From Mycobacterium sp. UM_CSW (lineage in GTDB: Bacteria; Actinomycetota; Actinomycetes; Mycobacteriales; Mycobacteriaceae): 64,000 bases of DNA. Below are positions 1 through 64,000 of the stretch, piece by piece. Where the stretch lies: contig NZ_AUWQ01000002.1 in assembly GCF_000455205.1 (NCBI RefSeq), forward strand, positions 1-64,000, in the 5' to 3' direction. The position numbers were made by a program, and so were the translations under genes. The first letter of the stretch is position 1. Each line of letters begins with the position of its first letter. Below the pieces are notes generated by a model. That model did no database searches. It had not been told where the DNA came from and was given only the letters and a program-made list of their open reading frames with translations.

Positions 1-76
1 CGACCGCGTGAAACCACCGTGCGAATTTCGTACATAAGGCCCACAGTCGGCGCCCAAACCCATGCCGCCGAAAGGC
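1..76. other. Short gene-free edge of the window
   Basis: These 76 bases lie downstream of the acyl-CoA oxidase stop codon. I see no coding potential, no stem-loop of note and no recognisable site. Confidence 0.5.
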
Positions 77-2017
77 TCAGTCCGGCAGGTTCTCCGGGTG
101 CAGCATTTCCGCGTACCGCAGCGGCTCGGGGATGCCGAACCCGTCCACCAGCGTCTCGGCGTAGGGGCGCAGCTTGCGGCATCGGTCGTTGATGCCGCGG
201 GTGACGGCCTTGGCCCGCCCGGTCGACAGGTAGCCATGCTCGATATACCAGGCCTTGTCGTCCTCGATCACCGACAATGCGTACAAATCGCAGACCATTT
301 CGAGTAGCTCGCGGGCGTCCTCGTCCTCGCATGAGTCGATCCCGGCGACGAACGCCTCCAGCACAATCCGGTCGATGTGCGCGCTCGCAGCGTGCAGCAC
401 GTGATCCTGCACGGCGTTGAACGCGTCGAATTCCGACATCTCCTTGGATTTGCCTTGCAGCCGGCGTGCCACCGAAGACAAAAGGTAGTCCTCGCGTTCC
501 TCGAACATGGTGACCTGGGTGCCGCGGTTGAACAGGCTGCCTTCCTCTTCGCTGTCTTGGCGGGCGTCGATGATCGTCTGCATAATCGCCTCGGCCGCAG
601 TGCGTTTCCGCACCCGCTCACCGACGGTGTTGGCGGCGAAGCGCACCCATTCGACCGGGCTCATGCTGCGGATGTCGTCGGCGTACGCCGTCAGCAGCTC
701 CTTGGCCACCAGTTGGGTCAGCACATGGTTGTCGCCCTCGAACGTGGTGAACACGTCGGTGTCGCCGCGCAGCCCGATAAGGCGGTTCTCGGCCATGTAA
801 CCCGCGCCGCCGCAGGCCTCCCGCGCCTCCTGGATGGCCCGGGACGCATGCCAGGTGTTGGCCGCCTTGAGCCCCGCGGCCCGCGCTTCCAGCTCGCGCT
901 GCTCGTCGGCGTCGGGGGCGTCCGCGGTCTGGATGTCGTGGCACTTGCTGACCAGCTCGTTCTGGGCGAACTGCAGCGCGTATGACCTCGCGATCAACGG
1001 AAACAGCCGGCGCTGATGCACCAGGTAGTCCATGATCAGCACTTCGGTGTCGTCATCCGGGGCCTTGAATTGCCTGCGCTGCAACGCATATCGAGTCGCG
1101 ATGTCCAGCGCGACGCGCGCCGCGGCGCCCGCGCTGCCGCCCACCGTGATCCGGCCGCGAACCAGCGTGCCCAGCATGGTGAAGAACCGGCGGTTCGGGT
1201 TGTCGATCGGCGAACTGTAGGTGCCGTCCGGCGCCACGTCGCCGTATTTGTTCAGCAGGTTCACCCGCGGGACGCGGACGTGATCGAAGACGATGCGGCC
1301 GTTGTCCACACCGGGCAGGCCGCCCTTGTACTCGCAGTCCGACGTCGTCACCCCGGGCAGGTCGTTGCCGTCGGCGTCGCGGATCGGGACCAGAACGCAG
1401 TGCACGCCGTGGTTGACCGGCTTTCCGTCCTCGGTGGTGATCAATTGCGCGAAAACCGCTGCCATAGTGGCGGTTTGGGCGGCTCCGCCGATGTAATCCT
1501 TGCGGGCCGTCGGGGTGGGGGAGTCGATGACGAACTCCTCGGCCTCGGCGTCGTAGGTCGCGGTGGTCTCCACCGACTGGACGTCGCTGCCGTGCCCGGT
1601 CTCGGTCATCGCGAAGCAACCGCGCAGCTCGAGGCTGATGATCTGCTTCACGTACGCCTCGTGGTGGCGCTCGGTGCCCAGGTTCTCGACGGCACCGCCG
1701 AACAGCCCCCACTGGACCCCGGCCTTGACCATCAGCGACAGGTCCGACATCGCGAGCATCTCGATCATCGTGATCGCCGCGCCGACGTCGCCGGTGCCAC
1801 CGTGCTCCTTGCGGAAGTTGTCGGCGGCGGCCCCGAACGCGGCCATGATCCGCATTTGCTCGGCCACCTTGGTGCGGGCGATCACCGTGTTCGGCGTGTA
1901 ATGCGGGCGGAACAGCTCCTCGGTCATCGTGGCCCGCATCCGGTTCTTCACGTCGCGCCACCGCCCGTCCAAGGCGTTGCGCAAATGTTCGGCGGTGCTC
2001 TTCGTGTCTGGTGCCAT
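77..2017 (-). CDS. Acyl-CoA oxidase/dehydrogenase family protein
   Basis: A 646-residue flavoprotein expected to oxidise acyl-CoA thioesters at C2-C3 using FAD in fatty-acid beta-oxidation. It is longer than a typical FadE (about 380-400 residues) and matches the size and motifs of the peroxisomal acyl-CoA oxidase type: GCFAMTETGHGSDVQSVETT near residues 134-153 is the ACOX flavin-contact signature, and a long C-terminal helical half follows, including ACGGAGYMAENR and FEGDNHVL. Whether electrons go to O2 or to an electron-transfer flavoprotein cannot be read from sequence, since mycobacterial FadE proteins of this length exist. Start ATG at 2017, close to the divergent ICMT gene, so the 140 bases between hold both promoters. 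No oddities seen. Confidence 0.88.
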   Translation of the reverse strand: MAPDTKSTAEHLRNALDGRWRDVKNRMRATMTEELFRPHYTPNTVIARTKVAEQMRIMAAFGAAADNFRKEHGGTGDVGAAITMIEMLAMSDLSLMVKAGVQWGLFGGAVENLGTERHHEAYVKQIISLELRGCFAMTETGHGSDVQSVETTATYDAEAEEFVIDSPTPTARKDYIGGAAQTATMAAVFAQLITTEDGKPVNHGVHCVLVPIRDADGNDLPGVTTSDCEYKGGLPGVDNGRIVFDHVRVPRVNLLNKYGDVAPDGTYSSPIDNPNRRFFTMLGTLVRGRITVGGSAGAAARVALDIATRYALQRRQFKAPDDDTEVLIMDYLVHQRRLFPLIARSYALQFAQNELVSKCHDIQTADAPDADEQRELEARAAGLKAANTWHASRAIQEAREACGGAGYMAENRLIGLRGDTDVFTTFEGDNHVLTQLVAKELLTAYADDIRSMSPVEWVRFAANTVGERVRKRTAAEAIMQTIIDARQDSEEEGSLFNRGTQVTMFEEREDYLLSSVARRLQGKSKEMSEFDAFNAVQDHVLHAASAHIDRIVLEAFVAGIDSCEDEDARELLEMVCDLYALSVIEDDKAWYIEHGYLSTGRAKAVTRGINDRCRKLRPYAETLVDGFGIPEPLRYAEMLHPENLPD

Positions 2018-2158
2018 GAAAGGACGGTAACCCGCTGCTCAGGCCTTGAAACAGACCTTGAATAACAATCGTCCAACGTGCACTGGTTGCGGGTCTCGGG
2101 CCGGATTTTCGCGCTGAGTGCGCGCTCGGCGCGGCGCTGGGGGTGTCATCATCAAGCC

Positions 2159-2725
2159 ATGCCGCAGTATCTGGCCGCTGCCATGGTCGTGCTCCTGATC
2201 GGCACAGTGATCGGCAGAGTGGTGCTGCTGCGCAGAACCGGCACTCGAGCAATGCATTTCGGGAAGCTCGACAAGACCGACTTCCTGATCCCGCCCGTCG
2301 CGCTGTTCTACTTCTACACGGTGTTCGCCGCCGCCTTCGGTTGGCCCCTGGCCAGCCGTCAGCGGTTTTTCCATTCGACGCTTCTCGCCTGGCTGGGAGT
2401 GGCTTTCTGCCTGGTTGGGGTCCTGATCCTGGTGCTCAGCCTGGTGTCGTTCGGCAACAGCTTCCGGGTCGGCATCGACACCGACCATCCCGGCAGACTG
2501 GTGACGACGGGCATATTCGCGGTCAGCCGCAATCCGATATATGTCGGGTTCTTCGTTTTCCTCGTCGGCCAGCTCCTGGTATTCCCCAACTGGGTTCCGT
2601 TGATCTACCTGCTCGCCGGCACCGCGCTGTTCCACCGGCAAGTGTTGCGCGAGGAGGGGTTCATGCGGCAGCGATACGGCGACGAATACGCCGACTACTG
2701 CCGCCACGTCAGGCGGTACGTCTAG
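2159..2725 (+). CDS. Isoprenylcysteine carboxyl methyltransferase-like membrane protein
   Basis: A 188-residue multi-helix membrane protein of the ICMT/PEMT methyltransferase superfamily. The C-terminal half carries the family core: SRNPIYVGF, a hydrophobic hairpin, then EEGFMRQRYGDEYADYCRHVRR, which contains the E..FG/RYG.Y..Y...V.R-type SAM-binding end. Four or five hydrophobic segments are visible. Bacterial members methylate small or unknown substrates, so the true substrate is open. I start at ATG 2159 rather than an upstream in-frame GTG at 2078, because the extra 27 residues are arginine-rich and lie outside the fold. The 3' end overlaps the convergent FHA-ABC gene by 17 bases. Confidence 0.75.
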   Translation: MPQYLAAAMVVLLIGTVIGRVVLLRRTGTRAMHFGKLDKTDFLIPPVALFYFYTVFAAAFGWPLASRQRFFHSTLLAWLGVAFCLVGVLILVLSLVSFGNSFRVGIDTDHPGRLVTTGIFAVSRNPIYVGFFVFLVGQLLVFPNWVPLIYLLAGTALFHRQVLREEGFMRQRYGDEYADYCRHVRRYV

Positions 2726-5090
2726 CCCGCAGCCGGTAGAGGGCAAAGCCGGCCGCGCCGGCGCCGAAGCCCAAGAGCATCCCCATGTCGAAGATCCACC
2801 AGCCCGAATAGTGCGTCCACATCAGGGCGTCGGCGGCGAGCGCGTCGACCCTGCGCAGATCGGCGACCGACGCCGACGCCGCGAAGCCCCACTGGGCCGG
2901 GACGAACCACGAAACCTGCTGAAAGCCCCACTTGCTCACCAGCTGCACCAGGCTCCCGTTGAACAGCAGCGACGCCAGGATCACCAGCACCAGCAGCGGC
3001 AGCACCTCGCGCAGCCGGCTGCCCATCGCGGACAGCGCCAGCCCGACGACCGCCGACACGACTGCCGTCGCGCCGACGCTCAAAAAGAGCTCGGCCGTGG
3101 CCCCGCCGGAGAAGCCCAACAGCACCGGGCCGTGCACCGGCCCGCCTTTCACGACGATGACGATCGCGAAGACGATGCCCGACAGGAGGAGCGCGGCCAG
3201 GCCGAAGACGACGATCTTGGCGCCCAGGTAGGCCGGGGCCGAAAGCCCGAGGGCCTGCTCGCGGCGGAAGGGGCGGCGCTCTTCGACCAGCGTGCGGATG
3301 GTCAGTGCGGTGCCCACGATCACCGCGGCGATGTTGAGCGCGGCCAGGATTTCGATGGCTTCGTGCGGGTTGGAGCTGCTCGGGTTGGGCCGCTCCAGCC
3401 CGGAATCGCCGGGGATCAATAGGGCCAGCGCCGCCAACACGAAGGGCAGGATCGCCAGGAACAGGAAGTAGAGGTGGTCGGCGAAGAGCAGGCGGAGCTG
3501 ACGACGGGCGAGCAGCCGGACTTGCCGCTTGGCGGAGAGCTTTTCGGGCAGCGGCCACGGCGCGGCGACCTCCGGCGGCGTGGGAGCGGTCGGCGCTGGT
3601 TGCCGCACCCGAAACTCGCGGTGCGCGCCGTCCGGATCGGCGCCGACCTGCTCGAGGACTCTGGCCCAGTCGGTGCTGCCCATCGCGGACTCGACCTGCA
3701 ACGGGGTCCCGAGGAAAGCCGGGGCGCCCCGCGCGGTCAGGACCAGCACCTGGTCGCAGAGGTTGAGGTTGTTCAGCGACGAGTGCGACGGCATCGCGAC
3801 CACCACGACACAGCCGATGTCGGCCTGTCGGCGCAGGATCGCCATCACGTGGTCTTGCTGCGGCCCATCGAGCCCGGCGCCGGGATCGTCGACCACCAGC
3901 AGCGTCGGCCGGGTGACCAGTTCGACCGCCAGCGAGGCGCACCGTCGCAGCTCGGGCGGCAGTTTGCTGATCCGCGTCGCGCGGTGGGGCGCCAGCTCGA
4001 GCTCCTCGAGCACCTGGTCGACCACCCGCCGGCGGTGCTCGGCAGCGGTGTCCGGCGGCAGGCGCAGTTCGGCGGCGTAGCCCAGGGCCTGTTCGACCGT
4101 GAGCCGCGGATGCAGGCACTCGTCGCCGCGCACGATTCCGATGCGCGAGCGCATCGACTCGGGCTCGGCGTGCACGTCGTGGCCGTCGACCGTAATTGTT
4201 CCGGAGCTGAGATCCCTTGTGCCGGCCAGCAGTTCGAGCAGCGCCGAGTTGCGCGCCGTCGAAGGCCCCACGATCGCGGTCAGCGTCCCCACAGCCGCCG
4301 TGAACGAGATGTCCGTGAGCACCTCGTGCCCGTCGACCGTGAGTTCGAGCTGGTACGCCGTGACCCCGCTGGTGCGCGCACCGGATCGCAGCGGCAGCCG
4401 ATACGTCGTGTTGCCCTCTTGGGTGCGGAAGGAGGGGCCCGCGGTCGGCAGCTTCCGCGTGGTCATCCGCTCGATCAGACCCGGAGCGTTTGACGGTTCG
4501 TCTGCTGCGGCCTCTGGGGCGTCGACGACTTCCGGGGCCTCCGCGACGGAGGGCGGCGGCGGTTCAGACGGCGCAGGCGGGCGGGGCGGCTCGGCCGCGG
4601 GCGGCTGGGGTGGCGGGATCCGGATCGGCTGGGTGCCGCGCTCGGTCGGCGCCCACAAGTTGGGGTCGTTGGGGCGGTTCCGGGTGACAGGCGGCGGGGG
4701 CGCGGGAGGGCCCGGGCGTGGCGGCGGAGCCGGGGGCCGCCGGGGCGGAGCGGGGGGATCGATCTGGAAAACCAGCCGCGGGCCTCGCTGCGGATCGCCG
4801 ATCGTGATCGCCTGGCCGGAGTGGATGTCGACGGTCGGCACCCGCGAGCCGTTGACGAACATCCCGCGGGGGCTGTTGTCGATGGCCACCCAGTGGCGGC
4901 CGGTGAATCGCAGCACCACGTCGGGGTGGGGCGGCGCCGGGTGGCCGGGTGACCCCAATCGGATGTCGACTCCCGGGCCGTAGCCCACCAGCACGTCGCG
5001 ACCGGGCGCGAAGACGTACCTCGTCGGTCCGACCCATACGGTCAACGGGGGGGCCGGGAGGGCGGAAGCCTCGGGCCGCATCACCGCCAC
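2709..5090 (-). CDS. FHA-linked ABC exporter-like protein with degenerate nucleotide-binding motifs
   Basis: A 793-residue protein with the architecture of mycobacterial FHA-ABC half transporters such as Rv1747. In order: FHA-like domain (about 16-110), a Pro-rich linker (about 112-185), an ABC ATPase-like domain (about 245-470), and an ABC2-type membrane domain with about six helices (about 530-790). The key residues are missing. The Walker A position reads GPSTARNS (275-282), so the invariant Lys is Asn. The LSGGQ signature reads LPPEL (377-381). Walker B ends DD instead of DE (401-402). In the FHA domain the usual Gly-Arg is GYG and the Ser-x-x-His is replaced by a His-Pro stretch. It is therefore probably a pseudo-ATPase that needs a partner, or a structural/regulatory membrane protein. 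The reading frame is intact and long, arguing against a decaying pseudogene. Confidence 0.82.
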   Translation of the reverse strand: MAVMRPEASALPAPPLTVWVGPTRYVFAPGRDVLVGYGPGVDIRLGSPGHPAPPHPDVVLRFTGRHWVAIDNSPRGMFVNGSRVPTVDIHSGQAITIGDPQRGPRLVFQIDPPAPPRRPPAPPPRPGPPAPPPPVTRNRPNDPNLWAPTERGTQPIRIPPPQPPAAEPPRPPAPSEPPPPSVAEAPEVVDAPEAAADEPSNAPGLIERMTTRKLPTAGPSFRTQEGNTTYRLPLRSGARTSGVTAYQLELTVDGHEVLTDISFTAAVGTLTAIVGPSTARNSALLELLAGTRDLSSGTITVDGHDVHAEPESMRSRIGIVRGDECLHPRLTVEQALGYAAELRLPPDTAAEHRRRVVDQVLEELELAPHRATRISKLPPELRRCASLAVELVTRPTLLVVDDPGAGLDGPQQDHVMAILRRQADIGCVVVVAMPSHSSLNNLNLCDQVLVLTARGAPAFLGTPLQVESAMGSTDWARVLEQVGADPDGAHREFRVRQPAPTAPTPPEVAAPWPLPEKLSAKRQVRLLARRQLRLLFADHLYFLFLAILPFVLAALALLIPGDSGLERPNPSSSNPHEAIEILAALNIAAVIVGTALTIRTLVEERRPFRREQALGLSAPAYLGAKIVVFGLAALLLSGIVFAIVIVVKGGPVHGPVLLGFSGGATAELFLSVGATAVVSAVVGLALSAMGSRLREVLPLLVLVILASLLFNGSLVQLVSKWGFQQVSWFVPAQWGFAASASVADLRRVDALAADALMWTHYSGWWIFDMGMLLGFGAGAAGFALYRLRARRTA

Positions 5091-5162
5091 CTTTCCATCA
5101 CTGGTTAGTCGGAACTTTCAGTGTCTACCCGCCCACGGCTGTGCAGCCACCAGACTGCTCCG

Positions 5163-5660
5163 TCACAGCGTGTGGCGGCGCGGCGTCGCCGACGCGTTCT
5201 CGAGCAGCCGCCGCAGGACCTCGACCGCCTGCGTGAGCACCTCGCGGTCGGCCGGCTCGAGCAGGGCCAACTGCGGTTCGATCGCGGCGGCCCGGTCGGC
5301 CCGAACGGCGTCGAGCGTGCGTATCCCGTCGGCCGTGATGCGGATGCGTACCGCCCGGGCGTCGCCGGGGTCGACGGTCCGCGTCACCAGGCCGGCGTCC
5401 TCCAGGCGGCGCACCTGGGTGGTCATCGTCGGTTGAGAACAGTGGTCGACGCCCGCCAGGTCGCCGATCCGAGCCTCCCCGTGCGCCTCGATGGTGGCCA
5501 GCAGCCGGGCCTGCGCCGCGGGCAGCGGCATCTGGATGCGCTGGGTGGCCAGCCGGTTGAGCCGGGCGACCACGGCGAGGAGGTCGGCCCCAAGGCCGGA
5601 CTGGGGCTCGGTGTTTGCGGCGTCAACGACATCATTGTGGTTGGCGGCGGATGCGTTCAT
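5163..5660 (-). CDS. MarR-family transcriptional regulator (Rv2327-like)
   Basis: A 165-residue winged-helix repressor or activator. The DNA-binding core spans roughly residues 40-105, with a recognition helix around [18 protein letters not shown] and a wing containing [14 protein letters not shown], the classic MarR D-x-R-x-x-x-I/V wing. I take ATG 5660 as start because upstream in-frame codons would encode an arginine-rich, non-MarR stretch that overlaps the divergent promoter. It is divergent from the ECF transporter at 5749, the same pairing as Rv2327/Rv2326c in M. tuberculosis (from memory). An imperfect dyad at 5671-5691 sits 10 bases upstream of its start and could be its operator, giving autoregulation and control of the transporter. 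Confidence 0.85.
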
Positions 5661-5670
5661 ACATCCATGG

Positions 5671-5691
5671 TTGCATAGCTTTGCTAAGCGA
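5671..5691. promoter_or_regulatory. Imperfect dyad between marR and the ECF transporter
   Basis: The sequence reads TTGCATAGC, a TTT spacer, then GCTAAGCGA. The inner TAGC/GCTA is perfect and seven of nine outer positions pair. Size and position (10 bases upstream of the marR start and about 60 from the transporter start) fit a MarR-dimer operator. This is inference from symmetry only. Confidence 0.45.
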
Positions 5692-5748
5692 GACGAGCGC
5701 CACACGCGTCGCCGCAAAAACCCAGCTTGCGGGGTGTGGCGCGGGAAC

Positions 5749-7836
5749 ATGCCGCCGCGGCCTGGCAGAATCGGTGAGGTGACCGTCCCCCGACCATCCC
5801 GATCACGCCACCGGGGTGGACCGCTGCGACCGGTCGAATTGGCGCAGGCCGCCGTCATGGGCGCGCTGTGCGCGGTCATCGCCATCCTCTCGGTGGTCGT
5901 CCCGTTCGCCGCGGGACTGGCGTTGCTGGGCACCGTGCCCACCGGGCTGCTGGCCTACCGCTACCGGTTCCGCGTCCTGATGGCCGCGACGGTCGCGGCC
6001 GGGATGATCGCCTTCCTGATCGCCGGGCTGGGCGGCCTCATGACCGTCATCCATTGCGTCTACATCGGCGGTCTGACCGGAATCATCAAGCGCAAGCGCC
6101 GTGGCTTGCCGACGGTGATCGTCTGGTCATTGGTCGCCGGCCTGGCGTTCGGCGCCGCCGACGTCATCGGCCTGACCGTGATGAGCCGACTGCGGCACCT
6201 GATCTTCGACGTCATCACCGCGGACGTGAATGGCGTCGCGGCCTTCCTGACCCGCGTACACATGCACGGCGTTGGCGAGGACCTGAAGCGGTATTTCGCT
6301 CTCGGCGTGCAGCATTGGCAGTTGCTGGTGCTGATCTATTACCTCATCGGGATCCTGGTCGTGTCGCTGATCGGCTGGTGGGCGCTGTCGCGTCTGCTGG
6401 ATCGGATGCGCGGCATCCCCGATGTGCACCAGCTGGACGCGTCGGAGGGAAGCGGCGCCGAGCAGGGCCCCGTCGGGCCGGTGCCGGTGCGGCTGGACAA
6501 GGTGCGCTTCCGTTACCCCGGTGCCCGCCAGGACGCGCTGCGCGAGCTCAGCATGGATCTCCGGGTCGGCGAACACGTCGCGATCACCGGACCCAACGGC
6601 TCCGGGAAGACCACGCTGATGCTGATTTTGGCCGGCCGCGAACCGACGTCGGGGACCGTGGAGCGCCCGGGCGCGGTGGGTCTGGGCAAGACTGGCGGCA
6701 CCGCGGTCGTGCTGCAGCACCCCGAAAGCCAGGTGCTCGGCACGCGGGTCGCCGACGACGTCGTGTGGGGTCTGCCGCCGGGCACCAAGATCGACGTGGA
6801 CCGGCTGCTGAGCGAGGTCGGCCTCGACGGGCTCGCGCAACGCGAGACGGGAAGCCTCTCCGGGGGCGAGCTGCAACGCCTCGCGCTCGCCGCGGCGATG
6901 GCCCGGGAGCCGGCATTGCTCATCGCCGACGAGGTGACCACCATGGTCGACCAGCAGGGACGGGATACGTTGCTGCGCGTGCTGTCCGGTCTGACCAAGC
7001 GCCACCGCACCGCCCTGGTGCACATCACGCATTACAACAACGAGGCCGATTCCGCCGACCGCACAATCGATCTCAGCGATTCCCCGGATAACGCGGTCAT
7101 GGTCGAGACGGTGCCCGCGCCGGCCGGAACCCATGGGGCCACCCCGCTGAACCACCGCACGCAGGCGCCGGTGATCGAACTTGTCGGCGTCGGCCACGAA
7201 TACGGCAGCGGCACCCCGTGGGCCAAAACCGCATTGCGCGACGTCAGTTTCACCGTGGAGCAGGGAGACGGGGTGCTGATCCACGGCGGCAACGGCTCGG
7301 GCAAGTCGACGCTGGCCTGGATCATGGCCGGGCTCACGGTGCCGACGACCGGTGCCTGCCTCATGGATGGCCGGCCCACCCACGAGCAGGTCGGCGCGGT
7401 GGCGTTGTCGTTCCAGGCGGCCCGGCTGCAGCTGATGCGCAGCCGCGTCGAACTGGAAGTGGCCTCGGCAGCGGGCTTTTCGCCGCGAGAGACTGATCGC
7501 GTCGCCGAGGCGCTGGCCGTCGTCGGACTCGATCCCGCTCTGGCCAAGCGGCCCATCGACCAGCTCAGCGGCGGTCAGATGCGCCGGGTGGTGCTGGCCG
7601 GATTGCTGGCCCGTTCGCCGCGGGCCCTGATCCTCGACGAGCCGCTGGCCGGGTTGGACGCCGCCAGCCAGCGCGGCCTGCTGCGGCTGCTGGAAGACCT
7701 GCGCCGCGAGCAGGACCTGACGGTCGTCGTCATCTCGCACGACTTTGTGGGACTGGAGGAGCTGTGCCCACGCACCCTGCACCTGCGCAACGGCACCTTG
7801 GAGCCCGTGTCCGCCACGGCGGGGGGGATGGCATGA
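5749..7836 (+). CDS. ECF transporter S-A-A' fusion (membrane domain plus two ATPases, Rv2326c-like)
   Basis: A 695-residue fusion powering a vitamin- or micronutrient-type energy-coupling-factor importer. The N-terminal 220 residues hold about six membrane helices (S-component-like). Two ABC ATPase cassettes follow. The first has Walker [10 protein letters not shown], signature [12 protein letters not shown] and Walker B LLIADE. The second has Walker [10 protein letters not shown], signature [13 protein letters not shown] and Walker B ALILDEP. All catalytic motifs look intact. Start ATG 5749 gives a length close to the 697 residues I recall for Rv2326c; GTG 5779 is an alternative. It overlaps the EcfT gene by ATGA, so the two are translationally coupled. 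The transported substrate is unknown. The nearby arginine-catabolism genes are separated by several kilobases here and do not settle it. Confidence 0.87.
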
Positions 7837-8684
7837 CCGCAACCTCCGCCCCGGCGCGCGGCTCGACCCGACGCACCCCGCGTCCCGTCGTGCTGCTCGT
7901 CCCGGTGCCCGGAACGTCCACCATCCACGAACTGTGGGCGGGCACCAAACTGCTCGTCGTCTTTGGTGTTTCGGCGCTGCTGACGTTCTACCCGGGCTGG
8001 GTGACGATCGGGTTGGTGGCGGCGCTGGTCCTGGCGGCGGCCCGGATCGCGCGCATTCCGCGCGGTGCGGTGCCGTCGGTCCCGCGGTGGCTGTGGATCG
8101 TCATCGCCCTGGGCGGCATCACCGCCGTGCTCGGCGGCGGCACCCCGAAGTTCTCGATCGGCGGCCTTGATATCGGACTCGGGGGAGGCTTGCACTTCCT
8201 GCGGATCACCGCGCTGTCGATCGTGCTGCTCGCGCTCGGCGCGATGGTGTCGTGGACCACCAATGTCGCCGACATCGGGCCCGCGCTGGCCACTTTGGGC
8301 CGACCTTTAAAGCTGCTGCGGATCCCGGTCGACGAATGGGCGGCGGCCCTGGCCCTGGCGCTGCGCGCCTTCCCGATGCTGATCGACGAATTCCAAGTGC
8401 TCTACGCGGCCCGCCGGCTGCGACCCAAACGAATACCGCGGAGCCGCAAGGCCCGTCGCCGCCGCCACGCCCTGGAGCTGATCGACCTGCTGGCCGCCGC
8501 CACCACCGTCACCCTGCGGCGCGCCGACGAGATGGGCGACGCGATCACCGCCCGCGGCGGCGCCGGTCAGCTCTCGGCCAATCCGGCGCGGCCCAAGCTG
8601 GCCGACTGGGTGACCATCGCGATCACCATCGCGGTCAGTGCCCTGGCGGTGGTGCTCGAGACGATGTTCCACACGATGCCCTAG
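7833..8684 (+). CDS. ECF transporter transmembrane component EcfT/CbiQ-like (Rv2325c-like)
   Basis: A 283-residue integral membrane protein, the T component that couples the two ATPases to the S domain. It has about five helices, and the cytosolic coupling region contains two Ala-Arg-x helices: [25 protein letters not shown] and the later [15 protein letters not shown], where the ARGG-like segment is the CbiQ hallmark. It starts at the ATG overlapping the stop of the fused ATPase gene (ATGA at 7833), and upstream in-frame codons belong to the ATPase coding region. It ends two bases before the next gene (8687). Confidence 0.86.
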
Positions 8685-8686
8685 GC

Positions 8687-9139
8687 ATGGCCGACGTTCG
8701 CCGCAGTCGTAGCATCGCGGCCCGCCCCCAACAGATCTGGGACGTGCTTGCGGACTTCGGCGCGATCAGTTCGTGGGCCGGCAACGTCGACCACTCCTGC
8801 ATCCTGTTCTCCGGAGCCGACGGGGCGGGCGTCGGCACCGCCCGGCGAGTCCAGGTCAAACGGGATGCCCTCGTCGAACGCATCACCGAGTTCGACCCGC
8901 CGCGCGCCCTGGCCTACGACGTCGAGGGCCTGCCCAGCCGCGTGCGCAGGATGACCAACCGCTGGACGCTCGACCCGGCCCCCTCGGGCTCGACTGTCGT
9001 GACGCTGACGAGCACGGTCGAAATTGGCGCCCGCCCAGTCCAGAAACTCGCCGAAAGTGTCCTGTGTCGGTTCCTCGCGCGACAGTCCGACGTGATGCTG
9101 GCCGGGCTCGCGAATCGATTGGAGAACGCCCGTGTCTGA
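8687..9139 (+). CDS. SRPBCC/START-like domain protein
   Basis: A 150-residue protein with the helix-grip fold of the polyketide cyclase/START superfamily: an N-terminal amphipathic helix after SIAARPQQIWDVLADFGAISSW, several beta strands and a long C-terminal helix. Such proteins bind hydrophobic ligands; no catalytic residues can be named. It is packed two bases after ecfT and overlaps the sulfatase start by eight bases, so it belongs to the same transcription unit. It may act with the sulfatase, but that is inference. It has no counterpart between Rv2325c and Rv2324 in my memory of M. tuberculosis and marks the start of an inserted block. Confidence 0.72.
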   Translation: MADVRRSRSIAARPQQIWDVLADFGAISSWAGNVDHSCILFSGADGAGVGTARRVQVKRDALVERITEFDPPRALAYDVEGLPSRVRRMTNRWTLDPAPSGSTVVTLTSTVEIGARPVQKLAESVLCRFLARQSDVMLAGLANRLENARV

Positions 9140-10952
9140 TCGCCCCGACGGCCGTCCCGATGTCATCATTCTGACGACTGACGAGGAGCGCGCCGTCCCG
9201 CCGTATGAGGCGCGCGAGGTGTTGGCCTGGCGCGACCGAATACTGAGCGGGCGCAAGTGGTTCGACGATCATGGCGTCAGCTTTGGCCGGCACTACACCG
9301 GATCGCTGGCCTGCGTGCCCAGCCGCCCGACGATTTTCACCGGGCACTACCCCGACCTGCACGGGGTCACCCAGACCGACGGTATTGGCAAGACGGCCGA
9401 CGATTCCCGCATGCGGTGGCTCCGCCAGGGCGAGGTGCCCACCCTGGGCAACTGGTTTCGGGCGGCGGGTTACGACACCCACTACGACGGCAAGTGGCAC
9501 ATCTCGCACGCCGACGTTGTCGATCCCTCGACCGGGCGTTCACTGCTGACCAACGACGACGACGGCGTCGTCGATGCCGCGGCCGTCCAGCGCTATCTGG
9601 ACGCCGATCCGCTTGGAGCGTTTGGCTTTTCGGGATGGGTGGGTCCCGAACCGCACGGCGCGCTGCTGGCCAACGCGGGCATTCGCCGGGACCCGTTGAT
9701 CGCCGACCGCGTCGTCGCCTGGCTCACCGACCGCTACGCCCGCCGCCGCGCCGGCGACCCCGACGCGCTGCGCCCGTTCCTGTTGGTCGCCAGCTTCGTC
9801 AACCCCCACGACATCGTGCTGTTCCCCACCTGGTCGCGCCGGGGTCCGGTCAAGCCGTCACCGCTGGACCCGCCGCCGGTGCCCGCGGCGCCCACCGCCG
9901 ACGAGGACCTTTCGACGAAGCCGGCCGCTCAAATCGCCTTCCGCGAGGCGTATTACTCCGGCTACGGCCCGGCACCGGCGATCAGCCGAATCTACGAGCG
10001 CAGCGCCCAGCGCTACCGCGACCTCTATTACCGCCTGCACGCCGAGGTGGACGGGCCCATCGACCGCGTCAGGCGGGCGGTGACCGAGGGGGGTTCGGCC
10101 AACGCGGTGCTGGTGCGCACCGCAGACCACGGGGACCTGCTGGGCGCCCACGGAGGGCTGCACCAGAAATGGTTCAACCTGTACGACGAGGCGACTCGCG
10201 TTCCGTTCGTGATCGCCCGCATCGGTGAGCGGCCGACCGGGCCGCGCGTGGTGACCGCGCCGACGTCGCACGTCGACCTTGTGCCGACGCTGCTTTCGGC
10301 CGCCGGCATCGACGTGGCCGCCGCCGCGTCCGCGCTCGCCGAGTCGTTCTCGGAAGTCCACGAGCTGCCCGGCCGCGACCTCATGCCGGTCGTCGACGGG
10401 GCGCCCGCCGATGACGCGCGGGCCGTCTACCTGATGACCCGCGACAACATGCTCGAGGGCGACAGCGGCGCCTCGGGGCTCGCGCGCCGCCTGAAGCGGA
10501 CCGTCAATCCGCCTGCGCCGCTGCGGATTCGGGTGCCTGCCCACACCGCCTCCAATTTTGAGGGACTGGTGGTGCGCGTCGACGACGCGACGGCGACCGG
10601 GGGCGCCGGGCACCTGTGGAAGCTGGTCCGCACCTTCGACGACCCGGCCACCTGGACCGAACCCGGGGTGCGCCACCTCGCGGCCAACGGCCTCGGCGGC
10701 GAGGCGTACCGGGCATCGCCGGTGGACGACCAGTGGGAGCTGTACGACCTGACCGCCGACCCGATCGAAGCCGACAACCGCTGGGGGGATCCCGATTTGC
10801 ATGACCTGCGCCAGCACCTGCGCACGCAGCTCAAGCATGTCCGGGCCGCCTCCGTGCCGGAGCGAAACCGCCCGTGGCCCTATGTATCTCGGCGGCCACC
10901 GACGTCGTCACCGTCGAGGCTGAGGCGCCTGATTCAGGCCGTGCGAGCCTAA
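9132..10952 (+). CDS. Formylglycine-type sulfatase
   Basis: A 606-residue type I sulfatase expected to hydrolyse sulfate esters. The modification motif C61-V-P-S-R65 fits the C-x-P-S-R consensus in which Cys becomes formylglycine. The N-terminal metal-binding cluster is TTDEER (15-20), the second metal site is RTADHGDLLGAHG, and the C-terminal domain is present to the end. No signal peptide is seen, so it should act in the cytosol unless exported by another route. The start is GTG 9132, overlapping the preceding gene. Maturation requires a formylglycine-generating enzyme encoded elsewhere. Its stop codon lies inside the left arm of the inverted repeat at 10943-11000. Confidence 0.88.
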   Translation: MSDRPDGRPDVIILTTDEERAVPPYEAREVLAWRDRILSGRKWFDDHGVSFGRHYTGSLACVPSRPTIFTGHYPDLHGVTQTDGIGKTADDSRMRWLRQGEVPTLGNWFRAAGYDTHYDGKWHISHADVVDPSTGRSLLTNDDDGVVDAAAVQRYLDADPLGAFGFSGWVGPEPHGALLANAGIRRDPLIADRVVAWLTDRYARRRAGDPDALRPFLLVASFVNPHDIVLFPTWSRRGPVKPSPLDPPPVPAAPTADEDLSTKPAAQIAFREAYYSGYGPAPAISRIYERSAQRYRDLYYRLHAEVDGPIDRVRRAVTEGGSANAVLVRTADHGDLLGAHGGLHQKWFNLYDEATRVPFVIARIGERPTGPRVVTAPTSHVDLVPTLLSAAGIDVAAAASALAESFSEVHELPGRDLMPVVDGAPADDARAVYLMTRDNMLEGDSGASGLARRLKRTVNPPAPLRIRVPAHTASNFEGLVVRVDDATATGGAGHLWKLVRTFDDPATWTEPGVRHLAANGLGGEAYRASPVDDQWELYDLTADPIEADNRWGDPDLHDLRQHLRTQLKHVRAASVPERNRPWPYVSRRPPTSSPSRLRRLIQAVRA

Positions 10953-11000
10953 CACCACTGCGAAAAATCGACCGGCATTTCGCAGTGCGGTTAGGCTCGC
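10943..11000. terminator. Bidirectional terminator-like inverted repeat embracing two stop codons
   Basis: Two 23-base arms (10943-10965 and 10978-11000) match at 21 of 23 positions when one is reverse-complemented, with a 12-base loop. Key parts are GCGAGCCTAAC on the left and GTTAGGCTCGC on the right. The TAA of the sulfatase (10950-10952) and the TAA of the convergent tetR gene (10991-10993) are both built into the stem. The symmetric design suggests one hairpin ending both messages. Confidence 0.75.
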
Positions 11001-11587
11001 GCAGCGCGCCCGTCTTTGCATGCGTTCAGCGCGGCCTCGACGGTGGCGTCGAGCAGAATGTCGTCGATCGGCCCGATGGCTGGAATCACGGCCCGAAGCA
11101 ACAACGGGCCAGTCAAAAGGTCGGAAACGACGCTGGGCTGCGCCGGTAGCGGTATCTCGCCGCGCTCGGCTGCCCGGCCCAGCATCGCGGCCACCGAGTC
11201 GCGCCGCGGCGCCATGAACCGCTCGAACACCACGTCGCTCAGATCGGAGTCGGCGTGCGCGTCGGCGAGCAGACCGGGCAGCGCGATCCGAATAACCGGG
11301 TCGTTGAAGAACTCGCGCTGAAGCTCCTGAACGAGCCGCAGATCCTCCTTCAGGTTTCCGCTGTCGGGGGCCGGGTCGACCCCGAAGCGGCTGACCAGTA
11401 ACCCGACTACGAGCTCGCCCCGCGTCTTTGCCCGGCGGTAGATGGCGGCCCGGGTGGTTCCGGCAACCTTTGCGACACGATCGATGTTGACGGCCGCGTA
11501 CCCATGCGAAAGCAGCACCGCCTCAGCCGCATTCGCGATTGCGGTGTCCAGGGTGGTGTCGCGCGGGCGACCTCGAAGGACCGACAT
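10991..11587 (-). CDS. TetR-family transcriptional regulator
   Basis: A 198-residue repressor. The N-terminal helix-turn-helix is clear (GYAAVNIDRVAKVAGTTRAAIYRRAKTRGELV, about residues 29-60), followed by an all-helical ligand-binding half resembling the TetR_C_11-type domain. It starts at ATG 11587 and is divergent from the reductase/hydrolase pair starting at 11646, so it likely regulates that pair and itself. The 58-base divergent interval contains an 8-base palindrome. The ligand is unknown. Confidence 0.85.
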   Translation of the reverse strand: MSVLRGRPRDTTLDTAIANAAEAVLLSHGYAAVNIDRVAKVAGTTRAAIYRRAKTRGELVVGLLVSRFGVDPAPDSGNLKEDLRLVQELQREFFNDPVIRIALPGLLADAHADSDLSDVVFERFMAPRRDSVAAMLGRAAERGEIPLPAQPSVVSDLLTGPLLLRAVIPAIGPIDDILLDATVEAALNACKDGRAARA

Positions 11588-11609
11588 GTGAACTCCAGCA
11601 CCATAGCGG

Positions 11610-11643
11610 TTGACAGATTAACGATACACAGTGCACTATAAAT
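11610..11643 (+). promoter_or_regulatory. Divergent promoter/operator with AGTGCACT palindrome
   Basis: A TTGACA box (11610-11615) precedes the palindrome AGTGCACT (11630-11637) and a TATAAAT stretch (11637-11643) just before the ATG at 11646. The symmetric core is a plausible TetR-dimer site. The spacing of the two boxes (21 bases) is longer than ideal, so the exact promoter is uncertain. Confidence 0.4.
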
Positions 11644-11645
11644 CA

Positions 11646-12710
11646 ATGCAAACAATTTGGGTTGTCGGCGCGACCGGCAAGGGCGGTCGCGCAATCGCTC
11701 GTGAACTCGTCGCCAGCGGGGCCGATGTAGTTCTGGTCGGCCGTGATCACAGCAGGTTGACCGTTTTCGCCGACTCAGTGGGCGGGCCGGTGCGCACCCA
11801 GGTGGCCGCTGGGCTCACCGAGTTGATCGAGCTGATCGGCGCCGAAAAGCCGGCGGTGGTGGTGAACACCATTGGCCCGTTTAGCGTGACCGCCATGCCC
11901 GTGGCGCGCGCGAGCATGGCCGCCGGAAGTCACTACGTGGATCTGGCCAATGAGTTGGAGCCGGTGCGGGAGCTCCTGGATCTGGATGGCGACGCGCGAA
12001 CCCGAGGAGTCACGTTGGTCACCGGCGTCGGCTTCGGGGTGCTGGCCACTGAGGCGCTGGTCATCGAGCTGCGCGGCGATCGGCCCGCGGAGCGCGCCAC
12101 GGTCGCCGCGCTGCCAGCCGTGGACGGGATGGGATCGGCCGTTCTGGCCAGCGTGATCGATGGTGTCGCCGACGGCGGGCGGCGCTACCGGGACGGGCAA
12201 CTGGTGCGTCGACGGCTCGGGGCCGACCATGCGCGGATTCCGTTGCCCGACTTGCCCGCAGTGGATGCGCTCGCGGTGCCGACGGGCGAATTGGAGGCGG
12301 CACACCGGGCGTCCGGCGCGGGCGATGTGCTCGCGTACTCCAGCGAGGTCCCAAGCGGACGAATGGTGCGGACGCTGCTGCCGGCGGCGTCGGCACTACT
12401 GGCGGTGCGCCCGATCCGGTCCGGGTTGCAGCGGCTCGTCAGCCGAATGCGGCTGAGTCCACCGGTGAAGCCCGGCGACGTGTCCTGGGCGTACGCACGG
12501 CTGGAGTGGCCCGACGGCACGCACCGCGAGGCCTGGCTGCGCACCGGCGAGGGCTACGGGTTCACCGCGAAAGTGGCCGCGCACACCGCCGTACGGCTCA
12601 CCAACGGCGCCGCACGGGCCGGCGCGTTCACACCGGGCGCGTTGTTCGGCACCGAGTTGGCCCGGGACGCGGGTGCAGGGATCATCACACCGGAGGGGGT
12701 GACCCGATGA
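11646..12710 (+). CDS. Saccharopine dehydrogenase-like NAD(P)-dependent reductase
   Basis: A 354-residue protein with an N-terminal Rossmann fold (IWVVGATGKGGRAIARELVASGADVVLVGRD), followed by VNTIGPF and GSHYVDLANE, which are hallmark stretches of the saccharopine-dehydrogenase-like/trans-acting enoyl-reductase family. In mycobacteria such proteins act on lipid or polyketide intermediates, but no substrate can be assigned here. ATG 11646 is preferred over GTG 11631 because the GTG lies inside the operator palindrome. The gene ends in an ATGA overlap with the alpha/beta hydrolase, indicating a two-gene operon under the divergent TetR protein. Confidence 0.78.
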   Translation: MQTIWVVGATGKGGRAIARELVASGADVVLVGRDHSRLTVFADSVGGPVRTQVAAGLTELIELIGAEKPAVVVNTIGPFSVTAMPVARASMAAGSHYVDLANELEPVRELLDLDGDARTRGVTLVTGVGFGVLATEALVIELRGDRPAERATVAALPAVDGMGSAVLASVIDGVADGGRRYRDGQLVRRRLGADHARIPLPDLPAVDALAVPTGELEAAHRASGAGDVLAYSSEVPSGRMVRTLLPAASALLAVRPIRSGLQRLVSRMRLSPPVKPGDVSWAYARLEWPDGTHREAWLRTGEGYGFTAKVAAHTAVRLTNGAARAGAFTPGALFGTELARDAGAGIITPEGVTR

Positions 12711-13654
12711 TCGGCCGCGCCGTGCAGCGCCGCGAGCTACGGATCTCGGCCGGCGCCGGCGAGCAGCTTGACGCCTGGGCTTATCTGCCCGAGGGGCCCG
12801 GTCCGTTCCCGGTCGTAGTGATGGCGCATGGCATCGGCGGTATCAAGGCGGCAGGCTTGGCGCCGTTCGCGGAGCGGTTCGCCTGCAATGGATTCGCGGC
12901 GGTCGTGTTTGATTACCGGCACTGGGGGCGTTCGACGGGTCAGCCGCGGGAGTTCCTGTCGATCCGTCGCCAGCTCGAGGACTACCGCACCGTGCTGGGC
13001 TGGACGCGCGCGCAGGATGAGTTCGATAGCGCGCGAATCTTCGTGTGGGGCACTTCGTTTGCCGGCATGCACATCGTCGAGCTGGCCGCCGGCGAATTCG
13101 ACCTGGCCGGCGCCATCGCGCAGTGCCCGCTGGTGGACGGGTTGGCGGGACTGGCCAACGTCCCGCCGACGCGGGGGCTGCGGCTGACTGCTCACGCGGT
13201 AGCCGATCTGGCCGGATCGGTACTCCGCCGTGGGCCGCGCTACCTGCCAATCAGCGTGCCGTCCGGGCAATTTGGCGTCATTTCCACGGACGACGCAATG
13301 ATCGGATACACCCGGCTCCACCCCGCCGACGAGTCCTGGCCCAACAAGATCACCGCTCGGTCGCTGCTCGACGTGACGGTCCACCGGCCGGTGCGCCGCG
13401 CGCGTAAGGCTCGGTGCCCGTTGCTGATGGTCGTGGCCGAACACGACACCATGGCTCCCGTCGGACCGGCATTGACGGTGGCCACCAAGGCGCCGTACGG
13501 AGAGCTCTACCGAAGTCGCGGTGGACATTACGATGTCTACGCCGGCGGGCTCGATCACGAGAACGTGCTGCGGGTCGAGGTGTCTTTCTTGCGCCGGCAT
13601 GCCGGAATGTCCGCCGACGAAGGCCGGACCGCTACGTCCGCATTCGGTCGATGA
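12707..13654 (+). CDS. Alpha/beta hydrolase
   Basis: A 315-residue serine hydrolase. The nucleophile elbow is G-T-S-F-A-G (about residues 118-123). The oxyanion region is MAHGIGG. The acid is probably the Asp in VAEHDTMAP, and the catalytic His is in RGGHYDVYAGG near the C terminus. This layout is typical of the DUF1100/dienelactone-hydrolase-like group. The start is the ATG of the ATGA overlap with the reductase. The 3' end overlaps the convergent asnC-type gene by 23 bases. The substrate is unknown; pairing with a reductase suggests a small ketone or ester pathway. Confidence 0.83.
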   Translation: MIGRAVQRRELRISAGAGEQLDAWAYLPEGPGPFPVVVMAHGIGGIKAAGLAPFAERFACNGFAAVVFDYRHWGRSTGQPREFLSIRRQLEDYRTVLGWTRAQDEFDSARIFVWGTSFAGMHIVELAAGEFDLAGAIAQCPLVDGLAGLANVPPTRGLRLTAHAVADLAGSVLRRGPRYLPISVPSGQFGVISTDDAMIGYTRLHPADESWPNKITARSLLDVTVHRPVRRARKARCPLLMVVAEHDTMAPVGPALTVATKAPYGELYRSRGGHYDVYAGGLDHENVLRVEVSFLRRHAGMSADEGRTATSAFGR

Positions 13655-14078
13655 GGTTCGACAGCACGACGATGCTTTCACTGCGTTCGATGTCCGCGCT
13701 CGAGCGGATGCGTTCCAGGGCCGCCTCCAGGTGCCGCATGTCGCGGGCCAACACGTGCAGGATCGCATCCGACGTGCCGGTGACCGTCGCTGCGCTGACC
13801 ACCTCGGGCATGTCCACCCACGCCGCCCGCAGCCGATCGGGCTCGATCGTGCCGTGGCAGAACACCTGCACATAGGCCTCCGTCTTCCAGCCGAGCGCGT
13901 TGGGGTCGACGACCGTCGTGAAGCCCCTGATCGCCCCGTCGTCGAGCATCCGGTCGACGCGGCGCTTGACCGCCGGGGCCGAAAGATTCACCGTCTGGCC
14001 GATCTCCGCGAAGGTGGCCCGCGCATTCCTGGTCAGCTCGGCGAGGATCCGTTCGTCCGTCTCATCCAGGCGGTCCAT
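13632..14078 (-). CDS. Lrp/AsnC-family regulator (Rv2324-like)
   Basis: A 148-residue amino-acid-responsive regulator. It has an N-terminal winged helix-turn-helix (DETDERILAELTRNARATFAEIGQTVNLSAPAVKRRV, residues 5-41) followed by a RAM/ligand-binding domain ending in VVLSNLIDRMRT. Start ATG 14078 is preceded by AAGGGG. It is divergent from the guanidino hydrolase, rocD and rocE genes, the same arrangement as Rv2324 with Rv2323c-Rv2320c (from memory). It probably senses arginine or ornithine and controls that operon. Two symmetric sequences lie in the 111-base divergent spacer. Confidence 0.88.
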   Translation of the reverse strand: MDRLDETDERILAELTRNARATFAEIGQTVNLSAPAVKRRVDRMLDDGAIRGFTTVVDPNALGWKTEAYVQVFCHGTIEPDRLRAAWVDMPEVVSAATVTGTSDAILHVLARDMRHLEAALERIRSSADIERSESIVVLSNLIDRMRT

Positions 14079-14124
14079 CCGTCGCCCCTTAACGAATCGC
14101 CGTGACACGCGGTTTGGCGCAATA

Positions 14125-14161
14125 AATCGATTATAGACACGCAAGAAACGTCGTTTGCTTG
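14125..14161. promoter_or_regulatory. Candidate AsnC operators
   Basis: AATCGATT (14125-14132) is an 8-base palindrome. CAAGAAACG, one T, then CGTTTGCTTG (14142-14161) is an imperfect dyad with one unpaired base. Lrp/AsnC proteins bind AT-rich symmetric sites of about 15 bases, and this spacer is locally AT-rich compared with the genes. The assignment is inference. Confidence 0.4.
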
Positions 14162-14189
14162 TTTTGAGCGCCGCAAATACCGTTGATTT

Positions 14190-15032
14190 ATGACGGATTC
14201 GTACCTCGCCGCACCCTCGTCCGCGACACGGCGCGAGTCCCGGACCTGCCGCTACGCGATGACCCGGCCCGACTTCTTCGCCGTGGAATACGCGATCAAC
14301 CCCTGGATGGACGTCGGCACGCCCGTCGACGTCCACCTCGCCCTGGCGCAGTGGGACGCCCTGCGCCAGACGTACCTGCGGCTGGGCCACCACGTGGACG
14401 TGATCGAACCCGTGCCCGGTCTCCCGGACATGGTCTACGCCGCCAACGGCGGGTTCATCGCCCGCGGCATCGCCGTGGTCGCCAGGTTTCGGTTCGCCGA
14501 GCGCGCCGGCGAGTCCCGCGCCTATTCCGACTGGATGTCGTCGCTGGGTTATCGGCCGGTGGCCACCCGCCACGTCAACGAGGGACAGGGCGACCTGCTG
14601 ATGGTCGGCGATACGGTGTTGGCGGGCTACGGGTTTCGCACCGACCGGCGCGCGCACCCGGAGATCGCCGCGGCCCTGGGCCTTCCGGTCGTCTCGCTGG
14701 AGCTGGTGGACCCGCGCTTCTACCATCTCGACACCGCGCTGGCCGTCCTCGACGACGACACGATCGGGTTCTATCCACCGGCGTTCAGCGCGGCGGCGCA
14801 AGATCAGCTGCACACACTGTTTCCCGACGCGATCGTCGTGGGAAGTGCCGACGCCTACGTGCTCGGACTCAACGTCGTCTCCGACGGCCGGAACGTCGTG
14901 CTGCCCTCGGCAGCGACTGGTTTCGCCACCCAACTGCGGGAGGCGGGCTTCGAGCCGGTCGGGGTGGATTTGTCCGAATTGCACAAGGGCGGCGGCTCCG
15001 TCAAGTGCTGCACATTGGAGGTATTCCCATGA
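14190..15032 (+). CDS. DDAH/arginine-dihydrolase-like guanidino hydrolase (Rv2323c-like)
   Basis: A 280-residue enzyme of the amidinotransferase/guanidine-modifying superfamily. The Cys-His-acid set is visible: E131/D135 in EGQGDLL, H179 in FYHLDT, and the nucleophile C273 in GGGSVKC near the C terminus. Annotated homologues are called dimethylarginine dimethylaminohydrolase. An Asn-containing YAANGGF motif (83-89) resembles the NAG-type motif of arginine dihydrolases, which release ornithine directly. With an ornithine aminotransferase and an amino-acid permease immediately downstream, an arginine-degrading role is more natural than a methylarginine one. The start is ATG 14190 without an obvious Shine-Dalgarno, possibly leaderless. 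It ends in an ATGA overlap with rocD. Confidence 0.84.
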   Translation: MTDSYLAAPSSATRRESRTCRYAMTRPDFFAVEYAINPWMDVGTPVDVHLALAQWDALRQTYLRLGHHVDVIEPVPGLPDMVYAANGGFIARGIAVVARFRFAERAGESRAYSDWMSSLGYRPVATRHVNEGQGDLLMVGDTVLAGYGFRTDRRAHPEIAAALGLPVVSLELVDPRFYHLDTALAVLDDDTIGFYPPAFSAAAQDQLHTLFPDAIVVGSADAYVLGLNVVSDGRNVVLPSAATGFATQLREAGFEPVGVDLSELHKGGGSVKCCTLEVFP

Positions 15033-16264
15033 CGATCCTCGACGCCCGGACCGCGCACGGAACAGACGCGGCGATCGGGCTGGTCGAAAGGTATGCGGCG
15101 CACAATTATTCGCCGCTGCCCGTCGTTGCGGCAAGTGCCGAGGGCGCATGGATCACCGATGTCGACGGCCGTCGCTATCTGGATTTCCTGGCCGCCTATT
15201 CGGCGGTCAACTTCGGTCACCGCCACCCCGAGATCACCGAGACCGCCCACGCGCAACTGGACACCGTCACGCTGGTGAGCCGCGCGTTCCACTCCGACAC
15301 GCTCGGGCCGTTCTGCGCCGCGCTCGCCGGACTCTGCGGCAAGGACATGGTGCTGCCGATGAACTCGGGCGCCGAAGCCGTGGAGAGCGGGCTGAAGGTC
15401 GCCCGCAAATGGGGCGCCGAAGTCAAGGGCGTCGCCACGGGACGAGCCAATATCATCGTGGCGGACAACAACTTCCACGGCCGCACGATCAGCATCGTCA
15501 GCTTCTCGTCCGACCCGACGGCGCGCGACGGGTTCGGGCCCTTCACCCCGGGATTCCGCTCGGTGCCGTTCGGCGACGCCGCGGCGCTGGCCCGGGCGAT
15601 CGACGATGACACGGTGGCCGTGCTGCTCGAGCCCATCCAGGGCGAGGCGGGCATCGTCGTCCCGCCCGACGACTACCTGCCCACCGTCCGCGCGCTGTGC
15701 AGCGAGCACAACGTGCTGATGATCGCCGACGAGATCCAGTCGGGGCTGGCGCGCACCGGCTACACCTTCGCCTGTGACCGGTGGGGCGTCGTGCCGGACA
15801 TCTACCTGCTCGGCAAGGCGCTCGGCGGCGGCGTGGTGCCCCTGTCCGCGGTCGTCGCCGACCGCGACATCCTCGGCGTGCTGCGCCCCGGTGAACACGG
15901 CTCAACCTTCGGCGGCAACCCACTCGCGGCCGCGATCGGCACCACGGTCGTCTCGATGCTGGCGCGCGGCGAATTCCAGGCCCGGTCGGCCCAATTGGGT
16001 GCGCACCTGCACCGCCGGCTGCGGGGGCTGATCGGTGACGGTGTGATCGCGGTGCGCGGCGTCGGGCTGTGGGCCGGCGTCGACATCGAACCCACGCTGG
16101 GCACCGGCAAGGAAATGAGCCTGCGGCTGGCACGGCGCGGCGTCCTGGTGAAGGACACCCACGGCTCGACGCTGCGATTCGCGCCGCCGCTGGTGATCAC
16201 CCGCCAGGAGATCGACTGGGCGATTGACCAGTTCGCTGCGGCGTTGCGGGAGGCTCGCGCATAA
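15029..16264 (+). CDS. rocD: Ornithine aminotransferase
   Basis: A 411-residue class III PLP aminotransferase transferring the delta-amino group of ornithine to 2-oxoglutarate, giving glutamate-5-semialdehyde. The PLP Lys is K263 in LLGKALGGG, the phosphate/ring residues include D234-E235 in ADEIQSG, and NFGHRHPEI near residue 61 and NNFHGRT near 147 are typical of OAT. The frame is continuous and full length. In M. tuberculosis H37Rv the corresponding gene is split into rocD1 and rocD2 (from memory), so this window shows the intact ancestral form. It is coupled to the upstream hydrolase and followed by rocE after 29 bases. Confidence 0.92.
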   Translation: MTILDARTAHGTDAAIGLVERYAAHNYSPLPVVAASAEGAWITDVDGRRYLDFLAAYSAVNFGHRHPEITETAHAQLDTVTLVSRAFHSDTLGPFCAALAGLCGKDMVLPMNSGAEAVESGLKVARKWGAEVKGVATGRANIIVADNNFHGRTISIVSFSSDPTARDGFGPFTPGFRSVPFGDAAALARAIDDDTVAVLLEPIQGEAGIVVPPDDYLPTVRALCSEHNVLMIADEIQSGLARTGYTFACDRWGVVPDIYLLGKALGGGVVPLSAVVADRDILGVLRPGEHGSTFGGNPLAAAIGTTVVSMLARGEFQARSAQLGAHLHRRLRGLIGDGVIAVRGVGLWAGVDIEPTLGTGKEMSLRLARRGVLVKDTHGSTLRFAPPLVITRQEIDWAIDQFAAALREARA

Positions 16265-16293
16265 TCAGCTGATCCACGCAACAGGGGGCGCAC

Positions 16294-17724
16294 GTGCCAT
16301 CCAGCTCGATCAGCCTGACGGACCAAATGCTGCGGCGCCGTCCCGTCGTCGGCGCCCACGCCGCGCGCGGGGCCGCGGATCACCTCAAGCGCAGCATCGG
16401 CACGTTCCAGCTCACCATGTTCGGGGTCGGCTCCACGATCGGCACCGGCATCTTCTTCGTCATGTCCCAGGCGGTGCCCGAGGCCGGCCCCGGCGTGATC
16501 GTCTCGTTTCTCATAGCGGGCATCGCGGCCGGGCTCGCGGCCCTGTGCTACGCGGAATTGGCCGCGGCGGTGCCGGTTTCGGGGTCGTCGTACTCCTACG
16601 CGTACACCACCCTGGGCGAGGTGGTCGCGATGGGAGTGGCGGCGTGCCTGTTGCTGGAATACGGCGTGTCCACCGCAGCGGTATCGGTCACCTGGAGCGG
16701 CTACCTCAACAAGCTGCTGAGCAACGTGTTCGGATTCCAGCTGCCGCATGCGTTGTCGGCGGCGCCCTGGGACTCCCAGCCGGGCTATGTGAACGTGCCG
16801 GCGATCATCCTGATCGTGATGTGTGCGCTGCTGTTGATCCGGGGTGCCAGCGAGTCGGCGCGGGTCAACGCGATCATGGTGCTGACCAAGCTCGGGGTGC
16901 TGGTCATGTTCGTGGTCCTCGCGTTCACCGCCTTCGACGGCGACCGGCTCAAGGACTTCGCCCCGTTCGGTGTCGCCGGGATCGGTTCGGCGGCCGGCAC
17001 CATCTTCTTCTCGTACATCGGCCTTGACGCGGTGTCGACGGCCGGCGACGAGGTCAAGGATCCGCAGAAGACCATGCCGCGCGCCATCGTCGCGGCCCTG
17101 ACGATCGTCACCACCGTCTACCTCCTCGTCGCGCTGGCCGCGCTCGGCACCCAGCCGTGGCGGGACTTCGCCGCCCAGCAGGAGGCGGGCCTGGCCACGA
17201 TCCTCGACAACGTCACACACGGCCGGTGGGCCAGCACGATTCTCGCGGCCGGCGCCGTCATCTCGATCTTCTCCGTCACGCTCGTCTCCATGTACGGCCA
17301 GACGCGCATCCTGTTCGCGATGGGCCGCGACGGGCTGCTTCCGTCGCGGTTCGCCACCGTGAATCCGCGGACCATGACCCCGGTGACCAACACGGCGATC
17401 GTTGCGACCGCGGCGGGGATCCTGGCGGCCTTCGTGCCCCTCGACAAGCTGGCGGACATGGTGTCCATCGGCACCCTGACGGCATTCATCGTCGTCTCCG
17501 TCGGGGTGATCATCCTGCGCGTGCGCCAACCCGATCTACCGCGGGCGTTCAAGGTGCCGGGTTACCCTGTCACGCCGGCACTTTCGGTGCTGGCCTGCGG
17601 CTACATCCTGGTCAGCCTGCACTGGTATACCTGGATCGCGTTCTCCGGATGGATCGCGGTGGCGCTGATCTTTTACTTCGTCTGGGGCCGCCACCACAGT
17701 GCCCTCAACGAGGAAACACCGTGA
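16294..17724 (+). CDS. rocE: Cationic amino-acid permease
   Basis: A 476-residue APC-superfamily transporter with about 12 membrane helices. The N-terminal signature GVGSTIGTGIFFVMSQ is the substrate-binding unwound helix 1 of amino-acid permeases, and the middle GLDAVSTAGDEVKDPQKTMPRAI is typical of the CAT group. Expected substrates are arginine and/or ornithine, in line with the two upstream catabolic genes. Start GTG 16294 follows an ACAGGGGG ribosome-binding site. The stop overlaps the universal-stress gene (GTGA at 17721), placing all four genes in one operon. Confidence 0.9.
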   Translation: MPSSSISLTDQMLRRRPVVGAHAARGAADHLKRSIGTFQLTMFGVGSTIGTGIFFVMSQAVPEAGPGVIVSFLIAGIAAGLAALCYAELAAAVPVSGSSYSYAYTTLGEVVAMGVAACLLLEYGVSTAAVSVTWSGYLNKLLSNVFGFQLPHALSAAPWDSQPGYVNVPAIILIVMCALLLIRGASESARVNAIMVLTKLGVLVMFVVLAFTAFDGDRLKDFAPFGVAGIGSAAGTIFFSYIGLDAVSTAGDEVKDPQKTMPRAIVAALTIVTTVYLLVALAALGTQPWRDFAAQQEAGLATILDNVTHGRWASTILAAGAVISIFSVTLVSMYGQTRILFAMGRDGLLPSRFATVNPRTMTPVTNTAIVATAAGILAAFVPLDKLADMVSIGTLTAFIVVSVGVIILRVRQPDLPRAFKVPGYPVTPALSVLACGYILVSLHWYTWIAFSGWIAVALIFYFVWGRHHSALNEETP

Positions 17725-18599
17725 CCGTGGTCGCCGGGTACCGGGCGGGTGAAGTCGGCCTGTCGGGGCTGCACTTGGCCGTCCGCGTTGCCCGGACGCT
17801 CGGGACGTCGCTCATCGTGGCGACCATCGTGCCCAAGCCGTGGCTGACGCCGTCACTGGCCCGCGTCGACGCCGAATACGAGCAGTGGGCCGAGCATTTG
17901 GCGACGGACTCGGCGGAGGAGGCCGCGCGGTTCCTGCACGATCTGTGCGACGGGATCGACGTCACCTACCTGCATCGCGCACACCGCTCGGTGTCGTCGG
18001 GACTGATCGAGGTGGTCGAGGAGGTCGGCGGCGAAGTCGTCGTGCTGGGGTCGCTGCCCAGCGGGGGGCCGGGCCTGGTCGTCGTCGGTACCACCGCCGA
18101 CTGGCTGCTGCACGCGTCACCGGTGCCGGTGGCCATCAGTCCCCGCGGATATCGCGCGCACACAGGGGGATTGACGCGGATCACGTGCGCCTACGCCGCC
18201 ACCCCCGACGGGGTCGAGGTGGTGCGGCGCTGTGCGGAGACCGCGCAGCGGTTCGGGGTGCCGCTGCGGGTGATGACGTTCGCCGTTCGCGGCAAGACGA
18301 TGTATCCGCCCGAGGTCGGATTGGGCGTCGAGGACGAGATCCTCGAGGCGTGGGCGGCGCAGGCGCGCGAGATCTTGGCGAGCCTGAAGACCGACGGGGT
18401 GGTCGGCGAAGACGTTGCGCTGCAAGTGGTTACCGGCCACGACTGGAACGAGGCGCTGGGCAAGGCGGACTGGCACGACGGCGACATCCTGGCGCTCGGG
18501 ACCCGACCGCGCGACGAAATCCGCCGGGTGTTCCTCGGCTCCCGCAGCGCCAAGATCATCCGCGAGAGCCCGGTGCCGGTGCTGGTGCTGCCCGGCTAG
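17721..18599 (+). CDS. Tandem universal stress protein (Rv2319c-like)
   Basis: A 292-residue protein with two UspA-type alpha/beta domains (about 1-142 and 150-292). Each ends in the family C-terminal strand: SPVPVAI and SPVPVLVLPG. The second has a GSRSAKIIRES stretch matching the Gly-rich nucleotide-binding end. The GTG start overlaps the rocE stop. Coupling to an amino-acid permease is a recurring arrangement, and the USP domain may act as a regulator of the transporter or as a nucleotide-binding sensor; this is inference. The gene is followed by a two-hairpin terminator. Confidence 0.86.
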   Translation: MTVVAGYRAGEVGLSGLHLAVRVARTLGTSLIVATIVPKPWLTPSLARVDAEYEQWAEHLATDSAEEAARFLHDLCDGIDVTYLHRAHRSVSSGLIEVVEEVGGEVVVLGSLPSGGPGLVVVGTTADWLLHASPVPVAISPRGYRAHTGGLTRITCAYAATPDGVEVVRRCAETAQRFGVPLRVMTFAVRGKTMYPPEVGLGVEDEILEAWAAQAREILASLKTDGVVGEDVALQVVTGHDWNEALGKADWHDGDILALGTRPRDEIRRVFLGSRSAKIIRESPVPVLVLPG

Positions 18600-18611
18600 C
18601 GGCGCATGGCT

Positions 18612-18683
18612 AGCCGAGCGTCACGCCAGCGTGACGCTCGCGGTCGACCGTCACGCCAGCGTGACGCTCACGGAGACTCGGCT
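18612..18683. terminator. Tandem palindromes inside an outer stem between convergent genes
   Basis: Two near-identical palindromes built from CGTCACGC-CA-GCGTGACG lie at 18616-18639 and about 18649-18669. They are enclosed by AGCCGAG (18612-18618) and CTCGGCT (18677-18683). The structure separates the plus-strand USP gene from the minus-strand SPFH gene and touches the latter's stop codon. It is most simply a bidirectional terminator, formed by duplication of one palindrome. Confidence 0.7.
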
Positions 18684-19649
18684 CTAGCGCGGCACCTGCA
18701 CCAGCGGCTGGCCACCGATCTGCCCCCAGCACCCGGCCGGGTCGCGGCCGTTCTTCACCTGATCGTTGAGGCAGTTGAAGATCGCGATCCGCAGATCCGG
18801 TGGGGGCTGGTTGGCGCGCTGCTCGGCGGCCAACCGGTTCTGCTCCGCGGTCTTGACATCCTGTTGGGCGTTGATCGTTTCCTGAACCTTCTGGTTGTAG
18901 GCGTCGATGCGTTGCTGGGTGGGCTGGTCGTAGAAGATCCGCGGGATCCGCACGTCGAGGATCTCGATCTCGGTGCCCACCGCGTCCTGCAGATCCTTCT
19001 TGACCTGCGCGGCCATCGCCGGCAAGTCCGCGCCCTGGGCCGGCGCGGTCATCTGCGCCGACGCGCCCGGCGCGTTCGCCGCCGCCGCCAACATGACCTG
19101 CGGGTTGAACGTGGCGAACACTTTCGACAACGCCACCTGCGCCTGCCGGTCCACCAACTGCTCCTTGATCGTCTGGAACACGTTGGCGCCGCCGTAATCC
19201 TGGAACAGCTTCGGGGCCGCGCCCTCGCGCAGCCGCCAGTTCAGGTTCTCGTCCACGTAGGCGTTGGAGTTGTTGGCCAGCCGCACATTGATCGCCGCTG
19301 GGTTGTTGTTGGCGCCCCTGCCCTGGCTGGCATCGTCGAAGCTGTTCGACTCGAACGCCTGCAACTGGATCGCCTCCGACAGCTCACTCACCTTGCGCCA
19401 CGGCGCATGCCACACGATCCCGGCGCCGTGCACGCCCACCGGCTTGCCGAACTCGGTGATGATGCCGACGTTGCGCGTGTCCACCCGGTCATAGGCGCTG
19501 ATAAGGGTGAAGACCACGGCGAACAACGCAGCCGCCGCGGTGATGCCCCACCAGGTCGTCCTCGATCCCGCGCCGAGGAACAGGCTCGCGACGAAGGCCA
19601 CGGCCGCCACCAGGAAAAACAGGATCGCAATAATCCACCACCCGGGCAT
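18684..19649 (-). CDS. SPFH/band-7 (prohibitin-like) membrane protein
   Basis: A 321-residue membrane-organising protein. Two N-terminal hydrophobic helices (about 4-26 and 32-52) are followed by an SPFH core beginning DTRNVGIITEFGKPVG and an alanine/glutamine-rich helical coiled-coil region (about 235-285). The end is a short Cys-containing tail (IFNCLNDQVKNGRDPAGCWG). SPFH proteins oligomerise into membrane microdomain scaffolds and often associate with proteases, but no partner protease is encoded next door. In M. tuberculosis the flanking homologues (Rv2319c and uspC) are adjacent as I recall, so this gene looks like an insertion between them. Confidence 0.85.
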   Translation of the reverse strand: MPGWWIIAILFFLVAAVAFVASLFLGAGSRTTWWGITAAAALFAVVFTLISAYDRVDTRNVGIITEFGKPVGVHGAGIVWHAPWRKVSELSEAIQLQAFESNSFDDASQGRGANNNPAAINVRLANNSNAYVDENLNWRLREGAAPKLFQDYGGANVFQTIKEQLVDRQAQVALSKVFATFNPQVMLAAAANAPGASAQMTAPAQGADLPAMAAQVKKDLQDAVGTEIEILDVRIPRIFYDQPTQQRIDAYNQKVQETINAQQDVKTAEQNRLAAEQRANQPPPDLRIAIFNCLNDQVKNGRDPAGCWGQIGGQPLVQVPR

Positions 19650-19727
19650 GACATCCTCTCCTTGTTGCAGGTCGCGTCAGCGTACCGCCCGTCGCCGGGC
19701 CTGTGAATGCTTTCGCGGGACTGGCGG

Positions 19728-21068
19728 TCAGCGCTGCGCGGCGGCGTTGGCCGCGGCCTGAGCCTTCCGCAGGGTCGCGGCGACATCGCCTCGACCCAAG
19801 AACATTTCGTCGAAATAGCTCTGCAGGGCTGTGTACCCCGCGGCGAAGCCGGCACCGCCCGGCGCGGGAATGCGCGGACCCTTCAGCACGGAGAAGAACG
19901 GCCGGACGTCGATGCCCTCGGCGGCCCAGTGGTCGAAGTAGACCGGCTGAGCCGACAGCACCGCGGGAATGGCGGCGCCGTCGCGGCCCAGGTAGGCGTT
20001 GCCCTCGCGGCTACCCATCCAGGCCAGCACCTGGCGCACCGCATCCGGGTGCTTGGTCGCCGAATTGCCCGCCGCGGCAATGCCGTTGGTGACGCTCACG
20101 CGGCCGACGGGGCCCGCCGGCATCATCGCCACACCCCAGCGGAAGCGCGCATCGCGGGCGACCGGTTTCAGGTTGTAGGTGCCGGACTGGAAGAGCGCCA
20201 TCTTGCCGGCCAGGAACTGATTGCGGGAGAAGTCGCCGTTGTCGTTGGTGTCGGAGGCCGGCGGCGCGACGTGATCATCGTTGATGAGACGGACCAGATA
20301 CCGGAAGGCCGACACCGCCGCTGGGTTGTCGAAGGCGAACTCGTCGCCGCGCTGGAACACCCCACCCGCCGAACCGATGTAGTTCAGGTAGATGCCCTGG
20401 GGGTCGTTGGCCGCGTTGTATCCCCACTGCCGGACCCGTCCGGCGTCGAAACGCGCTGTGCCCGCGGCATTTCCGTCGGTGTCGAGGGTCAGCCGGGACA
20501 GCAGGGGGCGCAGCGTGTCGCTGTCGCCGGTGGCGCTCCACCGCAAGTCGTCGAGTTGGGCGGGATCGACTCCGGCCGCCGCGAGCAGGTCCGCGTTGTA
20601 ATACAGCGCGATCCCGCCGTCGGTCAGCTGCGGCACACCCCACAGCACCCCGCCGCGGGTGAACTGCTCCACCACCGCCGGATCCCAGTCGGCCTTGGCA
20701 TCCGGGCCCAGCATCTGGCCGACGTCGAGCAACCGGCCGTCGTCGGCGTAGGCGGCGAGGTACGCGTTGGACACCCAGAAGATGTCGTCGGCGCTGCCGC
20801 CCGCGACGTCGGTGCGCAGCGTGTTGAAGTACGTCGAATACGCAACGATGTTGGTGCGGACCTCGATATCGCGATGCGTGCGGTTGAACTCCGCGAATGA
20901 CTGCTGATATGCCGCGGCGATCTGGTCAGCCCAGACGCGCACCTTGATGACGATCTTGCCGCCGTGGGGTTCGGCGGAATAGTCCAACAGCACGGCCATC
21001 GCAGCCAGCAGCGCCGCCACCAACGCCAGGGCCCCGGCGACGAGTGTCGATGAGCGGGGCCTGGTCAT
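19728..21068 (-). CDS. uspC: ABC transporter sugar-binding protein
   Basis: A 446-residue extracytoplasmic solute-binding protein of the family-1 type (VWADQIAAAYQQSFAEFNRTHRDIEVRT, DDIFWVSNAYLAAYADDGRLLDV, GIALYYNADLL). It is close in length to the roughly 440 residues I recall for UspC of M. tuberculosis, which has been studied as an amino-sugar/phosphorylated amino-sugar binder. The N-terminal hydrophobic segment (about 8-28) lacks a lipobox Cys, so it is probably anchored by an uncleaved helix rather than lipidated. Start ATG 21068 overlaps the uspB stop (ATGA on the minus strand). It is the last gene of the uspABC operon. Confidence 0.9.
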   Translation of the reverse strand: MTRPRSSTLVAGALALVAALLAAMAVLLDYSAEPHGGKIVIKVRVWADQIAAAYQQSFAEFNRTHRDIEVRTNIVAYSTYFNTLRTDVAGGSADDIFWVSNAYLAAYADDGRLLDVGQMLGPDAKADWDPAVVEQFTRGGVLWGVPQLTDGGIALYYNADLLAAAGVDPAQLDDLRWSATGDSDTLRPLLSRLTLDTDGNAAGTARFDAGRVRQWGYNAANDPQGIYLNYIGSAGGVFQRGDEFAFDNPAAVSAFRYLVRLINDDHVAPPASDTNDNGDFSRNQFLAGKMALFQSGTYNLKPVARDARFRWGVAMMPAGPVGRVSVTNGIAAAGNSATKHPDAVRQVLAWMGSREGNAYLGRDGAAIPAVLSAQPVYFDHWAAEGIDVRPFFSVLKGPRIPAPGGAGFAAGYTALQSYFDEMFLGRGDVAATLRKAQAAANAAAQR

Positions 21069-21889
21069 TTGAGCCCCGAGACGACGATCGACGCGACGAT
21101 GTGGCGTTGGAAGCCGACGAACAGCGTGATCAGCGGGACGATCGCCAGCGTCGTCGCCGCCATCACCAACGTCCACTGGGAGTTGAACCGCGACTGCAGA
21201 TCTGCCGTCGCCACGGTAAGCACCCGCCACTTGTGTCCGCTGGTGATCACCAGCGGCCACATGAAGTTGTTCCATTGCGAGACCACCGTGATCAACGTCA
21301 ACGCGGCCAGCACCGGACGGCTGGCGGGGATCACTACGTGCACGATCACGTCCAGGGTGTTGGCCCCGTCGAGGCGCGCGGCGTTGATCAAGTCGTTCGG
21401 GATGATGCGAAAGTGCTCGCGCAGCAGGAAAATCGCGTACGGCGAGCCGAACATGAACGGCAGCACCAACGCCCAGAACGTGTTCCGCAGGCCCAGCTGC
21501 GCCATCATCAGATACATCGGCACCACTGTGACCGTTGCCGGCACCATCAGCGTGGCGATGTAGACCCAGAACAGCGCGTCGCGCCCGGGGAAATGCAGGC
21601 GCGCGAACGCGTATCCGGCCAGCACCGAAAACGTCAGCTGGCCCAGCAGGATCACGGCCGTCATCAGCGCGGTCACCGCCGCCGCCCGGCCGAACCCGGC
21701 GCCGCCCAGGTCGGAGTAGTTGGCCAGCGTGGGCGGCCGCGGCAGTTGCAGCGGCGTGCCGGTGGCGAACTGGTGCGCCGAGGTGAAGGAGGTCAGCAAC
21801 CCAAGTGCGAACGGCGCCAACGTGATCAGCGCGCCCACCGTCAGCCCGGCGTAGATGGCGACGTTGATGAGGCGGCTAGACGAGGTCAT
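21065..21889 (-). CDS. uspB: ABC transporter permease
   Basis: A 274-residue inner-membrane permease of the MalG type with about six helices. The cytoplasmic EAA loop reads DLINAARLDGANTLDVIVHVVIPASRPVLAAL, containing the conserved EAA---G substitute and I-x-L-P-like end. It partners UspA and UspC in carbohydrate import. No ATPase gene lies in this operon, so a shared MsiK/SugC-type ATPase encoded elsewhere is expected. It overlaps uspA by 14 bases and uspC by four. Confidence 0.9.
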   Translation of the reverse strand: MTSSSRLINVAIYAGLTVGALITLAPFALGLLTSFTSAHQFATGTPLQLPRPPTLANYSDLGGAGFGRAAAVTALMTAVILLGQLTFSVLAGYAFARLHFPGRDALFWVYIATLMVPATVTVVPMYLMMAQLGLRNTFWALVLPFMFGSPYAIFLLREHFRIIPNDLINAARLDGANTLDVIVHVVIPASRPVLAALTLITVVSQWNNFMWPLVITSGHKWRVLTVATADLQSRFNSQWTLVMAATTLAIVPLITLFVGFQRHIVASIVVSGLK

Positions 21890-22760
21890 AGCTGATCCGC
21901 CGCCGGAAGTAGAGGTGCTGCACGACCGTGACCCCGATCAGGATGACGAACAGCACCACCGCCATCACTGATGCCCGACCGATCGCCGCCGCCCCGAACG
22001 CCTCGGCGTAGATGCGATGCGCGACCAGGTCGGTGCTGTTGCCCGGGCCCCCGCCGGTCAGGGCGTACACCATGTCGAAAACCTGTGCGGTGCTGACGAT
22101 CCCGGTCACCAGGACGAAAAACATCGTCGGGCGCAGCATGGGCAGGGTGATGCGCCAGAACCGTTGCCACGCGTTGGCGCCGTCGGTGCGCGCGGCCGCG
22201 TGGATGTCGTCGGGAATGGCCAACAGGCCCGCCAGGAACGACAGCGAGACGTACCCGACGTTGGTCCACACCACGACGGCCGACACCAGCGGCAGCGCGA
22301 AGCTGGGGTCGGAGAGCCACCCGATGCTGTGGCCCAGTACCGCGCTGACGGCCCCGTCGGTGGGGGCCAGGATCCAGCGCCACAGCACCGCGATCGCTAG
22401 CGGCGCGCAGATCCAGGGCAGCACGTACACGGTGCGGAACAGCCCGGTCCCGGGGAGTCGGCGGGCGAGCATGGAGGCGGCCAGCAGCCCGAGGATGGTC
22501 TGCGCGGGAACCACGATCGCGACGAAGACGGCGGTGACGACCAGCGAGTTGGCGAAGCCGGAATCGGTCAGCACCGACCGCCAGTTGGCCAGCCCCACAT
22601 AGCGCAGCGGGCCCAGCAGGTCCCACCGGTAGAGGCTGAGCCAGATCACCACGAGGATCGGCAGCAGCAAAAAGGCGAGCACGCCGAACAGGCTGGGTGC
22701 CAGCAGGGCGTAGCCCAGCGCGGTGGATCGCGGCTGTTTCCTCAGCACGGCGCTGGCCAT
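21876..22760 (-). CDS. uspA: ABC transporter permease
   Basis: A 294-residue MalF-type permease with about six helices. The EAA loop is IPDDIHAAARTDGANAWQRFWRITLPMLRP, with the conserved Gly (DGANAW). I choose ATG 22760 because the added residues from an upstream ATG at 22814 are charged and precede the positively charged start of helix 1 (VLRKQPRSTALGYALLAPSLFGVLAF). It is first in the uspABC operon; the 182-base spacer up to 22942 should contain the promoter, but no clear box was identified. Confidence 0.88.
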   Translation of the reverse strand: MASAVLRKQPRSTALGYALLAPSLFGVLAFLLLPILVVIWLSLYRWDLLGPLRYVGLANWRSVLTDSGFANSLVVTAVFVAIVVPAQTILGLLAASMLARRLPGTGLFRTVYVLPWICAPLAIAVLWRWILAPTDGAVSAVLGHSIGWLSDPSFALPLVSAVVVWTNVGYVSLSFLAGLLAIPDDIHAAARTDGANAWQRFWRITLPMLRPTMFFVLVTGIVSTAQVFDMVYALTGGGPGNSTDLVAHRIYAEAFGAAAIGRASVMAVVLFVILIGVTVVQHLYFRRRISYDLV

Positions 22761-22942
22761 GAAGGTAATTAAAGCGGGCCGCCCGGCGCAGTCGATACGG
22801 CGGAGCCGCGACACGCAAAAGGGGAATTGGTCCGGCTGCGAGGTAGGTGCCCGCCAGGTCGGCTCTAACCAGGTCAGATCGGGTTTCTGGGCAACCGATC
22901 ACCTTTGCGGCGACGAGGCGACCCCTGACCGTCGGTCGCTTG

Positions 22943-23677
22943 TCAGTTCAGCTCGACGTCGCTTACGTCGATGGAAACCATGAGCTCGTCGGGCAAAAGT
23001 CGGCCGTCCGCATCGCAGCGGTATGCCCGTCGCTTCGACGGCAGCTTGATCCCCTCGGCCTCCACGATGTCGTAGACGTATTGAATCGCAGAGAACCCAC
23101 CTGCGACGTCGACGCGGTAGTCGTGACGGCGGAGCAGATAGTCACTGCCGAAGTAGAACTCCTGCACGAGGCTGTGGCTGGCGAACTGGTTTGGGAATCG
23201 CGCCTGCAGTCCAAACCAGCGCTCGCCGTGGTCCTCGATCGGATCGATTTCGGCGACGGTGAATCCGTCCAGCGTCATGAAGAACGGAGTGGTCAAATAC
23301 GTCCACAGGGCGTACCCGTTGAAGTAGGCGCGTTGCAACGGATCCCACGGCGTTGTGAGCTCGTGGCCGGCGAAAGATTCGCGCGGGTTGATTCGTTCGG
23401 CGACTACGCGACCGTCAAGCTTTTCGATGGCGACCCGTTGCGGTGTGAAGTCGGTCTTCTGGTCTGGAGCGCCGAACGGTTGCACGGAAGCCCATTCGCG
23501 TTGTAGCGCAACCGTCATTCTTCGCGGCGACGGATCCTGCGGCTGGCCCTTGATCTCCCATAGCTTGCCGCCGCTGACGATAGTCGCCTCCATCGAGCTG
23601 AATTGGCGCCAGCGATCAAGCCCGCCGTGTGCCGCGAGCACGGCCTCAAGCAAGTCGATTCCTGCCTCGGCGGACAC
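22943..23677 (-). CDS. Conserved hypothetical protein, possibly LolA-like fold
   Basis: A 244-residue soluble protein with no catalytic motif I recognise. It is beta-strand rich with many aromatic residues (LWEIKGQPQD, RRHDYRVDVAGGFSAIQYVYDI, KLPSKRRAYRCDADGRLLPDELMVSIDVSDVEL). The alternating strand pattern and the end KLPSKRRAYRCDADGR resemble lipoprotein-localisation-type proteins that read out lipid or sugar, but this is a weak impression. There is no signal peptide. It is the first gene of the block separating uspABC from tldD/pmbA. Confidence 0.6.
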   Translation of the reverse strand: MSAEAGIDLLEAVLAAHGGLDRWRQFSSMEATIVSGGKLWEIKGQPQDPSPRRMTVALQREWASVQPFGAPDQKTDFTPQRVAIEKLDGRVVAERINPRESFAGHELTTPWDPLQRAYFNGYALWTYLTTPFFMTLDGFTVAEIDPIEDHGERWFGLQARFPNQFASHSLVQEFYFGSDYLLRRHDYRVDVAGGFSAIQYVYDIVEAEGIKLPSKRRAYRCDADGRLLPDELMVSIDVSDVELN

Positions 23678-23721
23678 CGTTCGATCGTAGCGGCCGAAAA
23701 GGCCAGATATTTCCTAGACGC

Positions 23722-24714
23722 TTAATCCAGGGCCAGCTCGCGCCCCTCGCTGAGCCCCGGTCCGGCCGCGGCGCCGAAACGTTGCCGGAACGCCGGAACG
23801 CTGTAGCCGATGACCGCGGCGTTGGTGCGGGCGCGCACGGTCGCCGACCGCGGCAGGCCGAATACCGGACCGACCTCGCCGAAGTAGTCGCCGGCCCTGG
23901 CCACCCGTAGCAGTTCTTGTCCGCCGCTGGGTCGTTGGCGAATGATCTCGAGTTCTCCCTCGGAGACCGTGTAGATCAGATCAGCCAGCGCGCCTTGATT
24001 GAACAAGATCGTCCCCGCTTTGAGCTGAATCGTTTCGTGTGCGCGGTTGATCAACGTGGTCGTCGGCACCATCTCGATCACACGGTCGGCCAGCGGTAGC
24101 AAGCGCGGGTCGTGGGTGGCGACGACGACCATACGATCACCGGACGCGAGGCTGCGGATGAGCTTGAGCATCTCCTCGACCTGAAGGTAATCAAGATGTG
24201 CGGTCGGTTCGTCGGCCAGGATCAGCGGCGGATCGAGGGCGATCGCGCGCGCCACGGCGACGCGTTGTTGTTGGCCGCCGCTCAGGTCACCGGGACGATG
24301 GGTCATCCTGTCCTGCAAGCCAACACGGGTCAGCAGCTCCTCGGCGCGCTCACGTGCGGCGCGGCGCGAAACCCTGGCTGCGCGGAGCGGCACAAGGACA
24401 TTCTCCAGCGCCGTCAGGCTTGGCACCAGGTTGAACGCCTGGAACACGATGCCGACCTTGTGGCGCCGGTATCGCGACATTGCTCGGCGGTTGAGCGAGG
24501 TCACGTCCACGTCGCCGACGGTGATTGACCCCGACGTGGGTGTCAGGAGCGCGCCCAGGGACGACAGCAACGTAGTCTTTCCGCAGCCACTAGGGCCGAG
24601 CAGGATCGTCAACGAGCCGGCTTCGAGTTCGAGGTTGAGGCCGTCGATCGGGCGGATGGCATTACCGCCGCTGGAGTATTCGACGACTAGGTTCTGAACG
24701 CGTACACCGGTCAT
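23722..24714 (-). CDS. ABC ATPase fused to a cyclic-nucleotide-binding domain (Rv0073-like)
   Basis: A 330-residue protein. Residues 1-220 are a MacB/LolD-type ABC ATPase: Walker A GPSGCGKTT (40-48), Q-loop FQAFNLVPSLTALENV, signature LSGGQQQRVAVARA, Walker B LILADEPTAHLD, switch VATHD. Residues about 225-320 form a cNMP-binding (CAP-like) beta barrel: LKAGTILFNQGALADLIYTVSEGELEII, then GDYFGEVGPVFGLPRSATVRART, where GE and R..A match the phosphate-binding cassette. The fusion implies that cAMP or a similar ligand gates the exporter. Length equals the 330 residues I recall for Rv0073. It is directly downstream of the FtsX-like permease. Confidence 0.88.
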   Translation of the reverse strand: MTGVRVQNLVVEYSSGGNAIRPIDGLNLELEAGSLTILLGPSGCGKTTLLSSLGALLTPTSGSITVGDVDVTSLNRRAMSRYRRHKVGIVFQAFNLVPSLTALENVLVPLRAARVSRRAARERAEELLTRVGLQDRMTHRPGDLSGGQQQRVAVARAIALDPPLILADEPTAHLDYLQVEEMLKLIRSLASGDRMVVVATHDPRLLPLADRVIEMVPTTTLINRAHETIQLKAGTILFNQGALADLIYTVSEGELEIIRQRPSGGQELLRVARAGDYFGEVGPVFGLPRSATVRARTNAAVIGYSVPAFRQRFGAAAGPGLSEGRELALD

Positions 24715-24716
24715 GA

Positions 24717-25766
24717 TTACGGACCTCCAAATGCGAGAGCGGGATCGACGGTGGCGGCCCGACGGACCGCCGTGGCGCTGGCGAGCAGACCCACCCCGAC
24801 TGCGATCACCGCGAGGAGCGGGTAGGCCGCGGCTGGCTCGATGACGTTCATCGGGAACAGCGGTGCGAGCAGGCGTGAAAGTCCGGCGCCGAAGGCGGCA
24901 GCAAGGATCGCCACGACGATCGCCTGCAACACCAGGCCGGCCAGGACCGATCGCGTCGAGACGCCGATCGCCTTGAAGACCGCGAAGTCTCGCATGCGCT
25001 CCAGCGCGGACAAATAGACCACGCCGCCCACGATCAACGCCGCAACGATCCACAGCAGAATGGCGACGATCCTGATCGCCTGGACCGCTATTCTGGTCGG
25101 CCGCATCAGGTCGTCCACCGCAACGTTGCGGTTGACCACCCGGTAGCCGTCGGGAACTTGCGACAATGTGCCACGGATCCCGATCGATGAGATGAGGGGC
25201 TGACCGCCGAACTCCGACTGTTGTATACCCTCGGTCGTCACAAAGAGGTTCGGTGTCTTTGCCAGCGAGGTGGAATCGTTCACGATGCCGACGATCAGCA
25301 GCTTGCGCGATCCGACCTCGAGCTGATCGCCGATTCGGCGTCCAATGGTGCTCGTCACTGCCAGCTCGTCGGGGCTTGACGGTGCCCTGCCCTCGGACAT
25401 CGCGGGCATACCCGGGCCGCCCGCCGGTGCGCCGAACATGGCCCCGGGGTGCGTCGAGTCGCCGCTTTTGAACGTCGCCCCCTTGTACGCCAGGGGCGCC
25501 GCGGCCACCACGCCCGGGGTGGCGGCGACCACTTGCAGTTCAGCCGCCGGGAACGGTGCCGAGCCCAGGAATGGGCCGGTCGCACCGGATTTGATCAGGA
25601 ACATGTCGACTCCGAGGGAATCGACGGTGCGCTCATCCTCTACGCGGAACCCGTTGGCGAGCCCGGTGAGGACGAGGGTCATTGCGAATACCAGGCCGGT
25701 GACGACGATCGCGATTACGAATCGCCAAACGCGCCAACGCATGTCGCGTAATGCGGTGAATGGCAT
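24717..25766 (-). CDS. FtsX/MacB-type ABC permease (Rv0072-like)
   Basis: A 349-residue permease with one N-terminal helix (about 14-36), a large extracytoplasmic domain (about 40-225) and three C-terminal helices (about 232-345). The coupling loop LSALERMRDFAVFKAIGVSTRSVL is the MacB/FtsX hallmark. I prefer ATG 25766 to TTG 25778 because it gives the 349 residues recalled for Rv0072 and sits just after the stop of the upstream small gene (TGA-AC-ATG). It forms a complex with the ATPase at 23722-24714. Older database names call this pair a glutamine transporter, but the architecture indicates a mechanotransmission or lipoprotein/peptide-export role. Confidence 0.86.
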   Translation of the reverse strand: MPFTALRDMRWRVWRFVIAIVVTGLVFAMTLVLTGLANGFRVEDERTVDSLGVDMFLIKSGATGPFLGSAPFPAAELQVVAATPGVVAAAPLAYKGATFKSGDSTHPGAMFGAPAGGPGMPAMSEGRAPSSPDELAVTSTIGRRIGDQLEVGSRKLLIVGIVNDSTSLAKTPNLFVTTEGIQQSEFGGQPLISSIGIRGTLSQVPDGYRVVNRNVAVDDLMRPTRIAVQAIRIVAILLWIVAALIVGGVVYLSALERMRDFAVFKAIGVSTRSVLAGLVLQAIVVAILAAAFGAGLSRLLAPLFPMNVIEPAAAYPLLAVIAVGVGLLASATAVRRAATVDPALAFGGP

Positions 25767-25768
25767 GT

Positions 25769-26101
25769 TCAGCGCCAACCTTTCTCAAATTGTCCGAAGG
25801 TCTCGTACGCTTGCGCGGCGACGACGGAGCGCTTTGGCCGTTCGGAGACACCCGCGGCATATAAGGCGATGAGCAACCCAACGCCGGCCACAGCAGCGGT
25901 GGTCGTTGGTAGGACCTGGAGCCACTGAGTGTGGAGCTGCGCTGTGCCCCGCGCAGTGATGCGTGTCAGAAACGCCAGGGCATCAGCGATATCCGTGAGG
26001 GAATGCTTGAGGGCCTTCGTCGCGGTTAGTCGAACGAAGCCCGAACTGACGGCCACCGCCCGATGCAGCCGGTCGGCGCCGGGCATGGCTGTCGCGGTCA
26101 T
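25769..26101 (-). CDS. Small single-pass membrane protein, translationally coupled to the FtsX-like permease
   Basis: A 110-residue protein with a central helical stretch and one membrane helix near residues 65-90 (LPTTTAAVAGVGLLIALYAAGV), followed by a short basic tail. No family recognised. ATG 26101 is preceded by GAGGA; ATG 26134 is an alternative without a ribosome-binding site. Its stop codon is two bases before the permease start, so it is probably a subunit or regulator of that ABC complex. Copy 1 of a repeated 35-bp element lies 62 bases upstream of its start. Confidence 0.6.
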   Translation of the reverse strand: MTATAMPGADRLHRAVAVSSGFVRLTATKALKHSLTDIADALAFLTRITARGTAQLHTQWLQVLPTTTAAVAGVGLLIALYAAGVSERPKRSVVAAQAYETFGQFEKGWR

Positions 26102-26162
26102 GGCATCCTCATCGTCGTGGTCTTGGTGTTGCATCAACGATGACTGCGCGGACCACAAGGTG

Positions 26163-26197
26163 GGGATGCCGTACTTATCCCCAGTAGTGACAGGGAC
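26163..26197 (-). promoter_or_regulatory. 35-bp repeated intergenic element, copy 1
   Basis: Read on the minus strand it starts GTCCCTGTCA, continues CTGGGGATAAGTACGG and ends CATCCC. It matches copy 2 (31310-31344) at 29 of 35 positions with no gaps. It lies upstream of the coupled small-membrane-protein/permease/ATPase operon, so it is likely a promoter or operator. Confidence 0.7.
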
Positions 26198-26259
26198 AGG
26201 ATTGCGTTGAGATGGTCCCCAAAAGATTCCCAGCCGCCCCTGGCTTAGCCGACGAGAGC

Positions 26260-27090
26260 CTAGCCAGCCGGGTCCGCCAGCGATCGGAGTTTCTCGAGCG
26301 CTCTGGCGGAGTCGCTACCGGATTCGGCGTGATAGATGAGCAGATGCTGCCCAGCGGCGTTCGGGACATGCGGGACGATGAGCTGGTTCCGAGACAAGTA
26401 GAGGTCCCCGACCAGCGGATGGCGCAGGTGCATGACTCCCAACCGGTAACCCACGTTCGCGCGCGCCCAAGCTTCGCGGAAATAGGGACTGGCGGAGGAT
26501 AATTCGGCGATCAATGTCTGCATGCGGGGGTCGTCGGGAACCGCTCCGGCGAGTTCCCGTAAACCACCGACCGCTGCGTCGACCGCGTCCTCCCAATCGA
26601 CGTAGAGCTCCCGCGCCGCCGGGTCTAACAGGCGCCAGCGCAGGAAGTTTTGTCCAGGTGCAAATCCCGGCGACAGCACCCGCGCGATCGCATTGGCGGC
26701 CAGCACATCTTGGTATCTGCTGGCCACGATTGCCGGGAACGGCATCTGATCGATCACTTCGTCCAGCCCCTCGGCCGCCGCGTCCAGAACGGAATGATCC
26801 CAATGGCTGATGATGGGATTGGCCAGCTGGTGCAGATACCGCGTGGCCTTGATGTCCAGTCGCAGGGCCTGCGCTAGCGCATCGACAACCTGGGGCGACG
26901 GATGTTTGTCGCGGCCAACCTCTAGCCGCAGGTAGTACTCGGCGCTGATGCCCGCCAGCATCGCCAGCTCCTCGCGGCGCAGCCCCGCAACGCGCCGGCG
27001 CGTGCCAGGAACCAGCCCGACTTCCGCCGGGTGCACCTGCTGGCGCCGCGCACGCAGGTAGTCGCCGAGCGCATTACCCTTCACCGCCAA
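26260..27090 (-). CDS. XRE/MmyB-type transcriptional regulator, paralogue 1
   Basis: A 276-residue regulator: an N-terminal XRE helix-turn-helix (RRRVAGLRREELAMLAGISAEYYLRLEVGRDKHPSPQVVDALA, about 31-73) plus a C-terminal MmyB-like ligand-binding domain (FLRWRLLDPAARELYVDWEDAV, FREAWARANVGYRLGVMHLRHPLVGDLYL). The MmyB domain has a PAS-like fold reported to bind a fatty acid in related proteins. It lies nine bases downstream of a close paralogue and is probably co-transcribed with it. The start is ATG 27090. It could control neighbouring lipid genes and may bind the 35-bp element, one copy of which starts 62 bases past its 3' end. Confidence 0.87.
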   Translation of the reverse strand: MAVKGNALGDYLRARRQQVHPAEVGLVPGTRRRVAGLRREELAMLAGISAEYYLRLEVGRDKHPSPQVVDALAQALRLDIKATRYLHQLANPIISHWDHSVLDAAAEGLDEVIDQMPFPAIVASRYQDVLAANAIARVLSPGFAPGQNFLRWRLLDPAARELYVDWEDAVDAAVGGLRELAGAVPDDPRMQTLIAELSSASPYFREAWARANVGYRLGVMHLRHPLVGDLYLSRNQLIVPHVPNAAGQHLLIYHAESGSDSARALEKLRSLADPAG

Positions 27091-27099
27091 TGTCCGCGC

Positions 27100-27933
27100 C
27101 TATCCATCCGGGGGAGCACTCGTGGACGCGGTGAGGGATCGCAGTTTTTCTAGCGCGCGGGCGGAGTCGCTGCCCGGCTCGGCGCGATACATGATCACGT
27201 GGTCCCCACCGGGATACGGGGCGTTGAGCCGGTGGCGGTGCAGATATAGCTCGCCGACCAGGGGATGCCGGAGGTGGTGGATTCCCAAACGGTAACCCAC
27301 GTCCGCGCGGGACCAGAGTTCGCGGAAACGTGGGCTCGCTGAGGACAATTCGGCGACAAACGCCTGCAGGCGGGCATCGTTGGGACAGGGGCCGGCGAGT
27401 TCCCGTAGTCCATTCACTGCCATCTCGGTCGCGTCGTCCCAGTCAACGTAGAGCTCTCGGGCGGCGGGATCGAGTAGGCGCCAGCGCAGGAAGTTTTCTC
27501 CCGGTGTGAACCCCGGTGACAGGGCTCGGGCGAGCGTATTTGCCGCCAATACATCTTGGTACCTGTTGGCTAGGAATGCCGGCATCGGAAAGTCGTCGAT
27601 CAATTCGGCTAGGGCGTAGGCTCGCGCTTCCGGATCGGAGGTATGACCCCCGGGGGGTGCACCCCCCAGTTGCTGCAGATACTGCGTGGCTTTGGCGTCC
27701 AGCCGTAGGGCGCGCGCTAGCGCGTCAACAACCTGAGGCGATGGGTGCTTGTCGCGACCTACCTCCAGGCGCAGGTAGTACTCGGCGCTAATGCCCGCCA
27801 ACATTGCCAGCTCCTCGCGGCGCAAACCCGCGACGCGCCGCCGCGCGCCGGGAACCAGCCCGACATCCTCGGGCCGTATTTGCTGGCGACGCGCGCGCAG
27901 GAAATCTCCCAGCGCATTGGCCTCCGTGGCCAT
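27100..27933 (-). CDS. XRE/MmyB-type transcriptional regulator, paralogue 2
   Basis: A 277-residue protein of the same two-domain architecture as the downstream gene. The helix-turn-helix halves are nearly identical (both contain RRRVAGLRREELAMLAGISAEYYLRLEVGRDKHPSPQVVDAL). The ligand-binding halves differ mainly in the segment at about residues 90-115 (GGAPPGGHTSDPEARAYALAEL here versus LANPIISHWDHSVLDAAAEGL there). This indicates a tandem duplication followed by divergence of ligand sensing rather than DNA recognition. Start ATG 27933. The WS/DGAT gene ends 82 bases upstream. Confidence 0.87.
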   Translation of the reverse strand: MATEANALGDFLRARRQQIRPEDVGLVPGARRRVAGLRREELAMLAGISAEYYLRLEVGRDKHPSPQVVDALARALRLDAKATQYLQQLGGAPPGGHTSDPEARAYALAELIDDFPMPAFLANRYQDVLAANTLARALSPGFTPGENFLRWRLLDPAARELYVDWDDATEMAVNGLRELAGPCPNDARLQAFVAELSSASPRFRELWSRADVGYRLGIHHLRHPLVGELYLHRHRLNAPYPGGDHVIMYRAEPGSDSARALEKLRSLTASTSAPPDG

Positions 27934-28015
27934 CGTTCGAGCTTAAACCCTAGGTGCCGAAGTGTTCCGCATTATGCGGATGTGGGCGGCAGCAAGCTGC
28001 ACCGGTGTTTGCTGT

Positions 28016-29542
28016 TCAGCAGATGTCATCGGCCTGGGCGCGTCTGACAGGCCCGCGCCGAGGGTGGGGCGGCGGCGGGGGTTGCAGCCATTTGGCTCCG
28101 CTGGCTTCGAACAGCCGGGCGATCTCGTCGATGTGCATGTCGGCGAGATCCCACACGTCGGGCACCAGGTCGCGGTCGACGATAAAGCCGAAGTCGAGTC
28201 GGTCGAGGTAACTCACCACCGTGATGTTCAGGCCTTGGCCGTCGGTGACGATCGACACCGGGAACTGATGGCACAGTTGCGCGCCCGCGAAATACAAGGG
28301 CTGGCGCGGCCCGGGAACATTCGAGATCACCAGGTTGAACGGCTGCGCAACCCGGTTAGCCAACCGCAGCCGCGACGCGAGTCGCACCGCCGAAGTCGCG
28401 AGCACCGGTGCGGAGAACTGGGTGAGGTCGACGAGTTCGTCGGCCGGCACCATATCGAGTGTGCGCTTGGCGTTTCGCATCGCCTGGCTACACCGGGCGA
28501 CGCGTTCCAGCGGGTCGCCGCAATCGGTGGGCAACTCGGCGACGAGGGCCGAAACGCGGTTGGTCCACGGGTCGTCCTCGTCGCCGGTGCGGGTCGACAC
28601 CGGCACCATAGCCCGCAGCGGACGATCGGGCAGCGCGTCATGAGACAGCAGATACTGGCGAAGCCCGCCCGCGCAGATGGCCATCACGATGTCGTTGACC
28701 GTGCCGCCTGTCGCGTTCTTGAGCGCCTTCACATTTTCCAAAGACGTTGTGCGCATGGCGAATCGGCGCTGACCCGTGATCGTCTTGTTCCATGGGGTCG
28801 GCGGTGCCTGAGTGGTAGGTAAGGTAATGCGCGGCCCGTCGCGGCCGCCGACTCGGGCGATTGCCTTGGCCGCCGCCCCGGTGCGGCCGGCCGCGCCGCT
28901 GATGCTGTTGACGCCCGCCACGTCGGCAACCTTGCGTACCAGCCGCGCTTCAACCCGCAACGCTCGGACGGGATTTAGTGCCAGCCGGGTTGCCGTGCGC
29001 CGCAACAGGTCCACGGTGCCCGGAAGAGGTTCGGCGTCCCACGCGGGGCTCTCGCCCGGCGGTGGGGCTTCGGGGTCGGGATCGGTCATGATCTGCAGCA
29101 TCAGTTGTCCGGCAGCCCCATCGATGGTGGCGTGGTGGTACTTGGTGAGCAGCGCCCACCGTCCGCTGTGGAGGCCGTCGATAACGTAGACCTCCCATAG
29201 AGGACGGGTCCGGTCCATGGGCCGACCAACGATGCGGGACACCTGGTCGGCCAGCTGGTCGACCATGCCGGGCTTGGCCAAATGGATCTCCCTGATATGG
29301 AAATCGAGGTCCAGATCGGGGTCGGCCACCCAGTACGGATGGTCGAGCCCGAAGGGCACCTCGACGAGGCGGCGGAGCGGCTCGAGCTCGCCGACCATCG
29401 AGGCGAACTTGGCGTAGACGGCCTGGTACGGGTCGAAGTCCGCACTGGGCCGCTCGAAGATCATCAGGCCCGTGACGTGCCCGAACGTTGTCGGCGTCTC
29501 CAGGTACAGAAACGTCGCGTCCAGGCCGCTGAGTTGCTTCAC
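28016..29542 (-). CDS. Wax ester synthase/diacylglycerol acyltransferase (WS/DGAT)
   Basis: A 508-residue acyltransferase that makes triacylglycerol and/or wax esters from acyl-CoA. The catalytic HHATIDG motif is at 136-142 (H137, D141), and the family N terminus MKQLSGLDATFLYLETP and the later VSNVPGPRQPLYFAG and NITVVSYLDRLDFGFIVDRDLVPD are all present. Length is at the upper end for mycobacterial Tgs proteins. It starts 10 bases downstream of the SDR stop with GGGAG as ribosome-binding site, so the two form an operon. The C-terminal tail is proline-rich. Confidence 0.92.
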   Translation of the reverse strand: MKQLSGLDATFLYLETPTTFGHVTGLMIFERPSADFDPYQAVYAKFASMVGELEPLRRLVEVPFGLDHPYWVADPDLDLDFHIREIHLAKPGMVDQLADQVSRIVGRPMDRTRPLWEVYVIDGLHSGRWALLTKYHHATIDGAAGQLMLQIMTDPDPEAPPPGESPAWDAEPLPGTVDLLRRTATRLALNPVRALRVEARLVRKVADVAGVNSISGAAGRTGAAAKAIARVGGRDGPRITLPTTQAPPTPWNKTITGQRRFAMRTTSLENVKALKNATGGTVNDIVMAICAGGLRQYLLSHDALPDRPLRAMVPVSTRTGDEDDPWTNRVSALVAELPTDCGDPLERVARCSQAMRNAKRTLDMVPADELVDLTQFSAPVLATSAVRLASRLRLANRVAQPFNLVISNVPGPRQPLYFAGAQLCHQFPVSIVTDGQGLNITVVSYLDRLDFGFIVDRDLVPDVWDLADMHIDEIARLFEASGAKWLQPPPPPHPRRGPVRRAQADDIC

Positions 29543-29552
29543 GAATGGCTCC

Positions 29553-30317
29553 CTAGTTGGTCAGCATTCCGCCTTCGACGGGCAGCGTGATTCCGGTGAC
29601 GTAGCTGCTGGCGTCGCTGGCAAGGAATAACAGTGCGGCGCTGAGTTCTTCGGGCTCACCCAGACGCCGGCACAGTGTGCGCGGCACGATCATGGAGTCG
29701 AAGTACTCGGGCTCAAATTGGTCAGTCATCTCGGATGCGAAGTAGCCTGGCGCGATTGCGTTTACGCGGATGCCCCGGCGCCCGGTCCATTGCTGGGCAA
29801 GGTCTCGGGTCAACCCGATCAACCCCGCCTTGGAGGACGCGTAGGCGGCCTGCGGCAGACCGGCGGTGGTCAAGCCCAGCACGCTGCTGACGTTGATGAT
29901 CGAGCTTCCCGGCTGCATCACGCGGCCACATTCCTGCGCCATCCAGTAACAGCCGTTGAGATTGAGATCGATGACCGACCGGAACTGCTCGGGGGTCTCG
30001 CGAGTGGCCGGCACGGCCGTTCCGATCCCGGCATTGTTCACCAGGATGTCCACCCGCCCGAATTCGTCCATCGCGGCGCGCACCAGCGCGTGGCAGTCGC
30101 CGGGGTCGGTCACATCAGTTCGGACCGCGACGGCTTTTCGGCCCGCGGCCTCGACCAGCGCACGGGTCTCCTCCAAGCGGTCGACGCGCCGGGCGCCGAG
30201 CACCACGTCGGCGCCCGCTTCGGCCAGCGCCTGCGCGAACGCGACTCCGAGCCCACTGGACGCGCCGGTGACGACGGCGACGCGGTCGTCGATACGAAAC
30301 CGATCAAGCACGGGCAT
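29553..30317 (-). CDS. Short-chain dehydrogenase/reductase
   Basis: A 254-residue classical SDR. Cofactor motif TGASSGLG (about 18-25), NNAG (about 92-95), catalytic Ser in INVSSVLG, and YASSK for Tyr and Lys are all visible. The C terminus YVTGITLPVEGGM is the usual family end. A Gly-Ala-Arg-Arg after the second strand suggests NADP preference. Start ATG 30317 is preceded by AAGGAGT. Operonic with the WS/DGAT gene, it may supply or remove a fatty alcohol or keto lipid, which is inference. It is divergent from the TetR gene at 30617. Confidence 0.88.
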   Translation of the reverse strand: MPVLDRFRIDDRVAVVTGASSGLGVAFAQALAEAGADVVLGARRVDRLEETRALVEAAGRKAVAVRTDVTDPGDCHALVRAAMDEFGRVDILVNNAGIGTAVPATRETPEQFRSVIDLNLNGCYWMAQECGRVMQPGSSIINVSSVLGLTTAGLPQAAYASSKAGLIGLTRDLAQQWTGRRGIRVNAIAPGYFASEMTDQFEPEYFDSMIVPRTLCRRLGEPEELSAALLFLASDASSYVTGITLPVEGGMLTN

Positions 30318-30616
30318 AGCAATACTCCTTTACTGAGGCGTTCCCCCACAGTATGCAACGGATCGACTAAATGTTGCATAGATGCGACTGATAAGAGACT
30401 GATCTCACAGCACCATGGCGGCGCGAGTATCATCATTTCGGGGTTCAGAGGTCGCCGATACTCGTAACCCGTTTTGATATCGGCTAATTCAGTGGTCGGC
30501 GGATGTCATGGCGCACACCGTCCCGTCCCGCCGCACATCTAGCTAATCTGCAACGTCCGGTAGTATGATGCACAGGTCCGAGGAGGTCCACGATCGCCGA
30601 AACACCCCTATCCCGC
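30318..30616. promoter_or_regulatory. Divergent control region with a perfect TATGCAAC/GTTGCATA inverted repeat
   Basis: The 299-base interval between the SDR gene and the TetR gene has no gene. TATGCAAC at 30352-30359 and GTTGCATA at 30373-30380 form a perfect 8-base dyad with a 13-base spacer, 35 bases upstream of the SDR start, a good candidate operator for the TetR protein. A TGCAACG element recurs at about 30549 near the tetR side. A strong AGGAGG lies at 30581-30586, but the first ATG is 30 bases further on. Confidence 0.55.
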
Positions 30617-31204
30617 ATGTTGGCCGAGGAGCGCAAGCCTGACGCGTTAGACGCGTTCCGGGTGGCCCGGCGGTGGTTCATGGCCGGGCGCCGCATCGAG
30701 ATGCAGGAACTTGCGGCCGACCTCGGTGTAAACCGCGCGACCCTGTTTCGTTGGGTCGGCGGTCGCGACGACCTGCTCGGGGAGATTCTGTGGTCCCTGG
30801 CGGAACCGGCCCTCTCCACCGCCGTCGAGGCTTCCGACGGCACTGGCGCGCAGCGCATCACCGGCGCGATCGGTGGCTTCGCTGCCATGGTCGACCAAGC
30901 CGACTTCCTTCGGGAGTTCGTCCGGCGAGAGCCGGAACGTGCGCTGCGAATTCTCACGACGGGCGCGGGTACCGTTCAGGCGCGTCTGGTGGGCGCCATC
31001 GAGACGCTATTGAATGACGAGGTCGCAGGGGACAACCTGCGTTCGCCGCTTCCGCCGCGCGACCTGGCCTACCTCATCGTCCGGATCGTCGAATCTTTCC
31101 TCTACGCCGAGTTCATTACCGGCGAGCGAGCCGACATCGCGATGGCGGAGTTGGCCGTCGGGGCACTCCTCGGACGCGCAGATTCCGATTCCGGTCACGG
31201 TTAA
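30617..31204 (+). CDS. TetR-family regulator with QsdR-like C-terminal domain
   Basis: A 195-residue regulator. The helix-turn-helix is at about 34-60 (MQELAADLGVNRATLFRWVGGRDDLLGEILW), and the C-terminal half (FVRREPERALRILTT, LAYLIVRIVESFLYAEFITGE) looks like the QsdR-type TetR group. The first ATG is 30617, yet the only good ribosome-binding site (AGGAGG, 30581-30586) is spaced for an ATC codon at 30593. The N terminus is therefore uncertain, and a non-canonical start adding eight residues is possible. It is divergent from the SDR-WS/DGAT operon and upstream of the acyl-CoA operon. Confidence 0.8.
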   Translation: MLAEERKPDALDAFRVARRWFMAGRRIEMQELAADLGVNRATLFRWVGGRDDLLGEILWSLAEPALSTAVEASDGTGAQRITGAIGGFAAMVDQADFLREFVRREPERALRILTTGAGTVQARLVGAIETLLNDEVAGDNLRSPLPPRDLAYLIVRIVESFLYAEFITGERADIAMAELAVGALLGRADSDSGHG

Positions 31205-31309
31205 AGCCCACGCGTACAACGCATTTGACAAATTCAGCGTCGGCTACCGCGCCGAATAGGCGCCGGGCTGCTCCGCAACGCCCCGGCGTTCGCCGCCACC
31301 GCTGAGCCT

Positions 31310-31344
31310 GTCCCTGCCAGTACCGGGGATAAGCGCGGTATCCC
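31310..31344 (+). promoter_or_regulatory. 35-bp repeated intergenic element, copy 2
   Basis: Starts GTCCCTGCCAG, continues TACCGGGGATAAGCG and ends CGGTATCCC. The inner TACCG and CGGTA are inverted repeats 10 bases apart. It matches copy 3 (39919-39953) at 31 of 35 positions and copy 1 at 29 of 35. It lies 117 bases upstream of the acyl-CoA dehydrogenase start and is the likely control element of that operon. Confidence 0.72.
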
Positions 31345-31460
31345 GACCTCGCCCACGACGGGCTGATGGTGAATGCATGGCCTGGCCGATCGACCAACCG
31401 GCGAATCAGCAAGCGGCCGCAAGGGTGAGAACTTGCCCACCACCGAAAAGAGAGGACACC

Positions 31461-32681
31461 ATGACCGTCAAAGTCACGTTGCCGTCAACGCACCAGCCGT
31501 ATCTGGAGCCGGGGCAGCTGCCGGCCGACTTCTACAACTACGAAGAGCTGCTGTCGGACGCGGAGCGGGAGAAGGTCCACCGCATACGCGAATTCTTCCG
31601 CGCCGAAGCCACGCCGATCGTCGACGGCTACTGGGCACGGGCCGAGTTCCCGTTCGAGCTCGTCAAGGGATTCGCGACGCTGGGTCTGCTGGATTGGGCC
31701 GATCCCGACTCGTTGGAGCCCGCACCGAGCAACCTGATGACGGGCATCACCGCGATGGAGATGGCGCACGCCGATCCATCGCTCTCGGTGTTCTTCGGCG
31801 TGCATAGCGGGCTTGCGATGGGCAGCATCCTCACCTGCGGGTCCGGAGAGCAGAAGCGCCGCTGGCTGCCCGCGATGAGCCGGTTCGAGAAGATCGGCGC
31901 CTTCGCGTTGACCGAGCCGCACGGCGGCTCGGATGTGGCGGGTGGCATGGAGACCACCGCGCGTCGCGACGGTGACGAGTGGGTGCTCAACGGCGCCAAG
32001 CGCTGGATCGGCAACGCCACCTTCGCCGACGTGGTCGTCGTGTGGGCTCGCGACGTCGAGACCAACCGCGTGCTGGGCTTCGTCGCCGAGAAGGGCACCC
32101 CCGGGTTCACCGCGACCAAGATCGAGAACAAGTTCGCGCTGCGCATCGTGCAGAACGCCGACATCGTGCTCGACGAGTGCCGGGTTCCCGAAGCCAACCG
32201 GCTGCAGAACGCGAACTCGTTCCGCGACACCGCGGAGATCCTGCGCCGGACGCGCAGCGGGGTGGCATGGCAGGCGGTCGGCGTCCAGTTCGCCGCCTAC
32301 GAGCTCGCGCTGCAGTACGCGAAGGAGCGGACGCAGTTCGGCAAGCCGATCGGAAAATTCCAGCTGGTTCAGGACCTGCTCGTGAAGATGCTCGGCAACG
32401 CCACGGCGTGCGCGGGGATGATGGTGCGCCTCGCCCAGCTGCAACACGAGGGTGTCTACCGCGACGAGCAGTCGGCGCTCGCCAAGGCCTACTGCTGCTC
32501 GCGGATGCGCGAGACCGTGCACTGGGCGCGGGAATTGTTCGGCGGCAACGGCATTGTGCTCGACTACAACATCGGCCGCTTCGTGGCCGACTCCGAGGCC
32601 CTGTACTCCTACGAGGGCACCCGCGAGATGCAGACGCTGATCGTCGCAAAGTCCGTCACCGGCCTGAGCGCGTTCGTTTAA
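31461..32681 (+). CDS. Glutaryl-CoA-dehydrogenase-like acyl-CoA dehydrogenase
   Basis: A 406-residue FAD-dependent acyl-CoA dehydrogenase. Flavin motifs: FALTEPHGGSDVAG and WVLNGAKRWIGNA. The catalytic Glu is in SYEGTREMQTLI, in the YEGT position used by the glutaryl-CoA/isovaleryl-CoA subfamilies. FVAEKGTPGFTATKIENKFALR and LFGGNGI also resemble glutaryl-CoA dehydrogenase. The likely reaction is oxidation, possibly with decarboxylation, of a short dicarboxyl-CoA or acyl-CoA. Start ATG 31461 follows AGAGGA. It is the first gene of an eight- to nine-gene operon, with the CoA transferase 13 bases downstream. Confidence 0.87.
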   Translation: MTVKVTLPSTHQPYLEPGQLPADFYNYEELLSDAEREKVHRIREFFRAEATPIVDGYWARAEFPFELVKGFATLGLLDWADPDSLEPAPSNLMTGITAMEMAHADPSLSVFFGVHSGLAMGSILTCGSGEQKRRWLPAMSRFEKIGAFALTEPHGGSDVAGGMETTARRDGDEWVLNGAKRWIGNATFADVVVVWARDVETNRVLGFVAEKGTPGFTATKIENKFALRIVQNADIVLDECRVPEANRLQNANSFRDTAEILRRTRSGVAWQAVGVQFAAYELALQYAKERTQFGKPIGKFQLVQDLLVKMLGNATACAGMMVRLAQLQHEGVYRDEQSALAKAYCCSRMRETVHWARELFGGNGIVLDYNIGRFVADSEALYSYEGTREMQTLIVAKSVTGLSAFV

Positions 32682-32694
32682 GGAGACGACAACC

Positions 32695-33936
32695 ATGACA
32701 ACGCAATCAACGCAACTCGTGTTTTCCGGCCTGAAGGTCGTTGAGCTCGCCAGCTTTATCGCCGCGCCAGCGGCAGCGACGATGCTGTCGGACTTCGGCG
32801 CCGACGTCATCAAGGTCGAGGCGCCGGGGATGGGCGATCCGCAGCGGCTGCTGAGCTCGGTCCCACCGAGCCCGGCGGCGCTCGGCAACTACAGCTGGCA
32901 CTTGGCGAATCGCAACAAGCGAGGGATGTCGATCAACCTCAAGTCCGAGGGCGGCACGAAGATCCTCAAGCGCCTCGTCGAATGGGCCGACGTGTTGATC
33001 ACCAACTTCCCGCATGGCACCCGCGAGGGGCTGCACCTGGGCTATGAGGAGGTGTCGTCCTGGAACCCGCGGATCATCTACGCCGACATCACGGGATTCG
33101 GCGATGCGGGCCCGGACGCCAGACTGCCCGGATTCGACCTGACCGCCTTCTGGTCGCGCAGCGGGCTGCTGGCCTCGACCCGCGACGCCGGCGCACCGCC
33201 GACGTCACCGCCTTGGGGCAGTGGCGATTACACCACCGCCGTCGCGATCTACGGTGCGATCACCACCGCGCTGTATCACCGCGAACGCACGGGGCGCGGT
33301 GCGAACGTCGGCACCTCGCTGCTCGCCACGGGTGTGTGGGCGACGGGAACGCTGGTGTCGGCGGCGTTGGCCGGCGGTAAGCCGTACGAACTGAATGACC
33401 GTAACAAGCCGGTCAACGCTTTGACGAATCCGTACGAGTGCGGTGACGGTCGCTGGATCATGTTGGCGGCCAAGCGATCGGCTTTTTCGGTATTGGCCAG
33501 CGCCATCGGGCGGTCGGACCTATTGTCCGATCCCCGCTTCAGCGACGGCGAGGCCGTCAGCACCCACGCCGGTGAATTGGCGACTCTGCTCGAAACCGAA
33601 TTCCGCGCCCAACCCCTGGCGCATTGGAAAGAGGTCCTCGACAAGGCTCGCATTCCCTACGGCATCATCCAGACGCCCGAGGAGGCGGCCCGGGATCCGC
33701 AGCTGCGTGCCGCAGGGATCGTCGTGCCGATCGAGGGTGCGGCGGACCTGGAGTACACCGTCAACAACCCACTCACCCTTCGCGGAATGGCGCGGGTTCC
33801 GGCGCGGCGTGCACCGGAGCACGGGGAGCACAACGCGGAAATTCTCGTGCAGCTCGGCTTCACTGTCGACGAAATCATCCAGTTAGAAGCCCACGGAGCG
33901 GTTCCCTTTGCCGCAGAACAGGAGACAGCGAAATGA
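32695..33936 (+). CDS. CaiB/BaiF family III CoA transferase
   Basis: A 413-residue family III CoA transferase. The N terminus is typical (LKVVELASFIAAPAAATMLSDFGADVIKVEAPGMGDPQR), with NRNK/NKRGMSINL and the catalytic Asp expected in the DxT-type segment around IIYADITGFGDAGP. It activates an organic acid by moving CoA from a donor; succinyl-CoA:glutarate and carnitine/crotonobetaine transferases belong here. Next to a glutaryl-CoA-dehydrogenase-like enzyme, a glutarate-type acid is the simplest guess. It overlaps the crotonase gene by ATGA. Confidence 0.88.
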   Translation: MTTQSTQLVFSGLKVVELASFIAAPAAATMLSDFGADVIKVEAPGMGDPQRLLSSVPPSPAALGNYSWHLANRNKRGMSINLKSEGGTKILKRLVEWADVLITNFPHGTREGLHLGYEEVSSWNPRIIYADITGFGDAGPDARLPGFDLTAFWSRSGLLASTRDAGAPPTSPPWGSGDYTTAVAIYGAITTALYHRERTGRGANVGTSLLATGVWATGTLVSAALAGGKPYELNDRNKPVNALTNPYECGDGRWIMLAAKRSAFSVLASAIGRSDLLSDPRFSDGEAVSTHAGELATLLETEFRAQPLAHWKEVLDKARIPYGIIQTPEEAARDPQLRAAGIVVPIEGAADLEYTVNNPLTLRGMARVPARRAPEHGEHNAEILVQLGFTVDEIIQLEAHGAVPFAAEQETAK

Positions 33937-34715
33937 CCACAACCGAACTATCGACGGAGCTGGTGCTCACCGAGCGCCAGGACACCGTTCTGACGATCAC
34001 CATCAATCGCCCGGCGCAGCGCAACGCCATCAGCCGGCAAGTCGCGATCGAACTGGCGTCCGCGTTGGATCTGCTGGATTCCGATCCGTCGCTTTCGGTG
34101 GGTATTCTCACCGGCGCCGGTGGCACGTTCAGCGCGGGAATGGATCTGAAGGCGTTCGCCAACGGACAGACCCCGATCCTTCCCGGTCGAGGATTCGGCG
34201 GGCTCACCCGGGCGATCGTGCAAAAGCCGTTGATCGCTGCGGTCGAAGGATGGGCGCTCGGCGGTGGCTTTGAGATGGCCCTGTCGTGCGATCTGATCGT
34301 CGCGGCGCGGGATGCCAAATTCGGTTTGCCCGAAGTGAAACGGGGACTCATCGCCGGCGAGGGCGGCGTCATCCGTCTTCCGCAGCGCATCCCGTACCAC
34401 GTCGCCGTCAAGGTGTTGCTCACCGGCGAGCCGATCTGGGCCGTCGAAGCGAAGGCGTACGGGCTCGTCAGCGAGCTGACCGAATCCGGGGCCGCATTGG
34501 CAGGGGCGCAACAGCTCGCCCAGCGCATCGCGGTCAACGCGCCGCTCGCGCTGGCAAGAGTCAAGAAGGTGCTGCGCGAAACGCAGGGTCTCGATGACGC
34601 CGAGGCGTTCACCCGGCAAGACAAAGACGCGCACGGGCTGCTTGACACCGAAGACGCCCACGAAGGAGCGCTGGCATTCGCCGAAAAACGTGCACCCGTC
34701 TGGCGCGGGCGCTGA
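33933..34715 (+). CDS. Enoyl-CoA hydratase/isomerase (crotonase family)
   Basis: A 260-residue crotonase. Oxyanion-hole segments are FSAGMDLKAF and GWALGGGFEMALSCDLIVAA. LPEVKRGLIAGEGGVIRLPQRI holds the position of the second catalytic acid. It should hydrate an enoyl-CoA to 3-hydroxyacyl-CoA, the step after the dehydrogenase and before the 3-hydroxyacyl-CoA dehydrogenases of the same operon. CaiD-type carnitinyl-CoA dehydratases share these motifs and cannot be excluded. Coupled by ATGA to the CoA transferase. Confidence 0.88.
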   Translation: MTTTELSTELVLTERQDTVLTITINRPAQRNAISRQVAIELASALDLLDSDPSLSVGILTGAGGTFSAGMDLKAFANGQTPILPGRGFGGLTRAIVQKPLIAAVEGWALGGGFEMALSCDLIVAARDAKFGLPEVKRGLIAGEGGVIRLPQRIPYHVAVKVLLTGEPIWAVEAKAYGLVSELTESGAALAGAQQLAQRIAVNAPLALARVKKVLRETQGLDDAEAFTRQDKDAHGLLDTEDAHEGALAFAEKRAPVWRGR

Positions 34716-34746
34716 CGACAAAACCGAACCAAAAGGAGCAACGATC

Positions 34747-35706
34747 ATGAGCACACAAAAGCCAGTGCGGCGCATAGCAATCGTCGGTACCGGCACCATC
34801 GGCGCGAGTTGGGCGACCCACTACCTCGCCCGCGGCTTCGATGTCACCGCCACCGATCCCGCGCCGGGCGCCGAGGCGGCGCTGCGGTCTTACGTCGAGA
34901 GTGCATGGGCGGGCGTCAAGACACTGGGACTGGCGCCGGGTGCCTCACCGGACCGCCTGAAGTTCACCTCCGACCTGCCGGCGGCCCTCGCGGACGCCGA
35001 CTTCGTTCAGGAAAACGCGCCGGAGCGCCCGGAACTGAAAGTCAAGCTGTTCGCTGACATCGACGCCGCCACACCGCCGGAGGCAATCATCGCCTCGAGT
35101 TCGTCGGGCATCACGATGAGCGTTATGCAGGCCGAGTGCCTGCATCCGGAGCGGACCGTCATCGGGCACCCCTTCAACCCTCCGCATGTGATCCCGCTTG
35201 TGGAGGTCGTCGGCGGGACGAGGACCGCTCCGGAGACGATCCACGACGCGATGGTGTTCTACGCCTCCATCGGCAAGAAGCCCATTCACCTGAAGAAGGA
35301 GCTGCCCGGTCACGTGGCCAACCGCCTCCAGTCGGCGCTGTATCGGGAAGTGGTTTACCTGATCGGTCAGGGAGTGCTCGACGTCGCCGACGCCGACGAC
35401 GCGGTGTCGTGGGGCCCCGGGCTGCGCTGGGGCGTCATGGGACCCAACCTGCTGTGGCACCTCGGGGGCGGTCAGGGCGGCATCCAGCACTTCATGGACC
35501 ACCTGATGCCGCGCATGGCCGCCGGGTGGCCAGGTTTGGGTAACCCGGAGCTGACCCTGGAGCTCCAGCAAAAGATCGTCGACGGCGTTCTCGAGGAGGC
35601 GGACGGCCAATCGATCGACGAGCTTGCTGCACAGCGCGACGAAATGCTGTTCGGGCTGCTGGCCGTGCGCGCCGATTACGGTTCGGCTCCGGCGACTACC
35701 GCTTGA
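34747..35706 (+). CDS. 3-hydroxyacyl-CoA dehydrogenase, L-carnitine-dehydrogenase-like
   Basis: A 319-residue NAD-dependent dehydrogenase. The Rossmann motif is VGTGTIGASWATHYLARG (about 13-30). The active-site segment ASSSSGITMS is followed by HPFNPPHVIPLVEVVGG, whose NPPHxIPLVEVV form is typical of the L-carnitine dehydrogenase/hydroxybutyryl-CoA dehydrogenase branch. The C-terminal helical domain (WGPGLRWGVMGPN) is complete. Start ATG 34747 follows AAAAGGAG. It would oxidise the 3-hydroxy product made by the crotonase, or carnitine itself. A second, different enzyme of the family ends the operon. Confidence 0.86.
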   Translation: MSTQKPVRRIAIVGTGTIGASWATHYLARGFDVTATDPAPGAEAALRSYVESAWAGVKTLGLAPGASPDRLKFTSDLPAALADADFVQENAPERPELKVKLFADIDAATPPEAIIASSSSGITMSVMQAECLHPERTVIGHPFNPPHVIPLVEVVGGTRTAPETIHDAMVFYASIGKKPIHLKKELPGHVANRLQSALYREVVYLIGQGVLDVADADDAVSWGPGLRWGVMGPNLLWHLGGGQGGIQHFMDHLMPRMAAGWPGLGNPELTLELQQKIVDGVLEEADGQSIDELAAQRDEMLFGLLAVRADYGSAPATTA

Positions 35707-35732
35707 ACACCCTGGGATGCAAGGAGAAAGCG

Positions 35733-35816
35733 ATGCTGAGCCTGGTGTACGGGCCCCTGGCACTGATGTCGATCATCCTCGCGCTTGTGGGTTACGCGCT
35801 GGCGCTACGTGGCTGA
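35733..35816 (+). CDS. 27-residue single-pass membrane microprotein
   Basis: Start ATG 35733 is preceded by an excellent AAGGAG six bases away, and the stop is TGA 35814-35816. The product is MLSLVYGPLALMSIILALVG plus a short tail ending LRG: one membrane helix over nearly its whole length, with the only charge at the C terminus. It lies within the acyl-CoA operon between the carnitine-dehydrogenase-like gene and the propeller gene. No family recognised. Likely role: a small membrane subunit or anchor for one of the operon's enzymes, perhaps the type II NADH dehydrogenase (inference). Confidence 0.62.
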   Translation: MLSLVYGPLALMSIILALVGYALALRG

Positions 35817-35895
35817 CGCCGCGCCGACAACATATTTCAACCAGTAATGCCAAATATTCTGGCACGCATGATTTTTCAGATTGGAAGGATAAGAC

Positions 35896-36795
35896 ATGAT
35901 TGTCACCCCGAAACTGTTCGTCCTTGAAGCCAGCGGTGGCGGACGACTGTTCTCGATCAATCCCGACGGCTCCGACAAGACGTTCCTCGTCACCGGATGC
36001 GCCGTACCCGATGGTATTGCCGTCGATATCCAAGGCGGCCATATCTATTGGACCAACATGGGCGTTCCGGCGCGCGACGACGGCTCGATCGAGCGAGCGG
36101 ACCTCGACGGAAACAACCGCATCACGATTGTTCCCAGCGGCGGAACCTATACCCCAAAGCAGCTTCATTTCGACACCGCAAGTCGAAAGCTGTACTGGTC
36201 CGACCGGGAAGGCATGCGGGTGATGCGCTGCGATCTGAACGGGTCCCAGGTGGAAACGCTGGTGCAGTCCGGGCGGGGCGACGAGGACCGGCGCGACGAG
36301 ACCAACTGGTGCGTCGGCGTCGCCGTCGACCACGTCCGCGGGCATCTCTACTGGACGCAGAAGGGCCCCAGCGATGCGGGGCTCGGCAGGATTCTGCGCG
36401 CCGGAATCGACCTTCCCGCCGGCGAGACGGCGTCCAACCGCAGCGACATCGAGGTGGTGTTCAAAGACCTGCCCGAGCCGATCGACCTCGAAATCGACCA
36501 CACGACACGCACGCTGTATTGGACCGACCGCGGCGACCCGCCGTACGGCAATACCGTCAATCGGGCCCAACTAGACACCATCGGCAACGGCGAACCGGAA
36601 ATAGTCGTGACCCACCTGATGGAAGGCATCGGCATCGCGCTGGACCCAGGTCACAACCGGATGTTTGTCACCGACCTGGGCGGCAATGTGTGGGCGGCCA
36701 CGCTGGACGGATCCGGCAACCGACCCATCCGGGCATTGCAAGGCAACCTCACCGGTATCGCCTATGCCGAACTGCCCGACGGGAGGCGACCGTGA
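35896..36795 (+). CDS. YWTD-repeat beta-propeller protein
   Basis: A 299-residue beta-propeller made of LDL-receptor class B-type repeats: IYWTNMG, LYWSDREG, LYWTQKG, LYWTDRGDP, each following an I/L-A-V/I-D strand. About six blades. No signal peptide, so it is predicted cytosolic, unlike animal YWTD proteins. Bacterial relatives are often called 3-hydroxyacyl-CoA-dehydrogenase-linked or SMP-30-like proteins without proven activity. It starts at ATG 35896 after GGAAGGAT and ends in a GTGA overlap with the NADH dehydrogenase gene, implying a physical or functional link. Confidence 0.78.
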   Translation: MIVTPKLFVLEASGGGRLFSINPDGSDKTFLVTGCAVPDGIAVDIQGGHIYWTNMGVPARDDGSIERADLDGNNRITIVPSGGTYTPKQLHFDTASRKLYWSDREGMRVMRCDLNGSQVETLVQSGRGDEDRRDETNWCVGVAVDHVRGHLYWTQKGPSDAGLGRILRAGIDLPAGETASNRSDIEVVFKDLPEPIDLEIDHTTRTLYWTDRGDPPYGNTVNRAQLDTIGNGEPEIVVTHLMEGIGIALDPGHNRMFVTDLGGNVWAATLDGSGNRPIRALQGNLTGIAYAELPDGRRP

Positions 36796-38183
36796 GCATC
36801 GTCTCTGTCGTTGGAGAGGGGCCTGGGCGCCGGCATCGCGTCGTCGTAATCGGTTCGGGTTTCGGCGGGTTGGCGGCAACGAAGGCGCTCAAGCGTGCGC
36901 CGGTCGATGTCACGGTGATTGCCCGGACGCAGCACCACCTGTTTCAGCCGCTGCTCTACCAAGTGGCGACGGGCATCCTGTCCGAGGGCGAGATCGCCAC
37001 CGCCACCCGACGGATCCTTCGCGAGCAGCGCAACGCGGAGGTGCTCCTCGGCGACGTCGTGGAAATCAATCTGCGTGAACGCTACGTGGTCGCCGAGCTG
37101 CTCGGGCAGCGCTACCAGACCGAGTACGACAGCCTGATCGTCGCGGCCGGCGCCGGCCAATCCTATTTCGGCAACGACCGTTTCGCGGAGTTCGCGCCCG
37201 GCATGAAGACCATCGACGATGCGCTCGAGGTCCGCGGGCGAATCCTCGGCGCGTTCGAGTTGGCTGAACGCTCCGGCGATCCGGCGTGGCGGGAGAAGCT
37301 GCTCACGTTCACCGTCGTCGGCGCGGGTCCTACCGGGGTGGAGATGGCCGGCCAGATCGCCGATCTTGCCAAGCAGACCCTCAAAGGCGAGTTCCGCCAT
37401 ATCGACTCCACACAGGCACGGGTGATCCTGCTCGATGCCGGGCCAACGGTACTGTCCCCGATGGGTGCCAATTTGGGCGCCAAGGCCCAGGCGCGCCTGC
37501 AGAAATTGGGCGTCGAGATACAGCTGGGCGCAACGGTGGTCGACGTCGATCGCGTTGGATTGACGATCAAGGATTCGGACGGCACCACCCGCCGTATCGA
37601 ATCGGTGTGCAAGGTCTGGTCCGCCGGAGTGGCGGCAAGTCCGTTGGGCGCCCAGATCGCCGAACAAGCGGGGCTGGAGGTCGACCGGTCAGGTCGGGTA
37701 AACGTGTTGTCCGACTTGATGATCCCGGGGCACCCCAACGTGTTCGTCATCGGCGATATGGCCGCGGTGCCGGGGGTACCCGGCATGGCCCAGGGTGCCA
37801 TTCAGGGCGCGAAGTACGCGGCACGCTCCATCAAGGCCGACCTGAAGGTCGCGAACCGCAACGTGAGCGCACCGTTCCACCACGCCATCCGTGACCCGTT
37901 TCACTACGTCGACAAGGGGTCGATGGCAACTATTTCCCGGTTCTCGGCAGTCGCCAAGATTGGCCGACTGGAAATCAGCGGCTTCGCGGCCTGGTTGGCG
38001 TGGCTGCTACTGCACCTGGTCTACCTCGTCGGGTTCAAAAGCAAGCTCACCACGCTGATTTCGTGGACCTCGACCTTCCTGACCACTAACCGGGGCCAAC
38101 TCACGATCACGGAACGCCAAGCCATCGGACGACGACCCGTCGAACATCCCACCCAACCCGAATCGGCAATCAACGCCGCATAA
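36792..38183 (+). CDS. Type II NADH dehydrogenase (Ndh-like)
   Basis: A 463-residue flavoprotein. FAD site: VVVIGSGFGGLAATKAL (about 17-33). NADH site: FTVVGAGPTGVEMAGQIADL. Quinone-side motif: YQVATGILSEGEIA and later PGMAQGAIQGAKYAA. A C-terminal amphipathic/hydrophobic stretch (AWLAWLLLHLVYLVGFKSKL) attaches it to the membrane. It passes NADH electrons to menaquinone without proton pumping. Length equals the 463 residues I recall for Rv1854c Ndh, but its setting inside a catabolic operon makes this an extra copy dedicated to reoxidising NADH from the neighbouring dehydrogenases. Confidence 0.88.
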   Translation: MSIVSVVGEGPGRRHRVVVIGSGFGGLAATKALKRAPVDVTVIARTQHHLFQPLLYQVATGILSEGEIATATRRILREQRNAEVLLGDVVEINLRERYVVAELLGQRYQTEYDSLIVAAGAGQSYFGNDRFAEFAPGMKTIDDALEVRGRILGAFELAERSGDPAWREKLLTFTVVGAGPTGVEMAGQIADLAKQTLKGEFRHIDSTQARVILLDAGPTVLSPMGANLGAKAQARLQKLGVEIQLGATVVDVDRVGLTIKDSDGTTRRIESVCKVWSAGVAASPLGAQIAEQAGLEVDRSGRVNVLSDLMIPGHPNVFVIGDMAAVPGVPGMAQGAIQGAKYAARSIKADLKVANRNVSAPFHHAIRDPFHYVDKGSMATISRFSAVAKIGRLEISGFAAWLAWLLLHLVYLVGFKSKLTTLISWTSTFLTTNRGQLTITERQAIGRRPVEHPTQPESAINAA

Positions 38184-38201
38184 CCCACACAGGAGCAAGA
38201 A

Positions 38202-39089
38202 ATGACTTCCATGGTTCCAACCGACTACTCGAGCCGGCCGGTGGCCGTCGTCGGCGCTGGTACGCTGGGACGGCGAATCGCGCTGATATTCGCCGCACGT
38301 GGTGTAGCGGTGAAGATCTATGACCTCGCCGAAGCGCAACGACAGGCCGCGGTCGATTACGTATCGAAGAGCGTTCCGGCGCTCGTCGACCAGCTCACTG
38401 GCGTTGTGCCTGGCTCGATTTCGGCCGAAGCCGACCTCGCCGACGCGGTGCGCGATGCATGGTTGGTCATCGAGGCGATCCCCGAGCGCCTGGAGCTGAA
38501 GAAGCAAATGTTCGGACAGCTCGACGAGTTGTCGGCCACCGACGCCATCCTCGCGAGCAACTCCTCCTCGTACGCGAGCCGCATGTTTTTGGACAAGGTG
38601 CACCATCCCGAACGTGTGCTGAACATCCACTTCTACATGCCGCCCAAACAAAATGCCGTCGACGTGATGTCTTGCGGCAAGACCGACCCCCGCATCATTG
38701 ACTTCGTGATGACCACACTGCCCAAGTTTGGTCTGTACCCGTTTGAAGCACGAAGGGAGAGCACCGGATTCATCTTCAACCGGATATGGGCCGCGGTCAA
38801 GCGGGAGTCTCTCGAGGTCGTCGCCGAAGGCGTGTCCACACCGCAGGAAGTCGACCGGATGTTCGAAATTAACACCGGCTCGTCCGCTGGCCCGTTTCGC
38901 ATGATGGATCAGGTGGGCCTGGACGTGGTCTTGGACATCGAAGAGCATTATTGCGCTGAGCACCCGGAGTATCCGGAGGGCCCGCGTCGGCTCTTACGAA
39001 GTTATCTGCAGGCGGGTCGGTTTGGGGTCAAGTCCGGCGCCGGGTTCTACGACGATTATCCACAGCGGGCCCGGCCGATCGACTCCTAA
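38202..39089 (+). CDS. 3-hydroxyacyl-CoA dehydrogenase
   Basis: A 295-residue NAD-dependent dehydrogenase, second of its type in this operon. Rossmann motif VAVVGAGTLGRRIALIFAARGVAVKIYD (about 12-39), catalytic-domain segments ASNSSSYASRMF, LNIHFYMPPKQNAVDVM and a Pro-poor C-terminal domain (GFIFNRIWAAVKRESLEVV). The usual HFFNP motif reads HFYMP, so the conserved Asn-Pro is altered and the substrate probably differs from that of the 34747 enzyme. Start ATG 38202 follows AGGAG; 18 bases after ndh. Confidence 0.84.
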   Translation: MTSMVPTDYSSRPVAVVGAGTLGRRIALIFAARGVAVKIYDLAEAQRQAAVDYVSKSVPALVDQLTGVVPGSISAEADLADAVRDAWLVIEAIPERLELKKQMFGQLDELSATDAILASNSSSYASRMFLDKVHHPERVLNIHFYMPPKQNAVDVMSCGKTDPRIIDFVMTTLPKFGLYPFEARRESTGFIFNRIWAAVKRESLEVVAEGVSTPQEVDRMFEINTGSSAGPFRMMDQVGLDVVLDIEEHYCAEHPEYPEGPRRLLRSYLQAGRFGVKSGAGFYDDYPQRARPIDS

Positions 39090-39105
39090 CGTAGGGGAGC
39101 CCCCA

Positions 39106-39855
39106 ATGACCAACGGGCCCGTCGCGTTCGTGGAGCGCATCACCGCGCAGGGCACGTCAGATGTGGTCAATCAACTGCCGCTCTGGCTTCAGGAAATTCA
39201 GGCGGTCGCGGCGGTTGCGACGACGGTTGGCGTGCTCATCGCGCTTTATGTGGCTGTGGTCCGGGAGCCCAGGAAGGCTGCTGAAGAACGCAGACGCCAC
39301 AAGGCGCAGATCGAGGCGCTCCGCCGCGTCCGGGGGAAACGAGTTGCGGCTCAGGCCCGAAAGGTCTTTCCGTCCTGTATGAGAACGCTGATGTTCGGTG
39401 ATACATGGTGGACCGTAAGAATCGACAATACAAGCAATGCGGTGACGACGATCCTCGCCGTCGAGGTTAAAGCCATAGATACCAAAGGGTTTGAAGTGGC
39501 CGACGGTTGCGAGCAGGCCAACAACGCTATGCGGGTCGAGCAGGCGTTAGATCGATCCATCCTGGCGGCGCTGTCAACTTTCAATAGTGCATCGGAGCAG
39601 CGAAGTGATCTTCCGCCGACTTTCAAACAAGCATTGCTGGACGCATTGGTTGGACACTTCGCGACGGCGTGGCAGCGCACACTGTCACCAAATCAGCACG
39701 CCGTAATGGTCTACAGAACCACAAAGCCGGACTTCACGCTGCGCGTCACCATCGATTATGAAGACCAAGCCGGTTACCAATGGCGGCGCACCGACTCCGG
39801 CCAGCCGGAGCGCACTGGTGAAGCACCGACGCTAGATTTTCGCGCGAGCGCCTAG
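39106..39855 (+). CDS. Hypothetical protein with one membrane helix
   Basis: A 249-residue protein of unknown function. It has one hydrophobic segment near residues 33-52 (AVAAVATTVGVLIALYVAVV), then a basic Arg/Lys-rich helix and a soluble alpha/beta C-terminal domain. The WTVRIDNTSNAVTTILAVEVKAIDTKG stretch suggests an immunoglobulin-like or beta-sandwich part. It starts 16 bases after the second hydroxyacyl-CoA dehydrogenase and is the last gene before the third copy of the 35-bp element. Base composition is a little less GC-rich than its neighbours, which hints at separate acquisition. Confidence 0.6.
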   Translation: MTNGPVAFVERITAQGTSDVVNQLPLWLQEIQAVAAVATTVGVLIALYVAVVREPRKAAEERRRHKAQIEALRRVRGKRVAAQARKVFPSCMRTLMFGDTWWTVRIDNTSNAVTTILAVEVKAIDTKGFEVADGCEQANNAMRVEQALDRSILAALSTFNSASEQRSDLPPTFKQALLDALVGHFATAWQRTLSPNQHAVMVYRTTKPDFTLRVTIDYEDQAGYQWRRTDSGQPERTGEAPTLDFRASA

Positions 39856-39918
39856 CGCCGCAACCGCGGGCGTCACCTTTCGCGCGGACGCCATTCCGCG
39901 CCCATTGAGCCCGATGGT

Positions 39919-39953
39919 GTCCCTGGCAGTACCGGGGGTAAAGGCGGTATCCC
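39919..39953 (+). promoter_or_regulatory. 35-bp repeated intergenic element, copy 3
   Basis: Starts GTCCCTGGCAG, continues TACCGGGGGTAAAGG and ends CGGTATCCC. TACCG and CGGTA form an inverted repeat with a 10-base gap, as in copy 2. It is 72 bases upstream of the 43-residue reading frame at 40025 that is coupled to the membrane-protein gene. Confidence 0.72.
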
Positions 39954-40024
39954 CAGCTCATGTCGGCAGCGGCGATCGTTGATACAGGGCCCCGGCCGAA
40001 CAACGAGCGAGAAGAGCTAGAGCG

Positions 40025-40156
40025 ATGACCGCCATCATCCAGATTCGCCCCCAAGTATGGGCGGTCAGTCACAACGGACACGTCCTGCGTCAGCACTACT
40101 TCACATTGAAGACAGCGCAAATGGCGGCACAACAATTGAGGAGTTACCAGCGATGA
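40025..40156 (+). CDS. 43-residue protein coupled to the YwaF-like membrane protein
   Basis: ATG 40025 opens a 43-codon frame, encoding MTAIIQIRPQVWAVSHNGHV and then a helix rich in Gln and Arg (KTAQMAAQQLRSYQR). It stops in an ATGA overlap with the gene at 40153, the spacing used for translational coupling in this genome. The short strand-strand-helix pattern resembles DUF2188-type peptides, but that is only an impression. An upstream GAGAAGAG may serve as the ribosome-binding site. Confidence 0.5.
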   Translation: MTAIIQIRPQVWAVSHNGHVLRQHYFTLKTAQMAAQQLRSYQR

Positions 40157-40965
40157 CCATCACACCTACGCCGCCCGTGGCTTTGGCACCGATCGGGCAA
40201 TTCTCCGCCTACGGCCCGTCACACTGGATTGTGCTCGCGGTCTTCGCGATCGGGGCTGCGGCGCTGGTTTGGCTCGGACGCCGGCATCACAACGCGCACT
40301 CTCGGCGCCTTGGCCGCGTCCTGGGCGCGGCAACCCTGGCGGTATTCAGCGTGGCTTTGCTGTACAAGCTGGTCCAGCCAAGCATTGACCATTCGGTGCC
40401 GCTGCAACTGTGCGACCTCGCTGAGCTGACGGCAGCCTACGCCTTGTGGTCGCAGCGGAAATGGGCGTCCTCACTGGTCTACTACTGGGGTCTTCCGCTG
40501 AGCTCGCAGGCGTTGATCACGCCGGATCTCAGCGCGCCAGACTTTCCTGGCCACGGCTTCCTCACCTTCTTTGCGCTGCATCTGCTCGTCGTATGGGCTG
40601 CCATCTATCTGACGTGGGGGTGTGGGATAAGGCCGGGCTGGCGCAACTACCGCTTCGCGGTCATTACCACCCTGACGTGGGGGGCGTTCACCTTCGTCTT
40701 CAATACAATCGCGGGAAGTGACTACGGCTTCCTCAACCGGAAACCCGTCAACGCGTCGCTGCTGAACGTTTTGGGACCTTGGCCCTTCTACGTGCTGATA
40801 GAGGTTGTCATCGTCGGCGCCGTCTGGGCGCTCATGACATGGCCCTGGGAGCTGAAGCCGGGCACCGCTTTCGGGGCGACTCCCTTCACCCGTGCCCGGA
40901 CTGTCCGCGATGGCGTGCGACGGGCAGGCATCCAAACAACTGCAAGCTCATCAACCTCAATTTAG
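40153..40965 (+). CDS. YwaF/TIGR02206-like integral membrane protein
   Basis: A 270-residue membrane protein with about seven helices. FSAYGPSHWIVLAVFA at the start, LQLCDLAELTAAYALWSQRKW in the middle and the NYRFAVITTLTWGAFTFVFNTIAGSDYGFLNRKP stretch identify the YwaF/TIGR02206 family, whose function is unknown. A Lys/Arg-rich cytosolic tail ends the protein. Start ATG 40153 overlaps the stop of the 43-residue reading frame. The next gene follows 12 bases later, so three genes form one unit under copy 3 of the 35-bp element. Confidence 0.78.
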   Translation: MTITPTPPVALAPIGQFSAYGPSHWIVLAVFAIGAAALVWLGRRHHNAHSRRLGRVLGAATLAVFSVALLYKLVQPSIDHSVPLQLCDLAELTAAYALWSQRKWASSLVYYWGLPLSSQALITPDLSAPDFPGHGFLTFFALHLLVVWAAIYLTWGCGIRPGWRNYRFAVITTLTWGAFTFVFNTIAGSDYGFLNRKPVNASLLNVLGPWPFYVLIEVVIVGAVWALMTWPWELKPGTAFGATPFTRARTVRDGVRRAGIQTTASSSTSI

Positions 40966-40977
40966 GAGACGATTGCC

Positions 40978-41484
40978 GTGACAGCCGCACCGAACGAGAC
41001 CACCCACAAGCTCGACAATCAGGCGCCGCATCTGGACTACTACCCCCACTGGCTGGACAACCTCGCCGACGACGTCATTCTGCAAGGCGCCGTGTTCAAC
41101 GGTGAACTGCGCGGCGCGCAACAGATCGGAAAGATGCTCAGCTTCGCGCGAAGTTTGTACACGTTCCAGGACTTCCGGTTTTACGGCATGCGCGGCGATC
41201 TCTGGTTGGAGGACTACCGCTCCCGCATCCGCGGCAGCGAGGTTTACCACCCGGGTGGAGTCGAGATCTACAACTTCGTGGTCGTGTACTTCAACGACGC
41301 CGGCCAGACCAGTCAATTGGTCATGAATCACCGGCCCCAGTCTGCCGCCCTGCTGTTCTCGTCGTTGTTGGCCAAGCACTTCGGTGATGCTTTCGACCCG
41401 ACGCTCTTCCATGACGGCGACGTGAGCGCGCGCCTGCTCGATCGAGACCTATCCCGTGGCTTGTGGCTGCCCTCGTCCCGCTGA
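40978..41484 (+). CDS. NTF2/SnoaL-like protein
   Basis: A 168-residue small protein with the helix-sheet pattern of the NTF2/SnoaL superfamily: HWLDNLADDVILQGAVFNGELRGAQQIGKMLSFARSLYTFQDFRFYGM and then long strands (VYHPGGVEIYNFVVVYFNDAGQTSQLVMNHRP). Members are isomerases, cyclases or ligand-binding proteins; no catalytic residue can be pinned here. Start GTG 40978 has AGGAGA seven bases upstream. Confidence 0.68.
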   Translation: MTAAPNETTHKLDNQAPHLDYYPHWLDNLADDVILQGAVFNGELRGAQQIGKMLSFARSLYTFQDFRFYGMRGDLWLEDYRSRIRGSEVYHPGGVEIYNFVVVYFNDAGQTSQLVMNHRPQSAALLFSSLLAKHFGDAFDPTLFHDGDVSARLLDRDLSRGLWLPSSR

Positions 41485-41644
41485 CCGATGGCCACCTCGA
41501 GCTCACCTCGACACGACCAGGCATCACCATGTGCTCGGTCTGTAGTGTTTGCCGCGTGCGGGGTGCTGAACACTGCTTTGGGTACCGTGGGGGGTGGCTG
41601 CGGCCGCGCGGAGTGATCGTCTGCGTCGATAGGGGTAAGGCGCG

Positions 41645-43162
41645 GTGACACCGAACCGGGGGATCGATCCCGACTTCCTGGGCCTGCCGCGCCACGAGCT
41701 GGCCGACGCCGCGCTGTCGGCGGCCAAGGCGGCCGGGGCCAGCTATGCCGACCTGCGGATTCACCGCCTGAGCAGCGAGATCATCCAGCTGCGCGACGGC
41801 GAGCTGGAGACGGCCGTGGTGAGCCGCGAGGTGGGCCTGGCGGTACGGGTGATCGTCGACGGCACCTGGGGATTCGCCTCGCACGCGGAGCTGGCGCCCG
41901 CCGTCGCGGCCGAGACCGCGCGCCGCGCCGTGCACGTGGCCACCACGCTGGCGATGCTGAACAACGAGCGCGTCGAGCTCGCGGCGGAGCCCGTGTACGC
42001 CGACGCCACCTGGGTGTCGAGTTACCGGATCGACCCGTTCGAGGTGCCCGGCCCGGAGAAGATCGCCGTGCTCGAGGAGTACTCCGGGCGCCTGCTGGGC
42101 TCCGACGGCGTCGACCACGTGTCGGCGGGCCTGACCGCCGTCAAGGAGCAGACGTACTACGCCGACACCTTCGGATCGTCGATCACCCAGCAGCGGGTGC
42201 GGGTGCTGCCGTCGCTGGAGGCGGTGACCGTCGACCCCGCGGCCGGCAGTTTTGACTCGATGCGCACGCTCGCCCCGCCGATGGGCCGCGGCTGGGAGGC
42301 GCTGGCCGACGACGAGATATGGAACTGGACCGACGAGCTCGCCCAGCTGCCGTCGTTGCTCGCGGAGAAGGTCAAGTCGCCCAGCGTGGTGGCCGGGCCG
42401 ACGGATTTGGTGATCGACCCGACCAACCTGTGGCTGACCATCCACGAATCCATCGGCCACGCAACCGAATACGACCGTGCGATTGGCTACGAGGCCGCCT
42501 ACGCGGGAACGTCGTTCGCCACCCCCGACAAGCTCGGCACCATGCGCTACGGCTCGCCGGTGATGAACGTGACCGCCGACCGCACCGTCGAACACGGCCT
42601 GGCCAGCGTCGGGTACGACGACGAGGGAGTGGCCGCGCAGAGCTGGGATCTGGTGCGCGACGGCATCTTCGTGGGCTACCAGCTCGACCGGGTGTTCGCC
42701 CCGCGGCTGGGGCAGCCGCGCTCCAATGGGTGCTCGTATGCCGACTCGCCGCATCACGTGCCGATCCAGCGGATGGCCAATGTATCGCTGCAGCCCGCCG
42801 CCGAGGACGTCAGCACCGCCGATCTGATCGGCCGCGTCGAGAACGGCATCTACATCGTCGGCGACAAGTCGTGGTCGATCGACATGCAGCGCTACAACTT
42901 TCAGTTCACCGGGCAGCGGTTCTTCCGGATCCGCGACGGCCGCCTGGACGGGCAGCTGCGCGACGTCGCCTACCAGGCGACGACCACCGATTTCTGGAAC
43001 TCCATGGAAGCCGTGGGCGACGCGTCGACGTGGCGGCTGGGCGGCGCGTTCAACTGCGGCAAGGCGCAGCCGGGACAGGTCGCCCCGGTCAGCCATGGCT
43101 GTCCGTCGGCGCTGTTCCGCGGTGTCAACGTGCTCAACACGGTCAGCGAGGGCGCCCGATGA
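41645..43162 (+). CDS. tldD: TldD-type metalloprotease subunit (Rv2315c-like)
   Basis: A 505-residue member of the TldD/PmbA family. The zinc-binding HEXXXH motif is H267-ESIG-H272, and the active-site Cys-containing GCSYADSPHH stretch lies downstream. TldD with TldE/PmbA forms a heterodimeric protease that degrades unstructured peptides, and in other bacteria processes microcin or controls gyrase-inhibitor toxicity. Length equals the 505 residues I recall for Rv2315c. Start GTG 41645. Coupled to the partner gene by ATGA at 43159. Confidence 0.9.
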   Translation: MTPNRGIDPDFLGLPRHELADAALSAAKAAGASYADLRIHRLSSEIIQLRDGELETAVVSREVGLAVRVIVDGTWGFASHAELAPAVAAETARRAVHVATTLAMLNNERVELAAEPVYADATWVSSYRIDPFEVPGPEKIAVLEEYSGRLLGSDGVDHVSAGLTAVKEQTYYADTFGSSITQQRVRVLPSLEAVTVDPAAGSFDSMRTLAPPMGRGWEALADDEIWNWTDELAQLPSLLAEKVKSPSVVAGPTDLVIDPTNLWLTIHESIGHATEYDRAIGYEAAYAGTSFATPDKLGTMRYGSPVMNVTADRTVEHGLASVGYDDEGVAAQSWDLVRDGIFVGYQLDRVFAPRLGQPRSNGCSYADSPHHVPIQRMANVSLQPAAEDVSTADLIGRVENGIYIVGDKSWSIDMQRYNFQFTGQRFFRIRDGRLDGQLRDVAYQATTTDFWNSMEAVGDASTWRLGGAFNCGKAQPGQVAPVSHGCPSALFRGVNVLNTVSEGAR

Positions 43163-44532
43163 TCACCCCGCAGCACGTCGTCAACCTCGTGCTCGACGAG
43201 GCGGCCAAGCTGGGCGGCGCCAGCGAGACCATGGTGCTGGTCACCGACAAGATCGAGGCCACGCTGCGCTGGGCGGGCAATTCCATGACCACCAACGGGG
43301 TTTCGGTCAACCGCAGCATCGCCGTGATTTCGGTGGTGCGGCAAGGCGACAGCGCACACATCGGCACGGTGGTCTCCGCCGAGGTGGATCCGCGGGTGAT
43401 TCCGGGGCTGGTGGCGGCGTCCCAGGAGGCGGCCCGCTCGGCGCCGGAGGCCGGTGACGCGGCGCCGCTGCTGGCCGATGCGGGGGTGCCCGCCGATTGG
43501 GACGCGCCCGTGCCGGGCACCGGGCCGCTGGTGTTCGCCGACGTCGCCGACTCGCTGAGCCGGGGCTTCCGCGGTGCCGACCGGTTGTACGGCTTTGCGC
43601 ACCATAGCGTTTCGACGACGTTCCTCGCGTCGTCGACCGGGCTGCGCCGGCGCTTCAGCCAGCCGACCGGCGCGGTGGAGATCAACGCCAAACGCGGCGA
43701 CGCCAGCGCCTGGGCGGGCGTCGGAACCGCGGATTTCGTTGACGTGCCCACCGATTCGCTGCTCGAGCAATTGTCGATGAGGCTGGGCTGGGCCAAGCGC
43801 AGCGTCGCCCTGCCCGCGGGCCGCTACGAGACGATCATGCCGCCGTCGACGGTGGCCGACATGATGATCTACCTGGCCTGGTCGATGGCCGGCCGCGGCG
43901 CGGAGGAAGGTCGCACCGCGCTGTCGGCGCCGGGTGGCGGGACGCGGGTGGGGGAGCGGTTGACCGATCTGCCGCTGACGATGTTCTCCGACCCGATGGC
44001 GCCGGGGCTGGCGTGCACGCCCTTCGTCGCGGTCAGCGCCTCCTCGGAGACGTTGTCGGTCTTCGACAACGGCATGGAGATCGGCCAGGTCGACTGGATC
44101 CGCAACGGGGTCATCAATGCGCTGGCCTATCCGCGGGCCACGGCCGAGAAATTCGACGCCAAGGTGGCGGTCGCCGCCGACAACTTGGTGATGACCGGCG
44201 GCTCGGCCGAGCAAGCCGACCTGATCGCGGCCACCGAGCGCGGCCTGCTGCTGACGACCCTGTGGTACATCCGGGAGGTCGACCCGACCACGCTGCTGCT
44301 CACCGGGCTGACGCGCGACGGCGTTTACCTGATCGAGGACGGCGAGGTGACAGCGGCGGTCAACAACTTCCGGTTCAACGAGAGCCCACTCGACCTGCTG
44401 CGGCGGGCCACCGAGGCGGGCGTGAGCGAAAAAACGCTGCCGCGGGAGTGGGGCGACTGGGCCACCCGGGCGGCCATGCCGTCGCTGCGGATACCCGATT
44501 TCTATATGTCGTCGGTGAGCCAGGCGCAGTAG
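43159..44532 (+). CDS. PmbA/TldE-type partner subunit (Rv2314c-like)
   Basis: A 457-residue protein of the TldE/PmbA branch, which keeps the fold but lacks the HEXXXH zinc site, as seen here. It is the regulatory/structural half of the TldD-TldE protease. Recognisable segments are [34 protein letters not shown] and [34 protein letters not shown]. Length matches the 457 residues I recall for Rv2314c. It follows tldD in an ATGA overlap and precedes the AhpD-like gene by 10 bases. Confidence 0.9.
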
Positions 44533-44542
44533 CGTGTGACAA

Positions 44543-45370
44543 ATGCTGACGCAGTTGGTGTCGTTATCTCCAGGTGATGGGCGTCTTGCGGGCCTAGTGC
44601 GGCGGGTGTGCGCGCAGACGATGTCGCTGCCGCCACTACCCTCGGCGGTCGAGGTTTCCGAGCCGGCGTCGGAGGCGGAGGCCGTCGTCGCCGAGTTCGC
44701 CGAGCAGTTCAGCGCCGACGTCTCGGCGATCACCAGCGAGCAGCGGTCCCGGTTGTGGAAGCAGCTGGGGGACAGCACCTTCAGCGTGGTGACGCAGATG
44801 TACATCGCCGACTTCGTTCCGCGGGTGCGGGCCGGCCTGGAGGCGCTGGGCGTCGGCTCCGAGCACCTCGGCTGGGTGAGCGGGCCGGTCGACTGGGACC
44901 ACACCACCGAGCCCTCGGACGTGGTGTTCAACGAGTTTCTGCCCGCGGTGGCGCGCATGCGCGCGCTGGACCCGGTCACCGCCGAGCTGGTCCGGCTCCG
45001 CGGCGCGGCGCAGCACAACTGCCGGCTGTGCAAATCGTTGCGTGAGAGCACCGCACTCGACGCCGGTGGCACGGAGGAGCTGTACGGGAACATCGAGCGC
45101 TATGAGGACTCGCCGGTGCTGGCCCCGCGCGCTAAAGCAGCGCTGCGTTATACCGATGGGTTAATTTGGACGCCTGCGCACCTCGTCGCCGACGTTGCCG
45201 CCGAGGTGCGCTCCGGGTTTTCCGAGGCCGAGGCCGTCGAGCTCACCTTCGACGTCATGCGCAACGCCAGCAATAAAGTCGCCGTGTCGCTGGGCGCCGA
45301 CACCCCGCGGGTCGAGCAGGGCACCGAGCGTTACCTGCTCGACGCGGACGGGCAGACGGTCTTCGCCTGA
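44543..45370 (+). CDS. AhpD-like/carboxymuconolactone decarboxylase-domain protein (Rv2313c-like)
   Basis: A 275-residue all-helical protein with the AhpD-type redox motif C160-R-L-C163 in [15 protein letters not shown]. The His just before the first Cys is also family-typical. Two CMD-like halves are suggested by the repeat of LRGAAQH / [10 protein letters not shown]-type helices. Likely a peroxide- or thiol-linked reductase or a CMD-like enzyme of unknown substrate. Start ATG 44543, close behind the pmbA-type gene, so probably in the same operon. Confidence 0.78.
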
Positions 45371-45430
45371 CGGCGACGTGCGACCGAGGCCCCGCGGCGT
45401 GCACGGCACCTCGGTGGGTGGAGCTGCGGT

Positions 45431-45637
45431 CTAGCCGCCGCCTCCGCCGCCAGCGCCGGCTTCGCCCACGTTGTAGTAGTCGATGTCGTTGGGGTCGGCG
45501 CTGATCGTGGCCTTGGCCGGGTGCGTTGCCTCGGTGATCGCCACCACCGGTGCGGCAGCCATGGCCGCGATGGCGAGCGCCGCGAAGGCGGCTCGCGCGC
45601 CGAGGCGTCGAGGACAGTCGGCCGTAGTTCTACTCAT
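45431..45637 (-). CDS. Small secreted protein with Gly-rich tail
   Basis: A 68-residue protein. Basic start, a hydrophobic core (ARAAFAALAIAAMAAAPVVA) and an A-x-A-like cleavage point near residue 33, leaving about 35 residues: a polar stretch with DPNDIDYYNVGEAG and a C-terminal run of glycines. No family recognised; size and composition resemble other small exported mycobacterial proteins. Convergent with the AhpD-like gene. A 10-base inverted repeat lies 31 bases upstream of the start. Confidence 0.6.
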   Translation of the reverse strand: MSRTTADCPRRLGARAAFAALAIAAMAAAPVVAITEATHPAKATISADPNDIDYYNVGEAGAGGGGGG

Positions 45638-46467
45638 TCGCTATTTCCTCTCAGGCTTCTTTGACTGTTGGTAATGCGCGCATTAGTCGGAGTGTGCGCC
45701 CGGGATGCATTACCAAGCGCCCAGCAAGGTAACGGGGAAGTAAATGAAAAATACTCTTTTGTTTCAATCGGTTGGCCGTGACGTGAATAGCTGTTAGCTT
45801 GCTCGACGGTGGATTTGGATGTGACATTCGAACGTAAGTCGTTGGGCTGCAATCGAAGCAGCAAGGGATCCCGTCATCGAGTCGAATTCAGGGATTACCC
45901 GTGGCCGATGCAAGTCCGAGCGGAGTAGAACCACCTACGACCTGCGCGAAGGTGCCGCAGCATCGTCAGGACTTTGCGACTGCGACAGCGCGTAAAGTTC
46001 GCGTTAGCACCACAAAAACCGCGCGTTTGAGCCGTTCTTACAACTCGATTGGTAAATTGCCTCGGCCGCGAACAGGCCGCCTGATCCGCAATTCAAACAG
46101 CCAGAGCCGCTGAAACACAAGGTGTTTGGGCTTCACTTATGGTTCCTTTCCGCCCAGGAAGGGCGCCCAATGTTCGGCGCCGATGATCAGGCGGCGCGCA
46201 CCGTCGCGATTCGCAGTCGCGCTAAGCACCTTTGCTGCCGCGCGACCGGCCCGCGCTCACGGCTTTCCGTGTGCAAACAGGCCGCAGCTCACCTTGCCAA
46301 CCGGCCCAGTGTGAGCGCGCCGAAACACTCCGCAACAATTGGCGGGTCCCGACGGCGGTTCGCCGGCGACGCCTGCGGCCGGGGCCGTGGGTCGGCGAGT
46401 GAACCCCACACCGCGGCTAGGCGGCGGGGAGTAGCGCTAGGGTAATGCTCGCACCTCAACCATGCCG
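45638..46467. other. Gene-free, lower-GC region before the tRNA
   Basis: About 830 bases without a convincing gene. It holds an inverted repeat TTGGTAATGC (45668-45677) and GCATTACCAA (45707-45716) upstream of the small secreted protein, which could be an operator or a transcript stem-loop. The stretch 45640-46100 is visibly AT-richer than flanking genes. Short open frames here read through arginine/threonine-rich nonsense and were not accepted. The last 30 bases should carry the tRNA promoter. Confidence 0.5.
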
Positions 46468-46541
46468 GGGGCGGTAGCTCAGTTGGTTAGAGCCGCGGAC
46501 TCATAATCCGTTGGTCGCGGGTTCGAGCCCCGCCCGCCCCA
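46468..46541 (+). tRNA. tRNA with CAU anticodon (Met, or Ile if lysidine-modified)
   Basis: A 74-base cloverleaf. Acceptor stem GGGGCGG pairs with CCGCCCC; D arm GCTC/GAGC; anticodon stem GCGGA/TCCGT with loop CTCATAA; T arm GCGGG-TTCGAGC-CCCGC; discriminator A; no encoded CCA. The anticodon CAT serves either elongator methionine or, after lysidine modification, isoleucine AUA codons; sequence alone does not decide. Its 3' 43 bases (to 46539) are repeated at 51532-51574, making it the attachment site of the downstream island. Confidence 0.93.
46497..46539. repeat. Left attachment core (within the tRNA 3' half)
   Basis: Starts GGACTCATAATCCG and ends CCCCGCCCGCCC. Identical to 51532-51574 over 43 bases, diverging immediately outside on both sides. 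It covers the anticodon loop, variable region and T arm, the usual cross-over region for tRNA-targeting integrases. Confidence 0.9.
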
Positions 46542-46613
46542 CAACCTGTTTGTGCAGCTAGAGGGCCTGTTTTGGCCCCGCTTCACCGGCACCCGTGTCG
46601 CCCGAAAGGCCGT

Positions 46614-46634
46614 CTTGTCGGTGGTTTGTCGTCA
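46614..46634. repeat. 21-base subterminal direct repeat, left copy
   Basis: Starts CTTGTCGGTGG and ends TTGTCGTCA. It is identical to 51362-51382 and lies 74 bases inside the left core. Possible recombinase or excisionase arm site. Confidence 0.6.
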
Positions 46635-46797
46635 GTCGCGTGACTTAAAACGACACGGCGCTACGTCGGCAACTGTTTGGCCCGGGGCAGCACCGGCGAC
46701 CCCACAAGGTCGTTCTGTGCGATGTCTTCCCCGGCAAGGTCCGCTGGTGGCAACATTGCCGGTGCAAAAAGACGAGAGGATGAAGGGGCACCGACAT

Positions 46798-47301
46798 ATG
46801 AACGACCCGTACACCTTCATTTTCTTCGTCCTGATCTTCGGCGCCATCACAGCGGCTATTGCTCAAAGGAGGCATCTCGGCAGCCCGGTCGGGTGGTTTG
46901 TCTTCGGTGCGCTGCTGTTCATCGTCGCCCTGCCTATGGCGATCTTTTCGAAGCCCGGCCTGCCGCAGGCACCACCCGGTATGCGGGCGGTGAAGTGCCC
47001 ACGGTGCAACGCGGTCCAGAACATTCCGGCCACACAGCCTGAGTACGAATGCTGGCAGTGCAAAGCCGCAAACCGCCTATGGGAACCGCAGCCGGTCAAA
47101 AGCGCCGCTAGGCCAGCAGCTCCGCAGAAGCCAACCGTAGCCCCACCGAAACCTGAGGGTGAGTCTTCGAAGGTGCGGTGTCACCACTGTCAGCACGTAC
47201 AGGTAGTGCCCCGCGACCAACTGACGTTCGTATGCGAGCAATGCAACACCAAGCTGAAACGTCGAGCTGGCGACTCCGCCGAGCGGAAGAGCACAACCTG
47301 A
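46798..47301 (+). CDS. Membrane protein with two zinc ribbons
   Basis: A 167-residue protein: two N-terminal membrane helices (about 5-21 and 31-48), then two treble-clef/zinc-ribbon units, CPRCNAVQNIPATQPEYECWQC and later CHHCQHVQVVPRDQLTFVCEQC (each CxxC..CxxC). A Pro/Ala/Lys-rich linker separates them. No family recognised. Function unknown; such tails commonly bind nucleic acid or protein at the membrane. I choose ATG 46798 (AAGGGG upstream) over ATG 46780. It is the first gene inside the island. Confidence 0.7.
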   Translation: MNDPYTFIFFVLIFGAITAAIAQRRHLGSPVGWFVFGALLFIVALPMAIFSKPGLPQAPPGMRAVKCPRCNAVQNIPATQPEYECWQCKAANRLWEPQPVKSAARPAAPQKPTVAPPKPEGESSKVRCHHCQHVQVVPRDQLTFVCEQCNTKLKRRAGDSAERKSTT

Positions 47302-47761
47302 CGACTACGCCGAAGCGGTGAAACTGGAAGCATCGTGTAGGCCAGCGATTCCATTTATCGCCAACAGCAGTCGACCCCGTAAGTGCCGGTCACCTACGGG
47401 GCCGATCTGCCTGTTAGCGCCTGTAGTGCGGCAGAGTCCTACGGCGCTAACAGATAGGCGCTGCAAGCGGACTCGGTAACGTGAAAGGGCAGTAAAGCAT
47501 TACCGCGCCCGCCGCGCTGCCCAACTCTATTTAGTTGTAAGCGACGTTCCTTGTCCTTTGGGGGAAGGATTTGACGCCCAAAGAGTTAACGTGTTCGCGG
47601 TTCCACCGGGTGCGCTAGCCCCTAGGGTCCCTGGATACGCCGATGCGGTTTCCGGCGCGGGGTGCAGTGCCCCGGTACCTGCCGCCCTCAAGCGGAGATG
47701 CGTTTTCAAGCTGGCTAGGTACGAGGCCGCCTGCCCAGCTGTACTCCGACTCAACCGTTAA
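47302..47761. other. Gene-free island segment with a strong hairpin
   Basis: No acceptable gene. The hairpin arms CTGTTAGCGCCTGTAG (47411-47426) and CTACGGCGCTAACAG (47439-47453) pair with one bulged base and a 12-base loop. It is placed 110 bases after the zinc-ribbon gene and could terminate it, or be a recombination/replication structure of the island. The rest may be the eroded 5' part of the integrase gene region. Confidence 0.55.
47411..47453. terminator. Hairpin downstream of the zinc-ribbon gene
   Basis: A 15-base-pair stem with one bulge. There is no T-run, as usual in mycobacteria. Terminator function is inferred. Confidence 0.5.
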
Positions 47762-47779
47762 GCCGTTGGGTCCGTAGCC

Positions 47780-48151
47780 GTGACAGTCGCCGGGCTGACC
47801 GGCAAAGCCGTAGTGGACGTAGAGGATTTCGATTGGGCGCGCCCGATTGTGGTGGACAACCTGTACCACAACTATTTTCAGCCAGCCTGCAAGGCCTTAG
47901 GCCTAGGAGCGGTACGTTTTCACGATCTGCGCCGTACCTTCGCCACGCTGGCCTTGAGCGCGGGGGAGCACTACATGCAGGTATCCAAGTGGCTGGGGCA
48001 CTCCAGTTTCGTACTGACGCTGACCACCTACGCGGACTACATCAGAGAGGAGGACACCGCAGCGCCTAAGTTCGCTCGTCCGGTTGCAACGGCGGCGACG
48101 AGGGTGGTGGCTCTATCGGCTTTATCCCGGGTACAGGGGACGGCGCACTAG
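47780..48151 (+). pseudogene. Truncated tyrosine recombinase (integrase C-terminal fragment)
   Basis: Only 123 residues remain of an enzyme normally 350-400 long. The catalytic end is intact: H48-x-x-R51 in VRFHDLRRTFATLAL, H74 in WLGHSSFVLT and the nucleophile Y84 in TTYADYI. The first catalytic Arg, the core-binding domain and the arm-binding domain are missing; an in-frame stop at 47759-47761 closes the frame upstream. The GTG at 47780 may not be used. The 3' end overlaps the convergent HEPN-motif gene by 86 bases. Confidence 0.82.
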
Positions 48152-48758
48152 GTTCTTGGAAGAAGTTCTGGGATCGGAGGCCATCAATCGCGTTCAGGAC
48201 GGCTCGGACATAGTAATCTGCGGAGTTTGCGTCGATACGCGTACCTTCGTGAGCCACACGATTTCGCAAGTCTCCTAGTTCTGCGAGCATTCCGACCAGG
48301 GGGCCAAGGATGAAACCTTCGCTCGCGAACAATTTGAGCATCTGCCGGAAAGGCGTAAAGCGGCCGTGGTCTGGGAAATAACGCTCAAATTCTTGTCTCA
48401 TCAATGACTCTAGATCCGCGAACGATGCCAGGACCGCAGCGGCTGGATCCAGTGCAACGAGTTCTTGGTACTTCGCAAATTTCTCATCCGTAGATTCCGG
48501 CGGTAACGGCGACCCTTCGCCAGTCGTCGTTGAGGGCAAGGCCTTTCGCTCCTCCGTTGCCTCCGCCAACTGCTTGGCTTCTCTTTCGAATTCGAGGTCG
48601 AAACCGGGTCCCTTCAGCCGTCGGATATCGCCAACGCGCGCCACGATTCCAGTTGCGGCCAGCTTGATCGGCTTTCGCAGGAAGACCAGTGCACCAGCCG
48701 TGACTGTGGGCCATGCCCACGCTTGCGACATTTGAACGATGAAATCAAGCCACGACAT
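48066..48758 (-). CDS. Membrane-anchored protein with HEPN-like RNxxxH motif
   Basis: A 230-residue protein. An N-terminal hydrophobic segment (about 13-28) could anchor it, followed by a charged linker (about 45-95) and a helical domain (about 95-200). The sequence LGDLRNRVAHEG carries R165-N-x3-H170, the R-x4-H form with a polar residue after Arg that marks HEPN ribonucleases. The tail is proline-rich. No close family recognised. Last gene of the island's minus-strand operon, two bases after the 309-residue gene. The same motif also occurs in non-nuclease helical proteins, so activity is a hypothesis. Confidence 0.66.
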   Translation of the reverse strand: MSWLDFIVQMSQAWAWPTVTAGALVFLRKPIKLAATGIVARVGDIRRLKGPGFDLEFEREAKQLAEATEERKALPSTTTGEGSPLPPESTDEKFAKYQELVALDPAAAVLASFADLESLMRQEFERYFPDHGRFTPFRQMLKLFASEGFILGPLVGMLAELGDLRNRVAHEGTRIDANSADYYVRAVLNAIDGLRSQNFFQEPSAPSPVPGIKPIEPPPSSPPLQPDERT

Positions 48759-48760
48759 GG

Positions 48761-49690
48761 TTATCCCTCATCGTCGGGGTTCTTCCAGTCTTCCGTGGTG
48801 TAGCTGCGGGCAAACATGATAACGTCGCCCGCCCACGGAGTGAAACCAGTTGTAAACGGGGCGCGTAGTTCTGGGCTCTTCTGGCTAATCAGGCCACGCA
48901 CGCCATCCTGGCCTTCAAAGAGGCTGTCGAACTCAAGAACGGTGTTGCAAACGTCGGTTAGGTCTGGGTGAAGGATTGTTAGTAGCTGTCTATTGGCCTT
49001 CCGCAGCGCCTTGTGGAACTCCATCGCCATCTGCATGATACTGGGATCGCCAGGCTTGCTGGCCAATTCGGCTTTGAGAGTTGCGTTGATCTTGTCTGAC
49101 TTGATCAACGAGTCTCGGTCCATGGTCAGATCGATGAAGGCGAAGGGGTTCCCCTTATTAGCGTATGCCTCAAGGGAAATTGAGACGGCGCGGATTGTGC
49201 CGTGGATCATCACGTTGCGCAGCTTGTACAGATAGCGGTAGCCGAAGTAATCGTCGTACAGCGAGCCAAAGATGCCCTTCGCAGCCTGATGCTCTGGTCC
49301 GTCCTTCTCGTACTTCGCGCAAATCTCTTCGTAAGTTCGCTCCTGGTGGTAACAGAGCATCGAAACCAGTGACAGGACTGCACCCCGGAACCGGGCTCCC
49401 AAGGACACCATGTCTGTCGAGTGCCCATCGATTTTTATTGGCCCGGTGGCGAACTTCTTGCTTGTGTCCCTCCACATCTCTGCGAGCGCTTTGAAAGATT
49501 CCTCGTAGTATGTGAACAGGTTCTCGACGAGGATGCCGTCTAGGGCTATGTATGCGGCTCTGTACCGTTCGTAGTCCACCTCAGATAGGTCACTAACGAC
49601 ATTGAACAGTGTATTGCCTTGGGTCGCGGGATCTGGCGGAGTCGTCACTAGCAATGCCGCACGTGACTCCTCAGGAGCGTTGTCACTCAT
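48761..49690 (-). CDS. Helical protein with HEPN-like RNxxxH motif
   Basis: A 309-residue, predicted all-helical, soluble protein. The motif R158-N-x3-H163 occurs in YRYLYKLRNVMIHGT, within a helix-loop typical of HEPN domains. The preceding region (about 40-155) contains several long helices with Tyr/Phe/Glu periodicity. No family recognised with certainty. Its ATG overlaps the stop of the 149-residue gene (ATGA), and it is followed after two bases by a second RNxxxH protein, so the two probably act as a pair in RNA cleavage or toxin regulation. Confidence 0.66.
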   Translation of the reverse strand: MSDNAPEESRAALLVTTPPDPATQGNTLFNVVSDLSEVDYERYRAAYIALDGILVENLFTYYEESFKALAEMWRDTSKKFATGPIKIDGHSTDMVSLGARFRGAVLSLVSMLCYHQERTYEEICAKYEKDGPEHQAAKGIFGSLYDDYFGYRYLYKLRNVMIHGTIRAVSISLEAYANKGNPFAFIDLTMDRDSLIKSDKINATLKAELASKPGDPSIMQMAMEFHKALRKANRQLLTILHPDLTDVCNTVLEFDSLFEGQDGVRGLISQKSPELRAPFTTGFTPWAGDVIMFARSYTTEDWKNPDDEG

Positions 49691-50136
49691 CGGATTCCAT
49701 CTCCGGACTCGGGATGTTGGTTGGTCGAGTCACCGCGTCTGTCTGGCGGCGTCACGTCCTTTATGTGATCGGCACTTCGTCCAAGCACGTTCTTGAGAGG
49801 CTTACCATCCGGGCCGTAGATGGTTATGTACATCGCGCCTGCGTTCTTGTCCTTGGCGAACCGATTGCGCAGCCACCGTGTCGTGCTGGCTAAGGCACTT
49901 GCCAAGGTTAGGTCGAGAACCTTCTTCGATGCCGCGCCCGCGATGAAGATGCCGATTGCCTCTAGCGAGTTCTGTAAGGAGAACTGCCCAGGGTCGGGCA
50001 GCTGAAGCGTGACGTTAAGGTCATCGCTCGCTAGTTCTGCCAGAAGTTCATGCGCCGCCTGCCGGGTCCGCGGGTCGAATGCCGTAGGGCCAGATGGTCT
50101 GAGTACCACGCTCGGCTTTTCGGCAGCGGTGTCCAT
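49687..50136 (-). CDS. Small membrane protein, EACC1-like
   Basis: A 149-residue protein: an N-terminal variable part, a strand (LNVTLQLPDPG), a hydrophobic helix (about 57-85, SLEAIGIFIAGAASKKVLDLTLASALAS), a Trp-Leu-Arg helix, then YITIYGPDGKPLKNV. This order (short alpha/beta part, hydrophobic segment, then a beta strand with YGPDG) resembles the effector-associated constant component EACC1 of ternary conflict systems. The resemblance is by eye and unverified. ATG 50136 is used; GTG 50145 is an alternative. Coupled by ATGA to the first RNxxxH gene. Confidence 0.58.
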   Translation of the reverse strand: MDTAAEKPSVVLRPSGPTAFDPRTRQAAHELLAELASDDLNVTLQLPDPGQFSLQNSLEAIGIFIAGAASKKVLDLTLASALASTTRWLRNRFAKDKNAGAMYITIYGPDGKPLKNVLGRSADHIKDVTPPDRRGDSTNQHPESGDGIR

Positions 50137-50190
50137 GAACCGCACACTAACTCACACGTCCGACAGGCCTAGCAACTTTCGATCGTCCGG

Positions 50191-50997
50191 CTAACCTGCT
50201 TCGTGGTCGGATTGGTCCTCGATATCCAGGGGTCGCTGGGTTAGCTCAAGGATCGCACCGACTGCCCGGTCGTCGACAATCTCAGCGATCTGTCCAGGGG
50301 CAAGGACCGCTTGACCGTCCCGTACCCGCCGGAGCAGCGCCCTGGTGACTTTCGCCTTGCACTCTGCCTCGGTGCGAATCTGATGCGCTTGCGCTCGTGC
50401 CTCTTCGGCCTCAGCTTCAAGTTTGGTGGCCTCTGCACGCGTCTTTTGCGCATCGGCCCTGTCCTTCTCGCGCTTGGGACCGAAGTCCCGCAGGTACTTC
50501 AATAGCCACCAGAGCGACCCGCCGCCCACAGAAATGCCGGCGCCCCACGTGACCCCGGTCAGGATGATCTCCAGAGGATTTGTGTATGAGATCCGTTCCA
50601 CTGTCGGCACCAGCGGCTCGGAATCCGGCATGGAGTTAAGCAAATAAGCGGCTTGGACTTCGGCGGGAGGCCAAAGGTTCGGCGGGCCAAATGTAGCGCT
50701 CGACAGGAGTAGGCGTTCGAGGATGTCGCGTATACGGCGCGGGTACGGATAGAGCTTGTCGTCGGGGTACTCGCCAAGCGGTTGATACCTGCGAGTTCTT
50801 AGGTATTCAGCTAGTTCGATTCGCGCATCTTGGTCAAGGGGCAGCAAGCGCGTCACGCGGTTGAGTTCCGACTGCCTGTCGAGAGACAGAGCTGTGTTGC
50901 AAACCGTGCTGGTGTCCCTGATGAGCTGGGCAACTAGCTCCAGCGGAACAGCAGCGCCGACGTCGATGCGTATTGCGACTCGCTGGACCATCGCCAA
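50191..50997 (-). CDS. Membrane protein with C-terminal coiled coil
   Basis: A 268-residue protein: a soluble helical N-terminal domain (about 1-135), one or two membrane helices (about 140-167, NPLEIILTGVTWGAGISVGGGSLWWLLKYL), then a strongly charged coiled coil (about 173-220, rich in Lys/Glu/Ala/Arg). The tail is short and acidic. No family recognised. It is the first gene of the operon on the minus strand and separated from the next by 54 bases. A sensor or scaffold role at the membrane would fit the layout, but nothing proves it. Confidence 0.6.
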   Translation of the reverse strand: MAMVQRVAIRIDVGAAVPLELVAQLIRDTSTVCNTALSLDRQSELNRVTRLLPLDQDARIELAEYLRTRRYQPLGEYPDDKLYPYPRRIRDILERLLLSSATFGPPNLWPPAEVQAAYLLNSMPDSEPLVPTVERISYTNPLEIILTGVTWGAGISVGGGSLWWLLKYLRDFGPKREKDRADAQKTRAEATKLEAEAEEARAQAHQIRTEAECKAKVTRALLRRVRDGQAVLAPGQIAEIVDDRAVGAILELTQRPLDIEDQSDHEAG

Positions 50998-51064
50998 AAT
51001 CTAGCAGCGATCACCGGGCCAATTGCGCAAGTTGCGCCCTAGCGTGGAAGGCGAATTTATGAGG

Positions 51065-51301
51065 TCAGCTCCGTAGCCTGTATCGAAGTTCACCACTGTT
51101 CGCGTCAACAACCCGCCCGTCGTCGCGAACTCGGAACACCAGGTTGCCGCTGTTGGCATCTACGACCCGACCGTCGTCCCTGATGCGGTATTCGGTCTGG
51201 CCGCTGTTGGCGTCACATACGCGAGCGCCGCGTACGCGAAAGGCGGTATTTCCGGAATTGGCGTCGCACATGCGATGGCCGTCCCATTGCTCTTCACTCA
51301 T
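51065..51301 (-). CDS. 78-residue protein of four 18-residue DANSG repeats
   Basis: After a short leader it consists of four near-identical units with consensus R-V-V-D-A-N-S-G-x-x-x-F/Y-R-V/I-R-D-D-G, that is VCDANSGQTEYRIRDDG, VVDANSGNLVFRVRDDG and two variants. The 54-base DNA period shows recent tandem duplication. The pattern (turn at DANSG, alternating strand, turn at DDG) predicts a stack of beta hairpins. No catalytic motif. It lies 67 bases upstream of the TM/coiled-coil gene on the same strand and may be its leader gene. Function unknown. Confidence 0.62.
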   Translation of the reverse strand: MSEEQWDGHRMCDANSGNTAFRVRGARVCDANSGQTEYRIRDDGRVVDANSGNLVFRVRDDGRVVDANSGELRYRLRS

Positions 51302-51531
51302 GACTCGAGGGTCCCACGAGGCACTGACAAATCTGCGCTCTTGCCTGGCGGAACAAGAGGCCTTGTCGGTGGTTTGTCGTCAACCTTCCTGCAACCTGTT
51401 GATTTGCCGCGATGAGCAATCAGCCGCTGCAATGCCCGATTCTGAAACAGAAGCGCTGGAAAACTAGGGGATTAGAGCTGCTGCCGGACGATTTTCGGAC
51501 CCAGCAGAGTTTGCTATAGCGCCAGACCTAG
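51302..51531. other. Right end of the island, no gene
   Basis: Holds the right copy of the 21-base repeat at 51362-51382 and otherwise no gene. It is the presumed control region of the minus-strand operon. No clear promoter boxes were identified. Confidence 0.45.
51362..51382. repeat. 21-base subterminal direct repeat, right copy
   Basis: Identical to 46614-46634, same orientation, 149 bases inside the right core. Confidence 0.6.
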
Positions 51532-51574
51532 GGACTCATAATCCGTTGGTCGCGGGTTCGAGCCCCGCCCGCCC
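51532..51574. repeat. Right attachment core (tRNA 3' remnant)
   Basis: Exact 43-base copy of the 3' part of the CAU tRNA at 46497-46539. The upstream half of a tRNA is absent, so this is the displaced end and not a gene. Open frames across it give the well-known GRAGLEPATN artefact. Confidence 0.9.
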
Positions 51575-51576
51575 TA

Positions 51577-51813
51577 CGTCGCGGATGTATGACCTCGGTT
51601 GATGCGTGACAGTTCGTCTTCGGCTGATGGGCGACAGTGTTTCGGCTGATGCGTGACAGTTACTTCGGTTGATCCTTGACACTCCTGGAATGAGGGAGTT
51701 AAGCGCGGCGTGCTCACCGTGGGTACGGTCGCGCACTTTAGTTGCACACGCGGGCATTTCATTACCCGAACAGCGACCAACGCCGTGGCCACGGATACCG
51801 CCGTACCTCAGGA
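51577..51813. repeat. Four short tandem repeats next to the island
   Basis: Four 20-base units related to TCGGCTGATGCGTGACAGTT start at 51595, 51620, 51642 and 51665 (spacing 25, 22 and 23). They look like multiple transposase-binding sites at the end of a lost insertion sequence. No transposase is present, so the type is not assigned. The rest of the region has no gene. Confidence 0.6.
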
Positions 51814-53130
51814 TTACGCGGGCTTGCGGGCCGAATTATCCGGGCTGACCAATGGGACCGGCTCGTCGCTGTCCGTGCGGGCCGCGCCCGCGGCGAGGTG
51901 CTTCAGCAGCTCGGCCTGGATCAGCCGGCGCCCGGGAGCGAGCCGGTGCGAGAGCCCGTTCAGCAGCATCAGCGTGCGCCCGACGAGCGCGAAGTCCTCC
52001 GGGATCTTGCGCAGGCTCGTTTCGCCCAGGATCTCGAAGAAGCCGGCCTCGGTGTCGCTGTCGCCGATCGTCATCAGCATCAGCGTGCGCAGGTTGTCGG
52101 GTTTCATCGAGGCGACGTCGAAGCCGAGTTGCTCGGCCGCGGCGAACGCGGATCGCGAGTCACCGATCATCGAAGACACCATCATCGTCGCGACGAGCCG
52201 CGCGAATCCTGGTGGCAGCTCCTTGGCCAAGCCGAAGTCGAGGAGGCCGATCCGGCCGTCGGGCAGGATCAGCAGGTTCCCGGGGTGCGGATCGCCGTGG
52301 AAGAAGCCCTGCTCGAAGATCATCGTGCCGTAGAGTGCGCCGACCCTGCGCGCGATCTCCGCGAGCTTGTGGCCCGCCGCGACAAGCTCTTTCGTGCGCG
52401 CGACCTGGATCCCTTGCAGGTACTCGAGCACGATCACGTTGTCGCCGCACAGCTCCGGATGGACGCGGGGGACGACCACGAAGGGGACGTCAGCGAGGTT
52501 CTTGGCGAGCCGCTCGGTCGAGCGTGCCTCGCGCCGGAAGTCGAGCTCGAACTCGATGAAGCGCGTCGTCTCGGTGACGAGCGCTCGCAGGTCGATGCGC
52601 CGCTGCACGAGCATGACGATTCCGACAACGAAGCGCAGCATGCCGAGGTCGAGCGGAATGATTCTCGGGATCTCGGGATAGCGGATCTTCAGGACGACCT
52701 GGCTGCCGTCGCGCAGCGTCGCGCGGTGCACCTGCGCCAACGAAGCGGCGGCGAGGGCCCGGCGGTCGATCGTCGCGAAGACCTCGTCGAGCGGGCGGCC
52801 GAGGTCGCGCTCGACGAGCGGCCGCAGCGTCTCGAAGGGGCGCGGCGGCACTGCGTCGTGGAACTGGCTCAGTTCCTCAATGAAGGGCGCCGGCAAGAAG
52901 TCGGCCCGTGCGCCCTGGATCTGGGCGGCCTTCGTGAAGGCGCCGGCCAGCGTGAGCGCGACGCGTTTGATCTCACGGGCCGCCGCGCGGTGCGCGCGCT
53001 GCCAGTCGGCGTCGTTCGTAGGCCACAGCGCGGTGCGATCGCGCGCCAGGAGCAGCAGGTAGCGGGGCAGGACGCGCACGACCGCAAGCGCCACGCGCAG
53101 GACTCGGACGACTCGAAAGTGTCGGATCAC
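51814..53130 (-). CDS. ABC1/AarF-UbiB family atypical kinase
   Basis: A 438-residue protein-kinase-like protein of the UbiB family. The family motifs are clear: KAAQIQGARADFLP (KxGQ-type extension), AAASLAQVHRATLRDGSQVVLKIRYP (Ala-rich nucleotide loop and Lys), HGDPHPGNLLILPDG and LLDFGLAKEL (catalytic and metal-binding parts). UbiB proteins support quinone or lipid metabolism; two basic/hydrophobic N-terminal helices suggest membrane association. The base usage is harsher (strings of CGCG, CTC leucine) than in neighbouring mycobacterial genes, suggesting transfer. Divergent from the cytochrome P450. Confidence 0.85.
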   Translation of the reverse strand: MIRHFRVVRVLRVALAVVRVLPRYLLLLARDRTALWPTNDADWQRAHRAAAREIKRVALTLAGAFTKAAQIQGARADFLPAPFIEELSQFHDAVPPRPFETLRPLVERDLGRPLDEVFATIDRRALAAASLAQVHRATLRDGSQVVLKIRYPEIPRIIPLDLGMLRFVVGIVMLVQRRIDLRALVTETTRFIEFELDFRREARSTERLAKNLADVPFVVVPRVHPELCGDNVIVLEYLQGIQVARTKELVAAGHKLAEIARRVGALYGTMIFEQGFFHGDPHPGNLLILPDGRIGLLDFGLAKELPPGFARLVATMMVSSMIGDSRSAFAAAEQLGFDVASMKPDNLRTLMLMTIGDSDTEAGFFEILGETSLRKIPEDFALVGRTLMLLNGLSHRLAPGRRLIQAELLKHLAAGAARTDSDEPVPLVSPDNSARKPA

Positions 53131-53350
53131 GAAGCTGCAGCGCGCCTTTGCTATCGAAGTCGAAATAGGGGGTGCCCTTCGCGATCCCTGCCTCGCGGGA
53201 GGCCCAGAGCTTCCGGGCGACGCGCGGCCAAGGCGGACTGGCGGGCCTCGTAGAACGCGTCGCGCGCGCTTGAGGCGATCGTGGACACGGTGTTATTGTG
53301 GCTGGTCAGTCGGTCATTCTCAACGCTGCGCTCGCCCAGAGGACCCCGCC
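53131..53350. promoter_or_regulatory. Divergent interval between ABC1 kinase and P450
   Basis: 220 bases with two outward-facing starts. An AT-rich patch near 53290-53325 (GTTATTGTGGCTGGTCAGTC) is the only departure from very high GC and may hold a promoter or operator. No symmetric site stands out. Confidence 0.3.
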
Positions 53351-54646
53351 ATGACGTCTCGTGTCTGGCAGCGCTCGGCGCCCTCTCGCGACCGGTCGTC
53401 ACCTCTTCCTTCTCCTAACGGCTCCGCTGACTTCGACCTGTTCCTGCCGCTGCGCAGTGCCGGCTCGCTCGAGAACCCCTACCCGATTTACTCCGTGATC
53501 CGCACCGTGCGGCCCGTGCTCGAGGTGCCGGTCCCGAACTACGCCGGACCCGGCGCGTGGATGCTCACGCGCTACCGCGACGTCCACTCGGCGTTGCGCG
53601 ACCCGCGCTTTTCGGTCGAACGGCTGCGCGCGCCGCTCATGCGCGACAACCTCGACCGCATGCCGGAGTTCCTGCGCCAGAACGCGACCGGCATGCGCTC
53701 GATGCTGACCATGGACGCGCCAGACCACACGCGCGTCCGCAAGCTCGTCAACAAGGCCTTCACGCCCAAGCGCATCGCCGCGCTGCGCGGCCACATCGAG
53801 GCGATCGTCGGCGAGCTGGCCGACGAAGCACAGGCCAAGGGCACCTTCGACCTGATCCACGACCTCGCCGAGCCGCTCCCGGCGATTGTGATCGCTGAGC
53901 TGCTCGGCGTCCCGGCGGAGGACCACCGTCTGTTCCGTCAGTGGTCCAGCGCGATGATCAACGGCTTCGCGTCGCCGAGCGCGGAGGGGCGTGCGACCGG
54001 CGCCGAGGCGGCGCGCCAGATCTTCGACTACCTCGCCGACATCATCGCTGCCCGCCGCCGCGCCCCGCGCGAGGACCTGATCAGCGCGATGATCGCGGCC
54101 CAGGAAGAGCGCGACGCGCTCACCGACGCCGAGCTGCTCGCGACCGGCAATCTGCTGCTGCTCGCCGGCCACGAGACGACGACCAACCTGATCGGCAACG
54201 GCACGCTCGCCCTGTTGCGCGAGCCCGATCAGTGGCAGCGGCTCTGCAACGAGCCCGCGCTGCTCCCGACCGCGATCGAAGAGCTGCTCCGCTACGACGG
54301 GCCCGTGCAGGCGACGCTGCGTGTCGCGCTTGAAGACGTCGCGATCGATGACCATGTCATCCCGGAGGGTTCGCTCGTTCTGGTGAGCATCGGCTCGGCG
54401 AACCACGACCCCGACCGGTTCGAGGACCCCGACCAGCTCGACCTCGCGCGCGACCCAAACCCGCACCTCGCGTTCGGGTTCGGCACGCACTTCTGCCTCG
54501 GGGCGCCGCTCGCGCGGCTCGAGGCGCGGCTCGCGTTCGACGCGCTGACGCAGCGGTTTCCAGGGCTCTCGCTCGTGGATGACCGGCCGGTGTACCGGGA
54601 GAGTCCGGTGCTGCGCGGGCTCACGCGCCTGCACCTGGCCGCGTAG
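53351..54646 (+). CDS. Cytochrome P450
   Basis: A 431-residue bacterial class P450. I-helix A272-G-H-E-T-T277 binds O2, E-x-x-R is in EELLRY, and the heme loop FGFGTHFCLGAPLAR has the proximal Cys at 382. The PERF-like region DPDRFEDPDQLDLARDPNPH is present. Substrate unknown. Start ATG 53351; an upstream in-frame ATG at 53270 would add an unrelated Arg/Cys-rich stretch. Base usage resembles the divergent ABC1 kinase gene. No ferredoxin gene is adjacent. Confidence 0.9.
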   Translation: MTSRVWQRSAPSRDRSSPLPSPNGSADFDLFLPLRSAGSLENPYPIYSVIRTVRPVLEVPVPNYAGPGAWMLTRYRDVHSALRDPRFSVERLRAPLMRDNLDRMPEFLRQNATGMRSMLTMDAPDHTRVRKLVNKAFTPKRIAALRGHIEAIVGELADEAQAKGTFDLIHDLAEPLPAIVIAELLGVPAEDHRLFRQWSSAMINGFASPSAEGRATGAEAARQIFDYLADIIAARRRAPREDLISAMIAAQEERDALTDAELLATGNLLLLAGHETTTNLIGNGTLALLREPDQWQRLCNEPALLPTAIEELLRYDGPVQATLRVALEDVAIDDHVIPEGSLVLVSIGSANHDPDRFEDPDQLDLARDPNPHLAFGFGTHFCLGAPLARLEARLAFDALTQRFPGLSLVDDRPVYRESPVLRGLTRLHLAA

Positions 54647-54983
54647 GCGCGACGCCGCTCGCGATCACGAGTCTCGAAACCCCTTCGCTCGCTCACAGTT
54701 CCGTCGCGACCGGTGGCGGCAGCGGCACCCACAGGGTGTGATTCAGACATAACAGCTATTCGTCCTGTACGCGCTTGCCCACGCCACCCTGCCGGGTTAG
54801 GAGGCGATGAACGCGAGCAAGTCCGGGTTGAGGACGTCGACGTGCGTGGTCGGCGAAGGACTATTTCAACCTCCGGCCGCGTTGCCTCACCAGAATGCCG
54901 AGGGCTGTGACCATGCCTTGACGAACTGATATCGCCACGACGCCTCCCTCGCAAGCATTCACTCGCACGAAGGAGTCGAACCT
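54647..54983. other. Gene-free interval between P450 and monooxygenase
   Basis: 337 bases without a credible gene, containing a change from the very GC-rich P450 composition to ordinary mycobacterial sequence near 54730-54790. An AAGGAG at 54970 is the ribosome-binding site of the next gene. Confidence 0.4.
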
Positions 54984-56297
54984 GTGAGCTCGCCGTCTCT
55001 GCACTTCAACGCTTTCATCTGGCCGAACGGCTATCACGAGGCCGCGTGGCGTGTCGTCGACGGCGATGTACGCAATGTCCTGGGCCTGTCCTATTACACG
55101 GATATCGCGCGCATCGCGGAACGCGGTCTGATGGACTCGATCTTCTTGGCCGACAACATCGCCATCGCCGAATATCGCGCCACGTACCTGCCTCAGACGC
55201 AGTTCGACCCGATAGCGGTGCTTTCGGCGCAGGCAGCAGTCACCGATCACATCGGGCTGATCGGGACCGGCTCGACGACCTACAGCAAGCCGTGGGAGCT
55301 GGCTCGCCGCTTCGCGACGCTGGATCACCTCAGCGGCGGCCGCGCCGGCTGGAACATCGTCACCACCGTCACCCCGCTGGCCGCCGCCGCCTTCGGCGAG
55401 CGATTCCATCCCGAGCACGCCGACCGCTACGCGCAGGCCCACGAGTTCGTCGACGCCGTCACCCAGGTCTGGGACAGCTGGGAGGACGACGCGGTCATCG
55501 GCGACCGCGACCGCGGCGTGTGGGCAGACCGCGCCAAGTTGCATGCGCCGCGCTTCCACGGCAAGTACTACGACGTCGAGGGGGTCCAGCCATTTCCGCG
55601 CAGCCCGCAGGGGCATCCGGTACTCGTTCAAGCGGGACAATCTGCCGCAGGTGTCGGGCTTGCCGCGCGATACGCCGAAGTGGTCTTCTCCGGACCGCCC
55701 TCACTTGAGGCGGCGGTCGCTTTCCGAGCCAACCTTCACGAACAGGCCGCGGCCCTGGGCCGAAAGCCCGATCAGGTGCTGGTGCTGCCCGCATTGATGA
55801 TCACACTGGGCGGCACCGAAGCCGAAGCTCGAGCACGCGCACAGCGCCTCGAAGACCTGGAGAACCCCGAGTTTCGTTGGCAGAACACTCTTTACACAGC
55901 GGGGCTTGACCCGGACGGCTTCGATCCCGATGCTCCGCTGCCCGCCGAACTCTGGGCCGAGCGGTCGGCGCCGTCAAGCCGCGCCGAGCAGCTCTTTGCG
56001 GCCTCGCGCGCGCGGCCCGAGGCCTCGTTGAGGGAGATCGCCAAGCAGGTGACTGGCGGACTGGCGGGACAGACGCATTTCATCGGCACGCCGGAGCAGC
56101 TGGCCAACCATGTGACCGCGTGGCAGGACGCAGGCGCAGTCGACGGGTTCACCATCATGGGATCGACACTGCCGCACGAACTTACGACGTTCGTCGATCA
56201 TGTCGTTCCCATCCTGCAGCGCCGCGGCCGATTCCGCACCGAGTACGCCGGGCCCACACTGCGCGATCACCTTGGGCTTGAACGGCCGGCGAAATAG
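54984..56297 (+). CDS. NtaA/SnaA/DszA-type FMN-dependent monooxygenase
   Basis: A 437-residue luciferase-like TIM-barrel monooxygenase using FMNH2 from a separate reductase. Typical segments: DSIFLADNIAIAEY near 50, LIGTGSTTYSKPWELARRFATLDHLSGGRAGWNIVTT (flavin/phosphate region), and HPVLVQAGQSAAGVGLAARYAEVVFSG. Substrates of relatives include chelators, dibenzothiophene sulfone and long alkanes. Start GTG 54984 follows AAGGAG. The flavin reductase is not in the window. It appears to be a monocistronic unit. Confidence 0.9.
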   Translation: MSSPSLHFNAFIWPNGYHEAAWRVVDGDVRNVLGLSYYTDIARIAERGLMDSIFLADNIAIAEYRATYLPQTQFDPIAVLSAQAAVTDHIGLIGTGSTTYSKPWELARRFATLDHLSGGRAGWNIVTTVTPLAAAAFGERFHPEHADRYAQAHEFVDAVTQVWDSWEDDAVIGDRDRGVWADRAKLHAPRFHGKYYDVEGVQPFPRSPQGHPVLVQAGQSAAGVGLAARYAEVVFSGPPSLEAAVAFRANLHEQAAALGRKPDQVLVLPALMITLGGTEAEARARAQRLEDLENPEFRWQNTLYTAGLDPDGFDPDAPLPAELWAERSAPSSRAEQLFAASRARPEASLREIAKQVTGGLAGQTHFIGTPEQLANHVTAWQDAGAVDGFTIMGSTLPHELTTFVDHVVPILQRRGRFRTEYAGPTLRDHLGLERPAK

Positions 56298-56724
56298 CGT
56301 CTTCCTTAATACTCGTCGCGATCGACGACGAAGCGGACCTGGCCCGCAGGTTCAGATCGTGCAGGCTCACGGATTCTCCGGTGGTGTCGTCTCGTCGGGC
56401 TTATTCAACATTGGCGAGCTCGCGGAGCAGGGCCGCCTTGTTGTGCCCGCCGACCAGCCGCTTGGTCAGCTTGCCATCGATGAACACATTGGCCAGCACC
56501 TGGGCGTTAATGATGCGTCTGTGACGACCAGCTCGTCTTAGATTCGTCGTTAACGGTCGTTGCCACACGCGCACAGTCGCGGCAGGCCAGCGGCCAACAC
56601 GCGTTCAATCGCCACCTGTGAATGACTTATGTATTTTTGGCGGCCCCACGCATTGCAGCGGGACAGAGCTACCATCAGGCAATCGGGCCGCAACCTCGCC
56701 GTTTGGAATCTGGGGAGGTGCAGG
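56298..56724. other. Degenerate interval upstream of the PE gene
   Basis: Contains the thioredoxin relic (56401-56530) and the PE promoter region. The ribosome-binding site GGGGAGG is at 56712-56718. No intact gene otherwise. Confidence 0.4.
56401..56530 (-). pseudogene. Thioredoxin-like C-terminal relic
   Basis: On the minus strand, ending with TAA at 56401-56403, the sequence encodes VLANVFIDGKLTKRLVGGHN and then KAALLRELANVE. This is the final strand-helix part of a thioredoxin (F-x-D-G-K-x-V-K-R-x-V-G..K..LL.EL). The CxxC active site and the first two thirds of the protein are missing upstream, so it is a remnant. Confidence 0.6.
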
Positions 56725-57639
56725 ATGTCGTTCATACTAACGGCGCCGGAGGCACTGGTAGCAGCGGCTTCGGACATCGCCGGCATCGGTTCGACGATCA
56801 ACGCCGCTAATGCCGCGGCGGCCGTCCCGACGACGGGGATTCTTGCCGCAGCGGCCGATGAGGTGTCCGCGCAAATCGCCGCGCTGTTTTCCACGCATGG
56901 CCAGGCATACCAGCAGATCAGCGCGCAGTTGGAAGCGTTCCACGAAAAGTTCGTGCTGGCCATGAGCTCCAGCGCCAGCCAGTACGCGGCCGCCGAGGGG
57001 GGCGCCGCGCAGAGCTTGGTCGGCGCGGCCAATGCACCCTTCCAGCAGCTGCTCGGGCAACCGGTCACCGCTGGCGCCGCAACCGCGGCCCAGAGCGCCG
57101 TGTCCGACGCCGTAAGCCGATTCCAAAGCATGATTCCCACGGGCGGCTTAAATGCGCTCGGGAGTCGCATCGCGGCCGCAATGAGCGCCAGTACCAACGC
57201 CCTTCAGCTGTTGCCCACCGGCGCCGCCCGTGCCTTGACCGCTGCCAGCGCACTGCTGCAACCCGCCGGCTTGACTGGCGGCGCGGCGGCAGTGCCGGCC
57301 GCATTCGGCGACGGGATCAAGACCCTCTACAACGTCATCGAGCCGTGGGTCGCGTACGGCTTCGATGTGGCCTCCTACGCGGCGGGGTGGATACCCTATG
57401 TCGGCTGGATCGTGGCACCGCAGATTCAGTACTTCTATCACTGGATTGAGCCGATGGTGCAGAGCGGTCTGTTCAATATCGTTGACTGGCTTGGTGGATC
57501 GATCAGTTTCGCCCAGGGGCTGAACAACTTCTTGAATGTCGCCTGGAACGAGACCTGGCAATTCTTTTATGACCAGTTCTACTTCCTCTTCGGCTCCATC
57601 TTGCCGCCGCTGCCGCCGCTCCCACCGTTCCCGTTCTAG
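56725..57639 (+). CDS. PE-family protein
   Basis: A 304-residue mycobacterial PE protein. The PE domain is MSFILTAPEALVAAASDIAGIGSTINAANAAAAVPTTGILAAAADEVSAQIAALF (residues 1-55 plus the second helix to about 92), with the type VII secretion motif Y87-A-A-A-E91. Residues 93-170 are an Ala/Thr-rich linker, and 200-304 a hydrophobic domain with many Trp/Tyr (WVAYGFDVASYAAGWIPYVGW, WNETWQFFYDQFYFLF) ending in a Pro-rich LPPLPPLPPFPF tail. No partner PPE gene is next to it. Start ATG 56725 follows GGGGAGG; ATG 56629 is rejected because its extension is not PE-like. Confidence 0.9.
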   Translation: MSFILTAPEALVAAASDIAGIGSTINAANAAAAVPTTGILAAAADEVSAQIAALFSTHGQAYQQISAQLEAFHEKFVLAMSSSASQYAAAEGGAAQSLVGAANAPFQQLLGQPVTAGAATAAQSAVSDAVSRFQSMIPTGGLNALGSRIAAAMSASTNALQLLPTGAARALTAASALLQPAGLTGGAAAVPAAFGDGIKTLYNVIEPWVAYGFDVASYAAGWIPYVGWIVAPQIQYFYHWIEPMVQSGLFNIVDWLGGSISFAQGLNNFLNVAWNETWQFFYDQFYFLFGSILPPLPPLPPFPF

Positions 57640-57671
57640 CCAGATGATTGCCCCTGCGACGTCGGCGGCGG

Positions 57672-57938
57672 TTAAAGATAGTTCTCGTGGACGAAGCACC
57701 ATCGCCACGTTTCTCCGGACTCCATGGACTGCACGATCGGGTGGTCAGTGGCAAGGAAGTGCGCGTTGGCGTGCCGCATCGGTGACGAATCGCAGCAGCC
57801 GACGTATCCACAGGTGAGGCATAGCCGCAAATGCACCCACTGCGTGCCGAGCCTCAGGCACTCTTGGCAGCCCTTGTGGGTACGCGGGCTCACGGGTTTG
57901 ATGGCAACCAGATCGGGATCCGTATGCGTCGAAGTCAT
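57672..57938 (-). CDS. UBP-type zinc-finger protein
   Basis: An 88-residue protein consisting of a single ZnF-UBP domain. Visible ligands: C24 and C27 (GCQECLRLG), then LCLTCGYVGCCDSS with several Cys, HANAHFLATDHPIV with two or three His, and a C-terminal WCFVHENYL. In eukaryotes it binds free ubiquitin C termini; bacterial stand-alone copies are of unknown role. Start ATG 57938 has AAGGAGG seven bases upstream. Confidence 0.85.
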   Translation of the reverse strand: MTSTHTDPDLVAIKPVSPRTHKGCQECLRLGTQWVHLRLCLTCGYVGCCDSSPMRHANAHFLATDHPIVQSMESGETWRWCFVHENYL

Positions 57939-58372
57939 TTGCGTGCCTCCTTGATTCGTGTTTTGGGGAAAGATCTGTCGAGTCAATTTCGTAACACCGC
58001 TGCGACCCCAATCAATCGCCCGAATCCCGGACCGGTGGATGTCCTATCGCGCCTCGTGAGCTCCGGAACCCACTCTGCCAAGGTTGCGTCGACAGCGCGT
58101 GCGCCCACCGGGTGGAAATTGTTGGCCCCAATTCCGTACGCCAGCACGACCATTCGGATCGGGACGCGGCGTTGAAGCGTTCGTCGGCGCACTGGTTCGG
58201 CAGCTGTCCAGGGGTGCGCGTGCTCTCGCCGAGGACGTGCCAGCCCTTGCGGACAGCCTTTCCCAGGTGCTGAGCGAACGGGTCAGACCGCGGCACAACT
58301 CGTTTCGACGAGAACGCCTTTCGGACTCGAATGATGTTGCCGCACAGGCGGAACGTGGCGGGTGACCACTGC
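57939..58372. other. Gene-free interval
   Basis: 434 bases. Weak, interrupted reading frames on the minus strand contain a stretch VVLAYGIGANNFHPVGARAV that could be a decayed protein, but neither frame is long enough nor connected to a start. I treat it as non-coding or pseudogene debris. Confidence 0.4.
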
Positions 58373-59008
58373 TTACGAGCTGGCCACCCTCGTCGCGGCG
58401 GTGTCAACCTCGCGACGCCTCCGCGCCTCAAACACAGCCAGCCAAGCGCTGGGGTCTTCGCTCTCTCCGCGAGACACGGGAGCTAACTGCTTGGAAAGCC
58501 GAGCGAATTCTTCGACAATGGTGCTGTAGAACGCGCGCAGCGCGTGGGGCGAGACCCGCTCGGCGTCCAGTATGGAGGCGCCGGTCTGTCGCAAGGACCG
58601 GATCGTCAGATAGGAAGGCAGGGTTCGGCCGTGGGCCACACCCGCTTCAAGGAGGGTCCAAGTGCGATGGCAGACAACGCCGACCGGTTTCCCCAAACTA
58701 ATGAAGTCACCCACGAACGAGACCACGCTGTCGTTGCTGGAAAGCTGGTGGGATCTCACCATCCCGGGCAGCAGCAGCAACGCCTCGTACTCGTCGGCCG
58801 ACGCGTCGGCCACTGCCCGGTCGACGGTGTACACGCGGCCTGGGCCGAGGTCTTCATTGAGCGATTCGATCTGCCCCGTTCGCACTGACAGCAACTGAGT
58901 CAGCGCACCCGCTTGTCGCACCGCATCCCCCGACGCGTCCAATTCGGTCTGGCCGACGCCGTCCGCCGCAAGCAGTGCGATCCTCGAACCTTGGAGGCGT
59001 TGTGCCAT
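58373..59008 (-). CDS. DJ-1/PfpI-family protein
   Basis: A 211-residue protein of the DJ-1/PfpI superfamily (proteases, chaperones, glyoxalases). The nucleophile-elbow Cys is C113 in GVVCHRTWTLLEAG, and the neighbouring acid is E22 in GVGQTEL, aligned with Glu18 of DJ-1. The usual late segment with the DLPAF-type motif appears shortened (RVSPHALRAFYSTIVEEF), and a charged Arg-rich tail follows, so the C terminus is atypical. Start ATG 59008 with GGAG upstream; an ATG at 59149 would add Arg-rich residues with no homology. Confidence 0.8.
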   Translation of the reverse strand: MAQRLQGSRIALLAADGVGQTELDASGDAVRQAGALTQLLSVRTGQIESLNEDLGPGRVYTVDRAVADASADEYEALLLLPGMVRSHQLSSNDSVVSFVGDFISLGKPVGVVCHRTWTLLEAGVAHGRTLPSYLTIRSLRQTGASILDAERVSPHALRAFYSTIVEEFARLSKQLAPVSRGESEDPSAWLAVFEARRRREVDTAATRVASS

Positions 59009-59155
59009 GTCGGACTCCACTCGGCAACGGGGTGTAAACGGTGACTTTCCATCGACAAGCATGGCCGTTGCGGACCTCGATATCATCCTCCGGTCGGAGC
59101 GAAGATGTCGGCGGTTATTTGCCCCGCTGTGACAGGACCGCGGGATCACCGCGGA

Positions 59156-59593
59156 TTACTTTCCCCTTCTGGCGGTCATGTACCGCACGACTTCACTGCG
59201 TGTCAGTCCCATGTAGGCACCCCTTTCGAGAATTTCCTCCACCCCGAAACCCTGGCTCTGCAGCGCTTGTACGAACTTAATCCTGTTCGGCGGGTACTTC
59301 TGCACCTTTGGCTTGCGGAACTCGCCTTTCGGAACATCGAATCGCGCGTGCTGGCGTTCGCGCTTCACCACAACGGGATCACGTTGGTACCTGCCCTCTC
59401 TCATGTCCCGAAGGGCTCTTTGCCCGGCTTCGCCCCGGAGGATGACATACTCGGCATTCGTCTTATGCTGAGCAATCTCCGCCACCAGCAGGCCCGTGGC
59501 ATTGGCCCGAACACACGCTCGCTTGGTGCAGTAGGTGAATCCCAATTCGGTTCGCTCTGGGAGGATTTCGTCTCCGCAGGTTACGCATCGCAT
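59156..59593 (-). CDS. Small zinc-ribbon protein of unknown function
   Basis: A 145-residue basic protein. The N terminus has a C2C2 zinc site, CVTCGDEI-12-YCTKRAC (C3, C6, C22, C27). The rest is Lys/Arg-rich, with a final helix RSEVVRYMTARR that reads like a nucleic-acid-binding helix. The four Cys resemble DksA/TraR or RNA-polymerase-binding zinc ribbons, but the family is not certain. Start ATG 59593 has GAAGGA seven bases upstream; ATG 59611 is a weaker alternative. Confidence 0.62.
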   Translation of the reverse strand: MRCVTCGDEILPERTELGFTYCTKRACVRANATGLLVAEIAQHKTNAEYVILRGEAGQRALRDMREGRYQRDPVVVKRERQHARFDVPKGEFRKPKVQKYPPNRIKFVQALQSQGFGVEEILERGAYMGLTRSEVVRYMTARRGK

Positions 59594-59784
59594 TTGTCGT
59601 CCTTCGTCCATCGCACGCCGTCGAAGAGATTGGCGGCCCATACAGCAACGATCGGCTATGCCCACTAGTTCCTGCTCACGGTGACGACACCGTCGTCTGG
59701 GAGTAAACGAAACATTGCGCGCACAGCGTAATTCGGTCGGCCCCTCTCGCCTGGGGGCCATCCCGCACCCGCAGGTCTAGGGGA

Positions 59785-60244
59785 GTGACCCCGGTGGCCG
59801 ACATGGAGGCCGGCATGGGTCCCTTCCTGGGCGTGCTACTGCAGAGCCGAGGCTGGCGCACCGGCACCATAGGCGCGGTCATCACTTTGGGCGCTGTGGT
59901 CGGCATGCTTGCTGTCACTCCGGCGGGTGCGCTGGTCGACGCCACCAGCCACAAGCGCGTGCTTCATCGTTGTTGGTCTTGGTGCCGTCGTGGGCGCGGC
60001 GGTCATCCTGACGTCGCAGCACTTCTGGGTGATCGCCGGGGCGCAGGCGGTGATGTGCATCTCCGGGGCAACGATCGCACCCGCGATTATCGGCATGACC
60101 CTTGGCGTCGTTGGGCAAGCAAGGTTCACCCGTCAAAACGGCCGCAACCAGGCCTTCAATCACGCCAGCGCGGTGCCGGTAGCTACCAGGGGCCTCCGGT
60201 TCGTCAGGACGCAAAATGTCTGGGCGAAACGCCACAAAATATGA
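59785..60244 (+). pseudogene. Frameshifted MFS transporter fragment
   Basis: From 59785 the frame encodes MEAGMGPFLGVLLQSRGWRT and then GTIGAVITLGAVVGMLAVTPAGALVDATSHKR, a major-facilitator helix pair with a loop. The following protein part ACFIVVGLGAVVGAAVILTSQHFWVIAGAQAVMCISGATIAP continues in another frame (59909 phase), so a frameshift lies near 59955-59965. The rest is lost after about 60244. It corresponds to roughly a quarter of a normal transporter. Confidence 0.78.
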
Positions 60245-60450
60245 GGTTTAGGCAGCAGAAGCGCGGGTACCTTCGCGACCAACTGCTTCGCCGCAATGGG
60301 CCTCGAGTCGTTCGAAAAAAGGGCGGCCCCGGTGGCTTACTGGCGCCGGGAGGTGTGCGCGGCCCTCGCCTGGATCCCTTTTCGCCGCCACCCCGGTGTT
60401 AATTCAATCGGGACATCTGTGAGAAGGCCTTCACGGGTCGCATATCGGTG
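60245..60450. other. Interval between MFS relic and PucR gene
   Basis: 206 bases; no gene. Probably carries the promoter of the PucR regulator. A frame with short motifs CFAAMGLESFEKRAA could be decayed coding sequence. Confidence 0.35.
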
Positions 60451-62106
60451 ATGAACGCCAATTCGACGATTACAGACAACTTCGAGCCATCGGGCGCCCC
60501 GGGAGGCTTGGCGGCACTAACCCGAATTACCTTCGATTCGTTTGTTCCTGAGGACATCCTCGCGGTTGCCACTGAAGGGGCCGCGGCCCTGTGCTCGTGC
60601 CGAATCGAGGCGAGCTACTGCACTATCGACGAGGAAATGACGCTATGCCCACCCTCGCAAACCGAGCGCCCGGAGCTGACACTCTTACTTCAAGGGTTGA
60701 GCTGGGAGGGCAAGATCGAGCTCGCGGGCGGAGATTGGGGGTGGGCATTTCCGCTAACTCATCGGGATGCCATACACGGGTGCCTTGTGATCGGCGCCAC
60801 TGTCGAGCCCACACCCGATGACCTGCTGCTGCTGCAGCTGCTCGCACTCAGGGCGGGTACCGCGCTGGCATGCGCCGGGCTGCATCAGCTGGAAGTCGGG
60901 CGAGCCAGCCAACTCGCGGAGGCGAATGAGATTCTCGCCAAAGCGGTGCATCGGCTCGAGGCCCGGACGCAAGCGCATGAGCTGCTGGAGGCCGCGTTGG
61001 CCGCCGGCGAGGGCGTGCAAGGCATCGCCGGCGCACTTCATCGGCTGACGGGACGTCCCGTCTGCGTCGAAGACAGGTTCGGCAACCTGTACGCATGGGC
61101 TGGCCCGGGACGGCCCCTGGAGCACCCGAAGCAAAATGCTCGCCAGCGCGACCGGTTCCTGCGTTCGCTCTCTACAGAGGCTGGTCCAGTGCGCTCCGCG
61201 GATCGGGTGTGCGTGCTGATCCAGCCGCAGGCGGAGATGCTAGGCGTTGTCGCGCTCGTTGACCCCGACGGCGCGGTCGACGAAGATGCGTTGTTCTCGC
61301 TCAGGTACTGCAGCAATGTGCTCGGACTGGAGTTATCCCATCAACGCAACCTCGCCGAGCTCCAACTGACCTTGCGCCGTGACCTGGTCGACGATCTGCT
61401 GGCGGGTACCAACGAGCATGGGGCCTATGCGCGCGCCGAGGCGCTGGTTCATGACTTGCGCCGTCCGCACTATGTTGTGGTGATTCACAGCGGGCGCGGC
61501 GCCGGCATCGCCAGCATCGTCGCCGCGGGCCGTGCCGCAGAGAACCTGAAGATGACGTACCTGGCGGGCCGCCAGGGCGGTCTTGTCGTCCTACTCGTCG
61601 ACAGTCATCCGGCGACCGATGCGCTGCACCGGGAGGTCAGCAAACAGCTTGGCAACGTGGCATGTTCGATTGGCATCGGATCGCGCTGTGATGCGCCGGC
61701 GGATTTCCCGCATTCTTTCCTAAGAGCCCGTCGCGCCCTCAATGTCCGGCTGAATTCCGCCCACCCTCAGGGCGCGTGTGACTATTACGACCTGGGTTTC
61801 TACCACTTGGTCGACGCCGCACACACCGCCGGCGTCGTTGACGACTACGTCCGCCAATGGCTGGGGCCACTGATCGATTACGACGCCGACAAAAACTCCG
61901 ATCTGCTGCATACCTTGAGCCACTATGTCGAGTGCGGTGGTAATTACGACGAATCGGCTGCTGCTTTGCACATTCACCGGAGCACGTTGCGGTATCGTCT
62001 CGGCCGCATCGCGGACCTGACGGGTCTCGACCTTCGCGACGTCGATACTCGCTTCAACCTGCATGCCGCTACGCGAGTGTGGCGCTTCCTTACCTCGAGT
62101 ATGTGA
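60451..62106 (+). CDS. PucR/CdaR-family transcriptional regulator
   Basis: A 551-residue regulator. The N-terminal part (about 20-130) contains a GAF-like ligand domain (LCLIVIGAT-type strands, DDLLLLQLLALRAGTALACAGLHQ); a second GAF-like segment follows; the C-terminal 60 residues are the PucR helix-turn-helix (LLHTLSHYVECGGNYDESAAALHIHRSTLRYRLGRIADLTGLDL), near-perfect for the HTH_30 type. It is divergent from nothing, but precedes an alcohol dehydrogenase by 172 bases in the same direction and could control it. ATG 60451 is used; a GTG lies directly before it. Confidence 0.88.
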   Translation: MNANSTITDNFEPSGAPGGLAALTRITFDSFVPEDILAVATEGAAALCSCRIEASYCTIDEEMTLCPPSQTERPELTLLLQGLSWEGKIELAGGDWGWAFPLTHRDAIHGCLVIGATVEPTPDDLLLLQLLALRAGTALACAGLHQLEVGRASQLAEANEILAKAVHRLEARTQAHELLEAALAAGEGVQGIAGALHRLTGRPVCVEDRFGNLYAWAGPGRPLEHPKQNARQRDRFLRSLSTEAGPVRSADRVCVLIQPQAEMLGVVALVDPDGAVDEDALFSLRYCSNVLGLELSHQRNLAELQLTLRRDLVDDLLAGTNEHGAYARAEALVHDLRRPHYVVVIHSGRGAGIASIVAAGRAAENLKMTYLAGRQGGLVVLLVDSHPATDALHREVSKQLGNVACSIGIGSRCDAPADFPHSFLRARRALNVRLNSAHPQGACDYYDLGFYHLVDAAHTAGVVDDYVRQWLGPLIDYDADKNSDLLHTLSHYVECGGNYDESAAALHIHRSTLRYRLGRIADLTGLDLRDVDTRFNLHAATRVWRFLTSSM

Positions 62107-62278
62107 TCGAAGCCATTGCGTGGCTTAACTATTCAGTGAGCGGGGTGCATCGTCCGGTGGCGCCTGCCGTTCCGCAAGGGTGAATGCGCCGCTCGTTTTC
62201 AGTCCTCTGGGGCCAGTTTTCGGTCGCGTGGCGCGGGTAATCCAGGGCGGATCACCACCCACTTCCAGGAGGAGTTTT
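62107..62278. promoter_or_regulatory. Interval upstream of the alcohol dehydrogenase
   Basis: 172 bases without a gene. AGGAGGAG at 62267-62274 is a very strong ribosome-binding site for the dehydrogenase, four bases from its ATG. A promoter under PucR control is likely but not identified. Confidence 0.45.
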
Positions 62279-63427
62279 ATGCGCGCGATGACCTACCGCG
62301 GTCCCTACAAGGTCAGGGTCGAAGAGAAGGCGATCCCGGCGATCGAGCATCCCAATGACGCGATTGTCAAGGTGCAGCTGGCCGCGATCTGCGGTTCCGA
62401 TCTGCACCTGTATCACGGACTGATGCCCGACACCCGGGTCGGCCACACGTTCGGACACGAGTTCATTGGCGTGGTTGAGGAAGTGGGCTCCTCTGTCGAG
62501 ACCGTTAAGCGCGGTGACCGGGTGATGGTGCCGTTCAACATCTTCTGCGGGTCGTGCTATTTCTGTGCCCGGGGGCTGTATTCGAACTGCCACAATGTCA
62601 ATCCGAACGCCACCGCGGTGGGCGGAATCTACGGTTACTCGCACACATGCGGGGGATACGACGGCGGGCAGGCCGAGTACGTGCGGGTCCCGTTCGCCGA
62701 CGTCGGCCCTTCCCCGATTCCCGACTGGATGGACGACACGGACGCGCTGCTGTGCACCGACGCGCTGGCCACCGGATACTTCGGGGCACAACTCGGGGAC
62801 ATTGTCGAGGGCGATACCGTCGTCGTCTTCGGCGCCGGACCGGTGGGCCTGTTCGCCGCGAAATCGTCGTGGTTGATGGGGGCCGCCCGCGTGATCGTGA
62901 TCGACCACCTCGAGTACCGGCTGGAAAAGGCTCGCAGCTTCGCTCACGCCGAGACGTACAACTTCGCCGACTACGACGACATCGTGGTCGAGATGAAGAA
63001 GGCGACCGACTTTCTCGGAGCGGATGTGGCCATCGACGCTGTGGGGGCAGAGGCCGACGGAAACTTGCTGCAACACGTCTCGGCGGCGAAGTTCAAGTTG
63101 CAGGGCGGCTCCCCGGTCGCCTTGAACTGGGCCATCGATTCGGTCCGAAAGGGTGGGACGATCTCAGTCATGGGCGCCTACGGCCCGATGTTCAGCGCCA
63201 TCAAGTTCGGTGACGCCATGAACAAGGGCCTGACCATTCACACCAACCAATGTCCGGTCAAACGGCAGTGGCCCCGGCTGTTCTCCCACATCAAGAACGG
63301 CTATCTGAAGCCGAGTGATGTTGTGACACACCGGATCCCGCTCGAGCACATCGCAGAGGGGTATCACATCTTTTCATCCAAACTTGACGACTGCATCAAG
63401 CCGGTCGTTCTTCCGCAGGCTAACTGA
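62279..63427 (+). CDS. Zinc-dependent alcohol dehydrogenase
   Basis: A 382-residue medium-chain dehydrogenase of the glutathione-independent formaldehyde/threonine-type MDR group. Catalytic zinc: C38 in AAICGSDLHL, then GHTFGHEFIG with the His-Glu pair. The structural zinc loop is NIFCGSCYFCARGLYSNC with four Cys. The NAD site is VVVFGAGPVGLFAAKSS. A cluster of TDALATGYFG marks this subfamily. Substrate is an alcohol or aldehyde, unknown. ATG 62279 is chosen over GTG 62180 because of the adjacent AGGAGGAG. The following unknown gene begins 18 bases later. Confidence 0.9.
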   Translation: MRAMTYRGPYKVRVEEKAIPAIEHPNDAIVKVQLAAICGSDLHLYHGLMPDTRVGHTFGHEFIGVVEEVGSSVETVKRGDRVMVPFNIFCGSCYFCARGLYSNCHNVNPNATAVGGIYGYSHTCGGYDGGQAEYVRVPFADVGPSPIPDWMDDTDALLCTDALATGYFGAQLGDIVEGDTVVVFGAGPVGLFAAKSSWLMGAARVIVIDHLEYRLEKARSFAHAETYNFADYDDIVVEMKKATDFLGADVAIDAVGAEADGNLLQHVSAAKFKLQGGSPVALNWAIDSVRKGGTISVMGAYGPMFSAIKFGDAMNKGLTIHTNQCPVKRQWPRLFSHIKNGYLKPSDVVTHRIPLEHIAEGYHIFSSKLDDCIKPVVLPQAN

Positions 63428-63445
63428 ACAGACAGGAGCAGGGGC

Positions 63446-64000
63446 ATGACTCAGACAGAACGACTACCGGCCTACACCGAAGCACATCCGCCGACGCCGA
63501 GCAGCGACGAGTTGCGGGCACAGATTCCGGGCTGGGGGGCTGACCTCGACCCGAAGGACCGGCCCTCAAATCCGAAGCTGCGGCAAGACTTACCCACCGA
63601 AACGCACTGGGACTTCCCGGAGCGGCAACCCGAAAAGTGGCCGCGGGAGCGGTCTGTGGAACACCGGTTCCTCACACCTGTGTTCGGCACGGCACAGCCG
63701 CCCAGCGGGGTCTCCGGCATGTTGCGTAGGTACGCCTACAAATTCAGCGAAGGCCGTGCGGCGCACTGGCTGATTCTGCTCTATGCGGATCGAGTGGACA
63801 CGGCCGAGCATCACGTCCGTTCATTTCTCACCACGCGTCCCGATAATCCAATTACGGAGACGGGGATCAAAAGCGAACTGACACATCACGGTATCCAGTC
63901 GAGGTTGGGCCGCAAGCGGTCCGACCTGGTCCACATCTGGATGGATCCGTTCATCGTTGCCGGCCCGTGGATCCTGGGCGGCCAGGGGATCGCCTCGCTG
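63446..64000 (+). CDS. Unknown protein, cut by the window end
   Basis: ATG 63446 follows AGGAGCAGGGG and opens a frame that runs 185 codons to the window edge without a stop. The product starts MTQTERLPAYTEAHPPTPSS, then a Pro/Trp-rich stretch (IPGWGADLDPKDRP, HWDFPERQPEKWPRERS) and a region with Tyr and hydrophobic residues. I do not recognise a family. It is 18 bases downstream of the alcohol dehydrogenase and probably co-transcribed. The C terminus is outside the window. Confidence 0.7.
   Translation, partial: MTQTERLPAYTEAHPPTPSSDELRAQIPGWGADLDPKDRPSNPKLRQDLPTETHWDFPERQPEKWPRERSVEHRFLTPVFGTAQPPSGVSGMLRRYAYKFSEGRAAHWLILLYADRVDTAEHHVRSFLTTRPDNPITETGIKSELTHHGIQSRLGRKRSDLVHIWMDPFIVAGPWILGGQGIASL

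Follow-up and report, generated by a model that had tools for sequence, protein, structure and literature searches.

HEPN-like RNA-cutting genes often act in conflicts with viruses. Among the systems described so far, four come closest to the locus presented here. Anantharaman et al. 2013 (PMC3710099), in the parts of the study drawn on here, describe a DUF4145 group of membrane HEPN proteins whose single TM helix bears a strictly conserved WP signature, and define the HEPN motif as Rx4-6H with N, D or H after the R. EACC1, which has one conserved TM helix of small residues flanked by alpha+beta elements, belongs, in the parts of Kaur et al. 2020 (PMC7159879) used here, to a membrane conflict system of two genes, the 3' one encoding a caspase or cNMP cyclase domain. 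A candidate PICI at tRNA-Leu of M. abscessus GD01 contains a DUF4145 gene, and phage resistance has been linked to it via transposon insertions upstream, according to the portion of the report cited (PMC10465359). The fourth is the MntA-HepT toxin-antitoxin system, an MNT-HEPN pair in which a minimal nucleotidyltransferase gene is adjacent.

The window analysed here is a stretch of 64,000 nucleotides of Mycobacterium sp. UM_CSW (contig NZ_AUWQ01000002.1, positions 1 to 64,000), in which four consecutive minus-strand genes, g1, g2, g3 and g4, lie inside a tRNA-Met island. The locus resembles each of these systems in part. Like the WP-TM DUF4145 proteins, as far as the published description goes, g4 has an N-terminal helix with an invariant Trp-Pro and a C-terminal R-N-x3-H; unlike them, it is unmatched by DUF4145, which its relatives match below the cut-off only, its helix is low in hydropathy, and it belongs to a short operon within a tRNA island. 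As in the published outline of the EACC1 system, g2 is small, has a small-residue helix followed by strands and lies just 5' of a possible effector gene, but it is unmatched by the EACC1 model PF19953, and g3 has neither a caspase nor a cyclase domain nor any other recognised effector domain. With the GD01 element, going by its description, the locus shares a mycobacterial tRNA island with a gene of likely HEPN type at its end, whereas the tRNA is tRNA-Met and not tRNA-Leu, and the phage-related genes reported for GD01 contrast with the integrase remnant that is all that is seen here. In the fold search, the g4 model matched the MntA-HepT entries 5yep, 6m6w, 7bxo and 6m6u best; however, no nucleotidyltransferase domain was found in g1-g4. 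With moderate confidence, we consider the four genes to be reassorted conflict cargo, probably anti-phage, of a decayed tRNA-Met element, arranged around a membrane HEPN RNase.

The tRNA-Met island and its gene order

The island is a decayed tRNA-borne integrative element that has lost most of its integrase. Its integration target is a tRNA-Met gene (anticodon CAT) on the plus strand at 46468-46542, identified by ARAGORN and Rfam. The 3' part of this gene (46497-46542) is the left att copy, and a direct repeat of it, 46 bp long and 98% identical, forms the right att copy at 51532-51577 (plus strand). The two copies bound an island of about 5 kb, which bears out the 5-kb tRNA-borne island proposed in an earlier sequence-only reading of this DNA, and the 46-bp att core recurs elsewhere in the genus Mycobacterium. 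Inside each island end lies a copy of a perfect 21-bp repeat (46614-46634 and 51362-51382), possibly a recombinase arm site. The C-terminal remnant of a tyrosine integrase (47780-48151, plus strand) is convergent with g4 and overlaps its end. It matches the Pfam model Phage_integrase at E 4.7e-6 and 26.9 bits, slightly under the 27.1 cut-off, and aligns at 81% identity with residues 362-466 of a relative in genome G010 that is 472 aa long; a complete integrase gene was not found in the island. The G+C content is 0.56-0.61 at 47-52 kb versus 0.68-0.69 at 52-55 kb, and values of 0.60-0.65 also occur at 38-41 kb and 57-64 kb of the window. The promoter and terminator scan of the locus gave results at or below chance.

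At the att end of the island, upstream of g1, an ORF on the minus strand (51065-51301) encodes a small DANSG-repeat protein, and a related repeat protein occupies the matching position in the island of genome G161. The four genes that follow are tightly packed. The distance between g1 and g2 is 45 bases to the GTG start of g2 and 54 to the ATG three codons on, g2 and g3 overlap by ATGA, and 2 bases separate g3 from g4. The ORFs thus agree with the packing claimed earlier, the 54-base gap holding for the ATG of g2 and 45 for its GTG.

Properties of the four proteins

The product of g4 (48066-48758, minus strand; alignment, Foldseek) likely carries a HEPN-type domain, located at the C-terminus behind the N-terminal Trp-Pro helix. 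Its motif, R165-N166-x3-H170, falls within the Rx4-6H definition given above. Both R-N-x2-A-H and W16-P17 are invariant in 6/6 aligned sequences (the window included; relatives 29-43% identical), and E117-x3-R121 is kept in 4/6. A single match to R-N-x3-H means little, because among the 378 distinct proteins of 150-350 aa predicted in the fetched loci, relatives of g3 and g4 included, 32 hold one anywhere in their sequence; its conservation is more telling. Genes in these loci were called by our own ORF heuristic, which missed g1 in locus L056, later recovered by tblastn and ORF listing. While g4 itself has no Pfam profile match over the curated cut-off, four of its relatives (L064, L036, L037, L039) show weak, below-cut-off matches to HEPN families (DUF4145/HepT/Csm6), and a fifth (L066) weakly matches HEPN_Swt1. 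When the g4 model was compared with PDB by Foldseek, ranks 1-21 of 236 were chains of eight HEPN-containing entries; the best probability was 0.96, yet E-values were 0.076 or worse, from a weak single-sequence model (mean pLDDT 54, about 63 around the motif). The g4 profile matched a TM protein with RNRIAH from a Rhodococcus plasmid (P 1.1e-4, probability 57%) and did not match two other HEPN candidates (L090_3, L064_4).

The g3 gene (48761-49690, minus strand; alignments, AlphaFold2) encodes an alpha/beta protein in which R158-N159-x3-H163, likewise within the HEPN definition, ends helix 149-163, a confident part of a model with a mean pLDDT of 83.5. The motif is kept in 7/7 short forms (the window included; relatives 26-48% identical) and occurs also in the broken relatives L097 and L071 outside the alignment. 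This alignment used six of eight loci, with the broken L096 and L097 left out and L092 partial, and several of the loci behind it coincide with records of the genus search. In a wider set (n=28) the aligned R is kept in 22 sequences and the H in 25; half of the long forms (11/22) have R-[D/H]-x3-H at the motif, and R-[N/D/H/Q]-x3-H was not found there in the other 11/22. For genome G273, an association of its long g3 with tRNA-Met was rejected, as the tRNA there differs from the tRNA-Met described here in 13 or more of 46 core bases. The fold search in PDB returned no HEPN among the best 50 of 382 matches, neither profile comparison nor the fold search in BFVD gave a HEPN match, and none of six PDB sequence matches up to E 10 is named HEPN. 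There was no Pfam match at E 1, so no caspase or cNMP cyclase domain was recognised. Judged by its motif, g3 may be a candidate divergent HEPN-like RNase. The sequence-only reading had proposed two HEPN-like RNxxxH proteins with R158/H163 in g3 and R165/H170 in g4. The alignments confirm these positions, and for g4 the proposal is supported to the extent of a likely HEPN domain, given its conserved motif, the weak Pfam matches of its relatives and its fold matches; for g3 the conserved motif at a helix end stands, and the HEPN fold is not supported by the searches.

The small product of g2 (49687-50145, minus strand; alignment) combines a hydrophobic helix of small residues with the ITIYGPDGKPLK strand pair. 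The sequence-only reading had called it EACC1-like and presented EACC1 as a component of ternary conflict systems. PF19953 did not match g2 at E 1 and matched nothing in the whole genome of this strain at E 0.001, and hhalign of g2 against EACC1, represented by ten chosen over-cut-off matches out of 15, gave P 0.0026 and a probability of 11.5%, aligned over the helix and a strand. The protein thus appears EACC1-like in outline only, and its identification as EACC1 is unsupported. The ternary system with an EACC1 adaptor is rejected, given the two-gene placement of EACC1, with a second gene of caspase type, in the relevant parts of the source paper (PMC7159879).

The product of g1 (50191-50997, minus strand; alignment) has a glycine-rich hydrophobic stretch and then, by eye, a probable coiled coil. 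Translation may begin at the ATG at 50991, the start used in two relatives. Three relatives at 69-71% were aligned with g1 and gave dN/dS of 0.16-0.18, with dS above 1, and g1 seems to be under purifying selection.

None of the four proteins is identified by a Pfam or NCBIfam model (E up to 1) or by a model of PADLOC, and the gene set is not described in any open-access PMC title or abstract start found. In none of them does a 19-residue stretch exceed a mean Kyte-Doolittle value of 1.6 (the best value in g2 is 1.34), whereas the g4 relative L040 reaches 2.62. As hydropathy is low in all four, membrane claims for them rely on relatives and motifs.

Changing partners and competing explanations

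Relatives of the four genes were found in other tRNA-Met or tRNA-Leu islands with different partners, several of which are HEPN genes. Five near-full-length relatives of g4 were found in the genus. In genomes G144 and G263 the relative is preceded by DUF5343 and HEPN_Swt1 genes (Pfam was run on the G144 neighbours, with which those of G263 share 76% and 91% identity), that of G136 lies behind a DUF4145 gene, and that of G009 stands alone; in G077, the gene upstream has the motif only, with no Pfam match. A relative of g1 lies behind a HEPN_Swt1 gene in G161; in G281 the protein encoded ahead of the g1 relative matches AbiJ_NTD4 below the cut-off. On the Rhodococcus plasmid, a g3 relative directly follows the gene for the TM-RNRIAH protein. 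Since the relatives occur in other islands with other partners, the genes probably represent exchangeable cargo rather than a single fixed system, and the repeated adjacency of g1 and g4 relatives to HEPN genes supports the conflict-type context suggested earlier.

Beyond the genus, g2 was detected in 1/140 genomes of the order (its own), g3 in 8/140, own included, and g4, mostly as distant matches, in 9/249 genomes, own included, from 8/68 genera. Plasmid records contained g3 in 4 of 72,556 and gave no match to g4, g1 or g2. A phage-borne module is unsupported, as a tblastn search of 50,697 phage records with g3 and g4 found no match; scanning viral contigs for sequence patterns yielded one confirmed g2 relative (L148) and no confirmed relative of g4, g3 or g1.

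In the mechanism that we propose, g4 would act as a HEPN ribonuclease close to the membrane, with its Trp-Pro N-terminal helix serving there as an anchor or a sensor, and g3 would be its partner, probably also a metal-independent RNase. The accessory proteins g1 and g2, thought to be membrane-located, would hold or trigger the RNases. Upon infection, the RNases would cut RNA and growth would stop. Such a module would have been built by swapping, because g1 and g4 relatives adjoin other HEPN genes in other islands.

A less probable, though serious, alternative is that the island carries a stack of independent cargo cassettes, e.g., g1-g2 and g3-g4, or four single genes, packed by chance and forming no joint system. 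Each family is found without the others elsewhere: among 297 Mycobacterium genomes, own included, matches numbered 41 for g3, 7 for g4 and 5 each for g1 and g2. Apart from its own genome, two families occur together solely in G004, G009, G136 and G263, in each case g3 and g4, at least 70 kb apart in the first three and on different contigs in the last, and long g3 forms mostly stand alone (by eye). However, the ATGA overlap and the 2-base gap suggest co-translation, the association of g1 and g4 relatives with HEPN genes is a repeated one, and G252 encodes a fusion between a g2-like stretch and a relative of the protein that is encoded directly behind g1 in G177.

It is improbable that the genes are a toxin-antitoxin or addiction module keeping the island, with g3/g4 as toxins and g1 or g2 as antitoxin. 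The MntA-HepT fold matches of g4 and an element without most of its integrase would fit such a role, but neither a nucleotidyltransferase nor another known antitoxin domain was found in g1-g4, and g4 relatives have no constant partner. A fixed four-gene system along the lines of the sequence-only reading, in which a sensor in the membrane, an adaptor of EACC1 type and a pair of HEPN effectors form a single conserved module, has the gene order and packing in the window in its favour. It is very unlikely, as the searches of the 297 sampled genomes found one instance of the set only, ruling out its conservation across the sampled genus, PF19953 does not match g2, and the g3 fold is not HEPN by search.

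The reading as reassorted cargo around a membrane HEPN RNase may have a wider form, which we put forward tentatively and consider rather unlikely. Small mycobacterial tRNA islands might share a combinatorial two-RNase immunity, in which a HEPN-like RNase is combined with a membrane-tethered WP-HEPN RNase and interchangeable membrane adaptors such as g1 and g2, and a membrane event during infection assembles the composite RNase; g3 would then represent a new, unrecorded HEPN family. If the reading as reassorted cargo itself is true, a pool of unannotated RNase-type defence genes, such as those of this locus that PADLOC models leave unmatched, would be moving between tRNA-Met and tRNA-Leu sites in Mycobacterium, and the proposal of 2013 that WP-HEPN proteins couple membrane sensing to RNA decay would become directly testable in a laboratory mycobacterium.

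The tRNA-Met island and its insertion site

The ORF calls bear out the sequence-only reading of four tightly packed minus-strand genes, g1 (50191-50997), g2 (49687-50145), g3 (48761-49690) and g4 (48066-48758), in the 6.39 Mb genome of Mycobacterium sp. UM_CSW. Their placement in a tRNA island holds as well, as both island ends carry a 46-bp direct repeat that copies the 3' end of tRNA-Met (att copies at 46497-46542 and 51532-51577, 5035 apart from start to start). Inside the island, a predicted zinc-ribbon protein (46552-47301, plus strand), with weak zinc-ribbon family matches only, is encoded directly behind the tRNA, a C-terminal integrase remnant lies at 47780-48151, and a small protein of DANSG-containing repeats (51065-51301, minus strand; repeat unit of about 17-18 residues) is encoded upstream of g1. 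A 21-bp perfect direct repeat inside both island ends (46614-46634 and 51362-51382) is possibly an arm-type recombinase site. Just beyond the right att copy, a 20-bp motif (TCGGYTGATGCGTGACAGTT-like) occurs four times at 51595-51684, with a spacing of 22-25 bases.

Of 118 genus genomes, 102 contain the 42-base tRNA-Met core (at most 2 mismatches), and 8 of the 118, the window included (G000, G045, G080, G083, G102, G103, G113, G116), carry it twice on one contig and strand, with the second copy 1.7-12.3 kb off. Such variable spacing is expected of islands with differing cargo, and the window's tRNA-Met site is one used for insertion. The same tRNA-Met is accompanied by a g1 relative in G161, by g2 relatives in G045 and G164, and by a long g3 form in G010; a tRNA-Met link of G273 was dropped after tRNA comparison. 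Inward from its att copy, the G161 island encodes a DANSG-repeat protein, DUF5343, HEPN_Swt1, g1 and a split integrase, and is thus the window's frame with different cargo; its DANSG-repeat protein is related to that of the window and stands at the matching position. The 10.9-kb tRNA-Met island of G102 (L129, 577-11486), which carries an integrase and several proteins phage-like by eye, is a possible phage satellite.

Relatives were also found near tRNA-Leu(TAA): g1 in G177 and G281, long g3 in G239, and g4 in G077 and G263. Extra tRNA-Leu 3'-end copies (at most 4 mismatches) bracket the gene in G077, G239 and G177, and a single copy lies within the fetched stretch in G281 and G263. The three copies in G177 (L055; 1438, 4797 and 8703, with 0, 4 and 2 mismatches) would fit a tandem insertion of two islands, with g1 within the second.

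Proposed HEPN assignment of g4 and g3

The proposal that g4 is HEPN-like gained support, and it very likely carries a HEPN domain. The R-N-x2-A-H motif (R165/H170) and A-W-P in the N-terminal region are kept in all six aligned g4 sequences, the window's included. No Pfam, NCBIfam or PADLOC family matched g4 itself; its relatives gave weak matches, all below cut-off, to DUF4145, HepT-like, Csm6 HEPN, RiboL-PSP HEPN and Swt1 HEPN. The g4 profile found 12 distinct PDB sequences within E 10 (three HepN toxin, two Csm6, one HepS, four named only as CRISPR-associated protein, two not HEPN), the top match being the non-HEPN RicF (E 0.015). The AlphaFold2 model, made with no alignment, is weak (mean pLDDT 54; 73-84 at residues 91-130 and 73-77 at 171-190), and on this weak model Foldseek ranks 1-21 are all chains of eight HEPN-containing entries, listed by entry and not by chain name (MntA-HepT complexes, HEPN toxin, Csm6', YutE; E >= 0.076, probability <= 0.96). 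In profile comparisons P was 1.1e-4 against a TM protein encoded on a Rhodococcus plasmid, 0.0042 against DUF4145 and 0.019 against HEPN_Swt1, with 0.22-0.31 for three unrelated control families; two other HEPN candidates gave no match (P 0.4). The Trp-Pro helix of g4 is reminiscent of a group of membrane HEPN proteins described with a "WP signature" (PMC3710099), although the helix in the window is only mildly hydrophobic.

The same proposal for g3 stands in part, and g3 is taken as a HEPN candidate rather than a member. Of 297 genus genomes, 41 contain relatives, the window's own genome being counted; relatives also occur in four plasmid records and on eight named contigs, the last overlapping partly with the genome records. 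R158-N159-x3-H163 is kept in 7/7 short forms (about 300 aa), where H115 and R102 are likewise invariant. Across 28 aligned sequences R is present in 22 and H in 25; among long forms (427-533 aa), D or H follows R in 11/22, and in the other 11 the R-[N/D/H/Q]-x3-H pattern was not found at the motif position. According to PMC3710099, residues after R in HEPN domains include D and H. The g3 model is good (pLDDT 83.5, pTM 0.73) and places the motif at the end of helix 149-163, but of 382 PDB fold matches at E <=10 none reached 0.001 and the best 50 held no HEPN; there was no viral fold match at 0.001. Profile comparison with g4 and five HEPN or HEPN-candidate profiles gave P 0.07-0.79, with controls as good. 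In M. rhodesiae JS60 (L090, 516-6900) a g3 relative directly follows a weak-DUF4145-match protein, and a HEPN_Swt1-DUF499 gene is located another two genes upstream of the latter.

g1, g2 and their neighbours

The outline of g2 is EACC1-like, as had been noticed, but does not establish membership in EACC1 (PF19953). The EACC1 model was not matched by g2; with hhalign, helix and strand aligned to a ten-sequence EACC1-model alignment from other genomes (P 0.0026, probability 11.5%; controls g1 P 0.46, g4 P 0.50). A g2 relative adjoins a gene with a just-below-cut-off trypsin-like peptidase match in G164, which recalls protease-linked conflict systems. G252 encodes a fusion of a g2-like stretch with a relative of the protein whose gene directly follows g1 in G177. 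Three further proteins recur as cargo in four loci (L131, L133, L058, L060), at 44-75% identity between islands: one of 410-467 aa whose helix is strongly hydrophobic, one of 246-300 aa whose N-terminus is hydrophobic, and one that is trypsin-like. In L058 the first two adjoin a g2 relative; in L060 the trypsin-like protein does so.

Relatives of g1 comprise three full-length proteins at 69-71% and one broken piece in G064, with dN/dS of 0.16-0.18. HEPN_Swt1 precedes g1 in G161; in G281 the preceding protein has an AbiJ_NTD4 match below cut-off. G177 also encodes a relative of the G136 DUF4145 protein, on the strand opposite to g1 and about 2.7 kb from it, which is not counted as operon evidence.

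Conservation and proposed function

The four-gene set is not conserved: no second instance was found among 297 Mycobacterium genomes, where g4, g1 and g2 relatives number 7, 5 and 5 (own included) and the families occur without each other. Two families (g3 and g4) occur together beyond the window only in G004, G009, G136 and G263. They are about 70 kb apart in G136 and more than that in G004 and G009; in G263 they are on different contigs, which gives no distance. Two of the five near-full-length g4 relatives lie behind DUF5343 and HEPN_Swt1 (G144, G263), one behind DUF4145 (G136), one behind an R-N-K-R-N-V-A-H protein without a Pfam match (G077), and one alone (G009). An integrase gene or remnant adjoins g4, or is one gene off, in four of these five and in the window.

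The observation of the sequence-only reading is confirmed and its interpretation supported in part. The study of M. abscessus GD01 (PMC10465359) offers a possible parallel: in a tRNA-Leu island with a DUF4145 gene, transposon insertions on the upstream side of that gene accompanied phage resistance, the tested mutant had no adsorption defect, and overexpression of the DUF4145 gene was plausible to the authors. For the genes of the window's island we infer RNase activity, membrane location, a trigger and antiviral function. The island would be conflict cargo centred on g4 as a membrane-proximal HEPN RNase, with g3 as a likely second nuclease or partner, and g1 and g2 may act as accessory proteins.
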